Origin: Solibacillus sp. FSL R7-0682
Lineage (GTDB): Bacteria; Bacillota; Bacilli; Bacillales_A; Planococcaceae
Direction of reading: 5' to 3'
Assembly (NCBI RefSeq): GCF_038005985.1
Contig: NZ_JBBOUI010000001.1
Coordinates: 1,756,001 to 1,820,000, forward strand
Length of the DNA: 64,000 nucleotides
The number at the start of each line of letters is the position of its first letter. The first letter of the stretch is position 1. Shown here one piece after another: positions 1-64,000 of this stretch. Made by a program: the position numbers and the translations under genes. Below the pieces are notes generated by a model. The model did not search any database. It was given only the letters and a program-made list of their open reading frames with translations, and was not told the origin of the DNA.

Positions 1-915
1 GAAGCACTAAAGGAATTAGAAAAAAATAAGCTAGCGCTTGTAATTCATATTCCAGAAAATTTCACTGCCAATGCACAAAGTGGTCAATCAGCAAGTCTTG
101 ATTTTACGGTAAATGAAGCGACTGCAACAATGGTACCGTCTGCGATGAGTTCGATTGTAGGGGAAATAAATAACCAATTAAGTGCTAATTTTTCACAGCA
201 AACAGCACAAGGGATTTTAATGAATGTAAATGTTCCAGAAGAGCAGGCTGCCGAGATGGCCAAACAAATTGAAACGAGTTATATAGGTAACTATGTCATT
301 ATGAATGATGTGCCGGATGGGATGCACAACAATATGCTTCCAATGTTTTTAACAATGGCAAGCTATGTCGGTGCAATGATTGCCGGTATGCAATTAGTAG
401 GATCTTTTAAAGCAAATCGAGGAAAAGCAAGCAAGACAAAACTATTCATATATGTACAATTAGTAGCATTAATTATTGCAGTAGTTTCAACAATCGGTGC
501 TTTAGCCATTGCCTTTTCAATAGCAGACCTTGATATGTCTCTATTATTACCAGTCGCGGGTCAACAGATACTATTATATATGGCTGCATTTAATGTATGT
601 TCCATCCTAATTTTCCTATTTGGAGAAGGCGGAATGATATTTAATATTCCAATTTTATTAATGCAAACAATTGCTAATGGTGCAACAATGCCACGTGACA
701 TGATGTATGCGCCATACGAATGGTTTAGTTACATTACACCAATGTACCACTCCGTTCAGTCTTATTTTGCAATGATGTTTGGATCTATTAGCCCAGCACC
801 ATTCCTTTGGGGATTAGCAACTGTAGGTGTCGGTGCAATGGTAATCAACATACTCATCGTATGGATTTTCCACAAGCCTCTTCCAGTGACGGATGACGTG
901 CAAGTTCAAGAGTAA
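1..915 (+). CDS. ABC-2 / YhgE-Pip-like membrane protein, C-terminal part (5' truncated)
   Basis: The reading frame is open from base 1, so this is the last 304 residues of a longer protein whose start lies outside the window. The visible part opens with an extracytoplasmic-looking stretch (ALVIHIPENF, then a Ser/Thr/Gln-rich segment), followed by about five to six hydrophobic segments beginning near MLPMFLTMASYVGAM and ending in a short charged tail. An external domain followed by a membrane block is the layout of YhgE/Pip and ABC-2-type permease families; the exact family cannot be fixed from this fragment. A PadR-like regulator follows 76 bases downstream, a common partner of such efflux proteins, so a drug- or stress-efflux role is inferred. 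Confidence 0.7.
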   Translation, partial: EALKELEKNKLALVIHIPENFTANAQSGQSASLDFTVNEATATMVPSAMSSIVGEINNQLSANFSQQTAQGILMNVNVPEEQAAEMAKQIETSYIGNYVIMNDVPDGMHNNMLPMFLTMASYVGAMIAGMQLVGSFKANRGKASKTKLFIYVQLVALIIAVVSTIGALAIAFSIADLDMSLLLPVAGQQILLYMAAFNVCSILIFLFGEGGMIFNIPILLMQTIANGATMPRDMMYAPYEWFSYITPMYHSVQSYFAMMFGSISPAPFLWGLATVGVGAMVINILIVWIFHKPLPVTDDVQVQE

Positions 916-991
916 TTGGAAAAGATTCAGCTGAAATTACGTTTTAATTTTGGTAAGATGAAGGGAATAAATAGAGTTGGAGCTGTTTAGT

Positions 992-1531
992 ATGTTAATT
1001 CAAATTTTTATTTTAAGTAAATTGATGGAAGAAAATAACTATCCCTATAAGTTAAAAAAAGAGTTATCTAAATATATCCCTCTTGATAAATTAACCAATA
1101 TGACGGAAAGTAAGCTTTATTACAATTTTGAATCACTCTCGAAACGTGGCCTTATTCATCCTGTAGAGGTGATTAAAGAAGCGAATCGCCCTGATAAACA
1201 GGTTTTTGCTATTACCGATAAGGGACGCCAAGAATTACCACGTATTTTATATAAGCTTTTTGAAAAGGCGGATAAGCTCCAAGATATGCTTGTCGCGTTA
1301 ATTTATATTCGTTACGTTGATCGGGCGCAAGTTATAGAGATTCTTGAAAAAAGATACCGAGAATCGTTTTCTAGTAAAAACGAAATAATTAAAGCTTATG
1401 AAAATATTCAGATTGGTGGTTATGAGCAAGAAGTAGTCGATTTATTTCATGGCTTCTACTTAGGACGCACAGAAAATGAAATGTATTGGCTTGGTCAGAT
1501 TATTGACAAGTTAAAGACTCAATCAAACTAA
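992..1531 (+). CDS. PadR-family transcriptional regulator
   Basis: A 179-residue protein with a PadR-type winged helix at the N-terminus: a hydrophobic first helix (MLIQIFILSKL), a recognition region with TESKLYYNFESLSKRGLI, and a wing ending KQVFAITDKGRQELP. The C-terminal half is helical, as in longer PadR members. The start is placed at ATG 992 because GGAG lies at 979-982 with a 9-base gap; the frame could begin at TTG 977 but that has no ribosome binding site. It follows the membrane protein gene and precedes a strong terminator, so the two probably form one transcription unit with this protein controlling the efflux gene. Ligand unknown. Confidence 0.8.
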   Translation: MLIQIFILSKLMEENNYPYKLKKELSKYIPLDKLTNMTESKLYYNFESLSKRGLIHPVEVIKEANRPDKQVFAITDKGRQELPRILYKLFEKADKLQDMLVALIYIRYVDRAQVIEILEKRYRESFSSKNEIIKAYENIQIGGYEQEVVDLFHGFYLGRTENEMYWLGQIIDKLKTQSN

Positions 1532-1534
1532 AAG

Positions 1535-1576
1535 GAACGTCTTCTTCACTTATACGTGGAGAGACGTTCTTTTTTT
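1535..1576 (+). terminator. Rho-independent terminator after the PadR gene
   Basis: GAACGTCT pairs with AGACGTTC around a 19-base loop, followed by a run of seven T. Confidence 0.85.
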
Positions 1577-1949
1577 AACTTATACATTTATAAGTAAATA
1601 CAATTGGCCAATAATTAAACATTATGTCATAATGATAAACTTCACTTTCTAAACATACAATATTTTGGAAATTAGTTTCGCAAGTGGGACAGCCTATTTA
1701 AGTGCAATGTAATAGGAAGTTTTTTTAGAAGTTACACTAAGCGTTGCTACTAATAAAGAGAGAAAAGAGGAATTACAACAGGGCATTAAAGGAACAAAAT
1801 AATAGAAGTTATCGAGACTTTTGTATTCGAAGTTACATGACAAAATATCTATGTGCAAAGGGTTCATTAAGAAGTACCATCAATTGTAATTATATAGTTA
1901 AGTTTACTAATTTTGTAATTTAGTGTAAACTTTAGTGATTACAAAAATT
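1577..1949. other. Intergenic stretch with a possible decayed reading frame
   Basis: About 370 bases with no complete gene. One stretch, roughly 1727-1802, reads in frame as EVTLSVATNKERKEELQQG and a few more residues before a TAA, and looks like the tail of a lost gene, but there is no start or upstream continuation. The right end is AT-rich and should hold the promoter of the S-layer-type protein; no clear -35/-10 pair was picked. Confidence 0.3.
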
Positions 1950-1961
1950 AGGAGGGGTATT

Positions 1962-4187
1962 TTGAAAAATTTAAAAGCTATCGGGACTATTTTTGCTTCA
2001 ACAGCAATTCTTACGAGTATGGTTGCTGCTCCAAGTGCTTCAGCAAATTTCGTTAATCATCAACAACAGAAAGTACAAATTACTGTTGCTTCGACAGAAA
2101 CTAATGTTACTAAAAATGAGTTAATTCAACGGGTACACAAGCTATTCCCTAATCGATTTAGCTTTGTATCAAATAATGATTTCCATAACAGTTCTGCTTC
2201 TTTTTACACAAATGATGAGGAACTTCGCTATCACTTACATTTTTCAAAAAACATAAACGGGAAATCTGTACACGGAAGTTTTGTTTTTAAAGGGGAAAAC
2301 TTAGAAATTGAACAGTTTTCTTATCAACCGGTCACTGAAAAAGATTCGATGTTCCCAGCCAAAGTATCAAAAGATGAAGCGCGACAAATCGCTACAAATT
2401 TTATGGGAACCTTTGCGAATGGTGAAAAGTATGTAATTGAGCCAAATGCGATGAATTACTATTCACCCCAATTACTTACGGAGCCGATTCGCTATTCGTT
2501 CACTTTTGCGCAAACGAAAAATGATATTCCAATCAGCGACAAACAAATTAATGTAACAGTGCAAGGAAACGGTGAAGTAGTTGGTTTTTATCGCATGAGT
2601 AATTCTGCTGAATATCCTACGTTTGATGACAAGAATAACATTAAAGATGAACAGCAAGCATTAGCTCAAATAAAAGATAATTTGGCAGTAGATTTACAAT
2701 ATTTAGTGTCGATGGATTATCGAACAGAGAAACCGATTGTCTCTCTTATTTATCAACCAGCATCAACATATGCAGGTGTACATGCACTAACAGGTAAATG
2801 GCAAACAACGAATGGATTATTGACTCAATTGCCAGCGAAGACAAAAATTGAAAAATTAGCTACGAGCCCATTACCTGCAAAATATAATGGTATTACAGTA
2901 GAGCAGGCGAAAGAAATGGCACAAAAGCTACTGGCAATAGATTCTAAACAAGTAAAGCTAGTCATTCAATCCGTTGATGAAGTAGAACGTGAAGGTAAGA
3001 AGTACCTTTCAGTAAGTTATATGTATCAAAGTAAGTCATTCGGGAGCGGCGGATCGCTTGAGTTCAACAAACAAACAGGTGAAATAACGCAATATTATAA
3101 TAACAAATCGAATTTTGTAATGGAAACAAGTGAACAAGAAAAGCCAGCCTTAAAGATTACGAAAGATCAAGCATTAGAAAGTGCAATTAAATACTTAAAA
3201 GAATATGCGCCAACTTATTTACATCATTATGCAAAGCCGGCAATAGAGCCGTATGTGGAGGAGCATACGGACGGATTTAATTTTACTTTCCCACGCGTAG
3301 TAAATGGCCTACTCGTATCAGGCGATCAGGTAATGGTAGGCATTGCAGCGGACGGTTCATTGTCTAATCTCTATATAGGCTATCAAAATATCGATGAGTG
3401 GCCGGCAATAACTGCTGCTGTGCCAGTAGAAGATGTGGAAAAAAAGCTGCGTGAAGATTTGACCGTGAAATTGAATTATGTACAGCAGACTCAAAAAGAT
3501 AAAGTAGTTCATTATAACTTACTGTATTCACCAATCTTTAATACAAATTCTGGTGCTTACATAGATGCAACAACAGGCGAATGGAAAAACGGCATCTATT
3601 CTAGTGAAGAAGTAGTTGTAAATCATCCAACAGCACAACAAGAGTTGAACTATTTAATAAATGCAAAAATTTTAGAAGTAAAAGATGTGGCAAAGTTCAA
3701 CGGTAATGAAAAAGTGTCACAAGGTGAGGCGCTAAAAGTTATTATAAAATCACTAACCTATTTCTATGAAGGGCTTATGGGAGATCGCGGCGAAATGAAG
3801 CAATCCTTTACGAATATTTCACCAGATCATCCGTTATATTCAGTTGTAGAGCGCGCAGTATCTATGGGAATTATTAAGGTAGATGGAGCGGAATTTAATA
3901 CAGAAGCAAAAATTACACGAGAAGAATTAGCAGTTTGGTATATGCATACGTTAGGACTTGAACCGGCAGCGAAGCATAGTGAAATTTATCAATTAGAGTT
4001 TGAAGATGCAGCTGATGTAAATCCGAAATATATTGGCTACGTAGCGGTTGCAAATGCGATGGGCATATTACCTGTTGATAAAAATCGTTTCAATCCGAAT
4101 TCTGAAATCACATATGCGGACTTAGCTGTATCGACTATTCGTCTTGCATATGAACTAGCAGAAAAAAGAACAAACAACTATTATTAA
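1962..4187 (+). CDS. YcdB/YcdC-repeat, S-layer-homology surface protein
   Basis: A 741-residue exported protein. The start is TTG 1962, preceded by AGGAGGGG at 1950-1957; it opens MKNLKAIGTIF and a hydrophobic core ending near APSASA, a typical signal peptide. The middle contains two related blocks resembling PepSY/YcdB-type modules (VSKDEARQIATNFMG and later ITKDQALESAIKYLKEYAP; also EQAKEMAQKLL). The last 180 residues hold two to three SLH repeats (AKILEVKDVAKFNGNEKVSQ, AVSMGIIKVDGAEFNTEAKI, AMGILPVDKNRFNPNSEIT), which bind pyruvylated wall polymer. It is therefore wall-anchored; the YcdB modules have no firm function and may bind or inhibit extracellular enzymes. Monocistronic, closed by a strong terminator. 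Confidence 0.85.
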   Translation: MKNLKAIGTIFASTAILTSMVAAPSASANFVNHQQQKVQITVASTETNVTKNELIQRVHKLFPNRFSFVSNNDFHNSSASFYTNDEELRYHLHFSKNINGKSVHGSFVFKGENLEIEQFSYQPVTEKDSMFPAKVSKDEARQIATNFMGTFANGEKYVIEPNAMNYYSPQLLTEPIRYSFTFAQTKNDIPISDKQINVTVQGNGEVVGFYRMSNSAEYPTFDDKNNIKDEQQALAQIKDNLAVDLQYLVSMDYRTEKPIVSLIYQPASTYAGVHALTGKWQTTNGLLTQLPAKTKIEKLATSPLPAKYNGITVEQAKEMAQKLLAIDSKQVKLVIQSVDEVEREGKKYLSVSYMYQSKSFGSGGSLEFNKQTGEITQYYNNKSNFVMETSEQEKPALKITKDQALESAIKYLKEYAPTYLHHYAKPAIEPYVEEHTDGFNFTFPRVVNGLLVSGDQVMVGIAADGSLSNLYIGYQNIDEWPAITAAVPVEDVEKKLREDLTVKLNYVQQTQKDKVVHYNLLYSPIFNTNSGAYIDATTGEWKNGIYSSEEVVVNHPTAQQELNYLINAKILEVKDVAKFNGNEKVSQGEALKVIIKSLTYFYEGLMGDRGEMKQSFTNISPDHPLYSVVERAVSMGIIKVDGAEFNTEAKITREELAVWYMHTLGLEPAAKHSEIYQLEFEDAADVNPKYIGYVAVANAMGILPVDKNRFNPNSEITYADLAVSTIRLAYELAEKRTNNYY

Positions 4188-4217
4188 CAAAAAATGTACA
4201 ACCCCTTCGTGGTGTTG

Positions 4218-4263
4218 CACCCCAAAAGTTAGAGTGAAAACTAACTTTTGGGGTGATTTTTTT
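4218..4263 (+). terminator. Strong Rho-independent terminator
   Basis: A perfect 15-bp stem (CACCCCAAAAGTTAG with its complement at 4241-4255), an 8-base loop and seven T. Confidence 0.92.
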
Positions 4264-4323
4264 CTACAATAATGCACGGTTCAAATATAATTGCAAAAAT
4301 AAATGAAGGGAGAGGGATATTGA

Positions 4324-4731
4324 ATGACAGAAAGAAAGCTGATTGCTGAAATACCGATTAAGATAAATGCCTATGATATTGATGCAATGGACATTGTAAG
4401 CAATATCGTTTATATACGTTGGTTCGAGGATTTACGAATGGCCTTCTTGAACGAATACTATCCACTAGATCAAATGTTGAGGGGAAATATCTCACCAATC
4501 CTTATGAAAACGGAGGCTACCTATAAAGCACCATTAACGATTTTTGATAAGCCGACGGGTAGATGCTGGTTACTTCAGTCTGGCGAGACGAGATGGGAAA
4601 TGGAATTGGAAATAGCTTCTGATGAGACAATTCATTGTGTAGGCTCACAAAAGGGGTGCTTCTATGACCTTGAAAAAAAGAAGGTAGCAAAAATGCCGTT
4701 GCCGTTACGACAACTTTTTTCAATAAAATAG
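4324..4731 (+). CDS. Acyl-CoA thioesterase-like hotdog-fold protein
   Basis: 135 residues, the usual length of a 4-hydroxybenzoyl-CoA thioesterase/YbgC-FadM family member. The N-terminal block IPIKINAYDIDAMDIVSNIVYIRWFEDLR matches the family's conserved first strand and helix (R/N-x-x-D-x-D-x-x-x-H/V-V-N-x-x-Y). The Asp of the usual DxDxxGHVNN is present but the Gly-His is replaced (DAMDIVSN), so catalysis may be altered. AGGGAGAGGG precedes the ATG. It stands alone between terminators. Substrate is not predictable from sequence; a house-cleaning acyl-CoA thioesterase is the likeliest role. Confidence 0.75.
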   Translation: MTERKLIAEIPIKINAYDIDAMDIVSNIVYIRWFEDLRMAFLNEYYPLDQMLRGNISPILMKTEATYKAPLTIFDKPTGRCWLLQSGETRWEMELEIASDETIHCVGSQKGCFYDLEKKKVAKMPLPLRQLFSIK

Positions 4732-4795
4732 TAGTAGAGGTACCAGCAAGTTTTTGTACGTATCTAGTGAGCGCTATTTCTTTGAAATTAAAATA

Positions 4796-4840
4796 CCCAT
4801 GACATGATTTGAAGAAATTCATGTCATGGGCATTCAATTT
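4796..4840. terminator. Terminator-like hairpin between convergent genes
   Basis: CCCATGACATGA pairs perfectly with 4819-4830 around an 11-base loop; the following T-run is short. Confidence 0.6.
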
Positions 4841-4911
4841 TTACTTTTTAGAGAGTAGTCGAAAGTAAGCTACGAGCGAGCATACCTATTTTTTGAATCG
4901 GTATTTTTCAT

Positions 4912-5559
4912 TTACATGGACATTTGCTTTTTCTTAAATTGCTTCAAATAAGCATATCCCGTAAAGGCAAATACAAGAACAGTAATTACGCTTAACGTCA
5001 ATACAAGATTGTCCTCCACCCACGAAATATTTCCGAGTATAAATCCTCCTCCAAGCCAAACAGAAGTCCAAACGACTGCCCCTAAAAAATTGTAGCGCAA
5101 AAACGTCCAGTACGAGAAATTTGTGTAACCTGAGATGAATGGTGTCATTGTACGCATTAATGGGACGAAGCGAGAAAATGTAATAGCGATTCGGTCATAG
5201 TCGTTTAAAAACTGAGCTGCCTTTTCCGTTGTTGAATCGGATATAAAGCGCATAAAAATATTACGTTTGCGCGGGATTTTCCGGACGGTTTTGCCAATAA
5301 AATAGTTGTTGCTATCAGCAAGGGTTGTTGCAATAATGAATAAAATGAAAAGCACCCAAAGCTCAAGCTTTCCGATCGCTGCTAAAGTACCGCTCGTAAA
5401 GACGGTACTGTCCCCAGGCAAAAATGTAAAAATGACAAAGGCTGTTTTACTAAAAACAACAGCAAAGAGTAATAAATAAATATAGAGTCCAAGCTCTTCT
5501 ATGTAGCGAAAGATGACTTGATCTATTTCACGCAAAAATTGAATAATATCTATTAGCAT
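4912..5559 (-). CDS. DedA-family membrane protein
   Basis: 215 residues with several hydrophobic segments. Family signatures: the FLPGDSTVFTSGTLAA motif after the first membrane helix, and F.R.(V)P..R..TPF.SGY in the second half (FSRFVPLMRTMTPFISGYTN). DedA (SNARE-associated/VTT) proteins act in lipid carrier recycling and envelope homeostasis; which lipid this member moves is not visible. GGGAG precedes the start codon at a normal distance. It is divergent from the next gene. Confidence 0.9.
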   Translation of the reverse strand: MLIDIIQFLREIDQVIFRYIEELGLYIYLLLFAVVFSKTAFVIFTFLPGDSTVFTSGTLAAIGKLELWVLFILFIIATTLADSNNYFIGKTVRKIPRKRNIFMRFISDSTTEKAAQFLNDYDRIAITFSRFVPLMRTMTPFISGYTNFSYWTFLRYNFLGAVVWTSVWLGGGFILGNISWVEDNLVLTLSVITVLVFAFTGYAYLKQFKKKQMSM

Positions 5560-5687
5560 AGCAATTCTCCCATCAAAAAATGGACATGGTTTTCCATTAG
5601 TATAAATGATTTGTTATAATAAAGCGTACAAAGCGTCTTGAAACTTTTTCTCTAATCTCACCGTATACTAGGTGAGGAGGGTTTTCT

Positions 5688-6188
5688 ATGAACGAATATA
5701 ATCGCCCAAAATTACATATTGCAAAGACAAAGTCAGAGTGGCTAGCGGACACGATTGGTTATGTGGCACTTGCCTGTTTATTTTCAATTTTACTATTTAA
5801 TTGGAGCGGCTTACCCGAGCAAGTACCAGCACATTACGGTGCAAATGGGGAGGTAGACCGCTGGGGATCGAAATATGAGCTTTTTATTTTGCCGGTCATT
5901 GCGACGTTTATGCAATTTTTTCTTATGATTTTTGAGAAAAATCCAGAAACTCATAACTACCCAGCGCGGATAAACGAATCAAATGCACGGGACTTTTATT
6001 TAAATAGTCGCCAATTACTTAATTATACGAAAAATATCATCAATATATTATTTGCATATATCGTATGGAAGACGGTAGAAATTGCAAGTGGCGCGGATGC
6101 TACACTTGGCTGGCCTTTTTATGTAATATTAGGCCTCTTAATAGGCGTAACAACATGGAAAGTTGTAAAAACATTTAAAATTAAATAA
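5688..6188 (+). CDS. DUF1648-domain membrane protein
   Basis: 166 residues. The first hydrophobic helix (LACLFSILLFNWSGL) is followed by LPEQVPAHYGANGEVDRWGSK, the hallmark of DUF1648, the N-terminal module of SdpI-like membrane proteins. Two further pairs of hydrophobic segments follow. It lacks the full SdpI immunity region, so it is best called a DUF1648 protein; an immunity role is not supported. GGTGAGGAGGG precedes the ATG. A nucleoside-modifying enzyme gene follows 12 bases later, probably in the same transcript. Confidence 0.8.
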   Translation: MNEYNRPKLHIAKTKSEWLADTIGYVALACLFSILLFNWSGLPEQVPAHYGANGEVDRWGSKYELFILPVIATFMQFFLMIFEKNPETHNYPARINESNARDFYLNSRQLLNYTKNIINILFAYIVWKTVEIASGADATLGWPFYVILGLLIGVTTWKVVKTFKIK

Positions 6189-6200
6189 TGAGGTGTTTGA

Positions 6201-6677
6201 ATGAAAGCTTATTTAGCGAATGGTCTATTTTCAATCGGAGACCGCTATGTAAATGAAATAATTGCCGACAAGCTCCGTACGGCAATGCCGTCAATTGAAT
6301 TATACGTACCACAAGAAAATGATGCCATAAACGATAAAAATGCCTATGCAAATAGCTTAGCAATTGCACAGGCAGATATACATAGTTTAAAAGAAAGTGA
6401 TGTTTTAATAGCTGTTATTGATGGGGTGGAAATAGATTCGGGTGTCGCTGCAGAGATTGGTGCGTTTTCAATGCTCAATCGTCCAATTGTTGCGTTATTT
6501 TCAGATGTGCGTCAATTAGGGCGAACGAATTCAAAAAAAATTGACGCGCTTATTGCAGATGGAACAGAAAATCAGTTTATTTACCGAAACTTATTTGTCG
6601 TTGGACTCATTAAGCAAAATGGTGTCATTGTTTCGACGGTAGAAGAGGCGGTAGAAGCTGTAAAAAAATATCTATAA
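6201..6677 (+). CDS. Nucleoside 2-deoxyribosyltransferase family protein
   Basis: 158 residues, typical for the family. It opens MKAYLANGLFSIGDR, then has an acidic region (PQENDAINDK) and the catalytic-type block SDVLIAVIDGVEIDSGVAAEIGAFS, in which the Asp and the E(I)GAF glutamate match the nucleophile and neighbours of nucleoside 2-deoxyribosyltransferases. These cleave or exchange the N-glycosidic bond of deoxynucleosides in the cytosol. It follows the DUF1648 gene by 12 bases and ends one base into the next open frame, so co-transcription is likely. True substrate not predictable. Confidence 0.8.
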   Translation: MKAYLANGLFSIGDRYVNEIIADKLRTAMPSIELYVPQENDAINDKNAYANSLAIAQADIHSLKESDVLIAVIDGVEIDSGVAAEIGAFSMLNRPIVALFSDVRQLGRTNSKKIDALIADGTENQFIYRNLFVVGLIKQNGVIVSTVEEAVEAVKKYL

Positions 6678-6748
6678 TGGATAAAGCGTCTTGCATGAAT
6701 TCGTGTGCAAGGCGTTTTCTATTACGAACTAGAAATGAGGGAAGTTCA

Positions 6749-6934
6749 TTGACAGCAAATAGTTGCCCAATTTGCAATCAAGCAAACCATTGTCAAATTG
6801 AAGATGCAAAAAATTGTTGGTGCATGACGGTTACCATTAAGCCTGAATTATTAAATCAACTTCAGAGGTCGATTAAAAACAATACGTGTATTTGCATTAA
6901 ATGTTTAGAAAAAACTAATTTATCAGAAAATTAG
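6749..6934 (+). CDS. Cysteine-rich CWC-family small protein
   Basis: 61 residues from TTG 6749, chosen because GAGGGAAG lies at 6737-6744; the frame extends upstream to 6677 but those residues look non-coding. The order of cysteines is CPICNQ..C (two pairs), then NCWCM, then CICIKCL, matching the cysteine-rich CWC family, which probably binds a metal such as zinc. It sits directly after the deoxyribosyltransferase gene. The stop codon lies inside the terminator stem. Function unknown. Confidence 0.75.
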   Translation: MTANSCPICNQANHCQIEDAKNCWCMTVTIKPELLNQLQRSIKNNTCICIKCLEKTNLSEN

Positions 6935-6944
6935 TTTTTATTTT
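6911..6944 (+). terminator. Terminator overlapping the end of the CWC gene
   Basis: AAAACTAATTT pairs with AAATTAGTTTT (6928-6938), followed by TATTTT. The stop codon is within the right arm. Confidence 0.7.
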
Positions 6945-6954
6945 AAAGTTTTTA

Positions 6955-6963
6955 TGATATAGT
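6955..6963 (+). promoter_or_regulatory. Extended -10 promoter for the cobalamin riboswitch-metE transcript
   Basis: TGATATAGT is a TGn-extended -10; the -35 region is only T-rich. It lies just upstream of the riboswitch. Confidence 0.5.
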
Positions 6964-6987
6964 GTTAACCAATTACATAACGTGTAA

Positions 6988-7160
6988 GAAGAGGTGCTTA
7001 TGAGAATAAGCTTAAAAGGGAAGCTTGGTGCAAATCCAACACTGTCCCGCAACTGTAACTCGGAGCGAATCTAACTAATGCCACTGTAAAACGGGAAGGC
7101 AAGAAGAGCGTTGAAGAGAAGTCAGGAGACCTGCCTCATTCTAGTACACACCAAATGCCT
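6988..7160 (+). ncRNA. Cobalamin (AdoCbl-type) riboswitch aptamer
   Basis: The conserved blocks of a cobalamin riboswitch appear in order: GAGGTGCTTATGAG, AAAAGGGAA, GGTGCAAATCC, ACTGTCCCGCAACTGTAA, CCACTG, GGGAAGGC and the B12 box GAAGTCAGGAGACCTGCC near 7118-7135. It sits between a promoter and a terminator hairpin directly ahead of metE, so B12 is expected to switch off the B12-independent methionine synthase. Exact aptamer borders are approximate. Confidence 0.95.
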
Positions 7161-7234
7161 ACGAGGAAATAGGTGGTGTTCTGTGCGAATGTGCGTACTT
7201 TAAATACGCTTTTTCAAGATGCATAGATAAGTCC

Positions 7235-7268
7235 AGGCTATTTTCCATTACCGGAAAGTAGCCTTTTT
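7235..7268 (+). terminator. Riboswitch expression-platform terminator
   Basis: AGGCTATTTTCC pairs (one G-U) with GGAAAGTAGCCT, followed by T. It lies between the aptamer and the metE ribosome binding site, the position of a ligand-controlled attenuator. Confidence 0.75.
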
Positions 7269-7296
7269 GGTTATGTAAAAAAAGGAGGCTTATCAA

Positions 7297-9582
7297 ATGA
7301 GTGTAGTTAGTACAGTTGTTGGTTATCCGTATATCGGAGAGCAACGTGAATGGAAACGTATAGTTGAGTCGTATTGGAAGAAAGAAATTTCCGAACAGCA
7401 ATGTGAGGAACAGATGAAGGTACTCCGTAAATCACAAATAACACGTCAACGAAACCTTGGGCTTGATTTGGTAACAGTGGGCGATTTTACATATTACGAT
7501 CGCATGTTAGATTTAGCTGTAATGTTTAATCTAATTCCAAGTCGTTACGAGTCGCTTGGGGACGTGACAAATTTAGAGCTTTATTACGCTATGGCTCGTG
7601 GGACAGATCATGTAATTGCAAGTGAAATGACAAAATGGTTTAACACGAATTATCATTACATCGTGCCAGAATATGAGGGACAAAAATTAACACTAAAGAA
7701 AAATAAAATTTTAACATACTACCTTGAAGCGAAGGATTTAGGCTTTAATGCTAAGCCTACATTAATTGGTCCCTATACATTTGCTGATTTATCAAAGGGC
7801 TATAACGAAAAATCTCGAGCAGCGTTTATTGTCGCACTTATTCCACTGTATGCCCAGGTACTAAATGAGCTGGTGGAAGCTGGGGCACAGTGGATTCAAT
7901 TGGAGGAGCCTTCTCTCACGAAAAATTTATCTAAGCAGGAAGTTCAACTAATCGAAGAAATTTACAAGCAATTAGCTGAAAGTGTACCTGCTGCAAAGCT
8001 AATGGTACAAACGTATTTTGAAGCACTTACCTCATATGAAACACTCGTCCACTTACCAGTTGCTGGCATTGGTCTAGACTTTGTTCATGGCAAAAAGGAG
8101 AATTACCAGGCATTACGAAAATATGGTTTTCCAACAAATAAAGTATTGTCAATTGGGATTATTAATGGACGTGATATTTGGCGAGCAAATTTGGCAGAAA
8201 CATTATCGGGTGTTAAAGCTATTATGCAATTAAGTGAAGCAAAAAATGTGTGGTTAAGCTCATCATGCAGTCTACAGCACGTTCCGGTGACAACTAAAAG
8301 TGAGCAAAACGTTGATCCAGTATTACTAAATACTTTAGCCTTTGCAAATGAAAAAATCGAAGAAATTGTTGCAGTGAGTGGTTATTTACAAACAGGCAGT
8401 TGGAAAAAGGCAAATAGTGTAGCAATTAGTATGCAAGCAATTGAAGCGCTAGCTACTCATCCTGTACGAAAAAATGAGCGAGTAGATGCATTAATGAAAG
8501 CAGTAAAGGCAGACGACTTTAAGCGACCAGCTCCTTTTGAAGCCCGCCAAAAAATACAAAAAGAGTCCTTGCAATTACCTGATTTTCCGACTACGACAAT
8601 CGGTAGCTTTCCACAATCATCTGCCGTTAAGAAAAACCGAGCAGCGTGGCGGAAAAATGAATTATCTCATGAACAATATGAATTCTTTGTAAAAGAAGAA
8701 ACAGCACGTTGGATTGCTATTCAAGAGGAAATTGGCTTAGATGTTTTCGTTCATGGGGAGTTTGAGAGAACAGACATGGTCGAATATTTTGGTGAAAAAC
8801 TAACGGGCTTTGCCTTCACGCAATATGCTTGGGTTGTTTCCTATGGTTCACGTTGCGTAAAACCACCGATTATTTATGGGGATGTCGAATGGACAGAAAC
8901 GATGACTGTTAAAGAAGTAGCAGAGGCACAGCAATTAACAGACAACTATGTAAAAGGAATGCTAACTGGACCTGTGACAATTTTAAATTGGTCATTTGTC
9001 CGAAATGATATCCCTCGGGCAGCGGTAGCGTACCAAATTGGACTTGCGCTACGCCAGGAAATTGACGCACTAGAGCAGGCGGGTATTCGTATTATACAAG
9101 TTGACGAACCAGCACTTCGTGAAGGCTTACCCATTCGACAAGAAAACTGGGAGGACTATTTGCAATGGGCAGTGAATTCGTTTAAATTAGCTACTTCAGC
9201 TGTGCAAAACGACACACAAATTCATACCCATATGTGCTATTGCGAATTTAATGATTTTATCGCGCCAATTCGGGCGCTAGATGCAGATGTCATTTCTCTT
9301 GAAACATCTAGAAGTCACGGAGAATTGATTGCATCATTGAAAGAAAATCCTTATGAATTTGGTATTGGGTTAGGAGTGTACGATATTCATAGTCCACGCG
9401 TACCATCTATTGAGGAAATGACGCATATTTTAAAGGAAAGTTTAGCAGTTATACCGAAGGAGCAATTTTGGGTAAACCCTGATTGTGGTTTAAAAACGCG
9501 ACAAGAGCCTGAAACGATTGCGGCTTTAGAAAATATGGTAAAGGCTGCGAAAGCATTGCGCGAGCAGGAAGTTATTGCATAA
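7297..9582 (+). CDS. metE: Cobalamin-independent methionine synthase MetE
   Basis: 761 residues, full length. It transfers a methyl group from 5-methyltetrahydropteroyl-polyglutamate to homocysteine, the last step of methionine synthesis, in the cytosol. The N-terminal half (VGYPYIGEQREWK) and C-terminal half (FPTTTIGSFPQS) are the two barrels. The catalytic zinc ligands expected from the E. coli enzyme are present: H645 and C647 in IHTHMCYCEF, E669 in ISLETSRSH and C730 in NPDCGLKTR. AAAGGAGG precedes the ATG. It is single in its transcript and lies behind a cobalamin riboswitch, implying that the organism also has a B12-dependent MetH. Confidence 0.97.
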   Translation: MSVVSTVVGYPYIGEQREWKRIVESYWKKEISEQQCEEQMKVLRKSQITRQRNLGLDLVTVGDFTYYDRMLDLAVMFNLIPSRYESLGDVTNLELYYAMARGTDHVIASEMTKWFNTNYHYIVPEYEGQKLTLKKNKILTYYLEAKDLGFNAKPTLIGPYTFADLSKGYNEKSRAAFIVALIPLYAQVLNELVEAGAQWIQLEEPSLTKNLSKQEVQLIEEIYKQLAESVPAAKLMVQTYFEALTSYETLVHLPVAGIGLDFVHGKKENYQALRKYGFPTNKVLSIGIINGRDIWRANLAETLSGVKAIMQLSEAKNVWLSSSCSLQHVPVTTKSEQNVDPVLLNTLAFANEKIEEIVAVSGYLQTGSWKKANSVAISMQAIEALATHPVRKNERVDALMKAVKADDFKRPAPFEARQKIQKESLQLPDFPTTTIGSFPQSSAVKKNRAAWRKNELSHEQYEFFVKEETARWIAIQEEIGLDVFVHGEFERTDMVEYFGEKLTGFAFTQYAWVVSYGSRCVKPPIIYGDVEWTETMTVKEVAEAQQLTDNYVKGMLTGPVTILNWSFVRNDIPRAAVAYQIGLALRQEIDALEQAGIRIIQVDEPALREGLPIRQENWEDYLQWAVNSFKLATSAVQNDTQIHTHMCYCEFNDFIAPIRALDADVISLETSRSHGELIASLKENPYEFGIGLGVYDIHSPRVPSIEEMTHILKESLAVIPKEQFWVNPDCGLKTRQEPETIAALENMVKAAKALREQEVIA

Positions 9583-9591
9583 CAAATAGAT

Positions 9592-9625
9592 AAGGCTCTT
9601 CTCATATTGGAGAGGAGCTTTTTTT
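9592..9625 (+). terminator. Terminator after metE
   Basis: AAGGCTCTTCTC pairs with GAGAGGAGCTT (one bulge, one G-U), then a run of T. Confidence 0.8.
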
Positions 9626-9753
9626 ATTTCATGCAAGAAATGCGGGTTTCTAGGGGTTTCTATTTTTTAGTTCCCTGTTCATAATTGAAATTAGAAAAAA
9701 TTTTACATATTTCTTAATTTTAATCGTCTATAAAAGTAAGTGAGGTGATGAGC

Positions 9754-10245
9754 ATGGATTTTGATACGGTGTACGAGGAACAGTTTCAACCAATCTATCA
9801 ATACATACGCTATATGGTGTCGAATGCTGAATTAGCAGAGGACTTAACCCAGGAAGCATTTTTACGTCTATATAAAACCGATTTATCGAAAGTAAGCAAT
9901 ATTTCTACGTATATCCGTCAAGCGGCAAGGAACTTAGTGTACGACCATTACCGTAGAAAAGCCATTATTAAGTGGTTACCCTTTACGAAATCCCATGAAC
10001 AGCACGAATTGACCTATGTTCCTCACGAATGGATTGTGCGGGAAGAAAGGAGAAAAGCATTTTATGAAGCGTTGCACAAGCTTAAGCCGATTCAGCGTGA
10101 GGTCATTATTTATCGGAAAATTGAGGAACTATCCATTCAAGAAACATGTGCGATTATGGGGCTTTCGACGATGAAGGTAGTAAACACACAGCGCAGTGCA
10201 ATGAAGGCATTAGAGAAAATTTTAGGAGGTGTGATGAATGAATGA
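9754..10245 (+). CDS. ECF-type RNA polymerase sigma factor
   Basis: 163 residues from ATG 9754 (GAGG at 9742-9745). Region 2 is seen in FQPIYQYIRYMVSNAELAED followed by LTQEAFLRLYK; region 4 in LKPIQREVIIYRKIEELSIQ and the HTH ETCAIMGLSTMKVVNTQRSA. The recognition helix is less charged than usual. Its stop overlaps the start of the next gene by 8 bases, the normal coupling of an ECF factor with its membrane anti-sigma factor. The upstream region contains CGTC at 9727-9730 but no convincing GAAAC partner, so autoregulation cannot be shown. Confidence 0.9.
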   Translation: MDFDTVYEEQFQPIYQYIRYMVSNAELAEDLTQEAFLRLYKTDLSKVSNISTYIRQAARNLVYDHYRRKAIIKWLPFTKSHEQHELTYVPHEWIVREERRKAFYEALHKLKPIQREVIIYRKIEELSIQETCAIMGLSTMKVVNTQRSAMKALEKILGGVMNE

Positions 10246-11122
10246 CGACAGATATTTCGGGCCTATGCGAGGTATGCCTGAAGAGGAAGCAAAAAAGAAA
10301 AAAATATATGAGCAAATTACGAAAAATGAAATGAAATCAAAACGGAATATAGAGCTATCAAAGTGGAAAGAACTCGCCCTCGTTGTAGCAATTTGCTGTA
10401 TTGGCTTCTTTTTATTCATCATGCCATCAGTTACACAACATCAGTCTACAACAGGGAATATTAAAGAGATTTTTTCATATTATTCCAATAAAGATGAAGC
10501 GTTCAGAGCAAGGGCGTCAACACTTTACATTGGCGTTGAGAATGTGACAACAGATGAAATGGTTCACTTCTTTGAATTAGTCGAAGAACTAGAACCAATT
10601 GCATCAACAACACGCCAAATGGAGCGTTACGATATCATTGTCGTCAAAAACGGAAAGCAAATACGCTATCAATTAACGGATAATTATTTGTGGAATATGG
10701 AGCAAAATGTCTATTATCCGGGCTATGCAGAATACCCAACAATCATTGAGAAAACATTGAGTAAGGCACATTTTGATCATGAAGGATCAATCAATTATAC
10801 TATTCATTTTCTCATAGCCATCCTTACAATCCATCTTGCATCATTCATTTATTATAAACGTCGTAACATGGAGCAACCTAAAGTACAAGGCGCAAGTTAT
10901 TCTATCATTATATATATTGCTTGTATTGTGTTCCTATCCTACTACGACCAAACATGGGGTCCAATATTTAAACCGTTAATTCTTTTGCTAATTGTCTTGC
11001 TTGGTGTCATTCATTTTTCACAATTAAAGCGTAATATTTTTAATCCTCACGTATATAAAATTGAAAAATGGAAGCTAATCCTTATTATAATGGTTTCTAC
11101 TATATGGCTTTTGGCATTCTAG
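10238..11122 (+). CDS. Membrane protein, probable anti-sigma factor of the upstream ECF sigma factor
   Basis: 294 residues. A charged cytoplasmic N-terminus of about 45 residues (MNDDRYFGPMRGMPEEEAKKKK) leads to a membrane helix (LALVVAICCIGFFLFIMP), an extracytoplasmic domain of about 120 residues with a T/I/V-rich pattern (YDIIVVKNGKQIRYQL), and three more hydrophobic helices near the C-terminus. No zinc-type anti-sigma HxxxCxxC motif is present. Role inferred only from the overlap with the sigma gene and the cytoplasm-membrane-exterior layout. I do not recognise the family of the external domain. Confidence 0.6.
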   Translation: MNDDRYFGPMRGMPEEEAKKKKIYEQITKNEMKSKRNIELSKWKELALVVAICCIGFFLFIMPSVTQHQSTTGNIKEIFSYYSNKDEAFRARASTLYIGVENVTTDEMVHFFELVEELEPIASTTRQMERYDIIVVKNGKQIRYQLTDNYLWNMEQNVYYPGYAEYPTIIEKTLSKAHFDHEGSINYTIHFLIAILTIHLASFIYYKRRNMEQPKVQGASYSIIIYIACIVFLSYYDQTWGPIFKPLILLLIVLLGVIHFSQLKRNIFNPHVYKIEKWKLILIIMVSTIWLLAF

Positions 11123-11405
11123 AATAAAATCCCCAATAGGCTGCCCAAAATGTATCCTAAGGATTGACACGTTAAAAAGTGAGATGCTCCAGGACAAGTA
11201 GACAATAAAAATAATATAAATTACTTAATGCGGTTTGAATCCCTTACTCTATGGGGCTCAAGCCGTTTTAATCTTTTCTAGTAACTTGCATTGTTAGAGA
11301 GTGTAATGTATATAATAGCTACTTTAGCTTTAGGTTAATACGGTATGATAAATAATCAAACAAATTCAAAGGCGATGTAGATCTTTATGAAGGTGTATTA
11401 ACGCA
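11123..11405. other. Gene-free stretch after the ECF locus
   Basis: No open frame with a ribosome binding site. An imperfect hairpin (about 11228-11272, GCGGTTTGA with TCAAGCCG) may be the terminator of the ECF operon or the scar of a lost element. Confidence 0.35.
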
Positions 11406-11436
11406 TAAAAAAACAGCCAATTAAATTTTGGCTGTT
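11406..11436 (-). terminator. Terminator of the small secreted peptide gene (minus strand)
   Basis: On the minus strand AACAGCCAA pairs with TTGGCTGTT, followed by a run of T (A-run at 11406-11413 on the plus strand). It lies about 30 bases past the peptide stop codon. Confidence 0.85.
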
Positions 11437-11466
11437 CCAATAACTAGGTTATTAAAAAACACAATT

Positions 11467-11598
11467 TTAGAATGGAATATGGCAAAATTTCTCTCCTGGT
11501 TTACAAGGGCCAATGTCAGCAGATGCTGAAGCAGATGCCCCCACTAACATTACCGAAAGTAATAGAGCAGATACTAATAATTTAGACATTTTTTTCAT
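11467..11598 (-). CDS. Small secreted CX6C peptide precursor (43 residues)
   Basis: A short gene on the minus strand starting at 11598: MKKMSKLLVSALLLSVMLVG then ASASASA, giving a textbook signal peptide (KKxxK, hydrophobic core, A-x-A cleavage site). The predicted mature part is only 16 residues, DIGPCKPGEKFCHIPF, with two cysteines six residues apart that could close a disulphide loop once exported. GGAGAGGAGG lies about 6 bases before the ATG and its own terminator follows, so it is a complete single-gene unit. I do not recognise the peptide. A signalling peptide, small toxin or bacteriocin-like peptide are all possible; no processing, immunity or transport genes are adjacent. Confidence 0.75.
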   Translation of the reverse strand: MKKMSKLLVSALLLSVMLVGASASASADIGPCKPGEKFCHIPF

Positions 11599-11639
11599 AT
11601 TATTCCTCCTCTCCAATTGATTAAATTAATTCTATCACG

Positions 11640-12120
11640 ATAAAAATAGGTTTAATATGGGATTAATTCTATATTTTAACTACTTTATTCGACAATTTTC
11701 AACTGTTAATATATGTAAAAAATACTAGTTTTATCATACATTCACTATCTATTATTGTGGAAAGTAAGGGCAATGGGAAAAAACCTTGAGTACTCGTTAG
11801 AATGGTTTGTGTTTCCAATGTCTACAAAACAAACTAATAACAGTCGGTGCTATTATCGACCACATTAGCTCACTGTCTGTAGACTAGGTGAAATGATTAG
11901 AAGACGACAACATACAATTCCTTTATAACTGCTGTCACAACAAATCGACGGACGAGGATAAACAGGAATATGTTGAAATTTCCCACTATGGATTAGCAAT
12001 TCCGTTGAATTTCTAACAAAAACAAATTTATTGAACTTATTTAGACAATTACTGAAACCAAAGCATTATAATAAACGTAAAGAATAAAGAATCCAAAAAG
12101 TTGTATGAGATATAGACTGG
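11640..12120. other. AT-rich stretch with scraps of decayed coding sequence
   Basis: No intact gene. Two in-frame scraps stand out on the plus strand: about 11840-11884 reads TVGAIIDHISSLSVD before a stop, and about 11898-12017 reads DDNIQFLYNCCHNKSTDEDK and on to HYGLAIPLNF before a stop. They look like the remains of one frameshifted gene but match no family I recognise. Confidence 0.3.
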
Positions 12121-12132
12121 AGTGATGGATTT

Positions 12133-13761
12133 ATGCGATTTATGCCACATAATTTCGCAGACAGTACAAAAACCTGGGAGGAAGTAATTAACGCTAATCT
12201 TTATGCGCGACCGATTTATTTACAAAATGATGGGGAACTGCAATATACCCGTGTTGCCAAACAAATTCTAGGCATTTACGACAATGAATACGACATGCAG
12301 GAATATTTATATACGCTTACGAATAAAGGTATTAATTGGACATTGTTATTTCATAACATGCCAAAAGTGATTGATCCCCTTAAGCGGACTGAGATTGTTA
12401 ATATTCTTCAAATGCATCGGGAAAGTCCGATTTCCATTAATCGTTTTATGGCATTTTTTGCAGGGAAGCAATTGTTGCCATTAATGGATACACCGTATCG
12501 AGATCATTTTGTTAATACATTACGAAGCTGGCTCGAGTTTTTACAACAGCGTTATCCGGGCTTAATAAGCAATCAGCTTCAGCGAATCTTTTTGGATTTT
12601 GTAAAATGGTCGGATCATTTTTTCCCTCATTGGGCAGAACAAGGACCTTTTGAATCGGCAATGCCACGTGTTTTATGGTACGGTCCAGCAAAAGAAAGTG
12701 AAGTTTATTTTTTATACTTTTTATACTTATTTGGTTGTGATGTGGTCATATTTGAACCAGATGGGCAAGATATTTTTTCCCCATTTCATATAACGGATTT
12801 CCCAACCGAAGTGCTTTCTGATAAAACAGAAATTTTTGACTTCCCATTCGATAAACCAATCCGAGTGCAAACGATTACCTCTCGTGCTTCTGAGCAGGTG
12901 AATCAACACTTATATAATAATTCAGCGCTGAATTATCCTTGGAAATATGCTGACTATGAAACAAGAACACGTATTTTAAATACAACTTACGATGAACTAT
13001 TTCTTTTATCGGAAGCACAACTTTATTTACGTGAAGGATTCGGTGATGATGAGGATGTTGTATACTTACCCGTACTCTTTACTAAAATTGAAGGCGTTTC
13101 TGCAGATTTGAAAGATTACGCACATAAAATACAAAAGCTTTCAAAACGGGAATTGGCATACACGGCTACAACTTTTCCACTCCTACCGTTACAAAAAAGC
13201 AATATGCAATTTCATATGCGAGATGCCAGTACAAACGGTCGTTTAGATGTTGAAAAAATGCTACAGCTGACGATTTGGCCCTATAAAAATTTGCAGCTCG
13301 GTGCCCAGCGAAACATAGCCAAAACAATGATTCGTTTAATTGACAGCGAATATATTCAACCGCTTCCGGGTCAATCAAGAGAAGTGCATGAACAATATTT
13401 ATTTGGTCAGTTGCTGCTCATTCCCGAAGAAATAATACGGCTTTATCAGCAATTTGATTATAGCTTTACGAATCCATCTATTGGTATATTCAAGGAAGAA
13501 AAGAGCGGACAAATGCAGCGTCAAGATGCAGTGCTACTGCTATTTGTTAATATGCTTGGTATGGATGTATTTATTTTTAGTCCTGGTGGCTCATTAAGCA
13601 TTGAGCATTATATAACAGGACAGCTTCTTAATACACATCGTCTTGAAAAGATTAGCTTTGATGAAACACTAAGCCAGCTGCTGAACGTGTCAAATGCGGA
13701 GGATGACAGTCGACTTAATTTGAAATCAATGTTTAAAAGAATATCAAAAAAATTAAAATAG
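12133..13761 (+). CDS. YceG-like component of the Ter biosynthetic module
   Basis: 542 residues, close to B. subtilis YceG (a member of the family annotated as 'putative component of biosynthetic module'). It is soluble with no signal peptide. Two similar sub-blocks are visible: PRVLWYGPAKESEVYFLYFLYLFGCDVVIFEPDG and QDAVLLLFVNMLGMDVFIFSPGG, each ending in a (V/M)DVxIFxPxG strand. In B. subtilis the gene lies in the yceC-I tellurium-resistance operon, and here it precedes three terD genes by 80 bases. Reaction unknown. GGAG lies 10 bases before the chosen ATG. Confidence 0.8.
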   Translation: MRFMPHNFADSTKTWEEVINANLYARPIYLQNDGELQYTRVAKQILGIYDNEYDMQEYLYTLTNKGINWTLLFHNMPKVIDPLKRTEIVNILQMHRESPISINRFMAFFAGKQLLPLMDTPYRDHFVNTLRSWLEFLQQRYPGLISNQLQRIFLDFVKWSDHFFPHWAEQGPFESAMPRVLWYGPAKESEVYFLYFLYLFGCDVVIFEPDGQDIFSPFHITDFPTEVLSDKTEIFDFPFDKPIRVQTITSRASEQVNQHLYNNSALNYPWKYADYETRTRILNTTYDELFLLSEAQLYLREGFGDDEDVVYLPVLFTKIEGVSADLKDYAHKIQKLSKRELAYTATTFPLLPLQKSNMQFHMRDASTNGRLDVEKMLQLTIWPYKNLQLGAQRNIAKTMIRLIDSEYIQPLPGQSREVHEQYLFGQLLLIPEEIIRLYQQFDYSFTNPSIGIFKEEKSGQMQRQDAVLLLFVNMLGMDVFIFSPGGSLSIEHYITGQLLNTHRLEKISFDETLSQLLNVSNAEDDSRLNLKSMFKRISKKLK

Positions 13762-13841
13762 GGTAGGATTGTTTGTCATCATTTGTTATACCTTGTAAAA
13801 TATAGTTTGATAATACAATTTTGTAGTTTGGAGGAAAGATT

Positions 13842-14456
13842 GTGACAGTTAATTTACAAAAGGGTCAACGCGTTGATTTAACAAAAGGAAATACAGGTTT
13901 AAATAAAATTTTGGTCGGTTTAGGCTGGGATCCAGTTCAGCAAAAATCGGGTGGTGGATTTTTAAGTAGCCTATTTGGGGGGGGCGGCGGAAATTCGGCG
14001 AATGTCGACTGTGATGCTTCGGTTATTTTATTAAAAAATGATCGCCTAACAGATAGAACAGATGTCGTGTACTTTGGCAATCTTAAAGGTGCAAATGGCG
14101 CGGTATCTCACTCAGGGGACAACTTAACAGGCGCAGGCGATGGGGATGATGAGCAAGTAGTAATTGAATTAAAATCTATCCCAGCTGAATATAATCGACT
14201 TATTTTCGTCGTAAATATTTATGATGCTGCACGCCGTAACCAACATTTTGGCATGATCCAAAATGCCTTTATACGCGTTGTAAATAGTGCCACAAATGAA
14301 GAAATTTTAAAGTATAATTTGTCGGAAAATTACTCAAACCAAACAACATTGATTACAGGTGAAATTTATCGCCATGAAAATGAATGGAAGTTTGCTGCAA
14401 TTGGAACTGGTACACAAGATGTTTCAATTGGTGACGTAATAAAAAAATATCAATAA
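13842..14456 (+). CDS. TerD-family protein, divergent copy with glycine-rich insert
   Basis: 204 residues starting at GTG 13842 after GGAGGAAAG. It has the TerD core: VNLQKGQRVDLTKGN, VGLGWDP, VDCDASVILL, the calcium-type acidic loop SGDNLTGAGDGDDEQV, and the NQHFGMIQNAFIRVV block. It differs from its two neighbours by an insert (SGGGFLSSLFGGGGGN) in place of the usual FD segment, encoded in part by a G8 tract at 13977-13984, and by lacking the C-terminal GYQGGLAAL. TerD proteins bind calcium and take part in stress and tellurite responses; which ligand this copy binds is unknown. Confidence 0.9.
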   Translation: MTVNLQKGQRVDLTKGNTGLNKILVGLGWDPVQQKSGGGFLSSLFGGGGGNSANVDCDASVILLKNDRLTDRTDVVYFGNLKGANGAVSHSGDNLTGAGDGDDEQVVIELKSIPAEYNRLIFVVNIYDAARRNQHFGMIQNAFIRVVNSATNEEILKYNLSENYSNQTTLITGEIYRHENEWKFAAIGTGTQDVSIGDVIKKYQ

Positions 14457-14475
14457 TTAAGGAGCGATTTACGAA

Positions 14476-15051
14476 ATGGTAGTATCATTAGCAAAAGGTC
14501 AAAAGGTTGATTTAACAAAAACAAATCCTGGTTTAACAAAAGTAAGCATCGGCTTAGGCTGGGATACAAATAAATATGATGGCGGAAAAGAATTTGATTT
14601 AGATTCATCTGTCTTTTTATTAGAGGCTAGCGGGAAAGTTTCAGGGCCAGAAGGTTTCGTATTTTACAACAATACAACGGGTGGAAATGGCACTGTCGTA
14701 CACTCAGGGGACAACTTAACAGGTGTTGGTGATGGTGATGACGAAGTAGTACATGTAGATTTAGCAAATGTGCCATCGAATATCGAAAAAGTCACATTTA
14801 CTGTAACGATCCATGATGCAGAGACACGTGGTCAAAACTTTGGTATGGTGTCAAACGCGTTTATCCGTGTATTTAATGAGTCAGGCGAATTAATTCGTTA
14901 TGACTTAGGTGAGGACTTCTCAATTGAAACAGCACTTGTTGTCGGTGAATTATACCGTCATAACGGCGAATGGAAGTTTGCAGCAATCGGTTCAGGCTAC
15001 CAAGGTGGATTAGCAGCTTTATGTAATGATTTCGGTTTACAAGTAGGTTAA
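14476..15051 (+). CDS. TerD-family protein
   Basis: 191 residues, the canonical length. Contains [36 protein letters not shown], the acidic loop [16 protein letters not shown] and the C-terminal block [20 protein letters not shown]. The Asp residues of FDLDSS and of the GDGDDE loop are the calcium ligands of the family. It lies 19 bases after the previous terD with its own AAGGAG site. Confidence 0.95.
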
Positions 15052-15076
15052 TTTTTTATAGTCAGGGGGATTATTC

Positions 15077-15655
15077 ATGGCAATTCAATTAAGTAAAGGG
15101 CAACGAATTGATTTAACAAAAGGTAATCCAGCATTACAAAATATTGTTGTTGGCTTAGGCTGGGATTTGAAAAATTTTGACGGAGGTGCAGCTTTCGATT
15201 TAGATGCATCTGCTTTCTTATTAAATAATCAAGGAAAGTGCCGTCAAGATTTAGATTTTATTTTCTATAATAACTTAGTAAGTCCAGATGGTTCAGTAGA
15301 GCATACTGGTGATAATCGTACAGGTGAAGGCGATGGGGACGATGAGCAAATTAAAGTTCACTTAAACAAAGTCCCATCAGACGTCGACAAAATTGCTATT
15401 ACGGTAACAATTCATGATGCAGAGGGACGTCGTCAAAATTTTGGACAAGTAACAAATGCTTTTGTTCGTCTTGTTGATGAAGATTCCGGCTCGGAAATAC
15501 TACGCTTTGACTTAGGGGAGGATTTCTCAATTGAGACAGCGGTCGTATTTTGTGAACTATATCGTCATGGTAATGAGTGGAAATTTAATGCCGTAGGATC
15601 AGGCTATCAAGGTGGATTAGCAGCGCTTGTAAATGCATATGGCTTAAGCGTGTAA
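15077..15655 (+). CDS. TerD-family protein
   Basis: 192 residues with all family motifs: IQLSKGQRIDLTKGN, VVGLGWDLKNFDGGAAFDLDAS, TGDNRTGEGDGDDEQI and [20 protein letters not shown]. It is closer to the second copy than the first, pointing to a tandem duplication. AGGGGGATT precedes the ATG. An intrinsic terminator 30 bases downstream ends the TerD part of the cluster. Confidence 0.95.
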   Translation: MAIQLSKGQRIDLTKGNPALQNIVVGLGWDLKNFDGGAAFDLDASAFLLNNQGKCRQDLDFIFYNNLVSPDGSVEHTGDNRTGEGDGDDEQIKVHLNKVPSDVDKIAITVTIHDAEGRRQNFGQVTNAFVRLVDEDSGSEILRFDLGEDFSIETAVVFCELYRHGNEWKFNAVGSGYQGGLAALVNAYGLSV

Positions 15656-15685
15656 CCTTGATTTTGCCGAAAAGGAGTTTAAATT

Positions 15686-15716
15686 AAGGGAAGACATTCA
15701 GTTGTCTTCCCTTTTT
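15686..15716 (+). terminator. Terminator inside the Ter cluster
   Basis: AAGGGAAGAC pairs perfectly with GTCTTCCCTT, 8-base loop, then T. It separates the TerD genes from the enzyme genes. Confidence 0.85.
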
Positions 15717-15741
15717 GAGTACAATGAGGGGATGATTGGCA

Positions 15742-16854
15742 ATGCGCTTTTTTGATAAAGAAGTGTTAGACGGACAAAATACGCTTTTCTATGAAGCACC
15801 ACGTCCATTTACAAAATATACAGAAATACAGCGACTTCGGTATTGTGTTGGAGCAGCGCTATATATGCCAGCAACAAGAGAGATGATTGCACAAGAAATC
15901 ATCACGCGAAAACACCCATCACTAACGACAATCGTAATCGATTTAGAAGATGCATTAGGAGATTTACAAGTAGAGGGGGGGATCGACCAATTAAATAAAA
16001 CAATCGATACGTTAAGTACAGCGCTACATGAAGGTACTTTGCTTATTGAACATCTCCCATTATTATTTGTGCGTGTACGCGATGTTATGCAGCTACAGCA
16101 AATTATTCATATGCTCGGAGAAAGACAGCATGTTTTAACTGGCTATGTTTTACCGAAATTTTCGCAAGATAATGGCCGAGCTTTTTTAGAGTTGATTGAA
16201 CAACAAAATAAAAGCGGTTACAAACTATATGCTATGCCTATTTTGGAATCGCCTCATTTTTTATTAAAAGAGCAACGAATGGACAATTTACTAGCAATTC
16301 GTGCTATTTTAGTAGAATTTGAGCAATATATTTTAAACATTCGAATTGGCACGACAGATTTTTGTGGTTTATTAGGTGTACGCCGAACAATAAGTTCGAC
16401 CATTTATGACATCCACCCCGTTCGAAGCTGTATCGAGGACATTTTAAATATATTTTTAAGAGATGATTCACCATATATTATCTCAGGTTCAGTTTGGGAG
16501 TATTTTAGCCAACAGGATGACGGAACATCGTCGGCATTTTTAGGGCTATTACGTGAAATTGAAATGGATCGACTGAATGGATTAATCGGTAAAACAATTA
16601 TTCATCCATCACATATAGAACCAGTAAATGCAATGTATACCGTTACGCATGAAGAATTTATCGATGCAAAGCGTATTTTACAATTATCAGATGGCCAACT
16701 AGGTGTTCAAAAAAGTGAGTATGGCAATAAAATGAATGAAATGAAACCTCACTTTAATTGGGCGAAGCGAATTTTACTGCGCGCTGAAGCATTTGGTGTA
16801 TTACAGCCAAATGTACAGTATATGGATTTGTTACAAAGGAAGGTACTAAAATGA
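15742..16854 (+). CDS. CitE-like (HpcH/HpaI-type) lyase of the Ter module
   Basis: 370 residues from ATG 15742; GAGGGG lies at 15726-15731, and a TTG six bases upstream is less well placed. The TIM-barrel features of the HpcH/HpaI aldolase/citrate lyase beta family are present: LYMPATRE (substrate-binding Arg), VIDLEDALGD with D67, E69 and D70 as the metal-binding acidic cluster, and LNIRIGTTDFCGLLG. Ter-cluster members are predicted to make or cleave a C-C bond in a nucleotide-like product (published comparative genomics; no chemistry shown). The stop overlaps the next start by 4 bases (ATGA). Confidence 0.85.
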   Translation: MRFFDKEVLDGQNTLFYEAPRPFTKYTEIQRLRYCVGAALYMPATREMIAQEIITRKHPSLTTIVIDLEDALGDLQVEGGIDQLNKTIDTLSTALHEGTLLIEHLPLLFVRVRDVMQLQQIIHMLGERQHVLTGYVLPKFSQDNGRAFLELIEQQNKSGYKLYAMPILESPHFLLKEQRMDNLLAIRAILVEFEQYILNIRIGTTDFCGLLGVRRTISSTIYDIHPVRSCIEDILNIFLRDDSPYIISGSVWEYFSQQDDGTSSAFLGLLREIEMDRLNGLIGKTIIHPSHIEPVNAMYTVTHEEFIDAKRILQLSDGQLGVQKSEYGNKMNEMKPHFNWAKRILLRAEAFGVLQPNVQYMDLLQRKVLK

Positions 16855-18203
16855 ACAGCTATCATGTTTTGAATAAATTTACAGTCGACGTCAACATTAC
16901 TGAAAATCCATATGGCTTTCAGCAGCAGGAACTATTTGACATGGCGATGCGCATTAATAAAAAAAGAAGCTTTTTATTCGTAAGCAAAGTGCTTGGGAAA
17001 CATTTAGCAGTACGACCTCAAGTACCCATTTTAATTAGCCATTTATTGGCACATCGCTATGGAGAAGTTCGTGAGGATTTACTAGTAGAAACAACAGATT
17101 TGATTGTAAATGCGCTAAAGCAAGGAGAGAATTTCTTCGAGACGCTACAGCTTATACAAAAGCATCCAATTCAATCGAAGAAGTCTCTTCGAATAATTGG
17201 CTTTGCTGAAACGGCAACGGCTCTCGGTCATGCTTTTTTTGATGCCTTTTCAGGGGATGTACGTTACGCCCATACTACACGTGAGCAACTTATAGGGCAA
17301 AAACCAATCATCACCTTTGAGGAGGAACACTCCCATGCATCAAGACATCGCTTATATTCAGCACCAGATTTTTTTGAAGGCAATGTAGAGGTGGTGCTTG
17401 TTGACGATGAAATGACGACAGGGAAAACGAATCAAAATATTATTCGACAGCTTGTAAAGGCTTTTCCACATATTAAAGAATATACGTTAGTCTCCATATT
17501 AGATTGGCGAGATGAGGACAATGTAAGAGACTTAGTAGAACTGGCTCAAGAGTTAGAAATCGAAATTCATGCTGTATCTATTTTGCAAGGGCAATTCAAG
17601 TTAACGATACATGAGGATCTCATTGAGACCGAATCACTTACAAAGTCTACATCACAAGCGACTGTTATTGAGGCGCAATCTTTTGAAGAGGCGCTATCGT
17701 ACGATTTACGAGAATGTCAGTCTGTTAATGAGGAAGGACAGTCGTGTGAGGCCAATTATTATATGGGCACAGGACGCTTTGGTTGTACTGTTGTGGAAAA
17801 AGAGCAATATATGAACAGATTGCAGCCAATAGGAAATGCGCTAAAAGCGATGCGGATGGGCAAAAAGAGTTTAGTTCTAGGTACAGGAGAGTTTATGTAT
17901 ATTCCAATGGTGCTTGCTACTCAAATGGGGGAAAATGTCTATTATCACTCAACAACGCGTAGCCCAATTTATGCCCACGTGGATTCGACGATTTATGAAA
18001 AAATATCTTTTAAAAGTCCCGAATTCCAAGGGGTAACAAATTATTTATATAATCTTTCTCAACAGGAATATGACGAGATATTTGTGTTTTTTGAACGAAT
18101 CGTTGATCAAGACGCGCTAAATGGACTCATCAGTCAGTTACAGCGCTTTGCAAAACAAGTCCGAGTACTTACATTGGGAGGGAAAGCGGTTGTTAAAGTA
18201 TAA
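16851..18203 (+). CDS. Phosphoribosyltransferase with TRSP domain (Ter module)
   Basis: 450 residues. The PRPP-binding loop VVLVDDEMTTGKT lies at residues 181-193, after a PRTase-type core (IIGFAETATALGHAFFDAF). The C-terminal half, about 290-450, is the TRSP domain, named for its Thr-Arg-Ser-Pro motif, seen as STTRSPI near residues 367-373, after GTGRFGC and LGTGEFMYIP. Both domains are known from Ter-type biosynthetic operons, where the enzyme is predicted to attach or release phosphoribose. It overlaps the CitE-like gene by 4 bases and the next gene by 14, implying tight translational coupling. Confidence 0.88.
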   Translation: MNSYHVLNKFTVDVNITENPYGFQQQELFDMAMRINKKRSFLFVSKVLGKHLAVRPQVPILISHLLAHRYGEVREDLLVETTDLIVNALKQGENFFETLQLIQKHPIQSKKSLRIIGFAETATALGHAFFDAFSGDVRYAHTTREQLIGQKPIITFEEEHSHASRHRLYSAPDFFEGNVEVVLVDDEMTTGKTNQNIIRQLVKAFPHIKEYTLVSILDWRDEDNVRDLVELAQELEIEIHAVSILQGQFKLTIHEDLIETESLTKSTSQATVIEAQSFEEALSYDLRECQSVNEEGQSCEANYYMGTGRFGCTVVEKEQYMNRLQPIGNALKAMRMGKKSLVLGTGEFMYIPMVLATQMGENVYYHSTTRSPIYAHVDSTIYEKISFKSPEFQGVTNYLYNLSQQEYDEIFVFFERIVDQDALNGLISQLQRFAKQVRVLTLGGKAVVKV

Positions 18204-19299
18204 GCCTGATGTAATGGGAAGTTATGACAAGCAAGATGTGACGTTTTTATTACGTGATATTAGTCATATATCTGTTGAACAAAGTACAGAGGAACGTGAA
18301 CGGAAAATACAGTCTGGAATGGTACATTATTCAGAGATGCTACCAGAAGAATTTCATCCGAGTGAGCAATATATGAACTTATACAATGAAATGCTAGAAA
18401 AATATGCAAAGAAGATTGCGGCTAGTGTGGCAATTGTAAGTGAAAAAATTGTAAAGGAACGGGGATTTGATAATTTCGTGCTCGTAAGCTTAGCGCGAGC
18501 TGGAACACCTATAGGTATTCTCATCAAGCGTTATTTACAACTTGCCTATGCAATTAACATCCAGCATTACTCTGTTTCAATTATTCGAGGTCGAGGTATT
18601 GATGAAGCTGCACTTACTTACATTGCTGAAAGTCACCCGTTTAGTACTATCCAATTTGTCGATGGCTGGACTGGAAAAGGGGCTATTACAAGAGAGCTCC
18701 AGCAATCCATTGCCAAGTGGAATACGTATGGAAAGAAACGCTATGATGCTAATTTAGCAGTTTTAGCGGACCCAGGTCATTGTGTGGAATTATATGGTAC
18801 GCGAGAGGACTTTTTAATTCCTTCTGCTTGTTTAAATTCAACTGTTTCTGGGCTCATTAGTCGTACCGTTTTAAATAAAGCGATCTTAGCACCGGATGAT
18901 TTTCATGGGGCAAAATATTATGAGCATTTATCGGATGTGGATGTTTCTAATGCATTCATTGAAGCCATTTGTACGCATTTTAATGAATCCCTTGTAAAAA
19001 CATCGCAGCTTGCAGTACAACACTTTAATGAAGATTCATCACCAACTTGGCAAGGGCTAAACAGTGTCGAGCATATTCAACGACAATACGGAATTCAAAA
19101 CCAAAACCATATTAAGCCTGGTATTGGGGAAACAACAAGGGTTTTACTACGACGTGTCCCATGGAAAATTCTTGTGAATCCATCAGCTGAAGAAAATTTA
19201 TCCCACATTTATTTACTTGCAAAAGAACGAGGGGTAATGATTGAACATTATTCGAATATGACGTATTCATGCTGTGGGCTCATTAAGGAGTTGCACTAA
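18190..19299 (+). CDS. StiP/PRTase-1 family protein (Ter module)
   Basis: 369 residues from TTG 18190, chosen because GGGAGGG at 18176-18182 is ideally placed; a further upstream ATG exists at 18121 but would lie deep in the previous gene without a site. The N-terminus (MGSYDKQDVTFLLRDIS) and the core VSLARAGTPIGILIKRY are typical of the family annotated as phosphoribosyltransferase or 'cysteine protease StiP'. FVDGWTGKG (residues 156-164) resembles a PRPP-binding loop. The protease label comes from one described homologue; the fold and context favour a phosphoribosyl-type enzyme. It ends directly at the next gene's start. Confidence 0.85.
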   Translation: MLKYKPDVMGSYDKQDVTFLLRDISHISVEQSTEERERKIQSGMVHYSEMLPEEFHPSEQYMNLYNEMLEKYAKKIAASVAIVSEKIVKERGFDNFVLVSLARAGTPIGILIKRYLQLAYAINIQHYSVSIIRGRGIDEAALTYIAESHPFSTIQFVDGWTGKGAITRELQQSIAKWNTYGKKRYDANLAVLADPGHCVELYGTREDFLIPSACLNSTVSGLISRTVLNKAILAPDDFHGAKYYEHLSDVDVSNAFIEAICTHFNESLVKTSQLAVQHFNEDSSPTWQGLNSVEHIQRQYGIQNQNHIKPGIGETTRVLLRRVPWKILVNPSAEENLSHIYLLAKERGVMIEHYSNMTYSCCGLIKELH

Positions 19300-20106
19300 A
19301 TGAAGCTGTTTACATCTGATTTAGATCGCACATTAATTTTTTCTGAAAGATCTATCGGTAAACTTGAGGAAGAGCGGATTTGTATTGAGCAATTGGAGGA
19401 TAAAAAGATCTCTTATGTGACAAAGAGAATTTGCGACCAATTAGAAGAAATCAATAATAGGATGTATTTTGTTCCTGTCACGACCCGCTCACTTGCGCAA
19501 TATGAACGGATAATGTTATTCCAAAATACCATTATCCCTCCCGTAGCAATCGTCGCAAATGGAGGCGTGATTCTACGCAATGGACAAGTTGACCTAGAGT
19601 GGCAAAAACGTATGGAGGAACTGATGGCGAATTTACCAATGCCGATCTCAGAAGTTCAGCAATGTTTCGTTAAACAACTTACGAAGCCATATTTGTTAAA
19701 GAATCAAATGATGGACAATTTATTTTTTGTGTATGGGGTGAATTTGAATACTGTAAATTTAGTAGAGTTACAGGAGTTAAAGAATCAATTAGCACCACAT
19801 GGTTGGACGTGTTATTTAAATGGGCGAAAGCTCTATATTATGCCGAGTGAATTGACAAAGGGAAACGCTGTCGCATACATTAAGGCTCAGCAAACGTTTG
19901 ATTATCACATTGCGGCAGGGGATTCCTTTATGGATATGAGCATGCTAGCGCTTGCAGACCGGGGTCTTGCACCAGCCCATGGTGAAATTACCGACATGCC
20001 TTCTATTGAAGTGATTAATCAAAAAGGCGCAGCATTTGCAGAACAATGCTTAGCTGAAATTTTACAAGCGGATGAATTGCCTATAGCAAAAATTATAAAG
20101 TTATAA
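19300..20106 (+). CDS. HAD-superfamily hydrolase of the Ter module
   Basis: 268 residues. HAD motif I is DLDRT (D7, D9), motif II lies in VTTRSL, a Lys is in the TKGNAV block, and motif IV is GDSFMD (D208, D212). The insert between motifs II and III marks a Cof-type cap. Motif I has Arg at a position that is often Gly, as seen in other Ter-module HADs. It is expected to remove phosphate from a sugar phosphate or nucleotide intermediate. It follows the StiP-like gene with no gap and ends the operon at a perfect terminator. Confidence 0.88.
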   Translation: MKLFTSDLDRTLIFSERSIGKLEEERICIEQLEDKKISYVTKRICDQLEEINNRMYFVPVTTRSLAQYERIMLFQNTIIPPVAIVANGGVILRNGQVDLEWQKRMEELMANLPMPISEVQQCFVKQLTKPYLLKNQMMDNLFFVYGVNLNTVNLVELQELKNQLAPHGWTCYLNGRKLYIMPSELTKGNAVAYIKAQQTFDYHIAAGDSFMDMSMLALADRGLAPAHGEITDMPSIEVINQKGAAFAEQCLAEILQADELPIAKIIKL

Positions 20107-20139
20107 TTCAACAATAATTAGCGTAATATTGACATAAGG

Positions 20140-20174
20140 AAGGAGTTAGTTCACAAGTAACTAACTCCTTTTTT
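20140..20174 (+). terminator. Terminator of the Ter enzyme operon
   Basis: AAGGAGTTAGTT pairs perfectly with AACTAACTCCTT, 7-base loop, T-run. Confidence 0.92.
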
Positions 20175-20195
20175 CAATGTAAAGAAGAAAAATCC

Positions 20196-21107
20196 CTACA
20201 CATTGCCTCCCTTTTTTTCCGCTTTTAAAGCAATATAAATCATCATTATTAAAATCAAGGATGCTCCAGTCCACTGGAATGTTCCGAAAGGCTCCTTTAG
20301 CCAAACAACTGTGGCAATTACAGCAGTTAAAGGCTCGATATTGCCGAGTAAGCTCGTTTCTTTTGCAGTAAGACTTTGCAAGCTTTCAATATAAAACCAA
20401 AAGGCCAGCATTGTTCCGAAAATAATAACGATGACTAAGTAAACGAGTGTTGAACCCTTGAGTAAACTTACATCGACATCCCAAGGTGGTTGAACGAAAC
20501 TCATGGCTGTACCTGCGAGTACCATTCCCCAGCCAACAACAACAAGAGAATCAAATTGTTTTAATAAAGGAATTGCGTATAATGTGTAAAATGCAAGGGA
20601 TGCGCCAGATAGTAGCCCCCAAACAATAGCAGGCATTGGTACAGCAAACGCGGATAGTGAACCATTTGTTAATAAAAAGAAGCTACCGAGTAGGGCAAGT
20701 ACAATCGTAACCGCATCTTTTTTTGTAAACTTTGATTGCCCTCGAAATGCTACCCATACGATAATCATTACCGGGGCTAAATATTGTAGTAATGTGGCAA
20801 CCGCGGCATTCCCTTCTTTAATCGACGCCATGTATGTATATTGCACAGCAAGCATCCCGACTAGAGCAAAAATTACGAGACGGAGCGCAGTATATTTTTG
20901 CTGCCATATTTCAAGTATTTGGTTTCGGTCTTTAAAGATTGCCTGGGTAATAAGTAAAAGCGTTCCCGCAATCAGTAGACGTGTCGACACAAGCCAGCTT
21001 ACTTCAATCCCTTTTGCAAATAACTGTTGTGCAACTGTACCCCCAATTCCCCAGAAAAAACAACCCGAAACTACTAATAAAAAGCCTAACATTCTTTTAT
21101 TTTTCAT
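20196..21107 (-). CDS. EamA-family (DMT) transporter
   Basis: 303 residues with ten predicted membrane helices in two homologous EamA halves: GFLLVVSGCFFWGIGGTVAQ opens the first and LLSGASLAFYTLYAIPLL the second. The usual loop GNIEPLTAVIATVVWLKEPF near the end of repeat 2 is present. Such proteins export amino acids or metabolites; the substrate cannot be told. AAGAGGT precedes the start. It is monocistronic and converges on the Ter operon. Confidence 0.9.
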   Translation of the reverse strand: MKNKRMLGFLLVVSGCFFWGIGGTVAQQLFAKGIEVSWLVSTRLLIAGTLLLITQAIFKDRNQILEIWQQKYTALRLVIFALVGMLAVQYTYMASIKEGNAAVATLLQYLAPVMIIVWVAFRGQSKFTKKDAVTIVLALLGSFFLLTNGSLSAFAVPMPAIVWGLLSGASLAFYTLYAIPLLKQFDSLVVVGWGMVLAGTAMSFVQPPWDVDVSLLKGSTLVYLVIVIIFGTMLAFWFYIESLQSLTAKETSLLGNIEPLTAVIATVVWLKEPFGTFQWTGASLILIMMIYIALKAEKKGGNV

Positions 21108-21239
21108 TATGTACCTCTTATCTATCTAATAAAATTATTGTAACGAAATCTACTATAAAATACTAGATTCTATGAGTGAATGTCCCTTTTATTCTTTAAC
21201 GTTGACATATAATATAAAAAGAAGAAAGGTGGAAACCAT

Positions 21240-21974
21240 ATGTTGACAATAAGCTCAGGACATTATGGAAAAGGAACCGGTGCAAAGGATATATTGGATG
21301 AAGGGCAAGAAACAATCTATGTCGTAGAGCAATTGAGGCAAAAACTTCTATCGAGTTTAGTTAAATCAAATATCATTATTGATCGTCAGTCAAAAAATCA
21401 AAGAGAAAATTTAAACTATATTGTAGCACAGCACAATGCAACAACACGTGAATTAGACGTTAGCATTCATTTTAATTCCTCTGGTTCACGTTCAACATCG
21501 GGAATTGGTACCGAAGTTTTGTATGTAAATCCTCAACTGAAGCCTTTAGCAGAAAAAATGAGCGCAGCAATCGCCAAAGCAAGTGGATTGAAGAATCGTG
21601 GGGCAAAATTAAGAAACAACTTAGCATTTTTAAATGGCACGAACAAACCAAGTATACTTATTGAATTATGCTTTGTGAATTCTGTGGAAGATGTAAGATT
21701 ATATGAACAAAATAAAGACAAGATCTTTTCAGCCATTGTTTCAGAATTAGAAAATTATTTAGTACCAAAAAATAATTTGTTTAGCCATCCTGCTTTATAT
21801 CAAAAAGTTTATGCACTTTTTCAAGATAGAGAACAAGTACGAATGCAATTACAGCAAGGGGTAGAGATGGGTGCCTTTCAACGGGACTGGCTCGATAAAT
21901 TTGATCGAGGAGTATTAACATTAATCGATTATATTGCACTTACTACCCTACAATTCAAAAAAAATAATGGGTAG
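21240..21974 (+). CDS. N-acetylmuramoyl-L-alanine amidase (Amidase_3), no signal peptide
   Basis: 244 residues. The Amidase_3 zinc and catalytic residues are visible: H8 in SSGHYGKG, H77 in DVSIHFNSSG and the catalytic E142 in ILIELCFVNS. About 70 C-terminal residues (LFSHPALYQKVYALFQ) form a helical tail that may target the wall. There is no signal peptide, which is typical of phage endolysins or amidases released by mother-cell lysis, so it may be a domesticated endolysin. No holin or phage genes lie nearby. AGAAAGGTGG precedes the ATG. A secreted stalk-domain protein follows 62 bases later. Confidence 0.88.
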   Translation: MLTISSGHYGKGTGAKDILDEGQETIYVVEQLRQKLLSSLVKSNIIIDRQSKNQRENLNYIVAQHNATTRELDVSIHFNSSGSRSTSGIGTEVLYVNPQLKPLAEKMSAAIAKASGLKNRGAKLRNNLAFLNGTNKPSILIELCFVNSVEDVRLYEQNKDKIFSAIVSELENYLVPKNNLFSHPALYQKVYALFQDREQVRMQLQQGVEMGAFQRDWLDKFDRGVLTLIDYIALTTLQFKKNNG

Positions 21975-22036
21975 CTTGTAACCTTTTGGAAGCTGGTGCA
22001 ACTAATATAGTGAATCTATTGAAAGGAATGACTAAT

Positions 22037-23008
22037 ATGAAAAAGAAAATCGTTGCACCAATGGCATTATCAGCATTATTACTTGGAGCGGTATCAGTAG
22101 GAGCAGAGCAACCAGTCACTTCGGAAACATCGCAGGAGGCAGACCAATTAACAGCTTTCATGCAAACAAGCGGTAAAATTACGAACATTGAAGAGCGTGG
22201 AGGAAATAAGTTTTACAGTAGCGATAGTAAAGACAATCCATTCCAATTCTCTTTAGGAAATGAAACCCTAGTCTTTGATAAAAAGGGCAATGCAGTTGAA
22301 CTAAAAAAAGGCGATACGGTTACGCTTTATATCCATGCGAATCAGCCAATGATCTTAATTTATCCACCACAATATAGTCCTGCGGTTATTATCGTAGGGG
22401 AAGAAGATGAGCCAAACTTTGTAAAGGTTGCTGCATTTACAAAAGATTTCGTTAGTGAAGACAATAACTTAAAACTAAATCTTGATGAAAAAAGCGTAAT
22501 CGTAAATGCGAAAGGTGAAAAGCAATCAAAAGAGGAAATTACAAAGCAAAATGCGATTGTATTTTACGGTGCATCGACATTTAGTATTCCTGCTCAAACT
22601 TCACCGGACAAAGTTATAGTTTTTCCAAAATATGAAGATCAGCCTGTAGTTACTGAACCATCAGAACCATCAAAACCATCGGAGCCAGAACCATCAGTGC
22701 CAGAACCATCAGTGCCATCAGAAGACGCAACGCTTAAAGTTGATCGATTAGTTGGAAAAGATTATTTAATGGTAGGAAATACGAAGATGGTACCATTACG
22801 AAAAGTTGCAGAAGGTTTAGATTACACGGTACAAGCTACATTAAAAGGTGCCACTATTTCAAAAGGGGCAGTATCTTACACGATAAATCGCGGGGAAAAA
22901 ACATATGGCTATAATAAGTCATTACGTCAATTTAACGTTGCACCAACATTGCTACAATATGGGGTAACATATGTACAATATGATTTTGCTATTGAATTAG
23001 CGAAATAA
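22037..23008 (+). CDS. Secreted protein with copper-amine-oxidase-N-like stalk domain
   Basis: 323 residues from ATG 22037 (GAAAGGA at 22021-22027). Signal peptide MKKKIVAPMALSALLLGAV with cleavage after VGA. A beta-rich domain of about 170 residues follows, then a low-complexity linker of EPS/VPEPS/KPSEP repeats, and a C-terminal stalk-type domain (YLMVGNTKMVPLRKVAEGLDYTV), also found at the N-terminus of copper amine oxidases, a presumed wall-associated adhesion module. Probably surface-located; enzymatic activity is not expected. It shares a transcript with the amidase or has its own promoter. Confidence 0.8.
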   Translation: MKKKIVAPMALSALLLGAVSVGAEQPVTSETSQEADQLTAFMQTSGKITNIEERGGNKFYSSDSKDNPFQFSLGNETLVFDKKGNAVELKKGDTVTLYIHANQPMILIYPPQYSPAVIIVGEEDEPNFVKVAAFTKDFVSEDNNLKLNLDEKSVIVNAKGEKQSKEEITKQNAIVFYGASTFSIPAQTSPDKVIVFPKYEDQPVVTEPSEPSKPSEPEPSVPEPSVPSEDATLKVDRLVGKDYLMVGNTKMVPLRKVAEGLDYTVQATLKGATISKGAVSYTINRGEKTYGYNKSLRQFNVAPTLLQYGVTYVQYDFAIELAK

Positions 23009-23020
23009 TTAAAAAGAGGA

Positions 23021-23065
23021 AGCTGTAGTGAAAGTTTAGTTTTCGACTTTTATTACAGCTTTTTC
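23021..23065 (+). terminator. Terminator after the stalk-domain protein
   Basis: AGCTGTAGTGAAAG pairs with CTTTTATTACAGCT with two G-U pairs, followed by T. Confidence 0.8.
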
Positions 23066-23218
23066 CACTGGACAAGCATCCTATTATTAGGAAGTCTGTA
23101 ATGGAATTGTAATTTTAATGTAACAAAAATTTGAGGTTTATTCCCCTTTTACCTATATAAATTTTGCATTTAGTTATATACAATAAGAGGGAATCGTTTT
23201 AGAAAGGAAGTGAGAACA

Positions 23219-25102
23219 ATGAAACATAATTTGATTTCATTGGTAGTTGCATTTTTACTTGTGTGTACACTAGCTGTTAAACCAACATCAGCTAACATAT
23301 CATTTGTAGATGTTGCGACAACCAATTATGCTTATGATGAAATTCAGTATTTAATAGACTTAGGAGCAATAAATGGTTACCTCGAAAATGGTAAACGTTA
23401 TTTTAAGCCAAACTTGAGTGTAACGCGTGGACATGCTGCAAAAATGGCTGTTATTTCATCAGGAAACAAACCGTTAAATGTCACAACATCATCATTTAGT
23501 GATGTCAAAGCTGGAACGGAAATTTCATCTTATATTGAGCGTGCCGTTCAATTAGGTTTTTTCCAAGCGAAATCGGGGAAGTTTAACCCGAATGAACCTT
23601 TAACGCGTGAGGAAATGAGTTATGTTTTAACGAAGGCATTTAACTTAAATCCTGACGAGTACAAAAACTTGGACTTGCCATTTAGTGATATTAGTTCTTC
23701 TAATACATATGCGTCTTACATTAAAGCAATCTACTATAATGGGATTACAAACGGTAGTACAGATGGAAAATATATGGCGAAGAGCCCAGTGACGCGTGCA
23801 CAATTCGCAATTTTTATAGCACGTGCAAAGAGTGATAAATATCGTTTAGATATTCCACTTCCTTATGAAAAAGTAGATACAACTCAAGTAATTGGGTTAG
23901 TTGCTGTGACGACGGATGGTTTAAATATTCGTACAGGCCCATCTACAAATCATTCAATTTTAGGGAAAGTGAATACAGGTGGAAAACTATCTGTATACGC
24001 AGTCGAAGGAAATTGGTTAAAGGTTTCTTATCAAGGGGAATTTGGATATATTAGTAAATCGTACGCAAAATTTTTAGAGCAAGATGGAAATTCAATTGGA
24101 GCAGTTATCACAACAGCAACTGCAAATGAAACATTAAACTTGTATTATAAACCTACATCTTCCTCAAAAAAGATTGGGTTAATCAATTCAGGTGCAAAGC
24201 TTCCTGTTTATAAAGAAGTGGAAGGCTATTATTTAACGATTGTGGACGGCTTACCAGGTTATGTTGTAAAAGCAAATACAACTGTACAAACGCCTCCAAC
24301 ACCACCAGTACCAGAGAAACCAGATCCAGAACAACCAGTTATTACTAGTACAATTGGTAAAGTAACGGTATCTAGTCTAAATATACGAGAAGCGGCGAAT
24401 ACGACTTCGAAAACATTAAAAACGTTATCGAAAGGGACGATCGTTTCGGTACATTCGATTTCAGGATTTTGGGCAAAGGTAACATCAGATGGTGTTACAG
24501 GCTACGTGCATAAATCTTACTTAAAACTAATGAATCAATCAGGTAGCTCAGTTAAAAATCGTATTATCATTATCGACCCAGGTCATGGTGGTAAAGATCC
24601 AGGTGCTGTGAATTCTGGTAGTTCAGAAAAGGCAATCGTTTTAAAAGTTTCTAACCTAGTGAAGCAAAAGCTTGTAGCAGCTGGCGCGAAAGTGTATATG
24701 ACACGTACAGGGGATACATATCCAGAATTATCGGAGCGTGTCGCATATACAAAGGCGAACTACGGAGAAGTTTTCGTAAGTATCCATGTAAATTCAGCGA
24801 CGTCTTCAAGTGCACAAGGTACTGAAACATACTATAATATTTCAACAGGTGATATGTACGAGGAAGATAAAAAGCTTGCAACGTACATTAACAATGAAAT
24901 AGTAACAAATGCAAACATGAAAAATCGTGGCGTAAAAGAAGGTCCATTTTACGTTATCCGAAATATGATTATTCCATCAGTATTAGTAGAGTTAGGGTTT
25001 ATTTCAAACTCGGAGGACCGTGCAAAATTAATCAACGATAAATACGTTGAAATATTTGCTCAATCTATTTACAACGGGATTGTAGATTACTACGGGAAAT
25101 AA
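23219..25102 (+). CDS. S-layer-anchored N-acetylmuramoyl-L-alanine amidase (SLH x3, SH3 x3, Amidase_3)
   Basis: 627 residues from ATG 23219 (AAAGGAAG site; GTG 23210 is less likely). Signal peptide, then three SLH repeats (residues about 27-205; ISFVDVATTNYAYDEIQYL, SFSDVKAGTEISSYIERA, PFSDISSSNTYASYIKAI), bacterial SH3 domains (LNIRTGPSTNHSILGKV, a degenerate one, LNIREAANTTSKTLKTL), and a C-terminal Amidase_3 with zinc ligand H456 in IDPGHGGKDPGA, H523 in SIHVNSA and catalytic E591 in VLVELGF. It cuts the amide bond between MurNAc and the stem peptide, probably in cell separation or wall turnover. Confidence 0.95.
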   Translation: MKHNLISLVVAFLLVCTLAVKPTSANISFVDVATTNYAYDEIQYLIDLGAINGYLENGKRYFKPNLSVTRGHAAKMAVISSGNKPLNVTTSSFSDVKAGTEISSYIERAVQLGFFQAKSGKFNPNEPLTREEMSYVLTKAFNLNPDEYKNLDLPFSDISSSNTYASYIKAIYYNGITNGSTDGKYMAKSPVTRAQFAIFIARAKSDKYRLDIPLPYEKVDTTQVIGLVAVTTDGLNIRTGPSTNHSILGKVNTGGKLSVYAVEGNWLKVSYQGEFGYISKSYAKFLEQDGNSIGAVITTATANETLNLYYKPTSSSKKIGLINSGAKLPVYKEVEGYYLTIVDGLPGYVVKANTTVQTPPTPPVPEKPDPEQPVITSTIGKVTVSSLNIREAANTTSKTLKTLSKGTIVSVHSISGFWAKVTSDGVTGYVHKSYLKLMNQSGSSVKNRIIIIDPGHGGKDPGAVNSGSSEKAIVLKVSNLVKQKLVAAGAKVYMTRTGDTYPELSERVAYTKANYGEVFVSIHVNSATSSSAQGTETYYNISTGDMYEEDKKLATYINNEIVTNANMKNRGVKEGPFYVIRNMIIPSVLVELGFISNSEDRAKLINDKYVEIFAQSIYNGIVDYYGK

Positions 25103-25114
25103 TAAAGAATGAGG

Positions 25115-25157
25115 CGAGTGCTTGACCACATGAATTTGGTCAAGCACTCGTTTTTTT
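25115..25157 (+). terminator. Terminator of the SLH amidase gene
   Basis: CGAGTGCTTGACCA pairs perfectly with 25137-25150, 8-base loop, then seven T. Confidence 0.93.
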
Positions 25158-25191
25158 GCTTATTATGGTAAAATATTTATATTATGTAAAT

Positions 25192-25800
25192 TTATAAATC
25201 ACTAGGTAAATGAAATTGATACATAGTAAGTGCATCGGAGTGTTCTTTAAGCACTTGTATAATTTTAGGATGGGGCTTGTCATAAATCATCGGATAATCT
25301 ATTTCACTTAATGTTCGATTTATCCGAAAGGCTAGCTTTTCTTCTGTTACTGAAAATTGTGCATTGATATCTCTTTTATTACCTCGGGCATCTAAACGGA
25401 TCCATTTGTTTAAAGATTGTATATAGATGGCATTTAGGGCGTGAATACAATATCCTTTTTCCGGTGTATCAAATAGCATGAGACGTTGATAACAAAATCC
25501 GGTTGGAATGCCTTCAGCACGTAATAATGCAGCGAGCAAGTGAGATTTTGCATAACAGATGCCTTCTGTGTGTTGCAACACTTCAGATGCTTTACACGTC
25601 ACAGTAGGTGATTGGATATCCCAAGTATGGGCAATTTCGTCACGGACGAATTCAAAGGCAATTTTCGCCTTGTCAAGTTCTGATTGGACGTTAGCAAACA
25701 ACTGCTTTACTTTTTGTTGAATCACACGATTAGTAAAATCGATTTCATCTAGCTCGAGTAAATAATCATCTAGGTTATTGGAAGAACAAATGAATTCCAT
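25192..25800 (-). CDS. Transglutaminase-like cysteine peptidase-fold protein
   Basis: 202 residues from ATG 25800, preceded by AGGAGGTGAT; GTG 25809 lies inside that site and is rejected. The transglutaminase-like triad is seen: Cys in EGICYAKSHLLAALLRA, His in YCIHALNAIY and Asp in IRLDARGN. Such proteins act as peptidases or cross-linkers; this one has no signal peptide, so it is cytosolic. It is divergent from the DUF2785 gene with only 79 bases between them. Substrate unknown. Confidence 0.85.
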   Translation of the reverse strand: MEFICSSNNLDDYLLELDEIDFTNRVIQQKVKQLFANVQSELDKAKIAFEFVRDEIAHTWDIQSPTVTCKASEVLQHTEGICYAKSHLLAALLRAEGIPTGFCYQRLMLFDTPEKGYCIHALNAIYIQSLNKWIRLDARGNKRDINAQFSVTEEKLAFRINRTLSEIDYPMIYDKPHPKIIQVLKEHSDALTMYQFHLPSDL

Positions 25801-25879
25801 TGTAATCACCTCCTAGTATAATTATAAATAACTTTGACATTTTATTCAAATTAGAAATGAAAATAAAGGAGTTTTATAA

Positions 25880-26686
25880 ATGGACTATACAAAAATACTA
25901 CAAGATTTAATAACGAATAATGAACTGCTATTAAATGAAACTGAAGTACAAAGCTTAGTTGAATTTATGCTTGAAAATATCGGGAATCCTGATCCTTATA
26001 TTAGAGATACACTCATTTATAGGGGCTTTTGCAAATTGATTTTAGATGATCGATTGCAACAAAATCAAATTGTTCATATTTTAAAAGTTTGTTTGGATGA
26101 GCAGCATCTTACATTAAATATTCATACAAAAGTATCGAATGATTCAGTTTTTACTAGATCCTTTTCGGCATTAGTAGTTGCACTCATTGTTTATAAGGAT
26201 GCTCAAAAACGTGAAATCGAAGAGACGTTGGCACAAAATATGATTAAGCAATCGCTTCATTATTTAAATTTAGAATTTGACTATCGCGGCAATGTGAAGG
26301 AGAAAGGATGGGCACATAGTGTGGCACACGGTGCGGATTTATTGACACAGGCCGTATTACATCCGTTATTTGACGAGCTTTGCACAAAAGAAAATGGTTT
26401 AAAAACGATTGAACACTGTTTATCGACTGAATATGCCTTTATCGATGAAGAGGATGAACGATTATTGAATGTGATTGATGCTTTAATCAAAAGAGGGTTA
26501 ACGGAGGAAACGTTAAGTAAATGGGTGCACCATCTTGCACAAACACCTATTCAGGATGAACAGCTAAAATATCGAGTAAGCTGGAATAAGAAACGATTTA
26601 TGTTGACTTTGTATATGTATTTAGTAAAAAGAAAGGCATTTCCTAATTGTAGGGAAATGATCGAACAAAATATCATTTTTGAATAA
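25880..26686 (+). CDS. DUF2785-family protein
   Basis: 268 residues, all helical by composition, no signal or membrane segment. The conserved family block EKGWAHSVAHGADLLTQAV lies near residues 140-158, with two His that could bind a metal or substrate. The rest looks like an ARM/HEAT-type helical array. No function is established for DUF2785. AAAGGAG precedes the ATG. Confidence 0.85.
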   Translation: MDYTKILQDLITNNELLLNETEVQSLVEFMLENIGNPDPYIRDTLIYRGFCKLILDDRLQQNQIVHILKVCLDEQHLTLNIHTKVSNDSVFTRSFSALVVALIVYKDAQKREIEETLAQNMIKQSLHYLNLEFDYRGNVKEKGWAHSVAHGADLLTQAVLHPLFDELCTKENGLKTIEHCLSTEYAFIDEEDERLLNVIDALIKRGLTEETLSKWVHHLAQTPIQDEQLKYRVSWNKKRFMLTLYMYLVKRKAFPNCREMIEQNIIFE

Positions 26687-26768
26687 AAGGAAAAATAAAG
26701 AGACCGGGACAAAACTATATTATTAAAAGAAAATTAGGATTTCGATTAACAAAAATTTGATAGTTATT

Positions 26769-26832
26769 GAATTGATTGGAGTGTAGGGTCGACTCCTAGG
26801 GGAAGAGCGTACCTGGAAACGGAAATCAATTC
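26769..26832. repeat. Short, internally deleted copy of a Bacillales intergenic repeat
   Basis: Outer inverted repeat GAATTGATT / AATCAATTC encloses AGGG..GACTCCT.GGGGAA joined to AGCGT and GGAAACGGAAATCAA. Those flanks match both ends of the 34.8-kb element, but about 80 bases of its centre are missing, as if removed between the GGGAA and CGGAA direct repeats. Confidence 0.65.
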
Positions 26833-26842
26833 CTTCTATAGC

Positions 26843-26883
26843 AAAAAATCAAGCTTTTCTATTAGGAAAAGCCTGATTTTTTT
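26843..26883. terminator. Bidirectional terminator between convergent genes
   Basis: AAAAAATCAAGCTTTTC pairs with GAAAAGCCTGATTTTTT (one mismatch), with A and T runs on both sides. Confidence 0.85.
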
Positions 26884-26909
26884 ATTATGCCCTAGGCTCT
26901 TTTTATCGG

Positions 26910-27449
26910 TTAGTTTGTAATGCTTGCACCATTTTCACTAAAAAACTGCATATTCTCAAGCATAGAATCGTGTAAGTTTCTTGGTACAGTATTCTTTGTT
27001 ATGTAAATATTTTTGCTACTAGGTGTAATAGGTTTGACATAAAATGAATACTTCTTTTTACTACGATTTGTAAAGGATATGGAATGTATTGGCTCAAAAA
27101 GTGGGCTTGTAAAAATAATATAGTTACCATTATTTGTTTTAAAAAGCATGCGTTGATCTTCTTGAATAGTTGGCTGAACTAGGGATAATTTTAGCTTGTC
27201 ATTTAATCGATTGCTTTTAAATAATGCAAAGCTATTCCTCTCTTCTTGTTCAAATAATACTACTGTTATGTCGGTATCAAAAAGCGATGATTTTTCGATG
27301 AGTAAAATGGGTGAATCATTTTGTAAGCGTAGCTGGATTGCAGTAAGCATTTCAGTTTCTTTGGGTAAGACTGAATAGGCTTTATACGCATTAAATGAGG
27401 CTGTAAAAATGATTAAACCGATTGCGATAAATAATAAATAATTTTTCAA
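26910..27449 (-). CDS. Membrane-anchored extracytoplasmic protein of unknown function
   Basis: 179 residues from TTG 27449, chosen because GGAGG lies 6 bases upstream; the longer frame to 27578 has no site and runs into the opposite promoter. MKNYLLFIAIGLIIFTAS is a signal anchor or signal peptide. The remaining part is beta-rich (SPILLIEKSSLFDTDITVVL, NNGNYIIFTSPLF) with a basic stretch NRSKKKYSFYV. I do not recognise a family. It is divergent from an ECF sigma gene with 147 bases between, so it may belong to the same response. Confidence 0.65.
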   Translation of the reverse strand: MKNYLLFIAIGLIIFTASFNAYKAYSVLPKETEMLTAIQLRLQNDSPILLIEKSSLFDTDITVVLFEQEERNSFALFKSNRLNDKLKLSLVQPTIQEDQRMLFKTNNGNYIIFTSPLFEPIHSISFTNRSKKKYSFYVKPITPSSKNIYITKNTVPRNLHDSMLENMQFFSENGASITN

Positions 27450-27535
27450 ATTGGACCTCCTTAAGAAAAAGATCAACTCCGTGGCGACCTCTTTAGTGAG
27501 ATTAATAGTAGTATACGCTGGAACAAAAAGAAATT

Positions 27536-27562
27536 TGAAACTATTTCCAAAGTTCGTCCGTC
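27536..27562 (+). promoter_or_regulatory. ECF-type promoter upstream of the sigma factor gene
   Basis: TGAAAC at 27536-27541 and CGTC at 27559-27562, separated by exactly 17 bases: the GAAAC-N16/17-CGTC pattern of ECF factors such as B. subtilis SigM. The start codon of the sigma gene lies 34 bases further on, so autoregulation is expected. Confidence 0.7.
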
Positions 27563-27596
27563 TATTTGGCAAGTTCATATGAAGGGAGGGGCGGAA

Positions 27597-28118
27597 GTGG
27601 ATACATATGAGCTAACCCAAATCATGCAAGAACATGGCGATTATTTAGTAAAGCTTTCTTATATTTATGTGAAAAATTGGAGTATGGCAGAGGAGATTGT
27701 ACAAGATGTTTTTGTGAAATTTTATGAAACGCATGGGCAATATGAACAGCGTGCAACATTAAAAACATATTTAGCAAAGATGACTATTAATAAAAGCTAC
27801 GATTATTTGAGAAGCGTAAAAGGACGAATGAAAATGTTACGTCAAATGTGGAACACAGCTGAGCTATCTCGTCCATCAGTTGAGCAGGAAACATTAATCA
27901 TGCTAACAAAAAATCAAATTGCCAATGAAGTCTTTAAGTTACCGCTCAAATATCGTGAAGCGGTTGTACTATATTATTATGATGAAATGACAAGTAGGGA
28001 GATCGCTGAACTGTTGGTTGTATCAGAAAATACTATAAAAACCCGTTTGAGGCGGGCGCGTGAATTGTTGAAGCCGAAGCTTATAGATTTTCAAAGTGAG
28101 GTGACAGTAGATGACTAA
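27597..28118 (+). CDS. ECF-type RNA polymerase sigma factor (SigM-like promoter class)
   Basis: 173 residues from GTG 27597, preceded by GGGAGGGG at the right distance; an ATG at 27579 lies before that site and is rejected. Region 2: LSYIYVKNWSMAEEIVQDVFVKFYE and LAKMTINKSYDYLRS. Region 4: LPLKYREAVVLYYYDEMTSRE then the HTH IAELLVVSENTIKTRLRRAREL, both canonical. The stop overlaps the next gene by 8 bases. It sits behind a promoter it probably recognises itself. Confidence 0.93.
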   Translation: MDTYELTQIMQEHGDYLVKLSYIYVKNWSMAEEIVQDVFVKFYETHGQYEQRATLKTYLAKMTINKSYDYLRSVKGRMKMLRQMWNTAELSRPSVEQETLIMLTKNQIANEVFKLPLKYREAVVLYYYDEMTSREIAELLVVSENTIKTRLRRARELLKPKLIDFQSEVTVDD

Positions 28119-29655
28119 AATAAAGCAACAACTGAAAAATGTTTTAGACAAAAGAGAGCGCTTTACAAAACAAAATGAACTGGCCGTGTTAGCTCGTATT
28201 CAAAAAGAGAAACGAACTGTTAAAATTCCATTTATTTTGATTAGCTTTGTTGCACTTACAATTCTCTTTATCGCACTCATAAGTCGTCCCAATGATCCAA
28301 TTGTTACAGCGAGTGAGGCTTCACTTTTTAACTATATAGAGCAAACAACGGGGCAAGGTGTGGAAGTACTTTATAAAGAAATGGGTGTTCAAGAAAAAAA
28401 TGATGCTATCGTCGTATATCAACTGAAAAATAATGAGCAAGTGCTTACGACAGAGTATGTACAATTTCACGATAATAAATGGCAACAAGTGCATAGTATT
28501 GATCTTCCTATACAAGCACCATACTTATGGCAATCTACAAATAGTGTACCGTATTTAACAACGGGAATTATTTTAAACAGAGATGTGAAAACAGTCATAG
28601 TAGGAGAAAAGGAAGCGCAATTAATTGAGTTAAATAAAGAATGGCTTTATTACTTTAGCTTTTCACAACAGCAAGCAAACCGTGTTGTTGTGAAGTATAG
28701 CGACGGAAATTACGAGCGTCTTCAAGGGGAGATGGAAACAGAGTCATTAAGCATACCTTATGCTTCAATGACATCGAATACACAAACCATTATTACGTAT
28801 TTATCTGATACGATGGATCAAGGGAAGCACGATTACACCGCATATCCGATCGTAGTAGATTCAAAAATTAATAAGTTACAGCGTAAAGATGTGATGTTGT
28901 ATGAAAATGTAGAAGGACAAAACATCATTAGTCGCATTATAGGCTTACCAGGAGAACGTTTAGAAATACAAAATGGTACAGTCGTTATCAATCAGATTCC
29001 GTATAATGACTATTATGGATATGCAAAAATCGGAGGAGAGCAAGTAGTTGAATCCTACATAGAAAAGGTAGGGAATGCGATTGAAAATGAAGATGCGGTA
29101 AAAGCATTATTCGATTATACGATGCCTGAAATTCTTTTAAATGATAATGAAGTATTGGTCGTCCCTGATAACTGGATGCGTGGGAAAATTGAAGTAATTT
29201 CATTGGCAAACATAAAAGGTCAGGTGCTTGGCTATGAAGCGAGCACAGTGGCAAAAAAGATTTGGACCGATAAAGAAATTCAGCTCTATAACACGTTTAA
29301 AGATCAGTACAATTCAGAAGTCTTTCGTGATGAGTCTCCTATAACCATTGCACGTGTTTATTTATACGCAAGCTTTCTTCATGATGAGCAAACTGTTTAT
29401 CGGTTGTTAACGACTCGTGAAAACTATATTGTTTGGTCAGAAGAAGAGCATATGAAACCAAAACCGGAGTTTGAAAATCAAACTGCAAGCAAACAGGCAG
29501 TCCAAAATGCGAGTTCCTTATTAACCGGAGAATTTAAAATGCTAGATGATTACAGTGGTTATATAGATTTCGTGGTAGATGATGAAAAGCAAGGCTTTCA
29601 AATGATTTTAAATGAATCGGGCATTTGGCAAGTCGCATTTATGCCGATGCAGTAA
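28111..29655 (+). CDS. Membrane protein with an inactive signal-peptidase-like domain; probable anti-sigma factor
   Basis: 514 residues. A basic cytoplasmic head of 37 residues is followed by one membrane helix (IPFILISFVALTILFIALI) and a large external part. Residues about 235-375 look like type I signal peptidase (S26): RIIGLPGERLEIQNG (box D, 275-289) and PDNWMRGKIEVIS..IKGQVLGY (box E). The catalytic lysine that normally precedes RIIGLPG is S274, and the serine of the SMxP box is replaced (TAYP, T243), so protease activity is not expected. The gene overlaps the sigma gene by 8 bases, implying a regulator of that factor. The family of the first and last thirds is unknown. Confidence 0.7.
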   Translation: MTKIKQQLKNVLDKRERFTKQNELAVLARIQKEKRTVKIPFILISFVALTILFIALISRPNDPIVTASEASLFNYIEQTTGQGVEVLYKEMGVQEKNDAIVVYQLKNNEQVLTTEYVQFHDNKWQQVHSIDLPIQAPYLWQSTNSVPYLTTGIILNRDVKTVIVGEKEAQLIELNKEWLYYFSFSQQQANRVVVKYSDGNYERLQGEMETESLSIPYASMTSNTQTIITYLSDTMDQGKHDYTAYPIVVDSKINKLQRKDVMLYENVEGQNIISRIIGLPGERLEIQNGTVVINQIPYNDYYGYAKIGGEQVVESYIEKVGNAIENEDAVKALFDYTMPEILLNDNEVLVVPDNWMRGKIEVISLANIKGQVLGYEASTVAKKIWTDKEIQLYNTFKDQYNSEVFRDESPITIARVYLYASFLHDEQTVYRLLTTRENYIVWSEEEHMKPKPEFENQTASKQAVQNASSLLTGEFKMLDDYSGYIDFVVDDEKQGFQMILNESGIWQVAFMPMQ

Positions 29656-29718
29656 TATATGATCTTTAAAGAGAATAGGAATAGGATGTTTTAAGTAGTT
29701 CCAATTCATTTATTAGAG

Positions 29719-29769
29719 GTGTTTGATTATCAGAGCAGTTACTGATGGTCAAACGCCTTTTAATTTTTA
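29719..29769 (+). terminator. Terminator after the second ECF locus
   Basis: AGGTGTTTGA pairs with TCAAACGCCT, extended by ATCAG/CTGAT, followed by TTTTAATTTTT. Confidence 0.75.
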
Positions 29770-29820
29770 ATATACGTAATAGCTAAGATCTATAAATTAG
29801 AAAATTATTGGAAATAAATG

Positions 29821-29888
29821 TTGACGATTTGTATCAGCTGCCGATATACTATTTATATCAGCACTCGATATATCATCTGTCGATAATA
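29821..29888 (+). promoter_or_regulatory. padR promoter with three operator repeats
   Basis: TTGACG (29821-29826), 18 bases and TATACT (29845-29850) form a good promoter. Three copies of a 17-base element with TATC..GATA ends overlie it and the leader: TATCAGCTGCCGATATA (29832), TATCAGCACTCGATATA (29856) and TATCATCTGTCGATAAT (29871). Copy 1 covers the spacer and -10, so bound repressor should block the polymerase. PadR autoregulation is the natural reading. Confidence 0.8.
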
Positions 29889-29902
29889 AAGGAGGGATTT
29901 GG

Positions 29903-30220
29903 ATGCATCAGCCGTTAACGGAAGGCATTTATTACATTTTGCTCGCACTATATGAACCGAGGCACGGCTACGGCATCATGCAAGTAGTAGAAGAATGGAG
30001 TGATGGTCGCGTGAAGCTAGGGGCCGGAACGACATACGGTGCACTAAAAAATTTGCAAGAAAAAAAATTTATTGAAACTTTAGAGGGGGAAGGACGTAAA
30101 AAAGAGTATGTAATCACCGAGCTAGGGAAGGAAATCGTTGAAATCGAAGTGCAACGCTTACAAGAATTGCATGACAATGGACGGAAAATTATTTCAAGGT
30201 CGGGAGGGTTATTAGAATGA
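29903..30220 (+). CDS. PadR-family transcriptional regulator
   Basis: 105 residues, the short PadR class. Winged helix: LTEGIYYILLALYEPRHGYGIMQVVEEWSDGRVKLGAGTTYGALKNLQEKKFIE with the conserved Tyr-Gly and TTYGALKNL recognition helix, then wing RKKEYVITELGKEIVE. AAAGGAGGG precedes the ATG. It overlaps the DUF2812 gene by 4 bases and heads a four-gene operon ending in an ABC exporter. It is expected to repress this operon through the TATC-N-GATA repeats until an unknown inducer appears. Confidence 0.92.
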   Translation: MHQPLTEGIYYILLALYEPRHGYGIMQVVEEWSDGRVKLGAGTTYGALKNLQEKKFIETLEGEGRKKEYVITELGKEIVEIEVQRLQELHDNGRKIISRSGGLLE

Positions 30221-30753
30221 GAAAGTTCAAATTGTTTTTTGATGAAACGAAGGAAGAACAGTGGGTTAACGACATGTCACAGCAAGGTTGGCATTTAAAG
30301 AATCATCGTATTTTTTTGTACATATTTGAAAAAGGTGAGCCTGGGCAATACGTTTACCGATGTGATATGTTAGAAGGATTTGGCTACAGTAAAGTAGCGA
30401 AAGACTATATTGACTTCGTCGAAGGAACTGGCGCAGAGCTTGTGTACAAAAAACTTCACTGGGTTTATTTTCGTCAACATCGTAATGTAGGTCCATTTGA
30501 GCTTTATTCAGATACTTCTTCAAAACTTATGCTCATAAATCGCGTACTAATGTTATACATTGCTTTAGCACTTATCGGTTTATTGTTAGCGATTATTAAT
30601 GGCGGTGCAAGTCTATACGGGGAAGTGCTTCATCTGAATGATTTTTTTGCGGGAGTCGGAACGGGTATTTTTGCTGTCATGCTTATTCCTATTACAATGC
30701 TCCTCATTCGAAGACGTAATTTGAAAAAGAAAATGGCACTATATGAAGTGTAG
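30217..30753 (+). CDS. DUF2812-domain membrane protein
   Basis: 178 residues. The DUF2812 signature is in the first 100 residues: FDETKEEQWVNDMSQQGWHLKN, YVYRCDMLEGFG and VHWVYFR-type (KLHWVYFRQ). Two hydrophobic helices follow (ALALIGLLLAIING and FAVMLIPITMLLI) with a basic tail. DUF2812 genes regularly follow PadR genes in Firmicutes; their role is unknown, possibly sensing or assisting export. Overlaps padR by 4 bases; the ATPase gene follows 12 bases later. Confidence 0.88.
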   Translation: MRKFKLFFDETKEEQWVNDMSQQGWHLKNHRIFLYIFEKGEPGQYVYRCDMLEGFGYSKVAKDYIDFVEGTGAELVYKKLHWVYFRQHRNVGPFELYSDTSSKLMLINRVLMLYIALALIGLLLAIINGGASLYGEVLHLNDFFAGVGTGIFAVMLIPITMLLIRRRNLKKKMALYEV

Positions 30754-30765
30754 GGAGGAAAAGAA

Positions 30766-31668
30766 ATGGTGTTGCAACTAACAGGCGTGACGAAGCGTTA
30801 TAAAGATTTTACAGCGGTGGATCACTTAAACTTTACGATCGAAAAAGGCGAAATATTTGGTCTAATCGGTCAAAATGGTGCGGGTAAAACGACAACATTC
30901 CGCATGATTTTAGATTTGCAGGACACGACAGAAGGAACAATTACGTGGGATGGTCAGCCTATTAAGAAAGTTAACCGTGATATTTTAGGGTATTTACCAG
31001 AGGAGCGCGGTATTTTCCCGCAAATGAAAGTCGAGGAGCAGCTATATTTCTTCGGTGAGCTGAGAGGAATGAACCGTGAGCAATTAAAGGCGGACATCGA
31101 TTTTTGGATTCAACGTTTTGATCTAGAAGAAAAGCGTCACGTCAAGGCAGAAACATTATCAAAAGGGAATCAGCAAAAGGTACAGCTCATTGCGAGTTTT
31201 ATTCATAAGCCAAAATTTTTAATTTTAGATGAGCCATTCAGTGGACTGGACCCAGTGAATATGGAGCTATTAAAAAATGCGATTTTATATTTAAAGGACC
31301 AAGGGATGACGATTTTATTTTCTAGTCATCAAATGGATAATGTGGAGGAGCTTTGTGACCACTTATGCTTATTAAAACGTGGTGAATCATTATTTTCAGG
31401 TTCACTGCTTGATTTGAAAAAGCAATATGGTAAAACGAAATTAACAGTGCGCACCGATCAATCTTTTGAGGAGCTTTCGCAATATCCAGGTGTAAATCAT
31501 GTGAAAATTGAGCGTGATGGGCAAGTTGTCCTGACGTTAGAAGATGAATCTTATGCGCCAGCACTTTTTGAAATCTTCTCAAATGGAGCATATATTGAAA
31601 AATTCAGCTTGGATTATTTAACATTGCATGAAATTTTCAAAGAAAAGGTAGGTGCTGGTCTTGTCTAA
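30766..31668 (+). CDS. ABC transporter ATP-binding protein (NatA/YhaQ-like)
   Basis: 300 residues. Walker A GQNGAGKTT, Q-loop region GYLPEERGIFPQM, signature LSKGNQQKVQ and Walker B FLILDEPFSGLDP are all intact. The C-terminal 80 residues are the extension typical of NatA/YhaQ-type exporters (DUF4162-like). Pairs with the permease gene that overlaps its end. AGGGAGGAAAAG precedes the ATG. A drug or sodium export function is inferred from relatives. Confidence 0.93.
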   Translation: MVLQLTGVTKRYKDFTAVDHLNFTIEKGEIFGLIGQNGAGKTTTFRMILDLQDTTEGTITWDGQPIKKVNRDILGYLPEERGIFPQMKVEEQLYFFGELRGMNREQLKADIDFWIQRFDLEEKRHVKAETLSKGNQQKVQLIASFIHKPKFLILDEPFSGLDPVNMELLKNAILYLKDQGMTILFSSHQMDNVEELCDHLCLLKRGESLFSGSLLDLKKQYGKTKLTVRTDQSFEELSQYPGVNHVKIERDGQVVLTLEDESYAPALFEIFSNGAYIEKFSLDYLTLHEIFKEKVGAGLV

Positions 31669-32893
31669 ATTTAGCGTACTTGTGAAGCAATTATATAAGC
31701 AAAAAATTCGTACAAAATCCTTTATTTTAACAACACTTCTTTATTTAGTCGTATTGTCAGCCATTATGTTCTGGTCAGAAATTAAGGAATTTTTCTTCTC
31801 AGGTGAGGAGGATACGATTGCAATAGTCAATGAAACAAATTTTGATGTGGCCCAAATTTTACAAGCAAACGAAAGCTATGAGTGGGAGTTTGTAAGTACG
31901 GATGGCATTGCTGACAAATTAGAAGAGGGCGATTATTATGCAGCCTTCACGCTGACAGATGAAGCAGGGAAGTTAGCAACGAAAATTGAATCATACGATC
32001 CACTTCCATTAAATGACCAGCAAGATTTTACGAGTATTTTAAGCCAAGTCGGACAAATGTATGCAATGGGGCAATTAGATTTAACTCAAGAGCAACAGCA
32101 GCTTTTACTTTCGACGGAACCAATTATTACTCTTGAAGCAATTAACGAGGAAGCAACAGATGGGAAGTCCACTGATGAAAAGATGGCGGGAGTATTTATT
32201 TCTTATGCCATTGGGATCATCATTTACATGTTTGTTGCAACATACTTATCGATGATTACAACAGAAGTGGCGTCAGAAAAAGGTTCTCGCGCGTTAGAAA
32301 TGCTTTTAGTAAGTGTAAAACCTGAAACTCATTTCCGCGCAAAGCTTGCAGGTGTGTCTTTAGTGGCGCTGACGCAGTTTGTTATTTTGTTTGGCGGGCT
32401 ACTTGCTTTATTACGTTTTACAGACAATGGTAGCAAATGGACGATGGTCACAGATTTACTTGATTCCTTATCAGCAAGCTATTTCTTATATGTTGTCGGC
32501 TTCTTGTTCTTTACAATTTTCTTGTATTTAATTATTGGTGCATTATTTGGCTCCCTTGTTGCCAAGGTAGAAGAAGCAGGGCAAGTGATGATGCCAGCGT
32601 TAATGCTTACATTTCTTGGGTTTTATGTTATGCTTTCAGGAATGGGCAATCCAGATACGATGCTAATTAAAGTCTTCTCCTATATTCCATTTACATCGGG
32701 CATGGTTATGCCGATGCGAATCGGTGCGACAGACATTTCAGCAATTGCGCCATTAATCAGTTTTGCTATATTAGTCGCAACAACGGCGTTCTTATATTTC
32801 ATCAGCTTAACGTTCTATAAACGAAGTGTGTTAACGTATTCATCAGGTGGTATTATTCAAAAAATTAAAACAGTCTTTAAAGTCACGACATAA
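31661..32893 (+). CDS. ABC transporter permease (NatB/YhaP-like)
   Basis: 410 residues from TTG 31661 (AGGTAGG 8 bases upstream), overlapping the ATPase stop by 8 bases. One membrane helix (FILTTLLYLVVLSAIMFW) is followed by an external domain of about 130 residues and a five- to six-helix block from about residue 175 (FISYAIGIIIYMFVATYLSM), the ABC-2 NatB layout. The TTEVASEKGSRALEMLLVSV stretch is the conserved coupling region. Confidence 0.9.
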   Translation: MSKFSVLVKQLYKQKIRTKSFILTTLLYLVVLSAIMFWSEIKEFFFSGEEDTIAIVNETNFDVAQILQANESYEWEFVSTDGIADKLEEGDYYAAFTLTDEAGKLATKIESYDPLPLNDQQDFTSILSQVGQMYAMGQLDLTQEQQQLLLSTEPIITLEAINEEATDGKSTDEKMAGVFISYAIGIIIYMFVATYLSMITTEVASEKGSRALEMLLVSVKPETHFRAKLAGVSLVALTQFVILFGGLLALLRFTDNGSKWTMVTDLLDSLSASYFLYVVGFLFFTIFLYLIIGALFGSLVAKVEEAGQVMMPALMLTFLGFYVMLSGMGNPDTMLIKVFSYIPFTSGMVMPMRIGATDISAIAPLISFAILVATTAFLYFISLTFYKRSVLTYSSGGIIQKIKTVFKVTT

Positions 32894-32943
32894 CGGTTAG
32901 AGTAGCGTTTCACAGTTAATCGTAGTACACTTAAGACGTACGT

Positions 32944-32975
32944 AGAGATTTGTCTTTTCGACAAGTCTCTTTTTT
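32944..32975 (+). terminator. Terminator of the padR-ABC operon
   Basis: AGAGATTTGTC pairs with GACAAGTCTCT (one G-U), 5-base loop, T-run. Confidence 0.88.
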
Positions 32976-33004
32976 ATTGAACGTAAATTAAAGGTTAGGA
33001 TGAC

Positions 33005-34201
33005 ATGATGAGACAAATAGTAGAACTACATGTGGATGCAAAAGCAATTAAAGATTTAACGAATGGCTATCCATTAATTTTAAAGGATGCAATTGCAACA
33101 ACAGAAGTATCGATTGAAGAAGGCAGTATACTGCATTTAGTCGATAAAAATGGCGGTTACATTGCAACAGGCTATTACGGTGCGCAAAATAAAGGAATTG
33201 GCTGGGTATTAACGCGCAAGGAAAAAGAAAAGATCGACGTAAAATTTTTCGCCAAGAAAATTCGTGAAGCAGCAGAAAAGCGTGCAAACTTTTTTGCTTC
33301 TGAAGATACGACAGCATTCCGTGTTTTTAATGGAGAAGGCGACGGAATCGGTGGATTAACGATTGATTTCTTCAACGGCTTTTATATGGTGAGTTGGTAT
33401 AGTGAAGGAATTTATTCGTTCCGCGATGAAGTATATGAAGCATTAAATGAAACACTGAATACACGAGGTGTATACGAAAAGCTAAGATTCAATACGAACG
33501 GCCAATACATCGAGCAAGATGATTTTGTATCTGGTGAAAAGGGCGAGTTCCCATTAATCGTTCAGGAAAATGGCATGAATTATGCGGTGGATTTAAATGA
33601 CGGCGCGATGACAGGTATTTTCTTAGATCAACGTAATGTACGTAAAACATTACGAGATAACTATTCAATGGACAAAACGGTGCTAAATACTTTCTCTTAT
33701 ACAGGCGCATTTTCTGTTGCGGCAGCAATGGGTGGTGCAGCGGGAACGACAAGTGTCGATCTAGCCAAACGTAGTCTAGCAAAAACAATTGAGCAGTTTG
33801 CCGTGAATGGCATTGACTATGAATCCCAAGACATTAAAGTGATGAATGTATTTGATTATTTCAACTATGCCGCACGTAAAGGCTTGAAATTTGATGTAGT
33901 AGTCCTTGATCCACCAAGCTTTGCACGAACAAAGAAAATGACATTCAGCACAGCGAAGGATTATCCGAAATTATTAATGGATGCATTAGCGATTACGAAC
34001 GATAAAGGAATCATTGTGGCTTCAACGAACAACGCAAGCTTTAACCTGAAGAAGTTTAATGGGTTTATTGAAAAAGCCTTTGCTGAATCAAACAAAAAAT
34101 ACAAAATTTTAGAACAGCATCAGCTTCCAGAAGATTTTACAATTCCACACAACTTCCCTGAGTTTAATTACTTAAAGGTCGTCATTATTCAAGTATTATA
34201 G
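33005..34201 (+). CDS. Class I SAM-dependent rRNA large-subunit methyltransferase (RlmI/YwbD-like)
   Basis: 398 residues; ATG 33005 or 33008 are both possible. An N-terminal PUA-like domain (EGSILHLVDKNGGYIATGYYG) is followed by an RlmI-type middle region and a Rossmann methyltransferase core: MTGIFLDQRNVRK, VLNTFSYTGAFSVAAAMGGA (SAM motif I), SVDLAKRSLAKTIEQF and the catalytic VVLDPPSFART. It is expected to methylate a cytosine of 23S rRNA. Monocistronic, unlinked to neighbours. Confidence 0.92.
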   Translation: MMRQIVELHVDAKAIKDLTNGYPLILKDAIATTEVSIEEGSILHLVDKNGGYIATGYYGAQNKGIGWVLTRKEKEKIDVKFFAKKIREAAEKRANFFASEDTTAFRVFNGEGDGIGGLTIDFFNGFYMVSWYSEGIYSFRDEVYEALNETLNTRGVYEKLRFNTNGQYIEQDDFVSGEKGEFPLIVQENGMNYAVDLNDGAMTGIFLDQRNVRKTLRDNYSMDKTVLNTFSYTGAFSVAAAMGGAAGTTSVDLAKRSLAKTIEQFAVNGIDYESQDIKVMNVFDYFNYAARKGLKFDVVVLDPPSFARTKKMTFSTAKDYPKLLMDALAITNDKGIIVASTNNASFNLKKFNGFIEKAFAESNKKYKILEQHQLPEDFTIPHNFPEFNYLKVVIIQVL

Positions 34202-34238
34202 TGAAATTTCAATCAAGTGGACTTTAGGAGGTAATTAG

Positions 34239-34427
34239 ATGAAATACAATAAAACAATCATGTTAAAATTGATTAATGAACATCGGGAACTACATGATGA
34301 GCTCAAAAAATTAAAATCAGAAATGGGCTTAGAAAAAAACTTTGCGGTAAAAGCACTGTATCATTCTGCTGTCGCAGATAATGGCCCATATATGCAGGAT
34401 TATCAAGATTTAGAGCGATTAAAATAA
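34239..34427 (+). CDS. Small hypothetical protein (62 residues)
   Basis: Preceded by TTAGGAGGTAATTAG, a strong ribosome binding site, and followed by a good terminator, so it is very likely a real gene. Highly charged and helical (NEHRELHDELKKLKSEMGLEKN); no signal peptide or membrane segment. Not recognised. It lies 37 bases after the rRNA methyltransferase gene, probably in its transcript. Confidence 0.7.
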   Translation: MKYNKTIMLKLINEHRELHDELKKLKSEMGLEKNFAVKALYHSAVADNGPYMQDYQDLERLK

Positions 34428-34437
34428 GAAACATAAG

Positions 34438-34474
34438 CGCGGTGCCAATTTAATTTGGTACCGCGTATTTTTTT
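34438..34474 (+). terminator. Terminator after the small protein gene
   Basis: CGCGGTGCCAA pairs with TTGGTACCGCG (one G-U), then TATTTTTTT. Confidence 0.9.
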
Positions 34475-34794
34475 GGTTCTATAAAATTATTGGTTCTATA
34501 ATATTTGTTGGGGTATCTATTCAATTTGTGCAAAAAAAAAGAACAAGATCATCCTTTTTTATATACTTGAATTGTCGAGAAACAAGTAATGGAAAGGTGA
34601 TTTGTGCTATATGAATATCCCAGGATTAAAAGGTGGAATCATAGAAAATTGTGAGCAGTTACAAAACAGTAATTCGTCGCTTTAAAAATGTTGTACAAAC
34701 AATGCCAAAAGGCAGGAAGTATGAACACTTCAAAGCAAAAGTACTATTAAGTAGAGTATATAAAGAAGTAGATATACACCTTGGTTAACAGAGA
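34475..34794. other. Gene-poor stretch with two weak short frames
   Basis: An ATG at 34611 opens 24 codons, and a GTG frame at 34651-34788 opens 45 codons. The two overlap in different frames and may be scraps of one broken gene. Nothing else is recognised here. Confidence 0.4.
34651..34788 (+). CDS. Possible short protein or gene remnant (45 residues)
   Basis: GTG-initiated frame reading SSYKTVIRRFKNVVQTMP then a basic stretch to VYKEVDIHLG. Composition is protein-like (basic, helical), but the only site, AGGTGG, is about 15 bases away. No family recognised; may be a remnant. Confidence 0.25.
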   Translation: MSSYKTVIRRFKNVVQTMPKGRKYEHFKAKVLLSRVYKEVDIHLG

Positions 34795-34929
34795 GTTGAT
34801 TGGAATGGAGGGCGGCAGACTCCTGCGGGAACAGCACGTGCGGAAAATCCACTACCAACGGGACGCTTCCCGTTGGTAGTTAGTTGGAGCCGTGCCCGCG
34901 GAAAGCGTCCGCCCGTAATGGAAATCAAC
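34795..34929. repeat. Full-length Bacillales GC-rich intergenic repeat with nested stems
   Basis: A GC-rich block in an AT-rich gap. The outer ends GTTGATT/AATCAAC pair, then GGGCGG with CCGCCC, then CTGCGGG..GCACG with CGTGCCCGCGG, and a perfect 12-bp central hairpin CTACCAACGGGA/TCCCGTTGGTAG (34852-34879). The motifs GACTCCTGCGGGAACAGCAC and GCCCGCGGAAAGCGTCCGC are familiar from repeats in many Bacillaceae genomes. No open frame. A structured RNA or a small non-autonomous element are both possible. Confidence 0.8.
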
Positions 34930-35078
34930 GGACTTGTTTAGAAAAAAGGTAGTGCCAATTGATGAATCATTATGACATTACCCCAACATTTTACTTAGAA
35001 CCATTTTCTTGAAATTAAATAAAATGTCCCCTTTTGAATTTTTTCTTGTAATAAGTATTAAAAAGGGGGAGAAGTTAA

Positions 35079-35840
35079 ATGCGCTATTTAAAACAGTATC
35101 AATCATTTTCTACAATTACGGAAATGGATGCACATGTAAAAAAGCATTTAAAGCAGAACGAATTAACGAAGTCTGAACAGGCCATTTTACGAGCAATCAG
35201 TCAGCATGCACTCTCAACACCAGGCGTAGCCCATTTAAAAGCAAAAACAATTGCGGATAAGCTTAATATTACAACAAAAACCGTCTATCGATCTGTAAAA
35301 AATATGCAACAACTACAGATTATAAATAAACTACCACAGACAAAAATGAATGGAATTAAAGGGGCTAACATTTATATTATTTATCCCTATGTCCCATCGG
35401 AAATGTCCGATCGGGCAATCGATAAAAATTGTCATGGCAGTAAGGACGGACTACCACTCCAAACAACTCAATCTATATTCTTTCAATCTTTTATTAGTAG
35501 TAATAAATTATATAAAGCAAATCGGTCAAATGCTTTTCATGAAAAGTTAATTCAGTTGTATTCAGATTGGCCGATAGAGCAAGAAATTTACGAACAACTC
35601 ACACAAGCCATTCCTCAGCTATCAATCGAAAATGAAGTGGATTATGACCGTGCAAAGCGCGTCATATTAGAAGTTGTCGTTCGTGTACAAACGGGAGCTA
35701 TTACAATCCATAGTAGTTTTTCTGCTTTTTTAATTGGAGCTTATAATAAATGGTCACTTCTCCCATTGAAAGAGGATGTCCAACAAGAAACAAGGAAGCG
35801 CCCGGTACCTTTTTATAACTGGCTTGAAATTCGAGAATGA
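35079..35840 (+). CDS. Helix-turn-helix protein, replication- or phage-type
   Basis: 253 residues. An N-terminal winged helix is clear: LTKSEQAILRAISQHALS, then AKTIADKLNITTKTVYRSVKNMQQLQIINKL. The rest is helical with no recognised enzyme domain (YSDWPIEQEIYEQLTQAIPQL). This layout resembles the HTH proteins found near plasmid or phage replication genes and 'cytosolic proteins' of Bacillus. AAAAAGGGGGAG precedes the ATG. It stands alone after a gene-poor stretch holding the repeat, so it may mark an old insertion. Confidence 0.65.
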   Translation: MRYLKQYQSFSTITEMDAHVKKHLKQNELTKSEQAILRAISQHALSTPGVAHLKAKTIADKLNITTKTVYRSVKNMQQLQIINKLPQTKMNGIKGANIYIIYPYVPSEMSDRAIDKNCHGSKDGLPLQTTQSIFFQSFISSNKLYKANRSNAFHEKLIQLYSDWPIEQEIYEQLTQAIPQLSIENEVDYDRAKRVILEVVVRVQTGAITIHSSFSAFLIGAYNKWSLLPLKEDVQQETRKRPVPFYNWLEIRE

Positions 35841-35939
35841 ATTTAATTCGGATTCCGAAAAAAATTCCATTCAGATATATCAAAATATTAAAATTTTTGT
35901 TAAAATAGTGGAACTTGAGTAAAAAAGAGGGTGAAATGA

Positions 35940-37703
35940 ATGAAGGTATTTTTTAAGCTAGGGTGGTTTTTTAAAGAGCGTAAATGGCAATATGCGATTG
36001 GGTTACTAATGCTGACGTTAGTCGCAATTTTACAGCTCATCCCACCGAAAATCATCGGTTATACAATTGATGAAATTGGTGCAGGAACGTTAACAAAGGC
36101 AAGTTTATTTAAGTTTATAGTGGTGATTGTCTTCGTTGCACTCGGAATGTACGTACTACGCTATTATTGGAGACAGATGATTTTTGGATCATCGAACTAT
36201 TTAGCACGGACACTTCGACAAAAGCTGCATCGTCATTTCTCAAAAATGTCGCCTTCCTTTTATCAAAAGCATCGTGTTGGTGATTTAATGGCCCATGCGA
36301 CAAATGATATAAGTGCCGTGCAGCAAACAGCTGGTGGTGGAGTGTTAACGCTGTTTGACTCAATTACGACTGGTGGATTTGTTATTTTAGCAATGGCGAT
36401 TACAATCGATTGGCGGCTTACGCTTATTGCACTAATTCCAATGCCATTAATGGCACTATCAACAACGTATTATGGGAAGCTTCTACATGAGCGCTTCCGA
36501 CACGCACAAGCGGCCTTTTCAGATTTGAATGATAAAACACAAGAAAGTATTACCGGAATTAAAGTGTTAAAAACATTTGGACAAAAGCAACAGGATGTAG
36601 ATGATTTTACACGTCTATCGGATGAAGTAGTTGAGAAAAACTTAAAAGTGGCGAAAATAGATTCATTATTCGATCCGACGATTAGCTTTGTAGTAGGCTT
36701 AAGCTTTTTACTTAGCTTAGGATTTGGTACGAAATTCATTTTAGAAGATGCCATGACAGTCGGTGATTTAATTGCCTTTACGACCTATTTGAATATTCTT
36801 GTATGGCCAATGTTAGCGATTGGGATGCTCTTTAATATTGTGGAGCGCGGTAGTGTATCCTATGATCGGATTGAACGATTACTAAATGAGCCAATTGAAA
36901 TCGATGATAAAAAAGATGCGATTTCAGTAATGCCTTCTGGGGATATTGAATTTCATATTGATTCCTTTACATTCCCAGGAGATGAAAAGCCTTCGTTACA
37001 TAATGTTCATTTCGAATTAAAACGTGGGGAAACACTAGGTATTGTCGGAAAAACCGGAGCAGGGAAAACTTCGATTTTAAAACTTATTTTACGAGAGTTT
37101 GAAGGCTATGATGGAGACATTCGCTTTGGTCAACATAGTATTACAGATTACGAAAAATTAAAACTTCGGGAAGCAATTGGCTATGTGCCTCAAGATCATT
37201 TCTTATTTTCTGCAAGTATTTTTTCGAATATCGCCTTTGCCAATGCAGATGCCACAATTCATGAGGTGCGTGAAGCAGCAAAACTTGCCTATATTGACGA
37301 AGATATAATGGGCTTCTCTGATGATTATAAAACAGTTGTAGGGGAGCGAGGCGTTTCATTATCTGGTGGACAAAAGCAACGTATTTCCATTGCGCGAGCA
37401 TTACTAATGAAGCCAGAGTTGCTTATTTTAGATGATTCCTTATCGGCAGTTGATGCACGTACAGAGGAAGCAATCTTACAAGCATTAAAAGAAGAGCGGA
37501 AAAATGCAACGACAATTATTACATCGCATCGCTTAAGCGCCATTCAACAAGCCCATACAATCATTGTTGTGGATAATGGGACGATTATTGAAAAGGGAAC
37601 TCATGAACAATTAATGGCTCTAAAAGGAAGTTATTATGAAATGTACGAATTGCAGCAATTGGAACAATTAGTGGAGCAAGGAGGGGATGGACATGGCGAA
37701 TGA
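35940..37703 (+). CDS. Heterodimeric ABC exporter subunit with degenerate catalytic site (YheI/YknU-like)
   Basis: 587 residues: six membrane helices and a nucleotide-binding domain. Walker A GKTGAGKTS, signature VSLSGGQKQR and Walker B LLILDDSLSAVD. The catalytic glutamate after Walker B is Asp (D499), the usual mark of the non-hydrolysing site in heterodimeric multidrug exporters such as BmrCD. The next gene overlaps it by 11 bases. Such pumps export drugs or lipids. Confidence 0.92.
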   Translation: MKVFFKLGWFFKERKWQYAIGLLMLTLVAILQLIPPKIIGYTIDEIGAGTLTKASLFKFIVVIVFVALGMYVLRYYWRQMIFGSSNYLARTLRQKLHRHFSKMSPSFYQKHRVGDLMAHATNDISAVQQTAGGGVLTLFDSITTGGFVILAMAITIDWRLTLIALIPMPLMALSTTYYGKLLHERFRHAQAAFSDLNDKTQESITGIKVLKTFGQKQQDVDDFTRLSDEVVEKNLKVAKIDSLFDPTISFVVGLSFLLSLGFGTKFILEDAMTVGDLIAFTTYLNILVWPMLAIGMLFNIVERGSVSYDRIERLLNEPIEIDDKKDAISVMPSGDIEFHIDSFTFPGDEKPSLHNVHFELKRGETLGIVGKTGAGKTSILKLILREFEGYDGDIRFGQHSITDYEKLKLREAIGYVPQDHFLFSASIFSNIAFANADATIHEVREAAKLAYIDEDIMGFSDDYKTVVGERGVSLSGGQKQRISIARALLMKPELLILDDSLSAVDARTEEAILQALKEERKNATTIITSHRLSAIQQAHTIIVVDNGTIIEKGTHEQLMALKGSYYEMYELQQLEQLVEQGGDGHGE

Positions 37704-39474
37704 ACAAGTGACAGAAACAATATCAAGTAAGGAACAAAGCGTTGTTTTAAAGCGATTATTAACCTATTTAAAGCCGCATAAAAAGCTGTTATTTGTCGCG
37801 CTTTTCCTCCTTACTTTAACTGTTATTGGTGATATGGTAGGTCCTTATTTAATTAAAGTATTTATTGATGATTACTTAATGATCGGCAATATTAATCTAC
37901 AGCCAGTATTGACATTAGCGATTAGCTATTTTGTCATTCAATTGTTAAATGTAGTGATTACGTATTATCAGCATATTAAATTCCAGGAGCTTGCCCTGAA
38001 AATTATTCAGCAACTACGGATTGATGTATTTTCAAAAATACATCAGCTCGGGATGCGCTATTTTGACCAAGTGCCTGCGGGATCGATTGTATCAAGAGCT
38101 ACGAATGATACAGAAGCGATTAAAGATATGTTCGTGTCGGTACTTATTAGTTTTGTACAAGCAGCATTTTTAATTGTCGGAGTTTACATTGCAATGTTTT
38201 TATTAAATCCAAAGCTTGCCTTAGTGATGCTGTTACTTTTACCAATCATCATTTATATTATCTACTTATACCGCAAGCTAAGTTCGGTCGTCTATATGCG
38301 GATGCGAGAAAAGCTAGGGCAATTAAATGCACGACTTTCTGAAACTTTATCCGGGATGAGTATTGTCCAAGCGTTTCGTCAAGAAAAACGTTTCAATGAT
38401 GATTTCGATACAATCAACGAAGAACATTATAATGCGATGATGGCAAATACAAAAATGAATAGCTTATTGCTACGTCCAATTATCGATTTAGTGTATTTTA
38501 CCGCGATTATCATTTTACTGTTTTATTTCGGCTGGACATCATTCGATACAGCAGTTGAAGTAGGGGTTGTTTATGCGTTTGTCACGTATATGAACCGTTT
38601 CTTTGATCCAATCAATCAAATGATGGAGCGTTTAGCAATTTTCCAACAGGCAATTGTTGCTGCATCTCGTGTATTCGCATTAATGGATAACGATGAATTA
38701 GAGCCAAAGCAGCAAAATGAAATGAAGTCTGTAACAAATGGATGTATTGAATTTAAAAATGTATCCTTTAGTTATGATGGCAAACAGGATGTACTGAAAA
38801 ACATTTCATTTACGGTAAATCCAGGGGAAACAGTGGCATTGGTAGGACATACAGGTAGTGGGAAGAGCTCAATTATTAACTTGTTAATGAGATTTTATGA
38901 ATTTGAACGAGGTGAAATCTTAATCGATGGTGAGTCAATTAAGAGCTACCCTCAGCAAGAATTGCGAGATAAAATGGGCTTAGTATTACAAGATCCATTC
39001 CTGTTTTATGGCACAATTGCCTCCAATATTCGTCTCTTTAATGACAAGCTGTCACTACAGGATGTGAAAGAAGCAGCGGAATTTGTACAGGCAAATGACT
39101 TTATTGAGGCACTTCCGGATGGTTATCAAAACCGTGTAACAGAGCGTGGCTCAACGTTCTCTAGTGGACAACGTCAATTAATCGCCTTTGCTCGTACAAT
39201 TGCGACGAACCCGAAAGTTCTAGTTCTTGATGAAGCGACCGCAGCGATCGATACTGAAACGGAAGTCGGCATTCAGCAATCTCTAGAAAAGATGCGAAAA
39301 GGAAGAACAACGATTGCGATTGCGCACCGATTATCAACGATTCAAGATGCCGAACAAATTTTAGTGCTGCATAAAGGCGAAATCGTCGAGCGCGGAACCC
39401 ATCAAGAGCTACTTGCTCAAAAAGGTTTATATGAAAAAATGTTTTTACTGCAAAATGGTATTGTAAACGAGTAA
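37693..39474 (+). CDS. Heterodimeric ABC exporter subunit, catalytically complete (YheH/YknV-like)
   Basis: 593 residues from ATG 37693 (GAGGGG 6 bases upstream). Six membrane helices and an NBD with Walker A GHTGSGKSS, signature altered to FSSGQRQ, and Walker B VLVLDEATAAID with catalytic E514. The altered signature should face the degenerate site of the partner, leaving one active ATP site, as in known heterodimers. It is followed by a bidirectional terminator. Confidence 0.92.
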   Translation: MANEQVTETISSKEQSVVLKRLLTYLKPHKKLLFVALFLLTLTVIGDMVGPYLIKVFIDDYLMIGNINLQPVLTLAISYFVIQLLNVVITYYQHIKFQELALKIIQQLRIDVFSKIHQLGMRYFDQVPAGSIVSRATNDTEAIKDMFVSVLISFVQAAFLIVGVYIAMFLLNPKLALVMLLLLPIIIYIIYLYRKLSSVVYMRMREKLGQLNARLSETLSGMSIVQAFRQEKRFNDDFDTINEEHYNAMMANTKMNSLLLRPIIDLVYFTAIIILLFYFGWTSFDTAVEVGVVYAFVTYMNRFFDPINQMMERLAIFQQAIVAASRVFALMDNDELEPKQQNEMKSVTNGCIEFKNVSFSYDGKQDVLKNISFTVNPGETVALVGHTGSGKSSIINLLMRFYEFERGEILIDGESIKSYPQQELRDKMGLVLQDPFLFYGTIASNIRLFNDKLSLQDVKEAAEFVQANDFIEALPDGYQNRVTERGSTFSSGQRQLIAFARTIATNPKVLVLDEATAAIDTETEVGIQQSLEKMRKGRTTIAIAHRLSTIQDAEQILVLHKGEIVERGTHQELLAQKGLYEKMFLLQNGIVNE

Positions 39475-39493
39475 GGAAGTTAATTAGCACAGT

Positions 39494-39540
39494 AAAAAAA
39501 ACGCTGACATTTTCTCACGAGGGGAGATGTCAGCGTTTTA
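39494..39540. terminator. Bidirectional terminator
   Basis: AAAACGCTGACAT pairs perfectly with ATGTCAGCGTTTT, with A-run before and T after; it serves the ABC operon and the convergent SDR gene. Confidence 0.88.
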
Positions 39541-39585
39541 TACGTTGGTATTCTATTTCTATATACACATTCGTGCGGAAGACAA

Positions 39586-40371
39586 TTATAAAGTCCCGCC
39601 AGAGCCGCCATCCATATTAATCGCAGTTCCTGTAATATAGCTTGCCGCATCACTTGCTAAAAAGACAATGGCATTTGCTGCCTCTTCGGTATTACCGATG
39701 CGGCCAAGCGGTATGTTTTTACCAATTTCTTTTGAATATGTTTCCCATGATTCATTTGGCATCGCCTTTTTCCATCGTGCTTCAATTTGACTACTTCGAA
39801 TAAGACCAATACATACCGCATTGACACGAATATTGTATTTCCCAAGATCATTACTCATTGCCTTCGTCAGAGCAAGTCCGGCAGCACGACTTACTGTTGT
39901 CGGTAAACTGCCTGCAGGAGGGGTTTTTGCAAGTACAGCCGATAAGTTGACAATCGAGCCTTGTCCAGCCGCCTTCATATGCTCAATTGCGTATTTTGAA
40001 GTATGAATGGCTCCAAACAGCTTTAAGTCTAAATCCGATTGCCATAACGCCGCATCGACCTCCTCAAAGCTATTTGCAGATGCTGTACCCGCATTGTTAA
40101 TTAGTATTTCTAGCTTCCCGTAATGGGCAACCGTTTGTTCCACAATCTGTTTACAGTTCTCTTCTTTAGAAATGTCGGTTGCGATAGTGAAGATTTCAAT
40201 CCCAGTTTGCTCCTTAATGAAGGCTTTTGCCTCCGCAAGCCCTTTTTCGCCACGTGCAACTATCGCTACTTGAGCACCTTCTTTCACGAATTGAAGTGCA
40301 CTATATAAACCAATTCCTTTACTGCCACCGGTTACTAACACCGTTTTTCCTTGTAAGCCTAATTCCATCAT
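39586..40371 (-). CDS. SDR-fold oxidoreductase lacking the usual YxxxK pair
   Basis: 261 residues. The cofactor-binding motif TGGSKGIG (residues 14-21), NNAG (92-95) and the Ser of VNLSAV (S144) are those of a classical short-chain dehydrogenase. The catalytic Tyr and Lys are not: the segment GSLPTTVSRAAGLALT has T158 and R162 where YxxxK is expected. The C-terminus has the standard ITGTAINMDGG. It may be a non-classical SDR with other chemistry, or a binding protein. GGAGG lies 5 bases before the start; the second Met is equally possible. Monocistronic. Confidence 0.85.
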   Translation of the reverse strand: MMELGLQGKTVLVTGGSKGIGLYSALQFVKEGAQVAIVARGEKGLAEAKAFIKEQTGIEIFTIATDISKEENCKQIVEQTVAHYGKLEILINNAGTASANSFEEVDAALWQSDLDLKLFGAIHTSKYAIEHMKAAGQGSIVNLSAVLAKTPPAGSLPTTVSRAAGLALTKAMSNDLGKYNIRVNAVCIGLIRSSQIEARWKKAMPNESWETYSKEIGKNIPLGRIGNTEEAANAIVFLASDAASYITGTAINMDGGSGGTL

Positions 40372-40599
40372 TCATACCTCCAATCGATTTTCTACAAATC
40401 TATTGTAACAAAACTTTCTGAATAATTTAAAATATTTAGAAGGAAATTTCTAGTACCGAATTATTTTATAGGCACCGACATTTACATATGAAAATTCGAC
40501 AACTATAATGGAGACACTTGGTTGGACAACTCGTACAATCATTGAATGACATACAGAAAAATTCTTTATGTGTTTTTCTATTATTAAAGAGGTGCAGTA

Positions 40600-41502
40600 A
40601 TGACGGATTACAAAAAAGGTATATTCTATGCGATAGGGGCATACCTAATGTGGGGAATGATTCCTCTATATTGGAAGCAGATTGATACGGTTTCAAGTAT
40701 TGAAATTTTGGTCAGTCGCGTTATTTGGTCGTTTCTATTAACGGCATTTTTTATTTTAATTATCGGGCAACGAAAAGCGTTACTTGCAGACATTCGCTAT
40801 TTATGGGCGAATCAAAAGCAATTTTGGTCTTTATTTGTTGCATCCATTATTATATCGATTAACTGGGGCGTTTATATTTGGGCCGTGAATAATGATCAGC
40901 TCATTCAAGCTAGCTTAGGCTATTATATTAATCCGCTTATTTCAGTTGTTTTTGGTTTAATTTTTTTCCAAGAAAAATTATCGATGGCAACCATTGTTTC
41001 TGTGAGCATTGCTGGGTTTGGTGTATGTGTTATGGCATTTTCAGGTGGGACATTTCCATGGATTTCTCTAACGCTTGCAATTAGCTTTGCGTTTTATGGC
41101 GTATTAAAAAAGAAAATTCAGCTTGATGCAACACGTGGACTAGCTATTGAAACATTATATATAGTGCCGCTTGCAATGGGCGTGTATTTGTATTTAATGA
41201 ATTCAACAGAAGTAGCATTTATGCACGTTGATTGGAAAACAAATTTATTTCTAATTGGAAGTGGGGTTGTAACAGCACTTCCGCTTATACTATTTGCAAA
41301 GGGAGCTCAAAAAATTCCATTGTACTTAATGGGGTTCATTCAATTTTTATCGCCAACAATCAGTTTGATTCTCGGGGTTGTTGTTTTTAAAGAACCATTC
41401 ACGGCAATTGAATCATTTACATTCGGTTGTATATGGTTGTCCGTCCTAATCTTTTCTCTATCAAAATTCGTCGAAGCAAGAAAGCGATATGTAAGAGTAT
41501 AA
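40600..41502 (+). CDS. rarD: EamA-type transporter RarD
   Basis: 300 residues with ten membrane helices. The RarD signature start is present: GIFYAIGAYLMWGMIPLYWK, then SRVIWSFLLTAFF, and NWGVYIWAVNNDQLIQASLGYYINPL. Belongs to the DMT superfamily; named for chloramphenicol sensitivity in another organism, substrate not known. AAAGAGGTG precedes the ATG. Confidence 0.92.
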   Translation: MTDYKKGIFYAIGAYLMWGMIPLYWKQIDTVSSIEILVSRVIWSFLLTAFFILIIGQRKALLADIRYLWANQKQFWSLFVASIIISINWGVYIWAVNNDQLIQASLGYYINPLISVVFGLIFFQEKLSMATIVSVSIAGFGVCVMAFSGGTFPWISLTLAISFAFYGVLKKKIQLDATRGLAIETLYIVPLAMGVYLYLMNSTEVAFMHVDWKTNLFLIGSGVVTALPLILFAKGAQKIPLYLMGFIQFLSPTISLILGVVVFKEPFTAIESFTFGCIWLSVLIFSLSKFVEARKRYVRV

Positions 41503-41513
41503 GGAGAAAAATG

Positions 41514-41543
41514 CCTCATAAGCTATAACTTATGGGGTCTTTT
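41514..41543 (+). terminator. Terminator after rarD
   Basis: CCTCATAAG pairs with CTTATGGGG (one G-U), 6-base loop, then TCTTTTT. Confidence 0.8.
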
Positions 41544-41818
41544 TATTGTTTAAAGTTATATGGAAATGAATAATTAGTATAAAGCTGTATTGTATGACAC
41601 AAAATGTGCTTAAACGCTAGTATTTATCACCGAAATTGAAACTCACTTTTAGCGCTTTTAGCCATTTATTTTTGAGTTTCTTCATATATTTCGTTTTTCC
41701 AATTGTTTTGATGGAATCTTTGTGCTATCGTTGCTAATTGAATGATATGTGAAAGTGTGAACTTTCGTAATTACATATTCACTGTAAAAATATATTGTGA
41801 TGGCAAAGGAGAGTTATT
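41544..41818. other. Leader region of the yjlC-ndh operon
   Basis: About 275 bases with no gene. TGTGAAAGTGTGAACTTTC at about 41750 contains two direct TGTGAA half-sites and a GAAAG/CTTTC inverted pair, possibly an operator; it does not fit the Rex consensus. A clear -35/-10 pair was not found. Confidence 0.35.
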
Positions 41819-42247
41819 ATGTCAGAAATGAATAATCAACAGGTAGAAAAATTATCTGTGACACAAGAGCAATTAGATGTTCTTGATCAATTATTAAAGC
41901 CAGAGGTACAAGCTTCATTAAATACGCTTGTTGAAAACTTACCGAAATTAGCTGAAATGACAACTTTATTAACGAAATCATATGACTTCGCTACAGCAGT
42001 AGCAACAGATGAAACGTTAAAAAATGATACAGTTGCAGCTGTAACAGAAATGGCTGCACCCGTAGTAGGTACTGCAAAATCTTTAGCACAAATTACGATT
42101 GAAGCTAAAGACCGTGCAGAAGAAAGCAATGAAACAGTAGGTATTTTCGGATTAATGAAAATGCTTAAAGACCCACAAGTACAAGGCGTATTACGTTTCG
42201 CGAATGCCTTTTTAGCAGTTAGCGCTGAGCGTAAAGCAAACAAATAA
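41819..42247 (+). CDS. yjlC: YjlC-like DUF1641 protein
   Basis: 142 residues, helical and soluble, with the DUF1641 core QLDVLDQLLKPEVQASLNTLVENLPKLAEM and the C-terminal FGLMKMLKDPQVQGVLRFANAFL. In B. subtilis yjlC lies just upstream of ndh; the same order is kept here with a 35-base gap. Its role is not known but the link suggests a partner or regulator of NADH dehydrogenase. Confidence 0.9.
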   Translation: MSEMNNQQVEKLSVTQEQLDVLDQLLKPEVQASLNTLVENLPKLAEMTTLLTKSYDFATAVATDETLKNDTVAAVTEMAAPVVGTAKSLAQITIEAKDRAEESNETVGIFGLMKMLKDPQVQGVLRFANAFLAVSAERKANK

Positions 42248-42282
42248 TTCGCATACTCAAATAAATGGAGGATTCAATCACT

Positions 42283-43467
42283 ATGTCAAAAGAGATCGTT
42301 ATTTTAGGTGCTGGATTTGCGGGTGTATTATCTGCGCTTACAGCTCGTAAATATTTAACTGCTGATGAAGCAAAAATTACAGTAGTCAACCAATTCCCAA
42401 CACACCAAATCATTACAGAATTACACCGTTTAGCTGGTGGTACGATTAATGAAGGTGCTGTTGCATTACCGTTAGCAAAAATCTTTAAAGGTAAAGACAT
42501 CAACCTTGAAATCGCGAAAGTGAACAGCTTTGATGCGAATTCAAAAAAAGTTGAATTATCAACTGGCAAAACATTATCATACGATACATTAGTTGTTTCT
42601 TTAGGTAGCCAAACTGGTTTCTTCGGTATCCCAGGCTTAGAAGAAAATTCATTTGTATTAAAATCAGTAGAAGAAGCAAACCAAATTCGTGAGCACATTG
42701 AAGCTCGCATTAAAGCATATGCGCAAACAAAAGATGAAGCGGATGCAACAATCGTTATCGGCGGTGGTGGTCTAACAGGTGTTGAGCTTGTTGGTGAAAT
42801 CGTAGACCACTTCCCGAAAGTAGCTGCGAAATACGGTGTGAAATTTGAAGACCTAAAAATTAAGCTAGTAGAAGCTGGTCCTCGTATTTTACCAGTATTC
42901 CCTCCAAACTTAATTGATCGTGCAACAGAATCTTTATCGAAACGTGGCGTAGAGTTTATTACATCAACTCCTGTAACAGGTGTTAAAGGGAATGTGATTG
43001 AGCTTAAAGACCGTGAGCCAATCGTAGCAAACACTTTAGTATGGACTGGTGGAGTAGCACCACTACCATTAGTAGGTGAATCAGGCTTAGAATGTGACCG
43101 TGGCAAAGCGTTAATTAACGACTTCCTACAATCTACATCTCACCCAGAAGTATTTGTTATCGGTGATGCATCTGCACACATTCCAAACCCAGGTGATCGC
43201 CCAACATACGCGCCAACAGCACAAGTTGCATGGCAGCAAGGTGAGCAAGCTGGTTACAACATCTTTGCTCAAATGACTGGCGCTGATATGAAGGAATTCA
43301 AATTCACAAACTCTGGAACATTAGGTAGTTTAGGTCGTAAAGACGCGATCGCTACAATCGGTGCAAACAATACACAATTAGTAGGCTTACCAGCTTCATT
43401 AATGAAGGAAGCTTCAAACATTCGTTACATGACGCATATTAAAGCGTTATTCGGCTTAGCATACTAA
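42283..43467 (+). CDS. ndh: Type II NADH dehydrogenase (NDH-2)
   Basis: 394 residues from ATG 42283 (GGAGG is 11 bases upstream, a long spacing; an ATG at 42265 lies before the site and is rejected). FAD-binding IVILGAGFAGVLSAL, NADH-binding IVIGGGGLTGVELVGEI and the second FAD motif VFVIGDASAHI are intact. The C-terminal amphipathic helix attaches it to the membrane. It oxidises NADH and reduces menaquinone without proton pumping. Confidence 0.95.
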   Translation: MSKEIVILGAGFAGVLSALTARKYLTADEAKITVVNQFPTHQIITELHRLAGGTINEGAVALPLAKIFKGKDINLEIAKVNSFDANSKKVELSTGKTLSYDTLVVSLGSQTGFFGIPGLEENSFVLKSVEEANQIREHIEARIKAYAQTKDEADATIVIGGGGLTGVELVGEIVDHFPKVAAKYGVKFEDLKIKLVEAGPRILPVFPPNLIDRATESLSKRGVEFITSTPVTGVKGNVIELKDREPIVANTLVWTGGVAPLPLVGESGLECDRGKALINDFLQSTSHPEVFVIGDASAHIPNPGDRPTYAPTAQVAWQQGEQAGYNIFAQMTGADMKEFKFTNSGTLGSLGRKDAIATIGANNTQLVGLPASLMKEASNIRYMTHIKALFGLAY

Positions 43468-43536
43468 AAAATAGTGTTGAAGCACGTCTAGCATGACAGA
43501 CTTAGAAGAGTCTAATAGCTAGTGCTTTCACACAAG

Positions 43537-43578
43537 AAAGAGCATCCAAAAAGTTATTCACTTTTTGGATGCTCTTTT
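43537..43578. terminator. Bidirectional terminator after ndh
   Basis: AAAGAGCATCCAAAAAGT pairs perfectly with 43560-43577, 5-base loop, and runs straight into the convergent regulator's stop codon. Confidence 0.92.
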
Positions 43579-43984
43579 AAATCCATTTTTTCTTTAAAAT
43601 ACTTTGTAATTTTTCATAATCGTCTATACCAAGAGTTTGCTCGATTTGTTGCTCGAGAAGCTGCTGTACTTGTAAGTTTTTTTCATAAATATCTAATCCA
43701 GTAGAAGTCATTGAAATTTCATAACGAACTTTAGAATTAGTCATTAACGTTAATTGTAAAAGATTTTTATCAACTAAATTCTTCACCATTTTATGGGCAG
43801 CTTGCTTCGAGATTTCATTTCGCTTCATAATTTCTGGAATGGAATTGGCACCTTCTTTAACAGCATTTAAACAAATCCATTCCGAATTGGATAAAGGTAG
43901 GTGATGCTCTTCGTGCCAAGTCGCGACGATGAAATCACGTAACGTTTTATAGTGTTTATAGAGATGTTCGATCGTATTATTCAT
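43577..43984 (-). CDS. MarR-family transcriptional regulator
   Basis: 135 residues from ATG 43984 (GGAGGG upstream; the longer frame would run through its own promoter). Winged helix: PLSNSEWICLNAVKEGANSIPEIMKRNEISKQAAHKMVKNLVDKNLL followed by wing SKVRYEISMTSTG. It is divergent from a CarD-like gene; two palindromes lie in the 116 bases between, so it probably represses both. Inducer unknown. Confidence 0.88.
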   Translation of the reverse strand: MNNTIEHLYKHYKTLRDFIVATWHEEHHLPLSNSEWICLNAVKEGANSIPEIMKRNEISKQAAHKMVKNLVDKNLLQLTLMTNSKVRYEISMTSTGLDIYEKNLQVQQLLEQQIEQTLGIDDYEKLQSILKKKWI

Positions 43985-44026
43985 AGTATCCCTCCAATTT
44001 TCACTATAAAACGAGACGGACTTTAA

Positions 44027-44084
44027 GTCAATTAAGTTGACCAAAAAGAAAAACTTCTTTATGATTAAAGTAAACTTAGTTGAC
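44027..44084. promoter_or_regulatory. Two palindromic operators between the MarR and CarD-like genes
   Basis: GTCAATTAAGTTGAC (44027-44041) and GTAAACTTAGTTGAC (44070-44084) fit a common GT(C/A)AA(T/C)T(T/A)AGTTGAC palindrome. Both sit in the divergent promoter region, the second right against the CarD-like ribosome binding site. Confidence 0.7.
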
Positions 44085-44100
44085 TATTGGAGGGAATAAC

Positions 44101-44595
44101 ATGTACGCAATTGGTGATACAGCCTTTTACGGAACGAACGGCATTTGTACAATAAAAGATATTCAAGAGAAACAATTTCAAGGGGAAAGCCAGCTATATT
44201 ATGTATTAGAGTCAAATGTTTACCCCGCATTGGTTTTATATCATCCCGTTCATACAGAGAATTCAAAGCTACAAAAAATTATACCGCAACAATTGGCGGA
44301 AGAAATTATTTCGGTGTTCTCTCAAAGTCCAGGCGAATGGAATGAACGTCATGCAGTACGAATGCAACTTTTTAAATCTACTATAGATACTAGAGATCAT
44401 TTAAAAATTGCTCAACTTTTGAATACCATCCTTCGAAAACAACAAGAATTAAAGGCCATGGATAAAAAACTTAATCAACAAGATATGCAAATGGCTCAAC
44501 AAATATCGACGATTTTATATGATGAACTTGCGCTAGTCTTAAATATGTCAAAAGTTGAAGTAGCAAACAAAATCGATACACTTATTCAGCAATAA
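44101..44595 (+). CDS. CarD-family transcriptional regulator
   Basis: 164 residues from ATG 44101 (GGAGGG 7 bases upstream). The N-terminal CarD/TRCF RNA-polymerase-interacting domain is seen in MYAIGDTAFYGTNGICTIKDIQEKQF and YYVLESN, and a helical C-terminal half (KIAQLLNTILRKQQELKAMDKKL) matches CarD. Such proteins bind RNA polymerase beta and stabilise or destabilise open complexes. It probably responds to the neighbouring MarR regulator. Confidence 0.85.
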   Translation: MYAIGDTAFYGTNGICTIKDIQEKQFQGESQLYYVLESNVYPALVLYHPVHTENSKLQKIIPQQLAEEIISVFSQSPGEWNERHAVRMQLFKSTIDTRDHLKIAQLLNTILRKQQELKAMDKKLNQQDMQMAQQISTILYDELALVLNMSKVEVANKIDTLIQQ

Positions 44596-44689
44596 TATAA
44601 AGAAAATACAAAAAATTCAATAAATTCCTTCTCGAAATCGATATCACATATTACAATATTAGGTAAGTGAACGAAAGGGAGGATAAGAT

Positions 44690-45331
44690 ATGTTAGTAAA
44701 ACAAAAGCAAATGAAGAAAACGGATGTTGTTTTCGTTAAAGAGACTGACGCCATTTCAGATGTACTCGAAAAATTAAATACGAGTGGCTATCGTTGTATT
44801 CCGGTATTAGACGAAGCAGGAGAAAAATTTGTTGGTAATATATACAAAGTAGAAGTTTTGGCTTATATGTTAAAAAACGGGGATATGACTACATCCGTTA
44901 AAGGATTAACAGAGGAACATGAGGCATTCATTCATGAAAACAGCTCATTTTTTGAAGTATTTCAATCAATCAAGCAGTTGCCATATTTAGCAGTTGTAGA
45001 TACGAACGGTGATTTTTCTGGTATTTTACCACATTCAAAAGTTTTTGAGCTTCTGGAGGAAGCGTGGGGTTATAAAACAGGCAGCTGTGCTTTGACAATT
45101 GCTCTACCAGATACGGATGGTATTTTGATTAAAGTGCTTACAGCAGTAAAAAAGATTTGGCAGTTACACTGTGTATTCTCTCTAGATGATGACACGACTT
45201 ATTTACGACGCGTAATTATTACGTTACGAAAAGGGGCAACGGAATCAACTGTACATGAAATTGAAGCTGCCCTAAAAAAGAACGGTGCACGTATTATTGA
45301 TATTGAAGTGTTTGATAAAGAAAATTTCTAA
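44690..45331 (+). CDS. cbpA: CBS-ACT protein, CbpA-type cyclic-di-AMP-binding candidate
   Basis: 213 residues. Two CBS motifs: VVFVKETDAISDVLEKLNTSGYRCIPVLDE and (after HENSSFFEVFQSIKQLPYLAVVD) FSGILPHSKVFELL; the remaining 85 residues form an ACT-like domain. This combination matches the CbpA family, cyclic-di-AMP binders first described in Listeria. Binding is expected from the family, not shown here. GAAAGGGAGG precedes the ATG. Confidence 0.85.
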   Translation: MLVKQKQMKKTDVVFVKETDAISDVLEKLNTSGYRCIPVLDEAGEKFVGNIYKVEVLAYMLKNGDMTTSVKGLTEEHEAFIHENSSFFEVFQSIKQLPYLAVVDTNGDFSGILPHSKVFELLEEAWGYKTGSCALTIALPDTDGILIKVLTAVKKIWQLHCVFSLDDDTTYLRRVIITLRKGATESTVHEIEAALKKNGARIIDIEVFDKENF

Positions 45332-45351
45332 TTACTTACTTTAGGACCAAG

Positions 45352-45380
45352 AGCTTGGATAGCAAATCCAAGCTTTTTTT
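45352..45380 (+). terminator. Terminator after the CBS-ACT gene
   Basis: AGCTTGGAT pairs with ATCCAAGCT, 4-base loop, eight T. Confidence 0.9.
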
Positions 45381-45544
45381 TGTATTAATCGTTGTTAAAT
45401 AAGAAAAAATAGTTTCATTTGTCATATAACAGGGAACAACTTAATTGGCTTTAATTATAGAGAGGTGTACTTTTTTGGACACATTAAATAATTGAAGTGG
45501 GCTTTTAAAACATTTATTTAAATTTGACAAGGAGGCTTTTCAAA

Positions 45545-47536
45545 TTGAAAAATAATAAAAAGCAAGAACAATTAGAGCAGTTTAAAGTGAATGATAATGG
45601 ACAACCATTGACAACTAATCAAGGCGTAAAAATTAATGATGATGAACATTCATTAAAGGCGGGTGAACGAGGTCCAACCTTATTGGAGGATTTTCATTTT
45701 CGCGAAAAAATGACACATTTCGACCATGAGCGTATTCCGGAGCGTATTGTACATGCACGTGGTACTGCAGCTCACGGTGTTTTTGAAAGTTATGATGATT
45801 TTAGTGATATAACGATGGCGAACTTTTTAAGTGAAAAGGGGAAGCAAACACCTGTATTTGTTAGGTATTCAACCGTTGCAGGATCACGTGGTTCCGCTGA
45901 TAGTGTACGAGATGCACGTGGTTTTGCGACAAAGTTTTATACAGATGAAGGGAACTATGACTTAGTCGCAAATAACATTCCTGTATTCTTTATTCAAGAT
46001 GCAATTAAATTCCCTGATATTATTCATGCATTAAAGCCAGAGCCGCATAATGAAATACCACAAGCTCAGAGTGCACACGATACTTTTTGGGACTTTGTAG
46101 CGAACAATCAGGAATCGGCACATATGGTTATGTGGGCAATGTCTGATCGAGCTATTCCAAGAAGTTTTCGCATGATGGAAGGCTTTGGTGTTAATACATT
46201 TCGTTTTGTCAATGCACAGGGAGAAGCACACTTTGTAAAATTCCATTGGAAACCAGTTTTAGGTTTACAATCTTTTGTCTGGGATGAAGCGCAAAAAATA
46301 GCAGGTAAAGATCCCGACTTCCATCGTCGAGATTTATATGACAATATTGAAGAAGGTAATTATCCTCAGTTCGAGCTATGTGTTCAGCTTATTAAGCAAG
46401 AAGATGAACATGCGTTTGATTTTGATGTATTAGATCCTACGAAACTATGGCCAGAGGAAATTGTTCCATTACGTAAGCTAGGAGTGATGACATTAAATCG
46501 GAATGTAGACAACTTCTTTGCCGAAACTGAACAAGTAGCCTTCCATCCAGGACATGTTGTACGAGGGATTGACTTTACGAATGATCCATTATTACAAGGG
46601 CGTCTTTTTTCTTACACAGATACTCAGTTGATTCGATTAGGTGGTCCGAACTTCCATGAGCTGCCAATAAATCGACCTGTTTGCCCATTCTTTAATAATC
46701 AACGAGATGGTTATTCACGCCAAACGATCAATACGACACGTATTACGTACCATAAAAACTCGATGCAAAATAACACCCCATATGAAGTACCAGCTGAACA
46801 AGGGGGCTACAAACATTATGAGGAGAAGGTTGAAGGACGTAAAGTACGTGCCCGCAGTGAATCCTTTAAGGATCATTTTAGCCAGGCACGCATGTTTTGG
46901 AAGAGCCTTTCACCAATCGAGCAGGAGCATATTTTAAAAGCATTTAGCTTTGAATTAGGAAAAGTAGAAAGTATTCATGTGCGCCAACAGGTCGTTGATA
47001 TGTTTGCAAATGTGAGTAGAACTTTAGCCGAGACGGTGGCGAAAAATATTGGTGTAGCACCTCCAGATCCGTCAATTCAACCAGTTGAAACATCTACAAT
47101 TTCTCCAGCACTAAGCATTTACCATAAGCCTGTATTATTCTCAAAATCTAAAAAGGTGGGAATTATTGCAGCAAATAATGATCCAATTGATTCTATAAAG
47201 AATCAATTGGAAGCGGAAGGCATTACAGTTGAAATTATTAGCGATAAGCAAGGCGAAATAATGGGACAAAAAATTGATCAAACGCTTGATACAACGTCTC
47301 CAGTATTATATGATGGTCTGTATATTTTCTCTAAATTTGAGGATGATATCGCCAATCGTAAAGCCGATATGTTTATTGATGAGGCATACAACCATTATAA
47401 GCCAATTGGGTTTGAAAATTCGGGTATTATGAACGATAGCTATAGCGGGCACCCTGGGATAGAGACGAATGTGGCAGAATTTCTCCAAGCTTTAAAAGTA
47501 GGGCGCCACTTTGATCGTCCCCTTGCGATTGGTTAA
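45545..47536 (+). CDS. katE: Large-subunit monofunctional catalase (KatE-type)
   Basis: 663 residues from TTG 45545, directly after AAGGAGG at 45531-45537; a TTG at 45524 would place the site inside the coding sequence. Clade-2 catalase: catalytic H70 in VHARGTAAHG, N143 in ANNIPVFFIQD and haem-ligand Y357 in FSYTDTQLIRLGG. The C-terminal about 140 residues form the DJ-1/flavodoxin-like domain typical of large-subunit enzymes (KKVGIIAANNDPIDSIKNQL). It removes hydrogen peroxide in the cytosol or spore. No PerR box was found. Confidence 0.96.
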   Translation: MKNNKKQEQLEQFKVNDNGQPLTTNQGVKINDDEHSLKAGERGPTLLEDFHFREKMTHFDHERIPERIVHARGTAAHGVFESYDDFSDITMANFLSEKGKQTPVFVRYSTVAGSRGSADSVRDARGFATKFYTDEGNYDLVANNIPVFFIQDAIKFPDIIHALKPEPHNEIPQAQSAHDTFWDFVANNQESAHMVMWAMSDRAIPRSFRMMEGFGVNTFRFVNAQGEAHFVKFHWKPVLGLQSFVWDEAQKIAGKDPDFHRRDLYDNIEEGNYPQFELCVQLIKQEDEHAFDFDVLDPTKLWPEEIVPLRKLGVMTLNRNVDNFFAETEQVAFHPGHVVRGIDFTNDPLLQGRLFSYTDTQLIRLGGPNFHELPINRPVCPFFNNQRDGYSRQTINTTRITYHKNSMQNNTPYEVPAEQGGYKHYEEKVEGRKVRARSESFKDHFSQARMFWKSLSPIEQEHILKAFSFELGKVESIHVRQQVVDMFANVSRTLAETVAKNIGVAPPDPSIQPVETSTISPALSIYHKPVLFSKSKKVGIIAANNDPIDSIKNQLEAEGITVEIISDKQGEIMGQKIDQTLDTTSPVLYDGLYIFSKFEDDIANRKADMFIDEAYNHYKPIGFENSGIMNDSYSGHPGIETNVAEFLQALKVGRHFDRPLAIG

Positions 47537-47570
47537 AATGTAAAAATTTAAATTGCTACTAAAAATGCAG

Positions 47571-47612
47571 ACACCCCCCATTTTTGATGTACGAGAAAAT
47601 GGGGGTGTATTT
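47571..47612 (+). terminator. Terminator-like hairpin after katE
   Basis: ACACCCCC(C)ATTTT pairs with AAAATGGGGGTGT; the T-run is interrupted. Confidence 0.65.
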
Positions 47613-47714
47613 AATAGTAAAATAAATCGAGTCATCCTCACACCCAATATTTCCCTCGGAATAGTTGTTTAAAAATTCCGATTAAAAGGGAATAGTAGGG
47701 CTAAAAGGTAGGTG

Positions 47715-48101
47715 ATGAAGGTGCAAGCAGCACTAAAATATTTCCGACAAACGCATCTCGAATATTTATGGCTACACTTCCTTGTGGCCGTCGTATTAGT
47801 TGTCACTTCCGTCTTTTGGTTTGTACTTCCGTATTTTATGATTAGCTATGGTCAATATTCAATTACAATCATAGGAAAATTGCTCATGATACTTGCGCTT
47901 TTTTTATTACCCTCGATGCTACTTACATTACATTGTTGGTTTATTAATTTTCAAGCCGCTTTAAAATGGAAGCGAATTCATCCTCAAGAATGTGTATGGC
48001 GCACGTTATTTAAGTTCCAGTCGAGAACGATAATCATAGTTATTATATTTACGTCCATTATTTATTCGATTTTATTTATCATTGATATGATTCGATCGTA
48101 A
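47715..48101 (+). CDS. Hypothetical membrane protein with three to four helices
   Basis: 128 residues from ATG 47715 (AAAGGTAGG site; GTG 47721 also possible). Hydrophobic segments: LHFLVAVVLVVTSVFWFVLPYFMI, IGKLLMILALFLLPSMLLTL and TIIIVIIFTSIIYSILFIID. Between the last two lies a basic cytoplasmic loop. Not recognised as a family. Lies upstream of ccdA but without tight spacing. Confidence 0.65.
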   Translation: MKVQAALKYFRQTHLEYLWLHFLVAVVLVVTSVFWFVLPYFMISYGQYSITIIGKLLMILALFLLPSMLLTLHCWFINFQAALKWKRIHPQECVWRTLFKFQSRTIIIVIIFTSIIYSILFIIDMIRS

Positions 48102-48256
48102 ATAAATTGGCGCGGTATTATGTGCAAATGGAACGTTTTTGTGCTTCACAGATCTCACACAGCTTCGTCAAAAAAAATTCACATTCAAAAAAGAAGTAAT
48201 GTTATATAAAATTTGGTACGATTGAGGCATCAATGTGAAGGAGATTAACAGACAGT

Positions 48257-48967
48257 ATGAATACAGACATAAATATCTTTTTGGCATTCGGTGCGGGCTT
48301 TTTAAGCTTTGTGTCACCCTGCACCTTGCCTCTTTATCCAGCCTTCTTATCTTATATAACTGGAATGACGTTAGATGAGCTTAAAAATGAACGAGGTATG
48401 ATGCAAAAACGCGCTATTTTACATACTCTATTTTTCTTACTCGGATTTTCAATCATTTTCATTGCCATTGGTTTTGGAACTTCGATAGCCGAGTCATTTT
48501 TTATTCAGTATCAACAGTTATTACGACAAGTAGGTGCCATCTTAATTGTTGTTTTTGGTTTGATGATCGTAGGGCTATTACAAATTGACTTTTTAATGAA
48601 GGACCGAAAATTTATGTTTAAAAATCGGCCATCGGGCTATTTTGGTTCGGTATTAATCGGTCTTGCTTTTGCAGCTGGCTGGACACCGTGTACAGGTCCA
48701 ATTTTAATGGCCATAATTACACTTGGTGGGACAAATCCAGATTCAGCGATTTGGTATATGCTTGCTTACTTTTTAGGCTTTGCAATTCCATTTTTCATCC
48801 TGTCATTCTTCATTTCTCGAATGACATGGATTCGAAAAAATAGCCAATTGATTATCAAAGTAGGCGGTTATATTATGATCGCGGTAGGTGTTTTACTATT
48901 CTTTGATGGGTTAACGTACATTATTTCAATCTTTACAGGGATTTTTGGTGGATTTACTGGTTTCTAA
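48257..48967 (+). CDS. ccdA: Cytochrome c biogenesis protein CcdA
   Basis: 236 residues, six membrane helices. CcdA moves reducing equivalents across the membrane to keep apocytochrome haem cysteines reduced. The redox cysteines are C22 in [14 protein letters not shown] and C145 in [12 protein letters not shown], each with the flanking Pro. AAGGAG precedes the ATG with a long gap. CcdC follows, but the CheY-like CcdB normally between them in B. subtilis is absent. Confidence 0.95.
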
Positions 48968-49088
48968 TAGTTACATGCTAAAAACGACATGCTATACTAA
49001 GAATAATGAAGGATTATACAAGAGCGAGGCATTATTCATAAATGTACTTATATAGTAGAAAATTAGTCAGCATAAGAGGAGGAATATA

Positions 49089-49580
49089 ATGTTTGACAAT
49101 ATACCTTCTCAATATTTATTAATAGGTTCGACAATTATGGCAATTTTTATGGGTTCGTTTGCCATGTTTATACGGCTACGGGCGCAAAAAAAGCCTGTCA
49201 CAGCCAAGAAAATAATGATTCCACCCTTTGCGATGTCAACGGGTGCGCTCATGTTTATTTTTGAAGAATTCCGAGTCGGCCCATTACAAATACTTGAGGC
49301 GGTTGGAATAGGACTATTATTCTCGGTCGTCTTAATTGCAACATCAAAATTTGAAATTAGAGATGACGCCATCTATATGAAGCAATCGAAGGCATTTCCA
49401 TTTATCTTAATCGGATTATTAATTTTACGAATCATCTTGAAATTAGTTTTCTCAGATAGTTTTAATATCGGGGAACTTGGAGGAATGTTCTTCTTATTAG
49501 CATTTGCAATGATTTTACCATGGCGTATCGGAATGCTTATTAAATTTAAAAAGCTACAAAAAACCTATAGTGGTGCATAA
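49089..49580 (+). CDS. ccdC: CcdC-like cytochrome c biogenesis protein
   Basis: 163 residues with about five membrane helices (YLLIGSTIMAIFMGSFAMFI, FAMSTGALMFIFEEFRVG, FILIGLLILRIILKL, GGMFFLLAFAMILPWRIGM). Its composition and position match CcdC (YneJ) of B. subtilis. AGAGGAGGAAT precedes the ATG. It lies 121 bases after ccdA and is followed by a terminator. Confidence 0.85.
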   Translation: MFDNIPSQYLLIGSTIMAIFMGSFAMFIRLRAQKKPVTAKKIMIPPFAMSTGALMFIFEEFRVGPLQILEAVGIGLLFSVVLIATSKFEIRDDAIYMKQSKAFPFILIGLLILRIILKLVFSDSFNIGELGGMFFLLAFAMILPWRIGMLIKFKKLQKTYSGA

Positions 49581-49621
49581 AAAAACCTTACAAGGCAACA
49601 AAGTTGCTTTGTAAGGTTTTT
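49580..49621. terminator. Bidirectional terminator after ccdC
   Basis: AAAACCTTACAAGGCAAC pairs with GTTGCTTTGTAAGGTTTT (one mismatch), 3-base loop, with A and T runs on the two sides. Confidence 0.9.
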
Positions 49622-49627
49622 CTAGTT

Positions 49628-50062
49628 TTATACGTCCAGTAAATGCTCATACGGAGATGTATCAATTTCCATTTGATTTAATTTTTTACGCAAAAATTTG
49701 TGATCGCGCTTTGGTGAAGCAATTATGTAACCACGTATAATTAAATCCAGATTAATTTTAGTTGCATGTTCCTCTATGGCTAACTCGCCAATTTTACCTG
49801 CAATTTTCTCCTTGGCTACTTGACGAAAGAGTTCAGGTACCGGACTTACTAATTCTGCAAGCAATACTTTTTCTTCATCGCCCCATAAATGAATCGTTTT
49901 ATCTAAATAAATATTTTGCCAGTCTAAATCCGACTTACCATCCGCTTTCGGAAGCGCTTTTAAAAATTTGCGGAACATGAAGAAGCCTCCGATGCCCATG
50001 AGCGAAATAAGTACAACTACCCAAAATAAGATAAACCATAAAAACCAGCCTTCTAAGCCCAC
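49628..50062 (-). CDS. yneK: YneK-like DUF2621 membrane protein
   Basis: 144 residues from GTG 50062 (AGAGGTG 6 bases upstream); a longer frame to 50104 has no site. One membrane helix (FLWFILFWVVVLISLMGIGGFF) leads to a cytoplasmic helical domain of about 110 residues, including WQNIYLDKTIHLWGDEEKVLL, which matches DUF2621 (YneK). In B. subtilis yneK lies next to the ccd genes, as here. Function unknown. Confidence 0.82.
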   Translation of the reverse strand: MGLEGWFLWFILFWVVVLISLMGIGGFFMFRKFLKALPKADGKSDLDWQNIYLDKTIHLWGDEEKVLLAELVSPVPELFRQVAKEKIAGKIGELAIEEHATKINLDLIIRGYIIASPKRDHKFLRKKLNQMEIDTSPYEHLLDV

Positions 50063-50202
50063 AATTTTCACCTCTTTTTTGTAGATATGTAACATTTCTT
50101 CCAATGACTACTCTTATTATAGTAGGTTTTGTAAATTATTTCATCGGGATTGTCCCTTTTTTCAAAAAATCGTGACATATATAAAGTAAGGAGGTGATAC
50201 CT

Positions 50203-50421
50203 ATGAATGAATTCTCGTTTTTATCAGCAACGATGACGGTGTTCTATCAAACTGGCTTTGATGAATTTAATGAGCCGATCATTAAAAGTGCAACCTATCG
50301 TAACCTTGCTGATAACGTAACAGCTACTCAAATTGAAGCTGTAGCACAAGCACTTGTTCGTTTAACAGACTACAATTATATTGAATCTGTGAAAACGCAA
50401 AAAGACATTGTTACGAAGTAA
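50203..50421 (+). CDS. DUF1659-family small protein
   Basis: 72 residues from ATG 50203 after AAGGAGGTGATACCT; the GTG at 50194 lies inside that site. The pattern LSATMTVFYQTGFDEFNEPI.KSATYRNL followed by ATQIEAVAQALVRLT is that of DUF1659. It heads a three-gene cassette of tiny proteins (DUF1659, DUF2922, YvrJ) common in Firmicutes. Function not known. Confidence 0.88.
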   Translation: MNEFSFLSATMTVFYQTGFDEFNEPIIKSATYRNLADNVTATQIEAVAQALVRLTDYNYIESVKTQKDIVTK

Positions 50422-50454
50422 TCGTAAAAGAAAAATGATAGAGGAGGTGAAATC

Positions 50455-50676
50455 ATGACACAAGTTTTACAATTAACATTTGCAAATGCTGATAATAAGA
50501 CGATGACAGTAAGTATCGCGGACCCGAAATCGAATTTATCAGAAGCAGAAGTAAATGCAGCTATGCAAACAATTATTGATCAGGCCATTTTTGCGAATGA
50601 GGGCTTCGTATTTACGATTAAAAAGGGCGCACGTATTGTCGAACGCCATGTGACAAATCTTGAATTAAATGCATAA
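50455..50676 (+). CDS. DUF2922-family small protein
   Basis: 73 residues with the DUF2922 core TLQLTFANAD-like (LQLTFANADNKTMTVSIADP), the helix LSEAEVNAAMQTIIDQ and the strand ending GARIVERHV. AGAGGAGGTGAAATC precedes the ATG at a good distance. Regular companion of DUF1659. Function unknown. Confidence 0.9.
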   Translation: MTQVLQLTFANADNKTMTVSIADPKSNLSEAEVNAAMQTIIDQAIFANEGFVFTIKKGARIVERHVTNLELNA

Positions 50677-50685
50677 TGCGCTTAG

Positions 50686-50716
50686 CCGGTGAAGTCCACT
50701 ACTTTGCCGGCTTTTC
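50686..50716 (+). terminator. Weak hairpin between the DUF2922 and YvrJ genes
   Basis: AGCCGGTGAAGT pairs with ACTTTGCCGGCT (with non-Watson-Crick positions near the loop), followed by TTTTCT. It may attenuate YvrJ expression. Confidence 0.65.
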
Positions 50717-50742
50717 TATTCTAATTGAAAGGAGGAATCTTC

Positions 50743-50874
50743 ATGGAGCAATGGATTACGTTAATTCAAGAGGTAAGCTTTCCAATCTTTATTTCATTTT
50801 ATTTGCTATATCGAATTGAAAAGAAACTCGAAGCAATTCATACGGCTCTCGTTTCGTTGAAAATTCCAACGTAA
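50743..50874 (+). CDS. YvrJ-family small membrane protein (43 residues)
   Basis: A short gene preceded by AAAGGAGGAATCTTC, a very strong site. One membrane segment, FPIFISFYLLYRIEKKLE, with the charged ELEAIH-type tail is the YvrJ signature. It is the third member of the DUF1659-DUF2922-YvrJ cassette. Confidence 0.88.
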   Translation: MEQWITLIQEVSFPIFISFYLLYRIEKKLEAIHTALVSLKIPT

Positions 50875-50997
50875 GGAAGTAAATTGTGAAACATCACTTC
50901 ACAATATCGCCACACAACCTTTACGACCGAAAGTATTGTGTAAATTCTGTTCTTTCGCTAAGATGAAGGTAATGAATGGAAGAGTGGAGAGAGAGAA

Positions 50998-51612
50998 ATG
51001 AACAAGAAGTCGATTGCACTAATTATGCTACTTCTTATGGCAACTGTGTTAAGTGCATGCAGCAATTATCAATTTAAACCAACAACAAGCTATGAAATTT
51101 CAGACTTTACAATGACGGATCATCGTGGGGATGAAGTTACATTAGAAAGCTTAAAGGGTGAGCCATGGTTAGCGATGTTCATCTTTACTAACTGTACAAC
51201 GATTTGTTCGCCAATGACTCACAACATGACATTAATTCAAGAGCAATTAGTTGAAAAGGGAATTGAAGATTATAAAATCGTCGCATTTTCTATCGACCCA
51301 GATTATGATACACCGGAGCGTCTAACAGAATATTTAGCCCGTCACAATGCGCCGGATGAGTCAAAGTGGCATTTTCTTACAGGGTATGATCAAAAATTTA
51401 TCGAGCAGTTCGCTGCCAATTCTTTTAAATCCCTTGTAAAAGCGATTGAAGGGGACGATCAAGTGATGCATGCAAATACGTTTTTCTTAGTCGATGAAAA
51501 AGGAATCGCTGTGAAAAACTATACGGGCTACTCACAAACAGAAGACGGTGTAGCGTATGATACGATTGCTGTTGATTTACAATCTTTAATTGAAGAACGA
51601 TTAGGAAAGTAA
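50998..51612 (+). CDS. SCO-family lipoprotein (cytochrome oxidase copper assembly)
   Basis: 204 residues. A lipoprotein signal ends in LSAC with C21 as the lipid-modified cysteine. The Sco/SenC thioredoxin fold has C66 and C70 (NCTTICSP, CxxxC) and H158 (MHANTF), the copper ligands. It delivers copper to the CuA site of cytochrome c oxidase outside the membrane. It lies near ccdA/ccdC, which also serve respiration. AGAGAGAG is a weak but acceptable site. Confidence 0.95.
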   Translation: MNKKSIALIMLLLMATVLSACSNYQFKPTTSYEISDFTMTDHRGDEVTLESLKGEPWLAMFIFTNCTTICSPMTHNMTLIQEQLVEKGIEDYKIVAFSIDPDYDTPERLTEYLARHNAPDESKWHFLTGYDQKFIEQFAANSFKSLVKAIEGDDQVMHANTFFLVDEKGIAVKNYTGYSQTEDGVAYDTIAVDLQSLIEERLGK

Positions 51613-51636
51613 TAATAAGAAGTAAAATTTTAAACG

Positions 51637-51675
51637 AAAAAAGGTACCGAGAATTTTATTCTTAGTACCTTTTTT
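51637..51675. terminator. Bidirectional terminator after the SCO gene
   Basis: AAAAAAGGTAC..GAGAAT pairs with ATTCT..GTACCTTTTTT, interrupted by one mismatch; converging mnt genes use the other face. Confidence 0.85.
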
Positions 51676-51721
51676 GTTAGATTTGATGGAGAATTCTAGC
51701 TACTACTTAAAAGGGCATCGC

Positions 51722-52585
51722 TCAAATATGCCGAGATTTCACTTGTTTTTGTCGTGCGCTTTGAAGCTTTGTCACAACAAACGTGACAATAAAAATAACC
51801 CCAATAATAGCTGCCATCATTCCCGATATGGAAGTATCTAACCACTTCGCTACATAATAACCGATTACAGCAGAAGATACACCGAAAAGTATACTCCAAC
51901 TAAACATGGCTTTAACGGACTTACTAATTAAATAAGCCGTTGCTGCGGGACCGATTAGCATGGCAATTACTAAAATCGCACCAACACTATCAAACGCAGA
52001 GACAGTCGTTAGTGACACTGTTGTCATAAATCCGTAATGAATAAATACGATTGGAATCCCTATTGTCGCTGCATACATAGGATCAAAGGTAGAAACTTTA
52101 ATTTCCTTATAAAAGAAATATAAAAAAGCAACATTTAATAATAGGACGAAAAGTAACATCCAAACGGCTTTAGGCATCGTGAGAGAAAAAATGGTTAGTT
52201 GCTCCCAAGGAACAAAAGCGATTTCACCCATTAAAACATGCTCCACATCTAAATGAACATTGCCGGCAAAAAGCGTAATGAGTAGCACACCGATGGCAAA
52301 TAGTGTAGTAAACACAATACCGATAGCAGCATCCTCTTGCACACCAGAAGATTGTAGCAATTGTATAAAATAGGCGGTTAAAATCCCGGCAATTGCAGCG
52401 CCAATAAACATAGACAGTCCAGATAATGTTTGTGTAATTATAAAGGAAACTACAATACCAAATAACACCGTATGACTAATTGCATCTGCAACCATAGCCA
52501 TTTTACGCAAAATTAAGAAAACACCCGTTATACTACAAGTGATACCTACTAATGCGCCTGTGAGAATAACCCAAAATTCAATCAT
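51722..52585 (-). CDS. mntD: Manganese ABC transporter permease MntD
   Basis: 287 residues, eight to nine membrane helices of the ABC-3 family (GALVGITCSITGVFLILRKMAMVADAISHTVL, with the conserved DAISH loop). Last gene of the mnt operon; its start overlaps the mntC end by 8 bases. The C-terminal tail is basic (RQKQVKSRHI). Confidence 0.92.
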   Translation of the reverse strand: MIEFWVILTGALVGITCSITGVFLILRKMAMVADAISHTVLFGIVVSFIITQTLSGLSMFIGAAIAGILTAYFIQLLQSSGVQEDAAIGIVFTTLFAIGVLLITLFAGNVHLDVEHVLMGEIAFVPWEQLTIFSLTMPKAVWMLLFVLLLNVAFLYFFYKEIKVSTFDPMYAATIGIPIVFIHYGFMTTVSLTTVSAFDSVGAILVIAMLIGPAATAYLISKSVKAMFSWSILFGVSSAVIGYYVAKWLDTSISGMMAAIIGVIFIVTFVVTKLQSARQKQVKSRHI

Positions 52586-53456
52586 AGTATGTCACCTTGC
52601 CTTGAAATCTTTTTCTTCGCAGCATTTTACTTAATTGCCCATTTGTAGGACTAAACAAGTAAGACAATAAAAACAGGGAAGAGGCTACTAATACGATTAT
52701 AGGACCTGTAGAAAGTCCCGTTTTAAGTGAACTAATATACGTTCCGATTATTCCTGCTAGCCCGCCCATGATGCCACTAAATAAAAGCATTGAATAAAGT
52801 CTTCGAGTCCACAGTCTTGCAGTTGCTGCAGGAATGATCAGTAGGGCAGACATTAAAATGACACCAACTGTTTGAATACCTGTTACGATAGTCATGACAA
52901 TTAAAGCGGTTAAGCTAGCCTTTAAAAATTCCACAGGGAGTCCGATACCTTTTGCGTAGACAGGGTCGAAAATCATTAGCTTCCATTCTTTATAAAAGAG
53001 TAAACTTACAATAATAATGATAAGCGCACTTAAAAATAGCCATAAAAGGTCATCCTTTGTCATTGCAGCAGCTTTCCCGAAAATAAAGTTATTTAGTCCG
53101 CTTTGATTGCCTCCTGGTTGTCTGTTTACTATCGTCAATAAAACAATACCTACACCAAAGAAAACGGCAAGTACTAAGCCAATGGCAGCGTCCGCTTTTA
53201 GTTTTGAAAAGCTGACAATCCATTGAATACAATAAACCGATAAGGCTGCGGTAATAGCTGCACCAATCATTAAAACAGGTAATTCCTTTTGGCCAGTAAC
53301 GAGAAAGGCAATTGCAATACCAGGTAATGCAGCGTGTGCAGCTGCATCACCGACAAGGCTTTGTTTTTGTAAAAATGAAAAAGCGCCAGTGATGCCTGCT
53401 GCTATACCTAAAAGCATTGTTCCAAGTAATATCCATAATAAGTTACTAGAGATCAT
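52578..53456 (-). CDS. mntC: Manganese ABC transporter permease MntC
   Basis: 292 residues, ABC-3 permease (LGIAAGITGAFSFLQKQSLVGDAAAHAALPGIA with the DAAAH loop). A C-terminal cytoplasmic extension (NGQLSKMLRRKRFQGKVT) is basic. It overlaps both neighbours by 4-8 bases. Forms the membrane channel together with MntD. Confidence 0.92.
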   Translation of the reverse strand: MISSNLLWILLGTMLLGIAAGITGAFSFLQKQSLVGDAAAHAALPGIAIAFLVTGQKELPVLMIGAAITAALSVYCIQWIVSFSKLKADAAIGLVLAVFFGVGIVLLTIVNRQPGGNQSGLNNFIFGKAAAMTKDDLLWLFLSALIIIIVSLLFYKEWKLMIFDPVYAKGIGLPVEFLKASLTALIVMTIVTGIQTVGVILMSALLIIPAATARLWTRRLYSMLLFSGIMGGLAGIIGTYISSLKTGLSTGPIIVLVASSLFLLSYLFSPTNGQLSKMLRRKRFQGKVTYYD

Positions 53457-54193
53457 ATAGTTGCACCTACTGATTCTATTAACAATAATTTGCCGCCATA
53501 CGTTTTTTGTAAAAGGTCAGGAATAAAGACATCCTTCGTATCACCTGTCGCAATAATCGTTTGATTTAATAATATTGTATAGTCAAAATACTCTTCGACC
53601 GTTTGTAAATCATGATGAACGACAAAAATACTTTTTCCTTCACTTCGCAATTTTTTTAAGATTGTAATAATCGTTTTCTCGGTTGCTACATCAACCCCTG
53701 CAAATGGTTCATCTAAAAAATACACCTCTGGGTTTTGCGCAAGAGCACGTGCTAAGAAGACGCGTTGCTGTTGTCCCCCAGATAATTGCCCTATGGAACG
53801 ATCGGCAAAATCTTGCATTTCTACACTTTTTAATGCATCCATTGCTAGTTTCTTATCTTGCTTATTTGGACGCTTGAATAGTCCCTTATGTCCGTATCTC
53901 CCCATTAAAACAACATCCAATGCTGTTGTAGGGAAATCCCAATCAACCGCATTTCGTTGTGGTACATAGCCTACTAATAAATCCTTTGGCTGATACGGCT
54001 TATTTAAAATAAAGACTTCTCCAACTTTATTTGGTATTTGTTTTAATATCGCCTTTAAAAATGTGGATTTACCGGCCCCATTTGGACCGATAATGGCTGT
54101 TAAACGTCCAGATGGTACACAAACATTTGCATTGTTTAAAACAACCTTTTTATCATAGGCAACAGATAAGTTTTCCACTAATAACGCATTCAT
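53453..54193 (-). CDS. mntB: Manganese ABC transporter ATPase MntB
   Basis: 246 residues from ATG 54193 (AAGTAGGTG upstream; GTG 54202 lies in that site). Walker A GPNGAGKST, signature LSGGQQQRVF, Walker B VYFLDEPFAGVD. The YVPQRNAVDWDFP Q-loop is typical of metal-ABC importers. Drives uptake through MntC/MntD. Confidence 0.95.
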   Translation of the reverse strand: MNALLVENLSVAYDKKVVLNNANVCVPSGRLTAIIGPNGAGKSTFLKAILKQIPNKVGEVFILNKPYQPKDLLVGYVPQRNAVDWDFPTTALDVVLMGRYGHKGLFKRPNKQDKKLAMDALKSVEMQDFADRSIGQLSGGQQQRVFLARALAQNPEVYFLDEPFAGVDVATEKTIITILKKLRSEGKSIFVVHHDLQTVEEYFDYTILLNQTIIATGDTKDVFIPDLLQKTYGGKLLLIESVGATI

Positions 54194-54202
54194 TTTTTTC
54201 AC

Positions 54203-55123
54203 CTACTTCAATGAATCAACAATTGTGTTGATATTATGTTTATACATTCCGATATACGTGCCTTCATGTGTTCCTTCAGCACCCATAGCATCTGAAAATA
54301 GTTCTCCACCAATTACAACGGAATGGCTTTTTTTCTTTGCCCCTTCGATTACCGCGTTCATTGCTTTATCAGAAACACTTGATTCAACGAAAATGGCCTT
54401 AATATTATTATCTACTAAATAGTTCACCATATTTTCAACGTCTTTTACACCATACTCTGATTCTGTACTTAAACCTTGTAGCCCACTAACCTTGAATCCT
54501 AAACTATCACCAAAATAATTAAATGCATCATGGGCGGTCACTAAAATACGTTGATCTGCAGGAATTTCTGTTACACGTTCTTGTGCAAAACTTTTTAATT
54601 GTTCTAATTCCGCTAAAAAGGATGCTTCATTTTTTTCGAACAATTCTTTATGTTCTGGGTATTCCTCAATTAAGCTATCACCGATCCCATCTACAATTTC
54701 CTTCCATAAATCAATATCAAACCATACGTGTGGATCATGAAGAGTCGTATCATTTGCATCGTCTAGTAATTTACCTTTATCTAGAATTTCTGCAGCTGCA
54801 ACAACAGTCTTTTTTTCTGCCATTTGTTCAAAAATATCCTGTAACTGTCCTTCTAAATGCAAACCGTTATAAAAAATCACTTCTGCTTTATCTAATTTCT
54901 CAATATCACCTTGAGTCGCTTTGTATAAGTGCGGATCAACCCCTGGTCCCATCAACGTAGTGACAGTTAATGCATCACCACTAATTTCTTTTACAGCGTC
55001 TGCAATTTGTCCTGTTGTCGCAACGACAATACCGGACTTTTCAGTGGCCGAGCTATTTTCCTCGTTTCCATTACAAGCCATTAATAATAACGATAAGCCA
55101 AAAATTCCTACGTATTTTTTCAT
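54203..55123 (-). CDS. mntA: Manganese-binding lipoprotein MntA
   Basis: 306 residues. Lipoprotein signal ends LLMAC, so it is anchored to the outer face of the membrane. The metal-binding set of the cluster A-I family is complete: His in DPHLYKAT, His in DPHVWFD, Glu in AIFVESSVSD and Asp in LFSDAMG, the two-His/Glu/Asp set of manganese-type proteins. It delivers manganese to MntCD. It is first in the operon and lies 71 bases after a palindrome of MntR type. Confidence 0.95.
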   Translation of the reverse strand: MKKYVGIFGLSLLLMACNGNEENSSATEKSGIVVATTGQIADAVKEISGDALTVTTLMGPGVDPHLYKATQGDIEKLDKAEVIFYNGLHLEGQLQDIFEQMAEKKTVVAAAEILDKGKLLDDANDTTLHDPHVWFDIDLWKEIVDGIGDSLIEEYPEHKELFEKNEASFLAELEQLKSFAQERVTEIPADQRILVTAHDAFNYFGDSLGFKVSGLQGLSTESEYGVKDVENMVNYLVDNNIKAIFVESSVSDKAMNAVIEGAKKKSHSVVIGGELFSDAMGAEGTHEGTYIGMYKHNINTIVDSLK

Positions 55124-55193
55124 TATAGTATCCTCCTTTTCCCTTTGTGAATTTATTTTCGTGTATTTAATTTTATTTCACAAAAGATAATTT

Positions 55194-55210
55194 GTTTCCT
55201 TAAGGAAAAA
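55194..55210. promoter_or_regulatory. MntR-type operator for mntABCD
   Basis: GTTTCCTTAAGGAAAAA holds the perfect palindrome TTTCCTTAAGGAAA and closely matches the B. subtilis MntR box (TTTGCCTTAAGGAAAC read on the minus strand). It lies 71 bases before the mntA start. Manganese-loaded MntR should shut the operon off. Confidence 0.85.
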
Positions 55211-55505
55211 TATATGTCACAACTCAAAAAAATGCAACAGTTTTTTGGGCGAAGGAAAGAATTCATTTTCAAGCTCCAGCGACAAAATTTCACAGGAAGC
55301 TAATTGTAGAGGGTCTTTGTGCGCTTTTTCTGAGTGAAGTGGAGGAGGGGGAAAAGAAGGATAATACAAAGGGAATTTAGATATAAAACAATGGAGAATT
55401 TTAAAATAATGCTGAGTACGTAAAAACTTGCTTATTAATTGGACAAAGATAAAACATAGTGAATACAAAATTATACAAATTACAACATATTCTTTGGGGA
55501 GTAAA
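55211..55505. other. Gene-free stretch between mntA and the repeat protein gene
   Basis: No supported gene. A purine-rich run lies near 55328-55360. Open frames here lack ribosome binding sites. The right end holds the next promoter. Confidence 0.4.
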
Positions 55506-55514
55506 TGGTATAAT
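55506..55514 (+). promoter_or_regulatory. Extended -10 promoter of the repeat protein gene
   Basis: TGGTATAAT is a perfect -10 with TGn extension; no good -35 is seen 17 bases upstream. It lies 117 bases before the start codon. Confidence 0.55.
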
Positions 55515-55630
55515 TAACGAAATTGACTAATAAATAGGTAATCTATACCGATATAATTGTCATAGGTTTTAAGTTAGGGAAATGAGTTTATACATAGAGC
55601 AAAATCAATCATATTGAAGGAGATGTACAT

Positions 55631-58600
55631 ATGAACTATAAAAAAATTATTGCAGCAAGTGCTGTCACATCTGCTGCTTTTATAGCACCAATGGTAGCTC
55701 AGGCAGAAGAAATAGTAGTAATTGAGAGGGATATATTATTAGATGCTGTTTATTCCTATGGTGGTCAAATTAAAATTGATTTGACGGAAATCGCATTGGA
55801 TGATCAAACCACTGAAAAAATTACAAAATACGAATGGATCATCGTCGATGGTACACATGAAACAAAGCTAAGTGAAACAACGAATAAATTAACAATTCCA
55901 ATTGCAGCAAATGGGAAAGAGATTAAAGTAGTTATTACAACTGAGTCAGGTGCAAAATATACGGATAGTGCGGCAATTAATGCATTAACAGAAGCGACTG
56001 TAAAGTTCAAGGATGATGAAGGGAAAGAATTAACTTCAGATAAGTATTTAGTTAATTCTTCTATTTATGCTTCTGATTTTAAAGTAGGTCAAGGTGAGGT
56101 TGTTACGGGTTATCAATGGTATATTGTAAACGAAAACAGTTATGAATTACTAACAGGAGAAACGGATTCAGACATTGATATTCCATTAAAGGCAAGTGGA
56201 AAACATTTAATGCTTGTCCTTGCAACAAAAGAAAACCATTACTATGCTTCTACAGTTAAAGTAATGCCACTTGAAATAAAAGAAGATTTTGAAGTGAAAT
56301 TTTTAGTAGACGGAAAAGATCAAAATTCAACGAATTTAGCGTTGGTTCCTGGCGACAAACTTTCAATTAAAAATTTTGCCGTAATGGGGACGAATGGGGA
56401 ATTATTAACTTCATCCCAATATGAAATAACGTATCAGTGGTATGTCATTAACGATAGTGAAAGTAAAATTTTACTGACGGATGCGACATCATCAAGCTAT
56501 ACAATTCCTTTAGATAGTGAGAAGAAGGGCTATAAGCGTTTTTCGGTTGATGTTACAATTACAATTCCAAGTATTGAGAAATCCTATCCTGTAACAGGAA
56601 TTGCCGAGTTAAATGCTGATCCAACAAGTGATTTAATTAACTACATCTCACGAATTGTGAATTCATCCACAAAAGAGTATGCGGCCGATTTTTTAGGTTC
56701 TGACTTTAAACCTGAAGAGGTAAAGGAATTCGATAAATTTAAGGCGAACGTTTCATTCTTGAATACAAAATATAAAAATTTATCTACAAACAGCCAGAAA
56801 CTCATTACAAACTATGCTGTTCTACAGCAGGCAAACCAAGATATTCAAATGGTAGCACCGTTAATTAGTGAATTGGAGAAGTTTAGTCAAGCTAAAGTGG
56901 CGTATGAAGATTCAAAATTAAAGCATGCGGATTTGTTGAAGCAGTTTTCTAAAATTCAAAGCTCGTACAATAAATTAACGAAGCTACAACGTTCACTACT
57001 AGCATTTACTGAATTTAATAATAACTATGTTGACGCTATGCAAGACTGGTTGAAAAAGAGTGAGGTTTCAACTGGTGGAAGTTCGAGTGAATACTTAACT
57101 TATCAAAAAATAGGAGACATCAATGAAGAAATATCTAAATTTATTGACATTTATAATAAAGAGTATTCATTTGATGGAACATTAGAGGAATTTTCAACGG
57201 AAGTAAAGACACTTTTATCAAAAGCATCGGCCATTGAAAAAACCTATTTGCCTTTAATTAACACGACAATATTAAAAACAGCACAAAATGATATTAAAAA
57301 AGCACAAAAGGTAATTGATGCGCTCAATAAAATTAGCACAATTACGGACCCAAAGAAAAAAACAACTGCTATCGTAGCTGCACAAAAGGCCTATAATAAT
57401 CTTAATCCTTACCAAGCCTCATTAATAACGGACTTAACAAACTTAAAGCCTTCCGAAGAAGCAAAGGAAAATTTAGAACTAATCACTGAATTAATTGATC
57501 GAATTAAGGATTTAAAACCTTTACAAGAGTACAACTTAGATATTGTTTCATTAGAAATAGAATTAGATGAAATTCAAAGCATTTATAAAACATTAAGCTC
57601 GACTGACAAAAAATTAGTAACAAATTATGCTGTCGTGAATCAGGTGAAGAAAGACTTAAATGTTGCCAAGAAAGTAGCGATAGCGATTAATAATGCGTAT
57701 TTAATACATGAGGAAGCGAAAGAGGCAAGTGATGAAAAGCAGAAATTGAAAGCTTTAAAATCGGCACAATCAAAATACGCTTCTGCATACAAAGCATATG
57801 TAAAGCTAACAAAGCTGCAGCAATCAATTTTACTAGAAGACAATGATTTTTTAGAGGAATCAATCGATTCGTTTTTAGGTTACTATGCTGAATTAACAGA
57901 GTTAGTGAAGACGCCAGAGTTTAAGGATACAGATGAAAAAGCTGACGAGAAATTTGATGAGTCTAAAGTTTCCGAAGTAATTAGCTTAATTGAATCTATT
58001 GATGGTATTTTAGCAAGTCCAGACAATAAATTAAGTGAATTAGAAGGGGCAATTAATGCTGCGAAAGTAGGGTATAAGGCGCTTACATCTTATGAGAAAA
58101 AACGTATTTATAACTATTCACTTATTTCAAGTGCGAATAGTACTTTAACGAAAGCGAAGTCGGAGCAAAAGAAATTACAAGCAGCAATTGCAACCAATGA
58201 TCGTAAAAAAATTACGTCAGCTATTACTTCGTACAATAAAATAACGAATACGCAAAAAGCACTGATTTTAGCTGTTTATGAGCAAGCACAAGCATTAATC
58301 GGGGCAGATAATGTGTCGACAGATGACATTGCAAATGCGATTGAAGCTTTAAATACGGATTACACAGCTACAGCAATTAAAGAAATTCAAAAAAGTATGG
58401 AATTACTTTCTACAAAAGAGCAAAAGGCGATTGTTGGTTATACAACATATCAGGCTTCACTAAAGGATTTAAAAGCAGTGGAATCCTTTATCGCGAAAAT
58501 GGATAAGCTCGGAACATCGCCAACGTATTCAAATAAACAATCCATCTTTGCAAGCTATAATAAGCTAACGCAAAAGCAAGTTGTACTATTTGAAAGCTAT

Positions 58601-59083
58601 GAAGGGACGAACGAATCACCGGCTGAAATGTTAAGCGCATGGATGGAAGGGTTAGATACGAATGCGAAAACATTAAATAGCTTTATCGGGGATTTAATTA
58701 TTAATGGACAATATCAGGATTCAAAATTAAATGATTCAAGTCCTTACAGTTTTACAATGGTAACAGGGGAAGGGGCAGCTTATTTGAATAGCTTCGATCA
58801 ATTCCTTAAGGATGTCGATGCTGAGTATAAAAAATTAGATTCGAAGGAAAGAAAGCTAATTACTCATTATTCATTCATTAAAACTGCACAAAATGATTTA
58901 AAAGCTGTACGGAAAGTAGTTGAATTGGAAGAGCAAGTAGTGGCAGAAAAAAATAATAATGATGATGATAATACAGAATCTGCAAAAGTATTAGCGCTGA
59001 AAAAACAATGGGAACAAGCCTATAATCGCTTAACCGTTCAGCAACAATCTTTATATTCATTAACTAGTCCAACATTACCTTAA
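55631..59083 (+). CDS. Giant secreted protein with Ig-like and alternating helical repeats
   Basis: 1150 residues. Signal peptide MNYKKIIAASAVTSAAFIAP ends near AQA/EE. Residues about 30-330 hold three related beta-sandwich-like blocks with YEWIIV, GYQWYIV and TYQWYVI cores. From about 335 to the end a long helical region alternates two motifs: type A, Y..LS..DKKLVTNYA..(L)..A..DLK, and type B, Y.KLT..QQ.LL; about five copies of each can be followed. There is no LPxTG sorting signal, SLH domain or C-terminal membrane helix, so attachment is unknown. AAGGAGATG precedes the ATG. Its role may be adhesive or structural; no family is recognised with confidence. Confidence 0.8.
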   Translation: MNYKKIIAASAVTSAAFIAPMVAQAEEIVVIERDILLDAVYSYGGQIKIDLTEIALDDQTTEKITKYEWIIVDGTHETKLSETTNKLTIPIAANGKEIKVVITTESGAKYTDSAAINALTEATVKFKDDEGKELTSDKYLVNSSIYASDFKVGQGEVVTGYQWYIVNENSYELLTGETDSDIDIPLKASGKHLMLVLATKENHYYASTVKVMPLEIKEDFEVKFLVDGKDQNSTNLALVPGDKLSIKNFAVMGTNGELLTSSQYEITYQWYVINDSESKILLTDATSSSYTIPLDSEKKGYKRFSVDVTITIPSIEKSYPVTGIAELNADPTSDLINYISRIVNSSTKEYAADFLGSDFKPEEVKEFDKFKANVSFLNTKYKNLSTNSQKLITNYAVLQQANQDIQMVAPLISELEKFSQAKVAYEDSKLKHADLLKQFSKIQSSYNKLTKLQRSLLAFTEFNNNYVDAMQDWLKKSEVSTGGSSSEYLTYQKIGDINEEISKFIDIYNKEYSFDGTLEEFSTEVKTLLSKASAIEKTYLPLINTTILKTAQNDIKKAQKVIDALNKISTITDPKKKTTAIVAAQKAYNNLNPYQASLITDLTNLKPSEEAKENLELITELIDRIKDLKPLQEYNLDIVSLEIELDEIQSIYKTLSSTDKKLVTNYAVVNQVKKDLNVAKKVAIAINNAYLIHEEAKEASDEKQKLKALKSAQSKYASAYKAYVKLTKLQQSILLEDNDFLEESIDSFLGYYAELTELVKTPEFKDTDEKADEKFDESKVSEVISLIESIDGILASPDNKLSELEGAINAAKVGYKALTSYEKKRIYNYSLISSANSTLTKAKSEQKKLQAAIATNDRKKITSAITSYNKITNTQKALILAVYEQAQALIGADNVSTDDIANAIEALNTDYTATAIKEIQKSMELLSTKEQKAIVGYTTYQASLKDLKAVESFIAKMDKLGTSPTYSNKQSIFASYNKLTQKQVVLFESYEGTNESPAEMLSAWMEGLDTNAKTLNSFIGDLIINGQYQDSKLNDSSPYSFTMVTGEGAAYLNSFDQFLKDVDAEYKKLDSKERKLITHYSFIKTAQNDLKAVRKVVELEEQVVAEKNNNDDDNTESAKVLALKKQWEQAYNRLTVQQQSLYSLTSPTLP

Positions 59084-59084
59084 T

Positions 59085-59137
59085 AAATTTCAAATAAACC
59101 CGATGCGTAAATTACGTATCGGGTTTTGAAATTTTTA
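59085..59137 (+). terminator. Terminator of the repeat protein gene
   Basis: ACCCGATGCGT pairs with ACGTATCGGGT (one G-U), extended outward by AAATTTCAAA with TTTTGAAATTT, followed by T. Confidence 0.88.
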
Positions 59138-59205
59138 TCGCTAAAATTCACTACGCTTGTTATAATCAAAAAAATCAGAATTTTCTTGTTAGGAGATGGA
59201 AGCGT

Positions 59206-59832
59206 ATGATCAACGTAACACTGTTTATTATTGCCTGCGTGTTGCTCATTATATTACCTGGACCGGATACGGCGATTGTAACGAAAAATACAGTTGTTGG
59301 TGGCCGTAATGGTGGATTTCAGACAATGATTGGCTCCTGTATAGGGCTTGCTATTCATACGATTGCAGCAGTTGCAGGTTTATCGGCAATTATTGTCAAG
59401 TCCGCAGTTGCCTTTACTCTATTGAAATATGTCGGCGCGGCTTATTTATGTTATTTAGGTGTACGTACATTAATGAATATGCGTGCGAAAAAAATGGATC
59501 TTGAAGAGGAGCCTATAGAAACAATGAAGGGCAATTCTTATTTTAAGCAAGGCTTTATAACGAATGTAACAAATCCTAAAGTAGCGGTATTTTTTTTAAC
59601 GTTTTTACCCCAATTTTTAGCACCAAATAGCGAACCATTTTGGTCATTTTTAGTTATGGGCATTATTTATAGTGTTCTAACGTTTTTATGGTTTACTTTC
59701 TATGTATTTTTACTTGATAAAATTCGCAACTTTATGAAGCGACCAGCTACCCAGGCTGTCATTGAATCACTGACAGGGGTTGTTCTCATTGGCTTCGGTC
59801 TCAAGCTCGCCCTTGAAAAATCAAATGGATAA
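59206..59832 (+). CDS. LysE/RhtB-family amino-acid exporter
   Basis: 208 residues, five to six membrane helices. The family signature LPGPDTAIVTKNTVVGGRNGGF lies near the N-terminus, with GAAYLCYLGVRTL and FLTFLPQFL further on. Such transporters export amino acids or similar compounds. AGGAGATGG precedes the ATG. Monocistronic. Confidence 0.92.
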   Translation: MINVTLFIIACVLLIILPGPDTAIVTKNTVVGGRNGGFQTMIGSCIGLAIHTIAAVAGLSAIIVKSAVAFTLLKYVGAAYLCYLGVRTLMNMRAKKMDLEEEPIETMKGNSYFKQGFITNVTNPKVAVFFLTFLPQFLAPNSEPFWSFLVMGIIYSVLTFLWFTFYVFLLDKIRNFMKRPATQAVIESLTGVVLIGFGLKLALEKSNG

Positions 59833-60041
59833 AATTTCGGTATAACATATTAAAAAACACATTAAATGGTGAAAAATAAAATGACTTCCTTTGACATATA
59901 GTAATAGAAAACGAGTGAATAACTATTGAAATAGTCCATACTTCATTCCTAGTAAATTGATTTTCAACATATCACGTATTTTTTAATAGTGTGAAGAAGA
60001 ATCGTTATGGGTAAAAGTTAATGAACGAAAGGAGTGAACGT

Positions 60042-60776
60042 ATGGGGCAATATGTTTTGATGTGGCTAAGTTTTATTGCCATGATTGTTGTGAACATTTT
60101 ATCTGAAACTTTACCAATCAATGGCCAAACAACAGCGGAAATTTCCCACCGTTTAGACGTATACTTTACACCAGCAGGGTATGTATTTTCGATTTGGACG
60201 CTCATTTATATTTTGCTAGCAATTTGGTTAGTTTTACAGTATAAAAAGGTTAAAACAGGAGAGTTCAACTCGAAGATTGGCTGGTTATTTATACTATCTT
60301 GCTTATTTAATATCGGCTGGCTATATACTTGGCATTATGAGCAATTTATATGGTCTATGATACTAATGTTTTTATTGTTGTTCACATTGATCGGAATCTA
60401 TTTACAATATTCACCTTCTGAATCAAAATTATCACAGCGCTTGCCGTTTTCATTTTACTTAGCGTGGATTTCTGTTGCGACGATTGCAAATATGAGCTAT
60501 GTACTGAAGTATTATGATGTTAGTTTAGGTATTCCGGAAGTTTTAGGCTCTTTAATTTTAGTTGTCATTGCATCAACCCTTGCTTATATGGCATTGGTTA
60601 ATTCAATGGATCCAATTTTTGTCCTTGTCATTGTGTGGGCATTAATAGGAATCGCAGTGAAGACGACGAATGAAGCAATGGAGTACGGTACATTAATCGT
60701 GACAGCGCTCCTCGTTGTTGCATCGTTGTTGACATGGGGTTTCCATAAGAAAAATCATACGAAATCTAAAGGATAA
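60042..60776 (+). CDS. Tryptophan-rich sensory protein-like (TspO/MBR-related) membrane protein
   Basis: 244 residues from ATG 60042 (AAAGGAGTG upstream; the ATG at 60021 lies before it). Six or seven membrane helices. FTPAGYVFSIWTLIYILLAIWLV matches the TspO Pro-x-x-x-Phe-x-x-x-Trp pattern, and NIGWLYTWHYEQF is Trp-rich. It is longer than classical TspO (about 160 residues), as in the Bacillus 'tryptophan-rich sensory protein' group. Ligand unknown. Confidence 0.75.
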   Translation: MGQYVLMWLSFIAMIVVNILSETLPINGQTTAEISHRLDVYFTPAGYVFSIWTLIYILLAIWLVLQYKKVKTGEFNSKIGWLFILSCLFNIGWLYTWHYEQFIWSMILMFLLLFTLIGIYLQYSPSESKLSQRLPFSFYLAWISVATIANMSYVLKYYDVSLGIPEVLGSLILVVIASTLAYMALVNSMDPIFVLVIVWALIGIAVKTTNEAMEYGTLIVTALLVVASLLTWGFHKKNHTKSKG

Positions 60777-60825
60777 TTCATACTTCTAAAATAATATCTA
60801 TTAATTTAATTTTGGTCTAAATGGA

Positions 60826-60867
60826 AATAGGCAACGATATAAAGTAAAATTCAAATCGTTGCCTATT
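60826..60867. terminator. Perfect hairpin between convergent genes
   Basis: AATAGGCAACGAT pairs with ATCGTTGCCTATT (13 bp) over a 16-base loop; no T-run follows on either strand, so termination is possible but not certain. Confidence 0.55.
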
Positions 60868-60887
60868 AGCGTTTAAGCATTTTGAGA

Positions 60888-61997
60888 TTAAGGGACACAA
60901 TAGCCTTCTAAATTAAACACGGTGATGGAAATAAATCCGAAATAAAAACACAGTGCAATCGCGAGTATCATTAATACCGAAATTAACAACGGAGCCTCTT
61001 TCACGTAACTAATAATTAGTAAGGCGATGAAGAGTGCTGTTAAAAGGAAGAACACTAATCCTATAGCAGTCATTTGGAAATGCCCAATCATTCCGTCTGT
61101 TAAAGGTGTCGTATAAAATAGCTGGAAAAGAGAAGACACATTTTCCATTTGGACGAATGGCATTGGTGGTTGATGTTCACTGAAAATAGCCGTAATAGCT
61201 AAAATCGAAAATAAAATAGCTAGCTCAAGCTTGACCCACAATACGGGATTAAAGCTTTTTTTATTTATTTTTAATTTAATTAATAAGCCGTTTGCCAAAA
61301 TGACAATTGCAAGTGGTACAAGTAGTACATGCTTTACAAATAAACCAAGCCCATAAAATGTCGACCAGCCTGTAACATAAGCGGGTACAATCGTCTCCGT
61401 TAAGAACACACCACTCAGGGCAATCGCTGTGACACTTACAAGCGCGAGAGGTGTAAACCATTTTAAAAAGGCCTCCCAATTGTTAGAATCTAATGTAAAG
61501 AAGCTTAAAATGAGCAATACTCCAAACCAGCAGCTAACGGCAATTAAATGTATCCAGTCATTAAAAAAACCAACCGTAGAATCCATTGAGCTTGCATGGC
61601 TTGCATAAGCGACACCAGCTTGAATGGCAACTAATAAAGTTACATTTATAATCGGGTATAACCAATGTTGCGATTTTTGCATTTGGTGAAGAATGTACAC
61701 GAAAATTAACGACAAGCCTACAATAGCTAACCATGCATGTCCCATTTTGTAAGAAAATAAAATTTTTTGTAAAGATTGTATTAGTCCAAATTGCGGCTGT
61801 AATATGACGAGCAATTGGATAATCGGTACAAACGTAAATACGGGTATACTCCAAGCACTTATATAGAGCCATTTTTCTCGTATAGAAATGGTTGGCTTAT
61901 ATTCACTAGGAATGAGTTTGAGAATTAATGATCCCATTAATACCGCGAAGGAAATGTATAGCAAAAACTGACTTATACTAATTAAAATCGTTATCAT
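60888..61997 (-). CDS. copD: CopD-family copper import/resistance membrane protein
   Basis: 369 residues with about nine membrane helices. The copper-type residues are in YASHASSMDSTVGFFNDWIHLIAVSCWFG, the hallmark of CopD. It overlaps the copC stop by 4 bases. B. subtilis YcnJ fuses CopC and CopD; here they are separate proteins. Expected to move copper across the membrane. Confidence 0.92.
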   Translation of the reverse strand: MITILISISQFLLYISFAVLMGSLILKLIPSEYKPTISIREKWLYISAWSIPVFTFVPIIQLLVILQPQFGLIQSLQKILFSYKMGHAWLAIVGLSLIFVYILHQMQKSQHWLYPIINVTLLVAIQAGVAYASHASSMDSTVGFFNDWIHLIAVSCWFGVLLILSFFTLDSNNWEAFLKWFTPLALVSVTAIALSGVFLTETIVPAYVTGWSTFYGLGLFVKHVLLVPLAIVILANGLLIKLKINKKSFNPVLWVKLELAILFSILAITAIFSEHQPPMPFVQMENVSSLFQLFYTTPLTDGMIGHFQMTAIGLVFFLLTALFIALLIISYVKEAPLLISVLMILAIALCFYFGFISITVFNLEGYCVP

Positions 61998-62536
61998 TTT
62001 CTTTTACGCTTCATTAACGTAATTAAACTAATTACGATAATTACTAATAATAGCCCACCTACAATAAGAAGGGGAGTGGCAGTGTTCGTTTGCGTGTCCT
62101 CTTCATTCGTTTCAGTTTGTTCTGCTTCAACTTGTGGTTCCGTTGATTCTTCTGATAGAGTGTTTCCTTCAGTTACTTCGTCGAGTGGTGCATTTACTGT
62201 AAAAGAAAATTGACCTGAAAGGGGATGACCGTCTTCACTAATACTGTTCCATGAAACTGTATAAGTATCATTCGGCAACGCTTCATCAAATGTTCCTTGC
62301 ATCAAACCATTTTCTACTGTAACAGTAGCCGGCTTAAATTCACTTCCACTTGCACCCTTTACAATAAAAGTACTACCTTCTTCAATTTTCCCTGAATAGG
62401 TCAATTCAATTTTTTGGAGAGGTGCTGTGATTGTCGTACCATCTTCTGGGTTTGTCGTGTCTAAATACGTATGTGCTGCGGCATTCGGTACGAATAGTAA
62501 TAATGCAGCAAGAATCGATAAGTAAAAAGTTCTCAT
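61994..62536 (-). CDS. copC: CopC-domain copper-binding protein with C-terminal membrane anchor
   Basis: 180 residues. Signal peptide MRTFYLSILAALLLFVPNAA, cut to expose H22 (AHTYLD), the N-terminal copper ligand. The second copper histidine is in SEDGHPLSGQF. An acidic, Glu/Thr-rich linker of about 45 residues follows, then a C-terminal membrane helix (LLIVGGLLLVIIVISLITL) and a basic tail. It should hand copper to CopD. GGAGGAGA precedes the ATG. Confidence 0.94.
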   Translation of the reverse strand: MRTFYLSILAALLLFVPNAAAHTYLDTTNPEDGTTITAPLQKIELTYSGKIEEGSTFIVKGASGSEFKPATVTVENGLMQGTFDEALPNDTYTVSWNSISEDGHPLSGQFSFTVNAPLDEVTEGNTLSEESTEPQVEAEQTETNEEDTQTNTATPLLIVGGLLLVIIVISLITLMKRKRK

Positions 62537-62778
62537 AATAGTCGATTCTCCTCCTTTTCATTATTTTGGCTCTTGTTCATTGTAGCGGAAATGTGGAAGG
62601 TTTTCACTGTCGAAACGTTAGAAATGGGAAGTTTATGACAGAAATTTGTCATTTGGGCAAGAATGGAAAAAACGTAGTGGAATATACAAAGACATAGTCA
62701 ACGTCCTATATTATAATTAGAATAATCAAATTATAGTGAAATTATAATTAGCAGAAGAAAAAAGGGGGGTGTCGACGT

Positions 62779-63813
62779 ATGGTGTTCATTGAAAAAGGGC
62801 GTAAGGTTTGGTTAGCGCTTTTACTCCTTGTTTTAATTGGAAACTATGCCGTTTATCAAACATCTATTGGCATGCATATATTACCAGTTCCAGAACAAGC
62901 ACACGGCGTTGTCGTTGGGTCTTTTATCGATTTAATGATTGTTGCTCCTGTGTTATTCATGTTGTATTTAAGGAAGTTTTCTTGGAAGCTGTCCATTACT
63001 TTAGCGGCACTAGGTTGTATAGCGATGAGATTGATAATCCCTATAGAGCTATTAGGACCATTTGAAAAAGTTACATTTATAGGAATTGGGATTGAACTAT
63101 TATTAGTAGTCGTAGAATTAATTATTATCGTAACGTTTGTTCGCTATATGCCAAAAATCATACGTGATGTAAAAGAAAGTACTTTACCAGTGTTATTTTC
63201 ATTCCATTATGGCGTAAATCAATATGTAAAGCATAACCCGATTATTCAAGTGCTTTGCGCTGAAGCACTTATGTTTTATTATGCATTATTTAGCTGGAAA
63301 AAAGCACCGATGTCAGGTATTACGATATATAAAAAATCAAGCTATATTGCCTTTCAAGTCATGATGATTCATGCCATTATAGTAGAAACGTTAGGTATTC
63401 ATTATTTTATTCACGATAAGTGGCCTATTGTTTCCATTGTTTTGCTATTGTTTAATGTCTATTCAATCCTCTTTTTTGTAGGGGATATACAAGCGGTGCG
63501 CCTGAATCCAATTGCTGTGAACGAGCGCAGTATGTTCATTTCGCAAGGATTAATGAAGCGAGCAAAAATTGATTTTACGCACATTGAATGCATTATTGAA
63601 GACCGTGAATTTCTAGAGAAAAAACGTAAAAAAGATACTTTAGAGTTTGTTATGCGAGATTTTGAAACGGTGTACCCTGATTTTGTGTTAAAAATGAAGG
63701 TGCCGCAGAAAGCTACATTGTTTATGGGCATTGAAAAAGAGTATCGCTATGTAGCAATTAAGTGTGATGACCCAGTGCAACTTAAAGAAATTTTAAATGC
63801 TAATGTAGGGTAG
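62779..63813 (+). CDS. Membrane protein of unknown function (eight or more helices)
   Basis: 344 residues with eight or more hydrophobic segments in the first 245 residues (VWLALLLLVLIGNYAVYQ onward) and a cytoplasmic C-terminal domain of about 95 residues (MKRAKIDFTHIECIIEDREFLEKKRKK). Relatives in databases are sometimes called beta-carotene 15,15'-monooxygenase; I see no iron-binding four-His set and consider that label wrong. AAAGGGGGGTG precedes the ATG. Confidence 0.75.
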   Translation: MVFIEKGRKVWLALLLLVLIGNYAVYQTSIGMHILPVPEQAHGVVVGSFIDLMIVAPVLFMLYLRKFSWKLSITLAALGCIAMRLIIPIELLGPFEKVTFIGIGIELLLVVVELIIIVTFVRYMPKIIRDVKESTLPVLFSFHYGVNQYVKHNPIIQVLCAEALMFYYALFSWKKAPMSGITIYKKSSYIAFQVMMIHAIIVETLGIHYFIHDKWPIVSIVLLLFNVYSILFFVGDIQAVRLNPIAVNERSMFISQGLMKRAKIDFTHIECIIEDREFLEKKRKKDTLEFVMRDFETVYPDFVLKMKVPQKATLFMGIEKEYRYVAIKCDDPVQLKEILNANVG

Positions 63814-63819
63814 TAAAAA

Positions 63820-63850
63820 GAGCCTGTAACGTTTTTACGTTACGGGCTCT
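63820..63850. terminator. Bidirectional terminator
   Basis: GAGCCTGTAACGT pairs with ACGTTACGGGCTC (one G-U), 4-base loop; it serves both converging genes. Confidence 0.82.
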
Positions 63851-63862
63851 ATTCCATTTGGC

Positions 63863-64000
63863 TTATTGTAAGGTGAATTTCTTCACAATACCATTTAGTT
63901 CAGTAGCAACATTTGTTAAGTTATGACTAGATTGCGACATATCTTCCATTGCTGCTGCTTGCTGTTCTGAAGCGGCAGAAACCATTGCACTGTTTTTCGA
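63863..64000 (-). CDS. Methyl-accepting chemotaxis protein, C-terminal end (cut by the window)
   Basis: The last 45 residues of a minus-strand gene that begins beyond the window: VSAASEQQAAAMEDMSQSS then HNLTNVATELNGIVKKFTLQ and stop. The (A)SEQQAAAMEDMSQSSHNL stretch and the ending LNGIVKKF are typical of the helical tail of Bacillus chemotaxis receptors. Ligand domain not visible. Confidence 0.85.
   Translation of the reverse strand, partial: SKNSAMVSAASEQQAAAMEDMSQSSHNLTNVATELNGIVKKFTLQ

What the first reader, a model, noticed from the sequence alone, without database searches (positions are those of the whole stretch)
27536..29655. ECF sigma factor coupled to a membrane protein with an inactivated signal-peptidase domain
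The sigma gene overlaps by 8 bases a 514-residue single-pass protein whose external part contains S26 boxes D and E (RIIGLPGERLEIQNG and VVPDNWMRGKIEVIS). The catalytic Lys is Ser (S274) and the catalytic Ser position is Thr (T243). A proteolytically dead signal-peptidase domain on the outside of a presumed anti-sigma factor suggests a sensor that binds signal peptides or secretion intermediates without cutting them, which would link a sigma factor to secretion stress. Sequence shows the overlap, the boxes and the substitutions; the sensing role is inference.
Basis: partly seen in the sequence, partly recalled or inferred. Interest (0 to 1): 0.72.

Follow-up and report, generated by a model that had tools for sequence, protein, structure and literature searches.

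The report
Sigma regulator with dead signal-peptidase sensor
A bacterial gene switch appears to be held by a membrane protein whose outer part is a signal peptidase that has lost its cutting residues; the same dead domain recurs in dozens of relatives on two unrelated kinds of switch, so it looks like a reusable sensor, although what it senses is unknown.

The parts
27536..27562 (+). ECF-type promoter TGAAACTATT-N13-CGTC before the sigma gene (inferred autoregulation)
   Evidence: 1 match in the window, 0.01 expected; 1 exact match in the whole genome with GAAACYATT (the backward control had 2) and 1 with TGAAACNNTT (backward control 3); same site at the sigma gene in 13 of 17 named group A relatives
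27579..28118 (+). ECF sigma factor, 179 aa (173 aa if it starts at GTG 27597)
   Evidence: Pfam Sigma70_r2 3.1e-11, Sigma70_r4_2 2.2e-15; best NCBIfam model PRK09415 sigma C, 151 bits, under its cut-off of 198
28111..29655 (+). presumed anti-sigma factor, 514 aa, single pass, N-terminus inside
28111..28221 (+). residues 1-37: presumed cytoplasmic sigma-binding segment, two predicted helices (2-13, 20-32)
   Evidence: low confidence, pLDDT 53-76 in blocks of 10; in relatives the N-terminus is kept with another ectodomain
28225..28281 (+). residues 39-57: transmembrane helix
28297..28509 (+). residues 63-133: helix plus four strands, cystatin-like
28522..28731 (+). residues 138-207: small beta domain
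28771..29238 (+). residues 221-376: pseudo-signal-peptidase (S26-like) domain
28810..28812 (+). Thr234, place of the catalytic Ser
28930..28932 (+). Ser274, place of the catalytic Lys
29326..29652 (+). residues 406-514: NTF2-like C-terminal domain
29715..29770 (+). terminator-like hairpin closing a two-gene operon
   Evidence: 19-pair stem 29715-29760, T-rich tail; 2 such sites in the region, 1.2 expected

Best explanation
The locus is an autoregulated two-gene ECF sigma/anti-sigma operon. A short two-helix N-terminal segment of the 514-residue protein holds the sigma factor at the membrane. The outside part is a modular sensor, and its core is a signal-peptidase domain that has lost the Ser/Lys dyad but kept the fold and carries its own conserved motif. 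Binding of a ligand to this pseudo-enzyme without cutting it is thought to change the ectodomain and expose the anti-sigma factor to proteolysis or otherwise release the sigma factor, which then transcribes its own operon. Shown by computation: the operon, the fold, the loss of the dyad, the conservation, the pairing with sigma genes, the promoter motif. Inferred: sigma binding, ligand binding in or near the old cleft, the release step.
Against: No direct evidence for sigma binding or for any ligand. No Pfam anti-sigma family matches the N-terminus, and the model is weak there. In the divergent paralogues of the 10-row alignment A1 much of the motif varies: position 236 is His or Tyr in 5 and H240 is absent in 7 of 10. 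The motif was part of the search pattern for the named loci. Exact promoter matches elsewhere lie only before other sigma genes, so no effector gene is known, and other ECF sigma factors may use the same motif. Structures are predictions from alignments of 42 and 29 rows; in the first only window, L051, L053 and L054 are full length.
Confidence: 0.6

Rival explanations
1. One reading: the pseudo-signal-peptidase captures unprocessed signal peptides or preproteins, so the sigma factor answers secretion overload. This is a narrower version of the best explanation.
For: Two positions that should line the cleft stay hydrophobic: 273 is I, L, V or M and 235 is M in 42 of 42; that these match LepB Ile144 and Met91 and line its cleft is recalled, with the offset. 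SipA keeps the peptide cleft after losing the dyad, with a peptide bound in one crystal molecule (PMC4049620, passages and section 9). S. aureus monitors accumulating preproteins through AyrA/AyrR (PMC5727409, passages), so such a signal exists. A trypsin-like/NTF2 protease gene carries a near-consensus group A promoter in its 5 closest orthologues.
Against: In the window protein about 160 residues lie between membrane helix and domain, so the cleft need not face the membrane. A cleft mutation and changes at the dead site of SipA had no effect on pilus assembly. The protease has no match in the window's genome; 19 other homologous loci lack so good a site; in one of the 5 (L246) the site is 280 bases before the listed start and in another (L248) the spacing is one shorter; and matches with up to one mismatch are about as frequent as controls, 97 against 89 in 20 genomes.
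Confidence: 0.22
2. The domain mimics the drug target: it binds natural signal-peptidase inhibitors of the arylomycin kind, much as PbpP senses beta-lactams for sigmaP, and the lipoprotein copies act as decoys.
For: Arylomycin binds in the peptide cleft of the active enzyme; a target-like sensor for an ECF sigma factor exists (PbpP, PMC8092216, listing and outline only); copies without sigma genes are common (29 of 85).
Against: No inhibitor link in gene neighbourhoods; neighbours of 17 copies without sigma genes share almost nothing. The conserved polar motif is not obviously fitted to a lipopeptide.
Confidence: 0.08
3. The domain is only a structural spacer or dimerisation module and the signal is read by the NTF2-like or cystatin-like domain.
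For: A related anti-sigma candidate has the NTF2-like domain without an S26 match (L050), others have a far more eroded S26 part (L032, L047, L048: 20-30 bits). In divergent paralogues the S26 part no longer matches Pfam (5 of 10 matched), and motif residues vary there.
Against: In L055-L063 and others of 256-289 residues the S26-like domain makes up nearly all of the ectodomain, and motif residues that real signal peptidases lack are nearly invariant among the named loci and present in the form [DNP][TASN]M-x-[RQ]G in 75 of 85 order-wide hits.
Confidence: 0.2
4. The domain still cuts, by different chemistry built on the conserved Asp, His and Arg residues.
For: Conserved polar residues near the old active site.
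Against: H240 is replaced in 6 of 42 and in 7 of the 10 rows of A1; the position of the Lys is never His in 42 or 85, so the Ser-His type of signal peptidase (recalled) is excluded too.
Confidence: 0.04
5. As in RsiV and RsiP, the real signal peptidase cuts the anti-sigma factor just outside the membrane, and the pseudo-domain controls access to that site. Compatible with the best explanation.
For: Signal peptidase cuts RsiV and RsiP at site 1 (PMC4183432 and PMC8844934, passages). The window has V65-T66-A67/S68 at the start of the helix 63-80 that follows the membrane; 7 of 8 Sporosarcina-group proteins show V-T-A, V-T-S or V-T-T soon after the membrane helix (read by eye).
Against: 13 of 26 proteins, among them 8 of the 10 Planococcus-type ones, gave no match even to a loose pattern. 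No cleavage predictor was run.
Confidence: 0.2

Closest known systems
SipA of Streptococcus pyogenes, inactive signal-peptidase-like protein (PMC4049620 passages and section 9; PDB 4n31)
   Different: SipA acts in pilus assembly; here the domain is part of the ectodomain of a sigma-coupled protein, with its own conserved motif and extra domains
RsgI9 of Clostridium thermocellum (PMC12203970 passages; PDB 7sjy)
   Same: Anti-sigma-like membrane protein with a protease-like domain (S1C, said to bind cellulose) and an NTF2-like domain outside
   Different: S1C, not S26; SigI/RsgI family, not ECF; RsgI9 is called an orphan without known partner sigma
RsiV and RsiP, ECF anti-sigma factors cut by signal peptidase (PMC4183432, PMC8844934, passages)
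   Same: Membrane anti-sigma factor of an ECF sigma factor with a sensory or signal-dependent outside part
   Different: They are substrates of signal peptidase; this one contains a dead signal peptidase
AyrRA secretion-stress sensor of Staphylococcus aureus (PMC5727409 passages)
   Same: Candidate counterpart in function: transcriptional answer to unprocessed preproteins
   Different: Repressor plus a membrane protein with six putative transmembrane domains; unrelated anatomy

Membership tests
Type I signal peptidase (peptidase S26) | S26 fold with box D and box E stretches | tested here: met
Type I signal peptidase (peptidase S26) | catalytic Ser/Lys dyad (or Ser/His) | tested here: not met
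   T234 and S274 in the window; 0 of 42 and 0 of 85 with the dyad
Type I signal peptidase (peptidase S26) | catalytic domain close behind the membrane helix | tested here: not met
   helix 39-57, domain from 221
ECF sigma factor (gene 27579-28118) | regions 2 and 4, short protein | tested here: met
ECF anti-sigma factor | gene directly behind the sigma gene, conserved across relatives | tested here: met
ECF anti-sigma factor | one membrane helix, N-terminus inside | tested here: met
   (hydropathy and charge only)
ECF anti-sigma factor | recognisable anti-sigma domain | tested here: inconclusive
   no Pfam match; two predicted helices in under 50 residues recall class II (CnrY, two helices) as described in PMC7406223 passages
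ECF anti-sigma factor | binds and inhibits its sigma factor | not testable with these tools
   needs an experiment
SipA-type inactive signal peptidases | fold kept, dyad lost | tested here: met
SipA-type inactive signal peptidases | encoded with pilin and sortase genes | tested here: inconclusive
   none among 4 neighbouring genes scanned with Pfam; other neighbours not scanned
RsiV/RsiP-type anti-sigma factors | signal-peptidase site just outside the membrane | tested here: inconclusive
   V-T-A in the window, nothing obvious in 13 of 26 proteins

The most novel reading that the evidence does not exclude
A pseudo-signal-peptidase sensory domain, marked by D-x-M-D-R-G-N-H-D-Y and D-x-W-x-R, has been plugged into unrelated ECF anti-sigma factors and into lipoproteins of Planococcaceae and neighbours, and reports signal-peptide or preprotein load (or signal-peptidase inhibition) to transcription: a secretion-stress sensor made from the dead form of the enzyme whose failure it reports.
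Probability: 0.2. Interest if true: 0.85.

Novelty: new variant of a known kind. Interest (0 to 1): 0.62.

Why it matters
How Gram-positive bacteria notice overloaded or blocked protein export is poorly understood; the S. aureus study that I read in passages says almost nothing is known about it (PMC5727409). A dead signal peptidase on an anti-sigma factor is a testable candidate. Whatever the ligand, the family looks like an enzyme turned into an exchangeable sensor on two unrelated ECF systems. It also matters for annotation: all 42 proteins match signal-peptidase models, though none can cut by the known dyad.

Tried and rejected
Rejected: T243 as the Ser position (column variable, fold alignments point to 234). 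Rejected: H240 as the Ser position, which one MAFFT alignment suggested. Rejected: an annotation artefact or chance motif.

Papers: ten searches. Five combined anti-sigma terms with signal-peptidase or pseudo-enzyme terms (14, 15, 51, 92, 93); they gave 2, 0, 0, 102 and 370 papers, of which 2, 0, 0, 12 and 12 were listed, and no listed title or abstract start describes an anti-sigma factor with a signal-peptidase domain. The rest of those lists was not seen. Two ECF reviews were searched for the words signal peptidase without a hit; a third paper on anti-sigma factors has the words once, in its reference list. Subscription papers are not held.

Limits: the 41 named loci were found with a motif pattern ([DN][TAS]M[DHE][RQ]G[NKD]x[ED][YF]), so the strong conservation of that motif among them is partly by selection, and a Ser, Ala or Thr at its second place was required. 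31 of the 72 stretches with the pattern were not confirmed as relatives. The 85 order-wide hits are those over 130 bits; three weaker probable members (G284, G110, G111) were left out, and the lower hits, which I take for real signal peptidases, were not checked one by one. The named and order-wide sets overlap in organisms. L066 was counted as coupled with a 133-base gap. Sigma genes were recognised by similarity to the window's sigma factor only. In one search ten motifs escaped my pattern and were read by eye. Of 37 sigma factors in the tree four (L032, L047, L048, L050) have partners with an eroded or no S26 part.

Full report
What is there. The window lies in a 4.06 Mb genome. Two genomes marked 'same genus' (G005, G007) have contigs of 683913 and 60555 bases, the lengths of Solibacillus faecavium and Solibacillus merdavium records, so the window is probably from the Solibacillus genus as GTDB draws it (inference). 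An ECF sigma gene (27579-28118) overlaps by 8 bases a 514-residue protein (28111-29655). A promoter-like TGAAACTATT-N13-CGTC precedes the sigma gene (27536-27562), and a terminator-like hairpin follows the second gene (29715-29760), so the two genes look like a closed operon. The next genes (PadR, DUF2812, ABC transporter by its sequence) have no evident tie.

The dyad. The Lys of box D is Ser274. For the Ser, first aligned residues of the fold matches, read without gaps, place LepB Ser90 at 233-236 in the window model and at 215-217 in L073, and SipA Asp48 at 234 and 216; in both proteins T234 or S216 is the first residue of the [TSA]-M-D-[RQ]-G motif. So the equivalents are T234 and S274, not T243 and S274. 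Among 42 aligned proteins the Lys position is G22 S9 A9 T1 I1, the Ser position A22 S12 T8. Among 85 order-wide hits the Lys position is G41 S26 A12 T5 K1; the one with Lys (L171) has Asp at the Ser position. No member has both residues. The numbers of the dyad residues in LepB and SipA are from the SipA paper; names of other cleft residues are recalled.

A family of its own. A profile of 13 S26-like domains separates well: 85 hits over 130 bits in 261 genomes of the order, then three of 77-89 bits, then the rest at 60 bits and below, which I take for real signal peptidases. In a class-wide draw of 398 genomes 20 have a match at E 1e-18, 6 of them outside the window's family. Of the 85, 56 lie directly behind an ECF sigma gene; of the other 29, 20 have a lipobox-like pattern, and one (L114) has a broken sigma remnant upstream. 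Of 41 named loci, 25 are sigma-coupled and 16 not; the uncoupled ones include Bacillus, Paenibacillus, Tumebacillus and Ammoniphilus records. Around the places of Ser and Lys the named members share residues of their own (D233 40, M235 42, D236 39, R237 37, G238 42, N239 35, H240 36 of 42; D353 42, W355 42, R357 38). The motif at 233-242 was also the search pattern for these loci; D353, W355 and R357 were not part of it. In the order-wide set 75 of 85 show [DNP][TASN]M-x-[RQ]G. Against a fixed site: in the 10-row alignment with divergent paralogues only M235, G238 and Y242 of the motif are invariant, position 236 is His or Tyr in five and H240 is missing in seven; D353 and W355 stay invariant there too.

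A recurring sensor. A tree of 37 partner sigma factors has two groups split by a long branch (3.17 and 0.78 on the two sides of the midpoint root, support 100/100): the group of the window, nearest to the sigma C model, and a Sporosarcina group nearest to SigM, SigX and SigY models. Each group has its own conserved promoter at the sigma gene. Group A: 13 of 17 named sigma genes plus the window, with no other hit in 41 loci and the window; in four of the 13 the listed ORF start lies before the motif, so the start is probably called too early; L058, L061 and L063 have variants and L060 lacks most of its upstream DNA. Group B: visible in 8 of 8 and found by pattern at the right place in 14 of 14 genomes (9 exact, 5 with one mismatch), with 4 other matches against 10 for the backward control. 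All 20 exact group A matches in 20 genomes precede an ECF sigma gene, 13 of them S26-type loci and 7 other sigma/anti-sigma-like pairs that were not among the S26 hits. The window's own genome has two more sigma-coupled relatives, one clear (L031) and one eroded (L032). The picture is of fixed sigma-binding ends with exchangeable outsides.

How it may work. [quoted passage not shown] Loss of catalysis with retention of the fold, as in SipA, points to binding. What is bound is open: signal peptides or preproteins, inhibitors, or something that fits the new motif. Release could follow RsiV and RsiP, where signal peptidase makes the first cut; the window has a V-T-A/S sequence in a fitting place, half of the relatives examined show nothing (13 of 26). 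A trypsin-like/NTF2 protease gene with a near-consensus promoter in its 5 closest orthologues (9 of 10 and 4 of 4 bases; 24 loci examined) hints at envelope protein quality control in Planococcus-type genomes only; other ECF sigma factors could use that site, and the window's genome has no such gene at E 1e-25.

Verdict. A real and, as far as my searches go, undescribed combination: a new variant of a known kind (ECF anti-sigma factor) carrying a pseudo-enzyme of a known kind (SipA-like dead signal peptidase). It should not be filed as a signal peptidase: the defining dyad was tested and not met. The anti-sigma role is well supported by context but unproven.

Noticed in passing
L031 5009-7085 and L032 5096-6734 (own genome): Two further sigma/S26-like pairs in the same genome; in L032 the S26 part is eroded well beyond the window's.
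   Followed up: partly
L213 1501-2907; L244-L248: A membrane-anchored trypsin-like protease with a TcaA-type NTF2 domain has a near-consensus ECF promoter (TGAAACTAT..CGTC) in five Planococcus-type genomes.
   Followed up: partly
L243 1298-2854 (same place as L214): An ECF sigma/anti-sigma pair with the same promoter motif and a homologous N-terminus as the S26 type but a different ectodomain: a natural ectodomain swap.
   Followed up: yes
L114 upstream of 1162: A frame-broken sigma remnant in front of an open S26-like anti-sigma gene.
   Followed up: no
L041 5504-5998; L020 1309-1851: The C-terminal NTF2-like domain occurs alone as a small lipoprotein-like protein.
   Followed up: partly
window 26910-27578 (-): A divergent gene for a small membrane protein reaches back to the sigma promoter region; a TTG at 27447-27449 behind an AAGGAGG box looks likelier as its start than the listed one. 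No Pfam match.
   Followed up: no
window genome: 47 PF08281 hits over the cut-off in 4.06 Mb, a large set of sigma factors.
   Followed up: no
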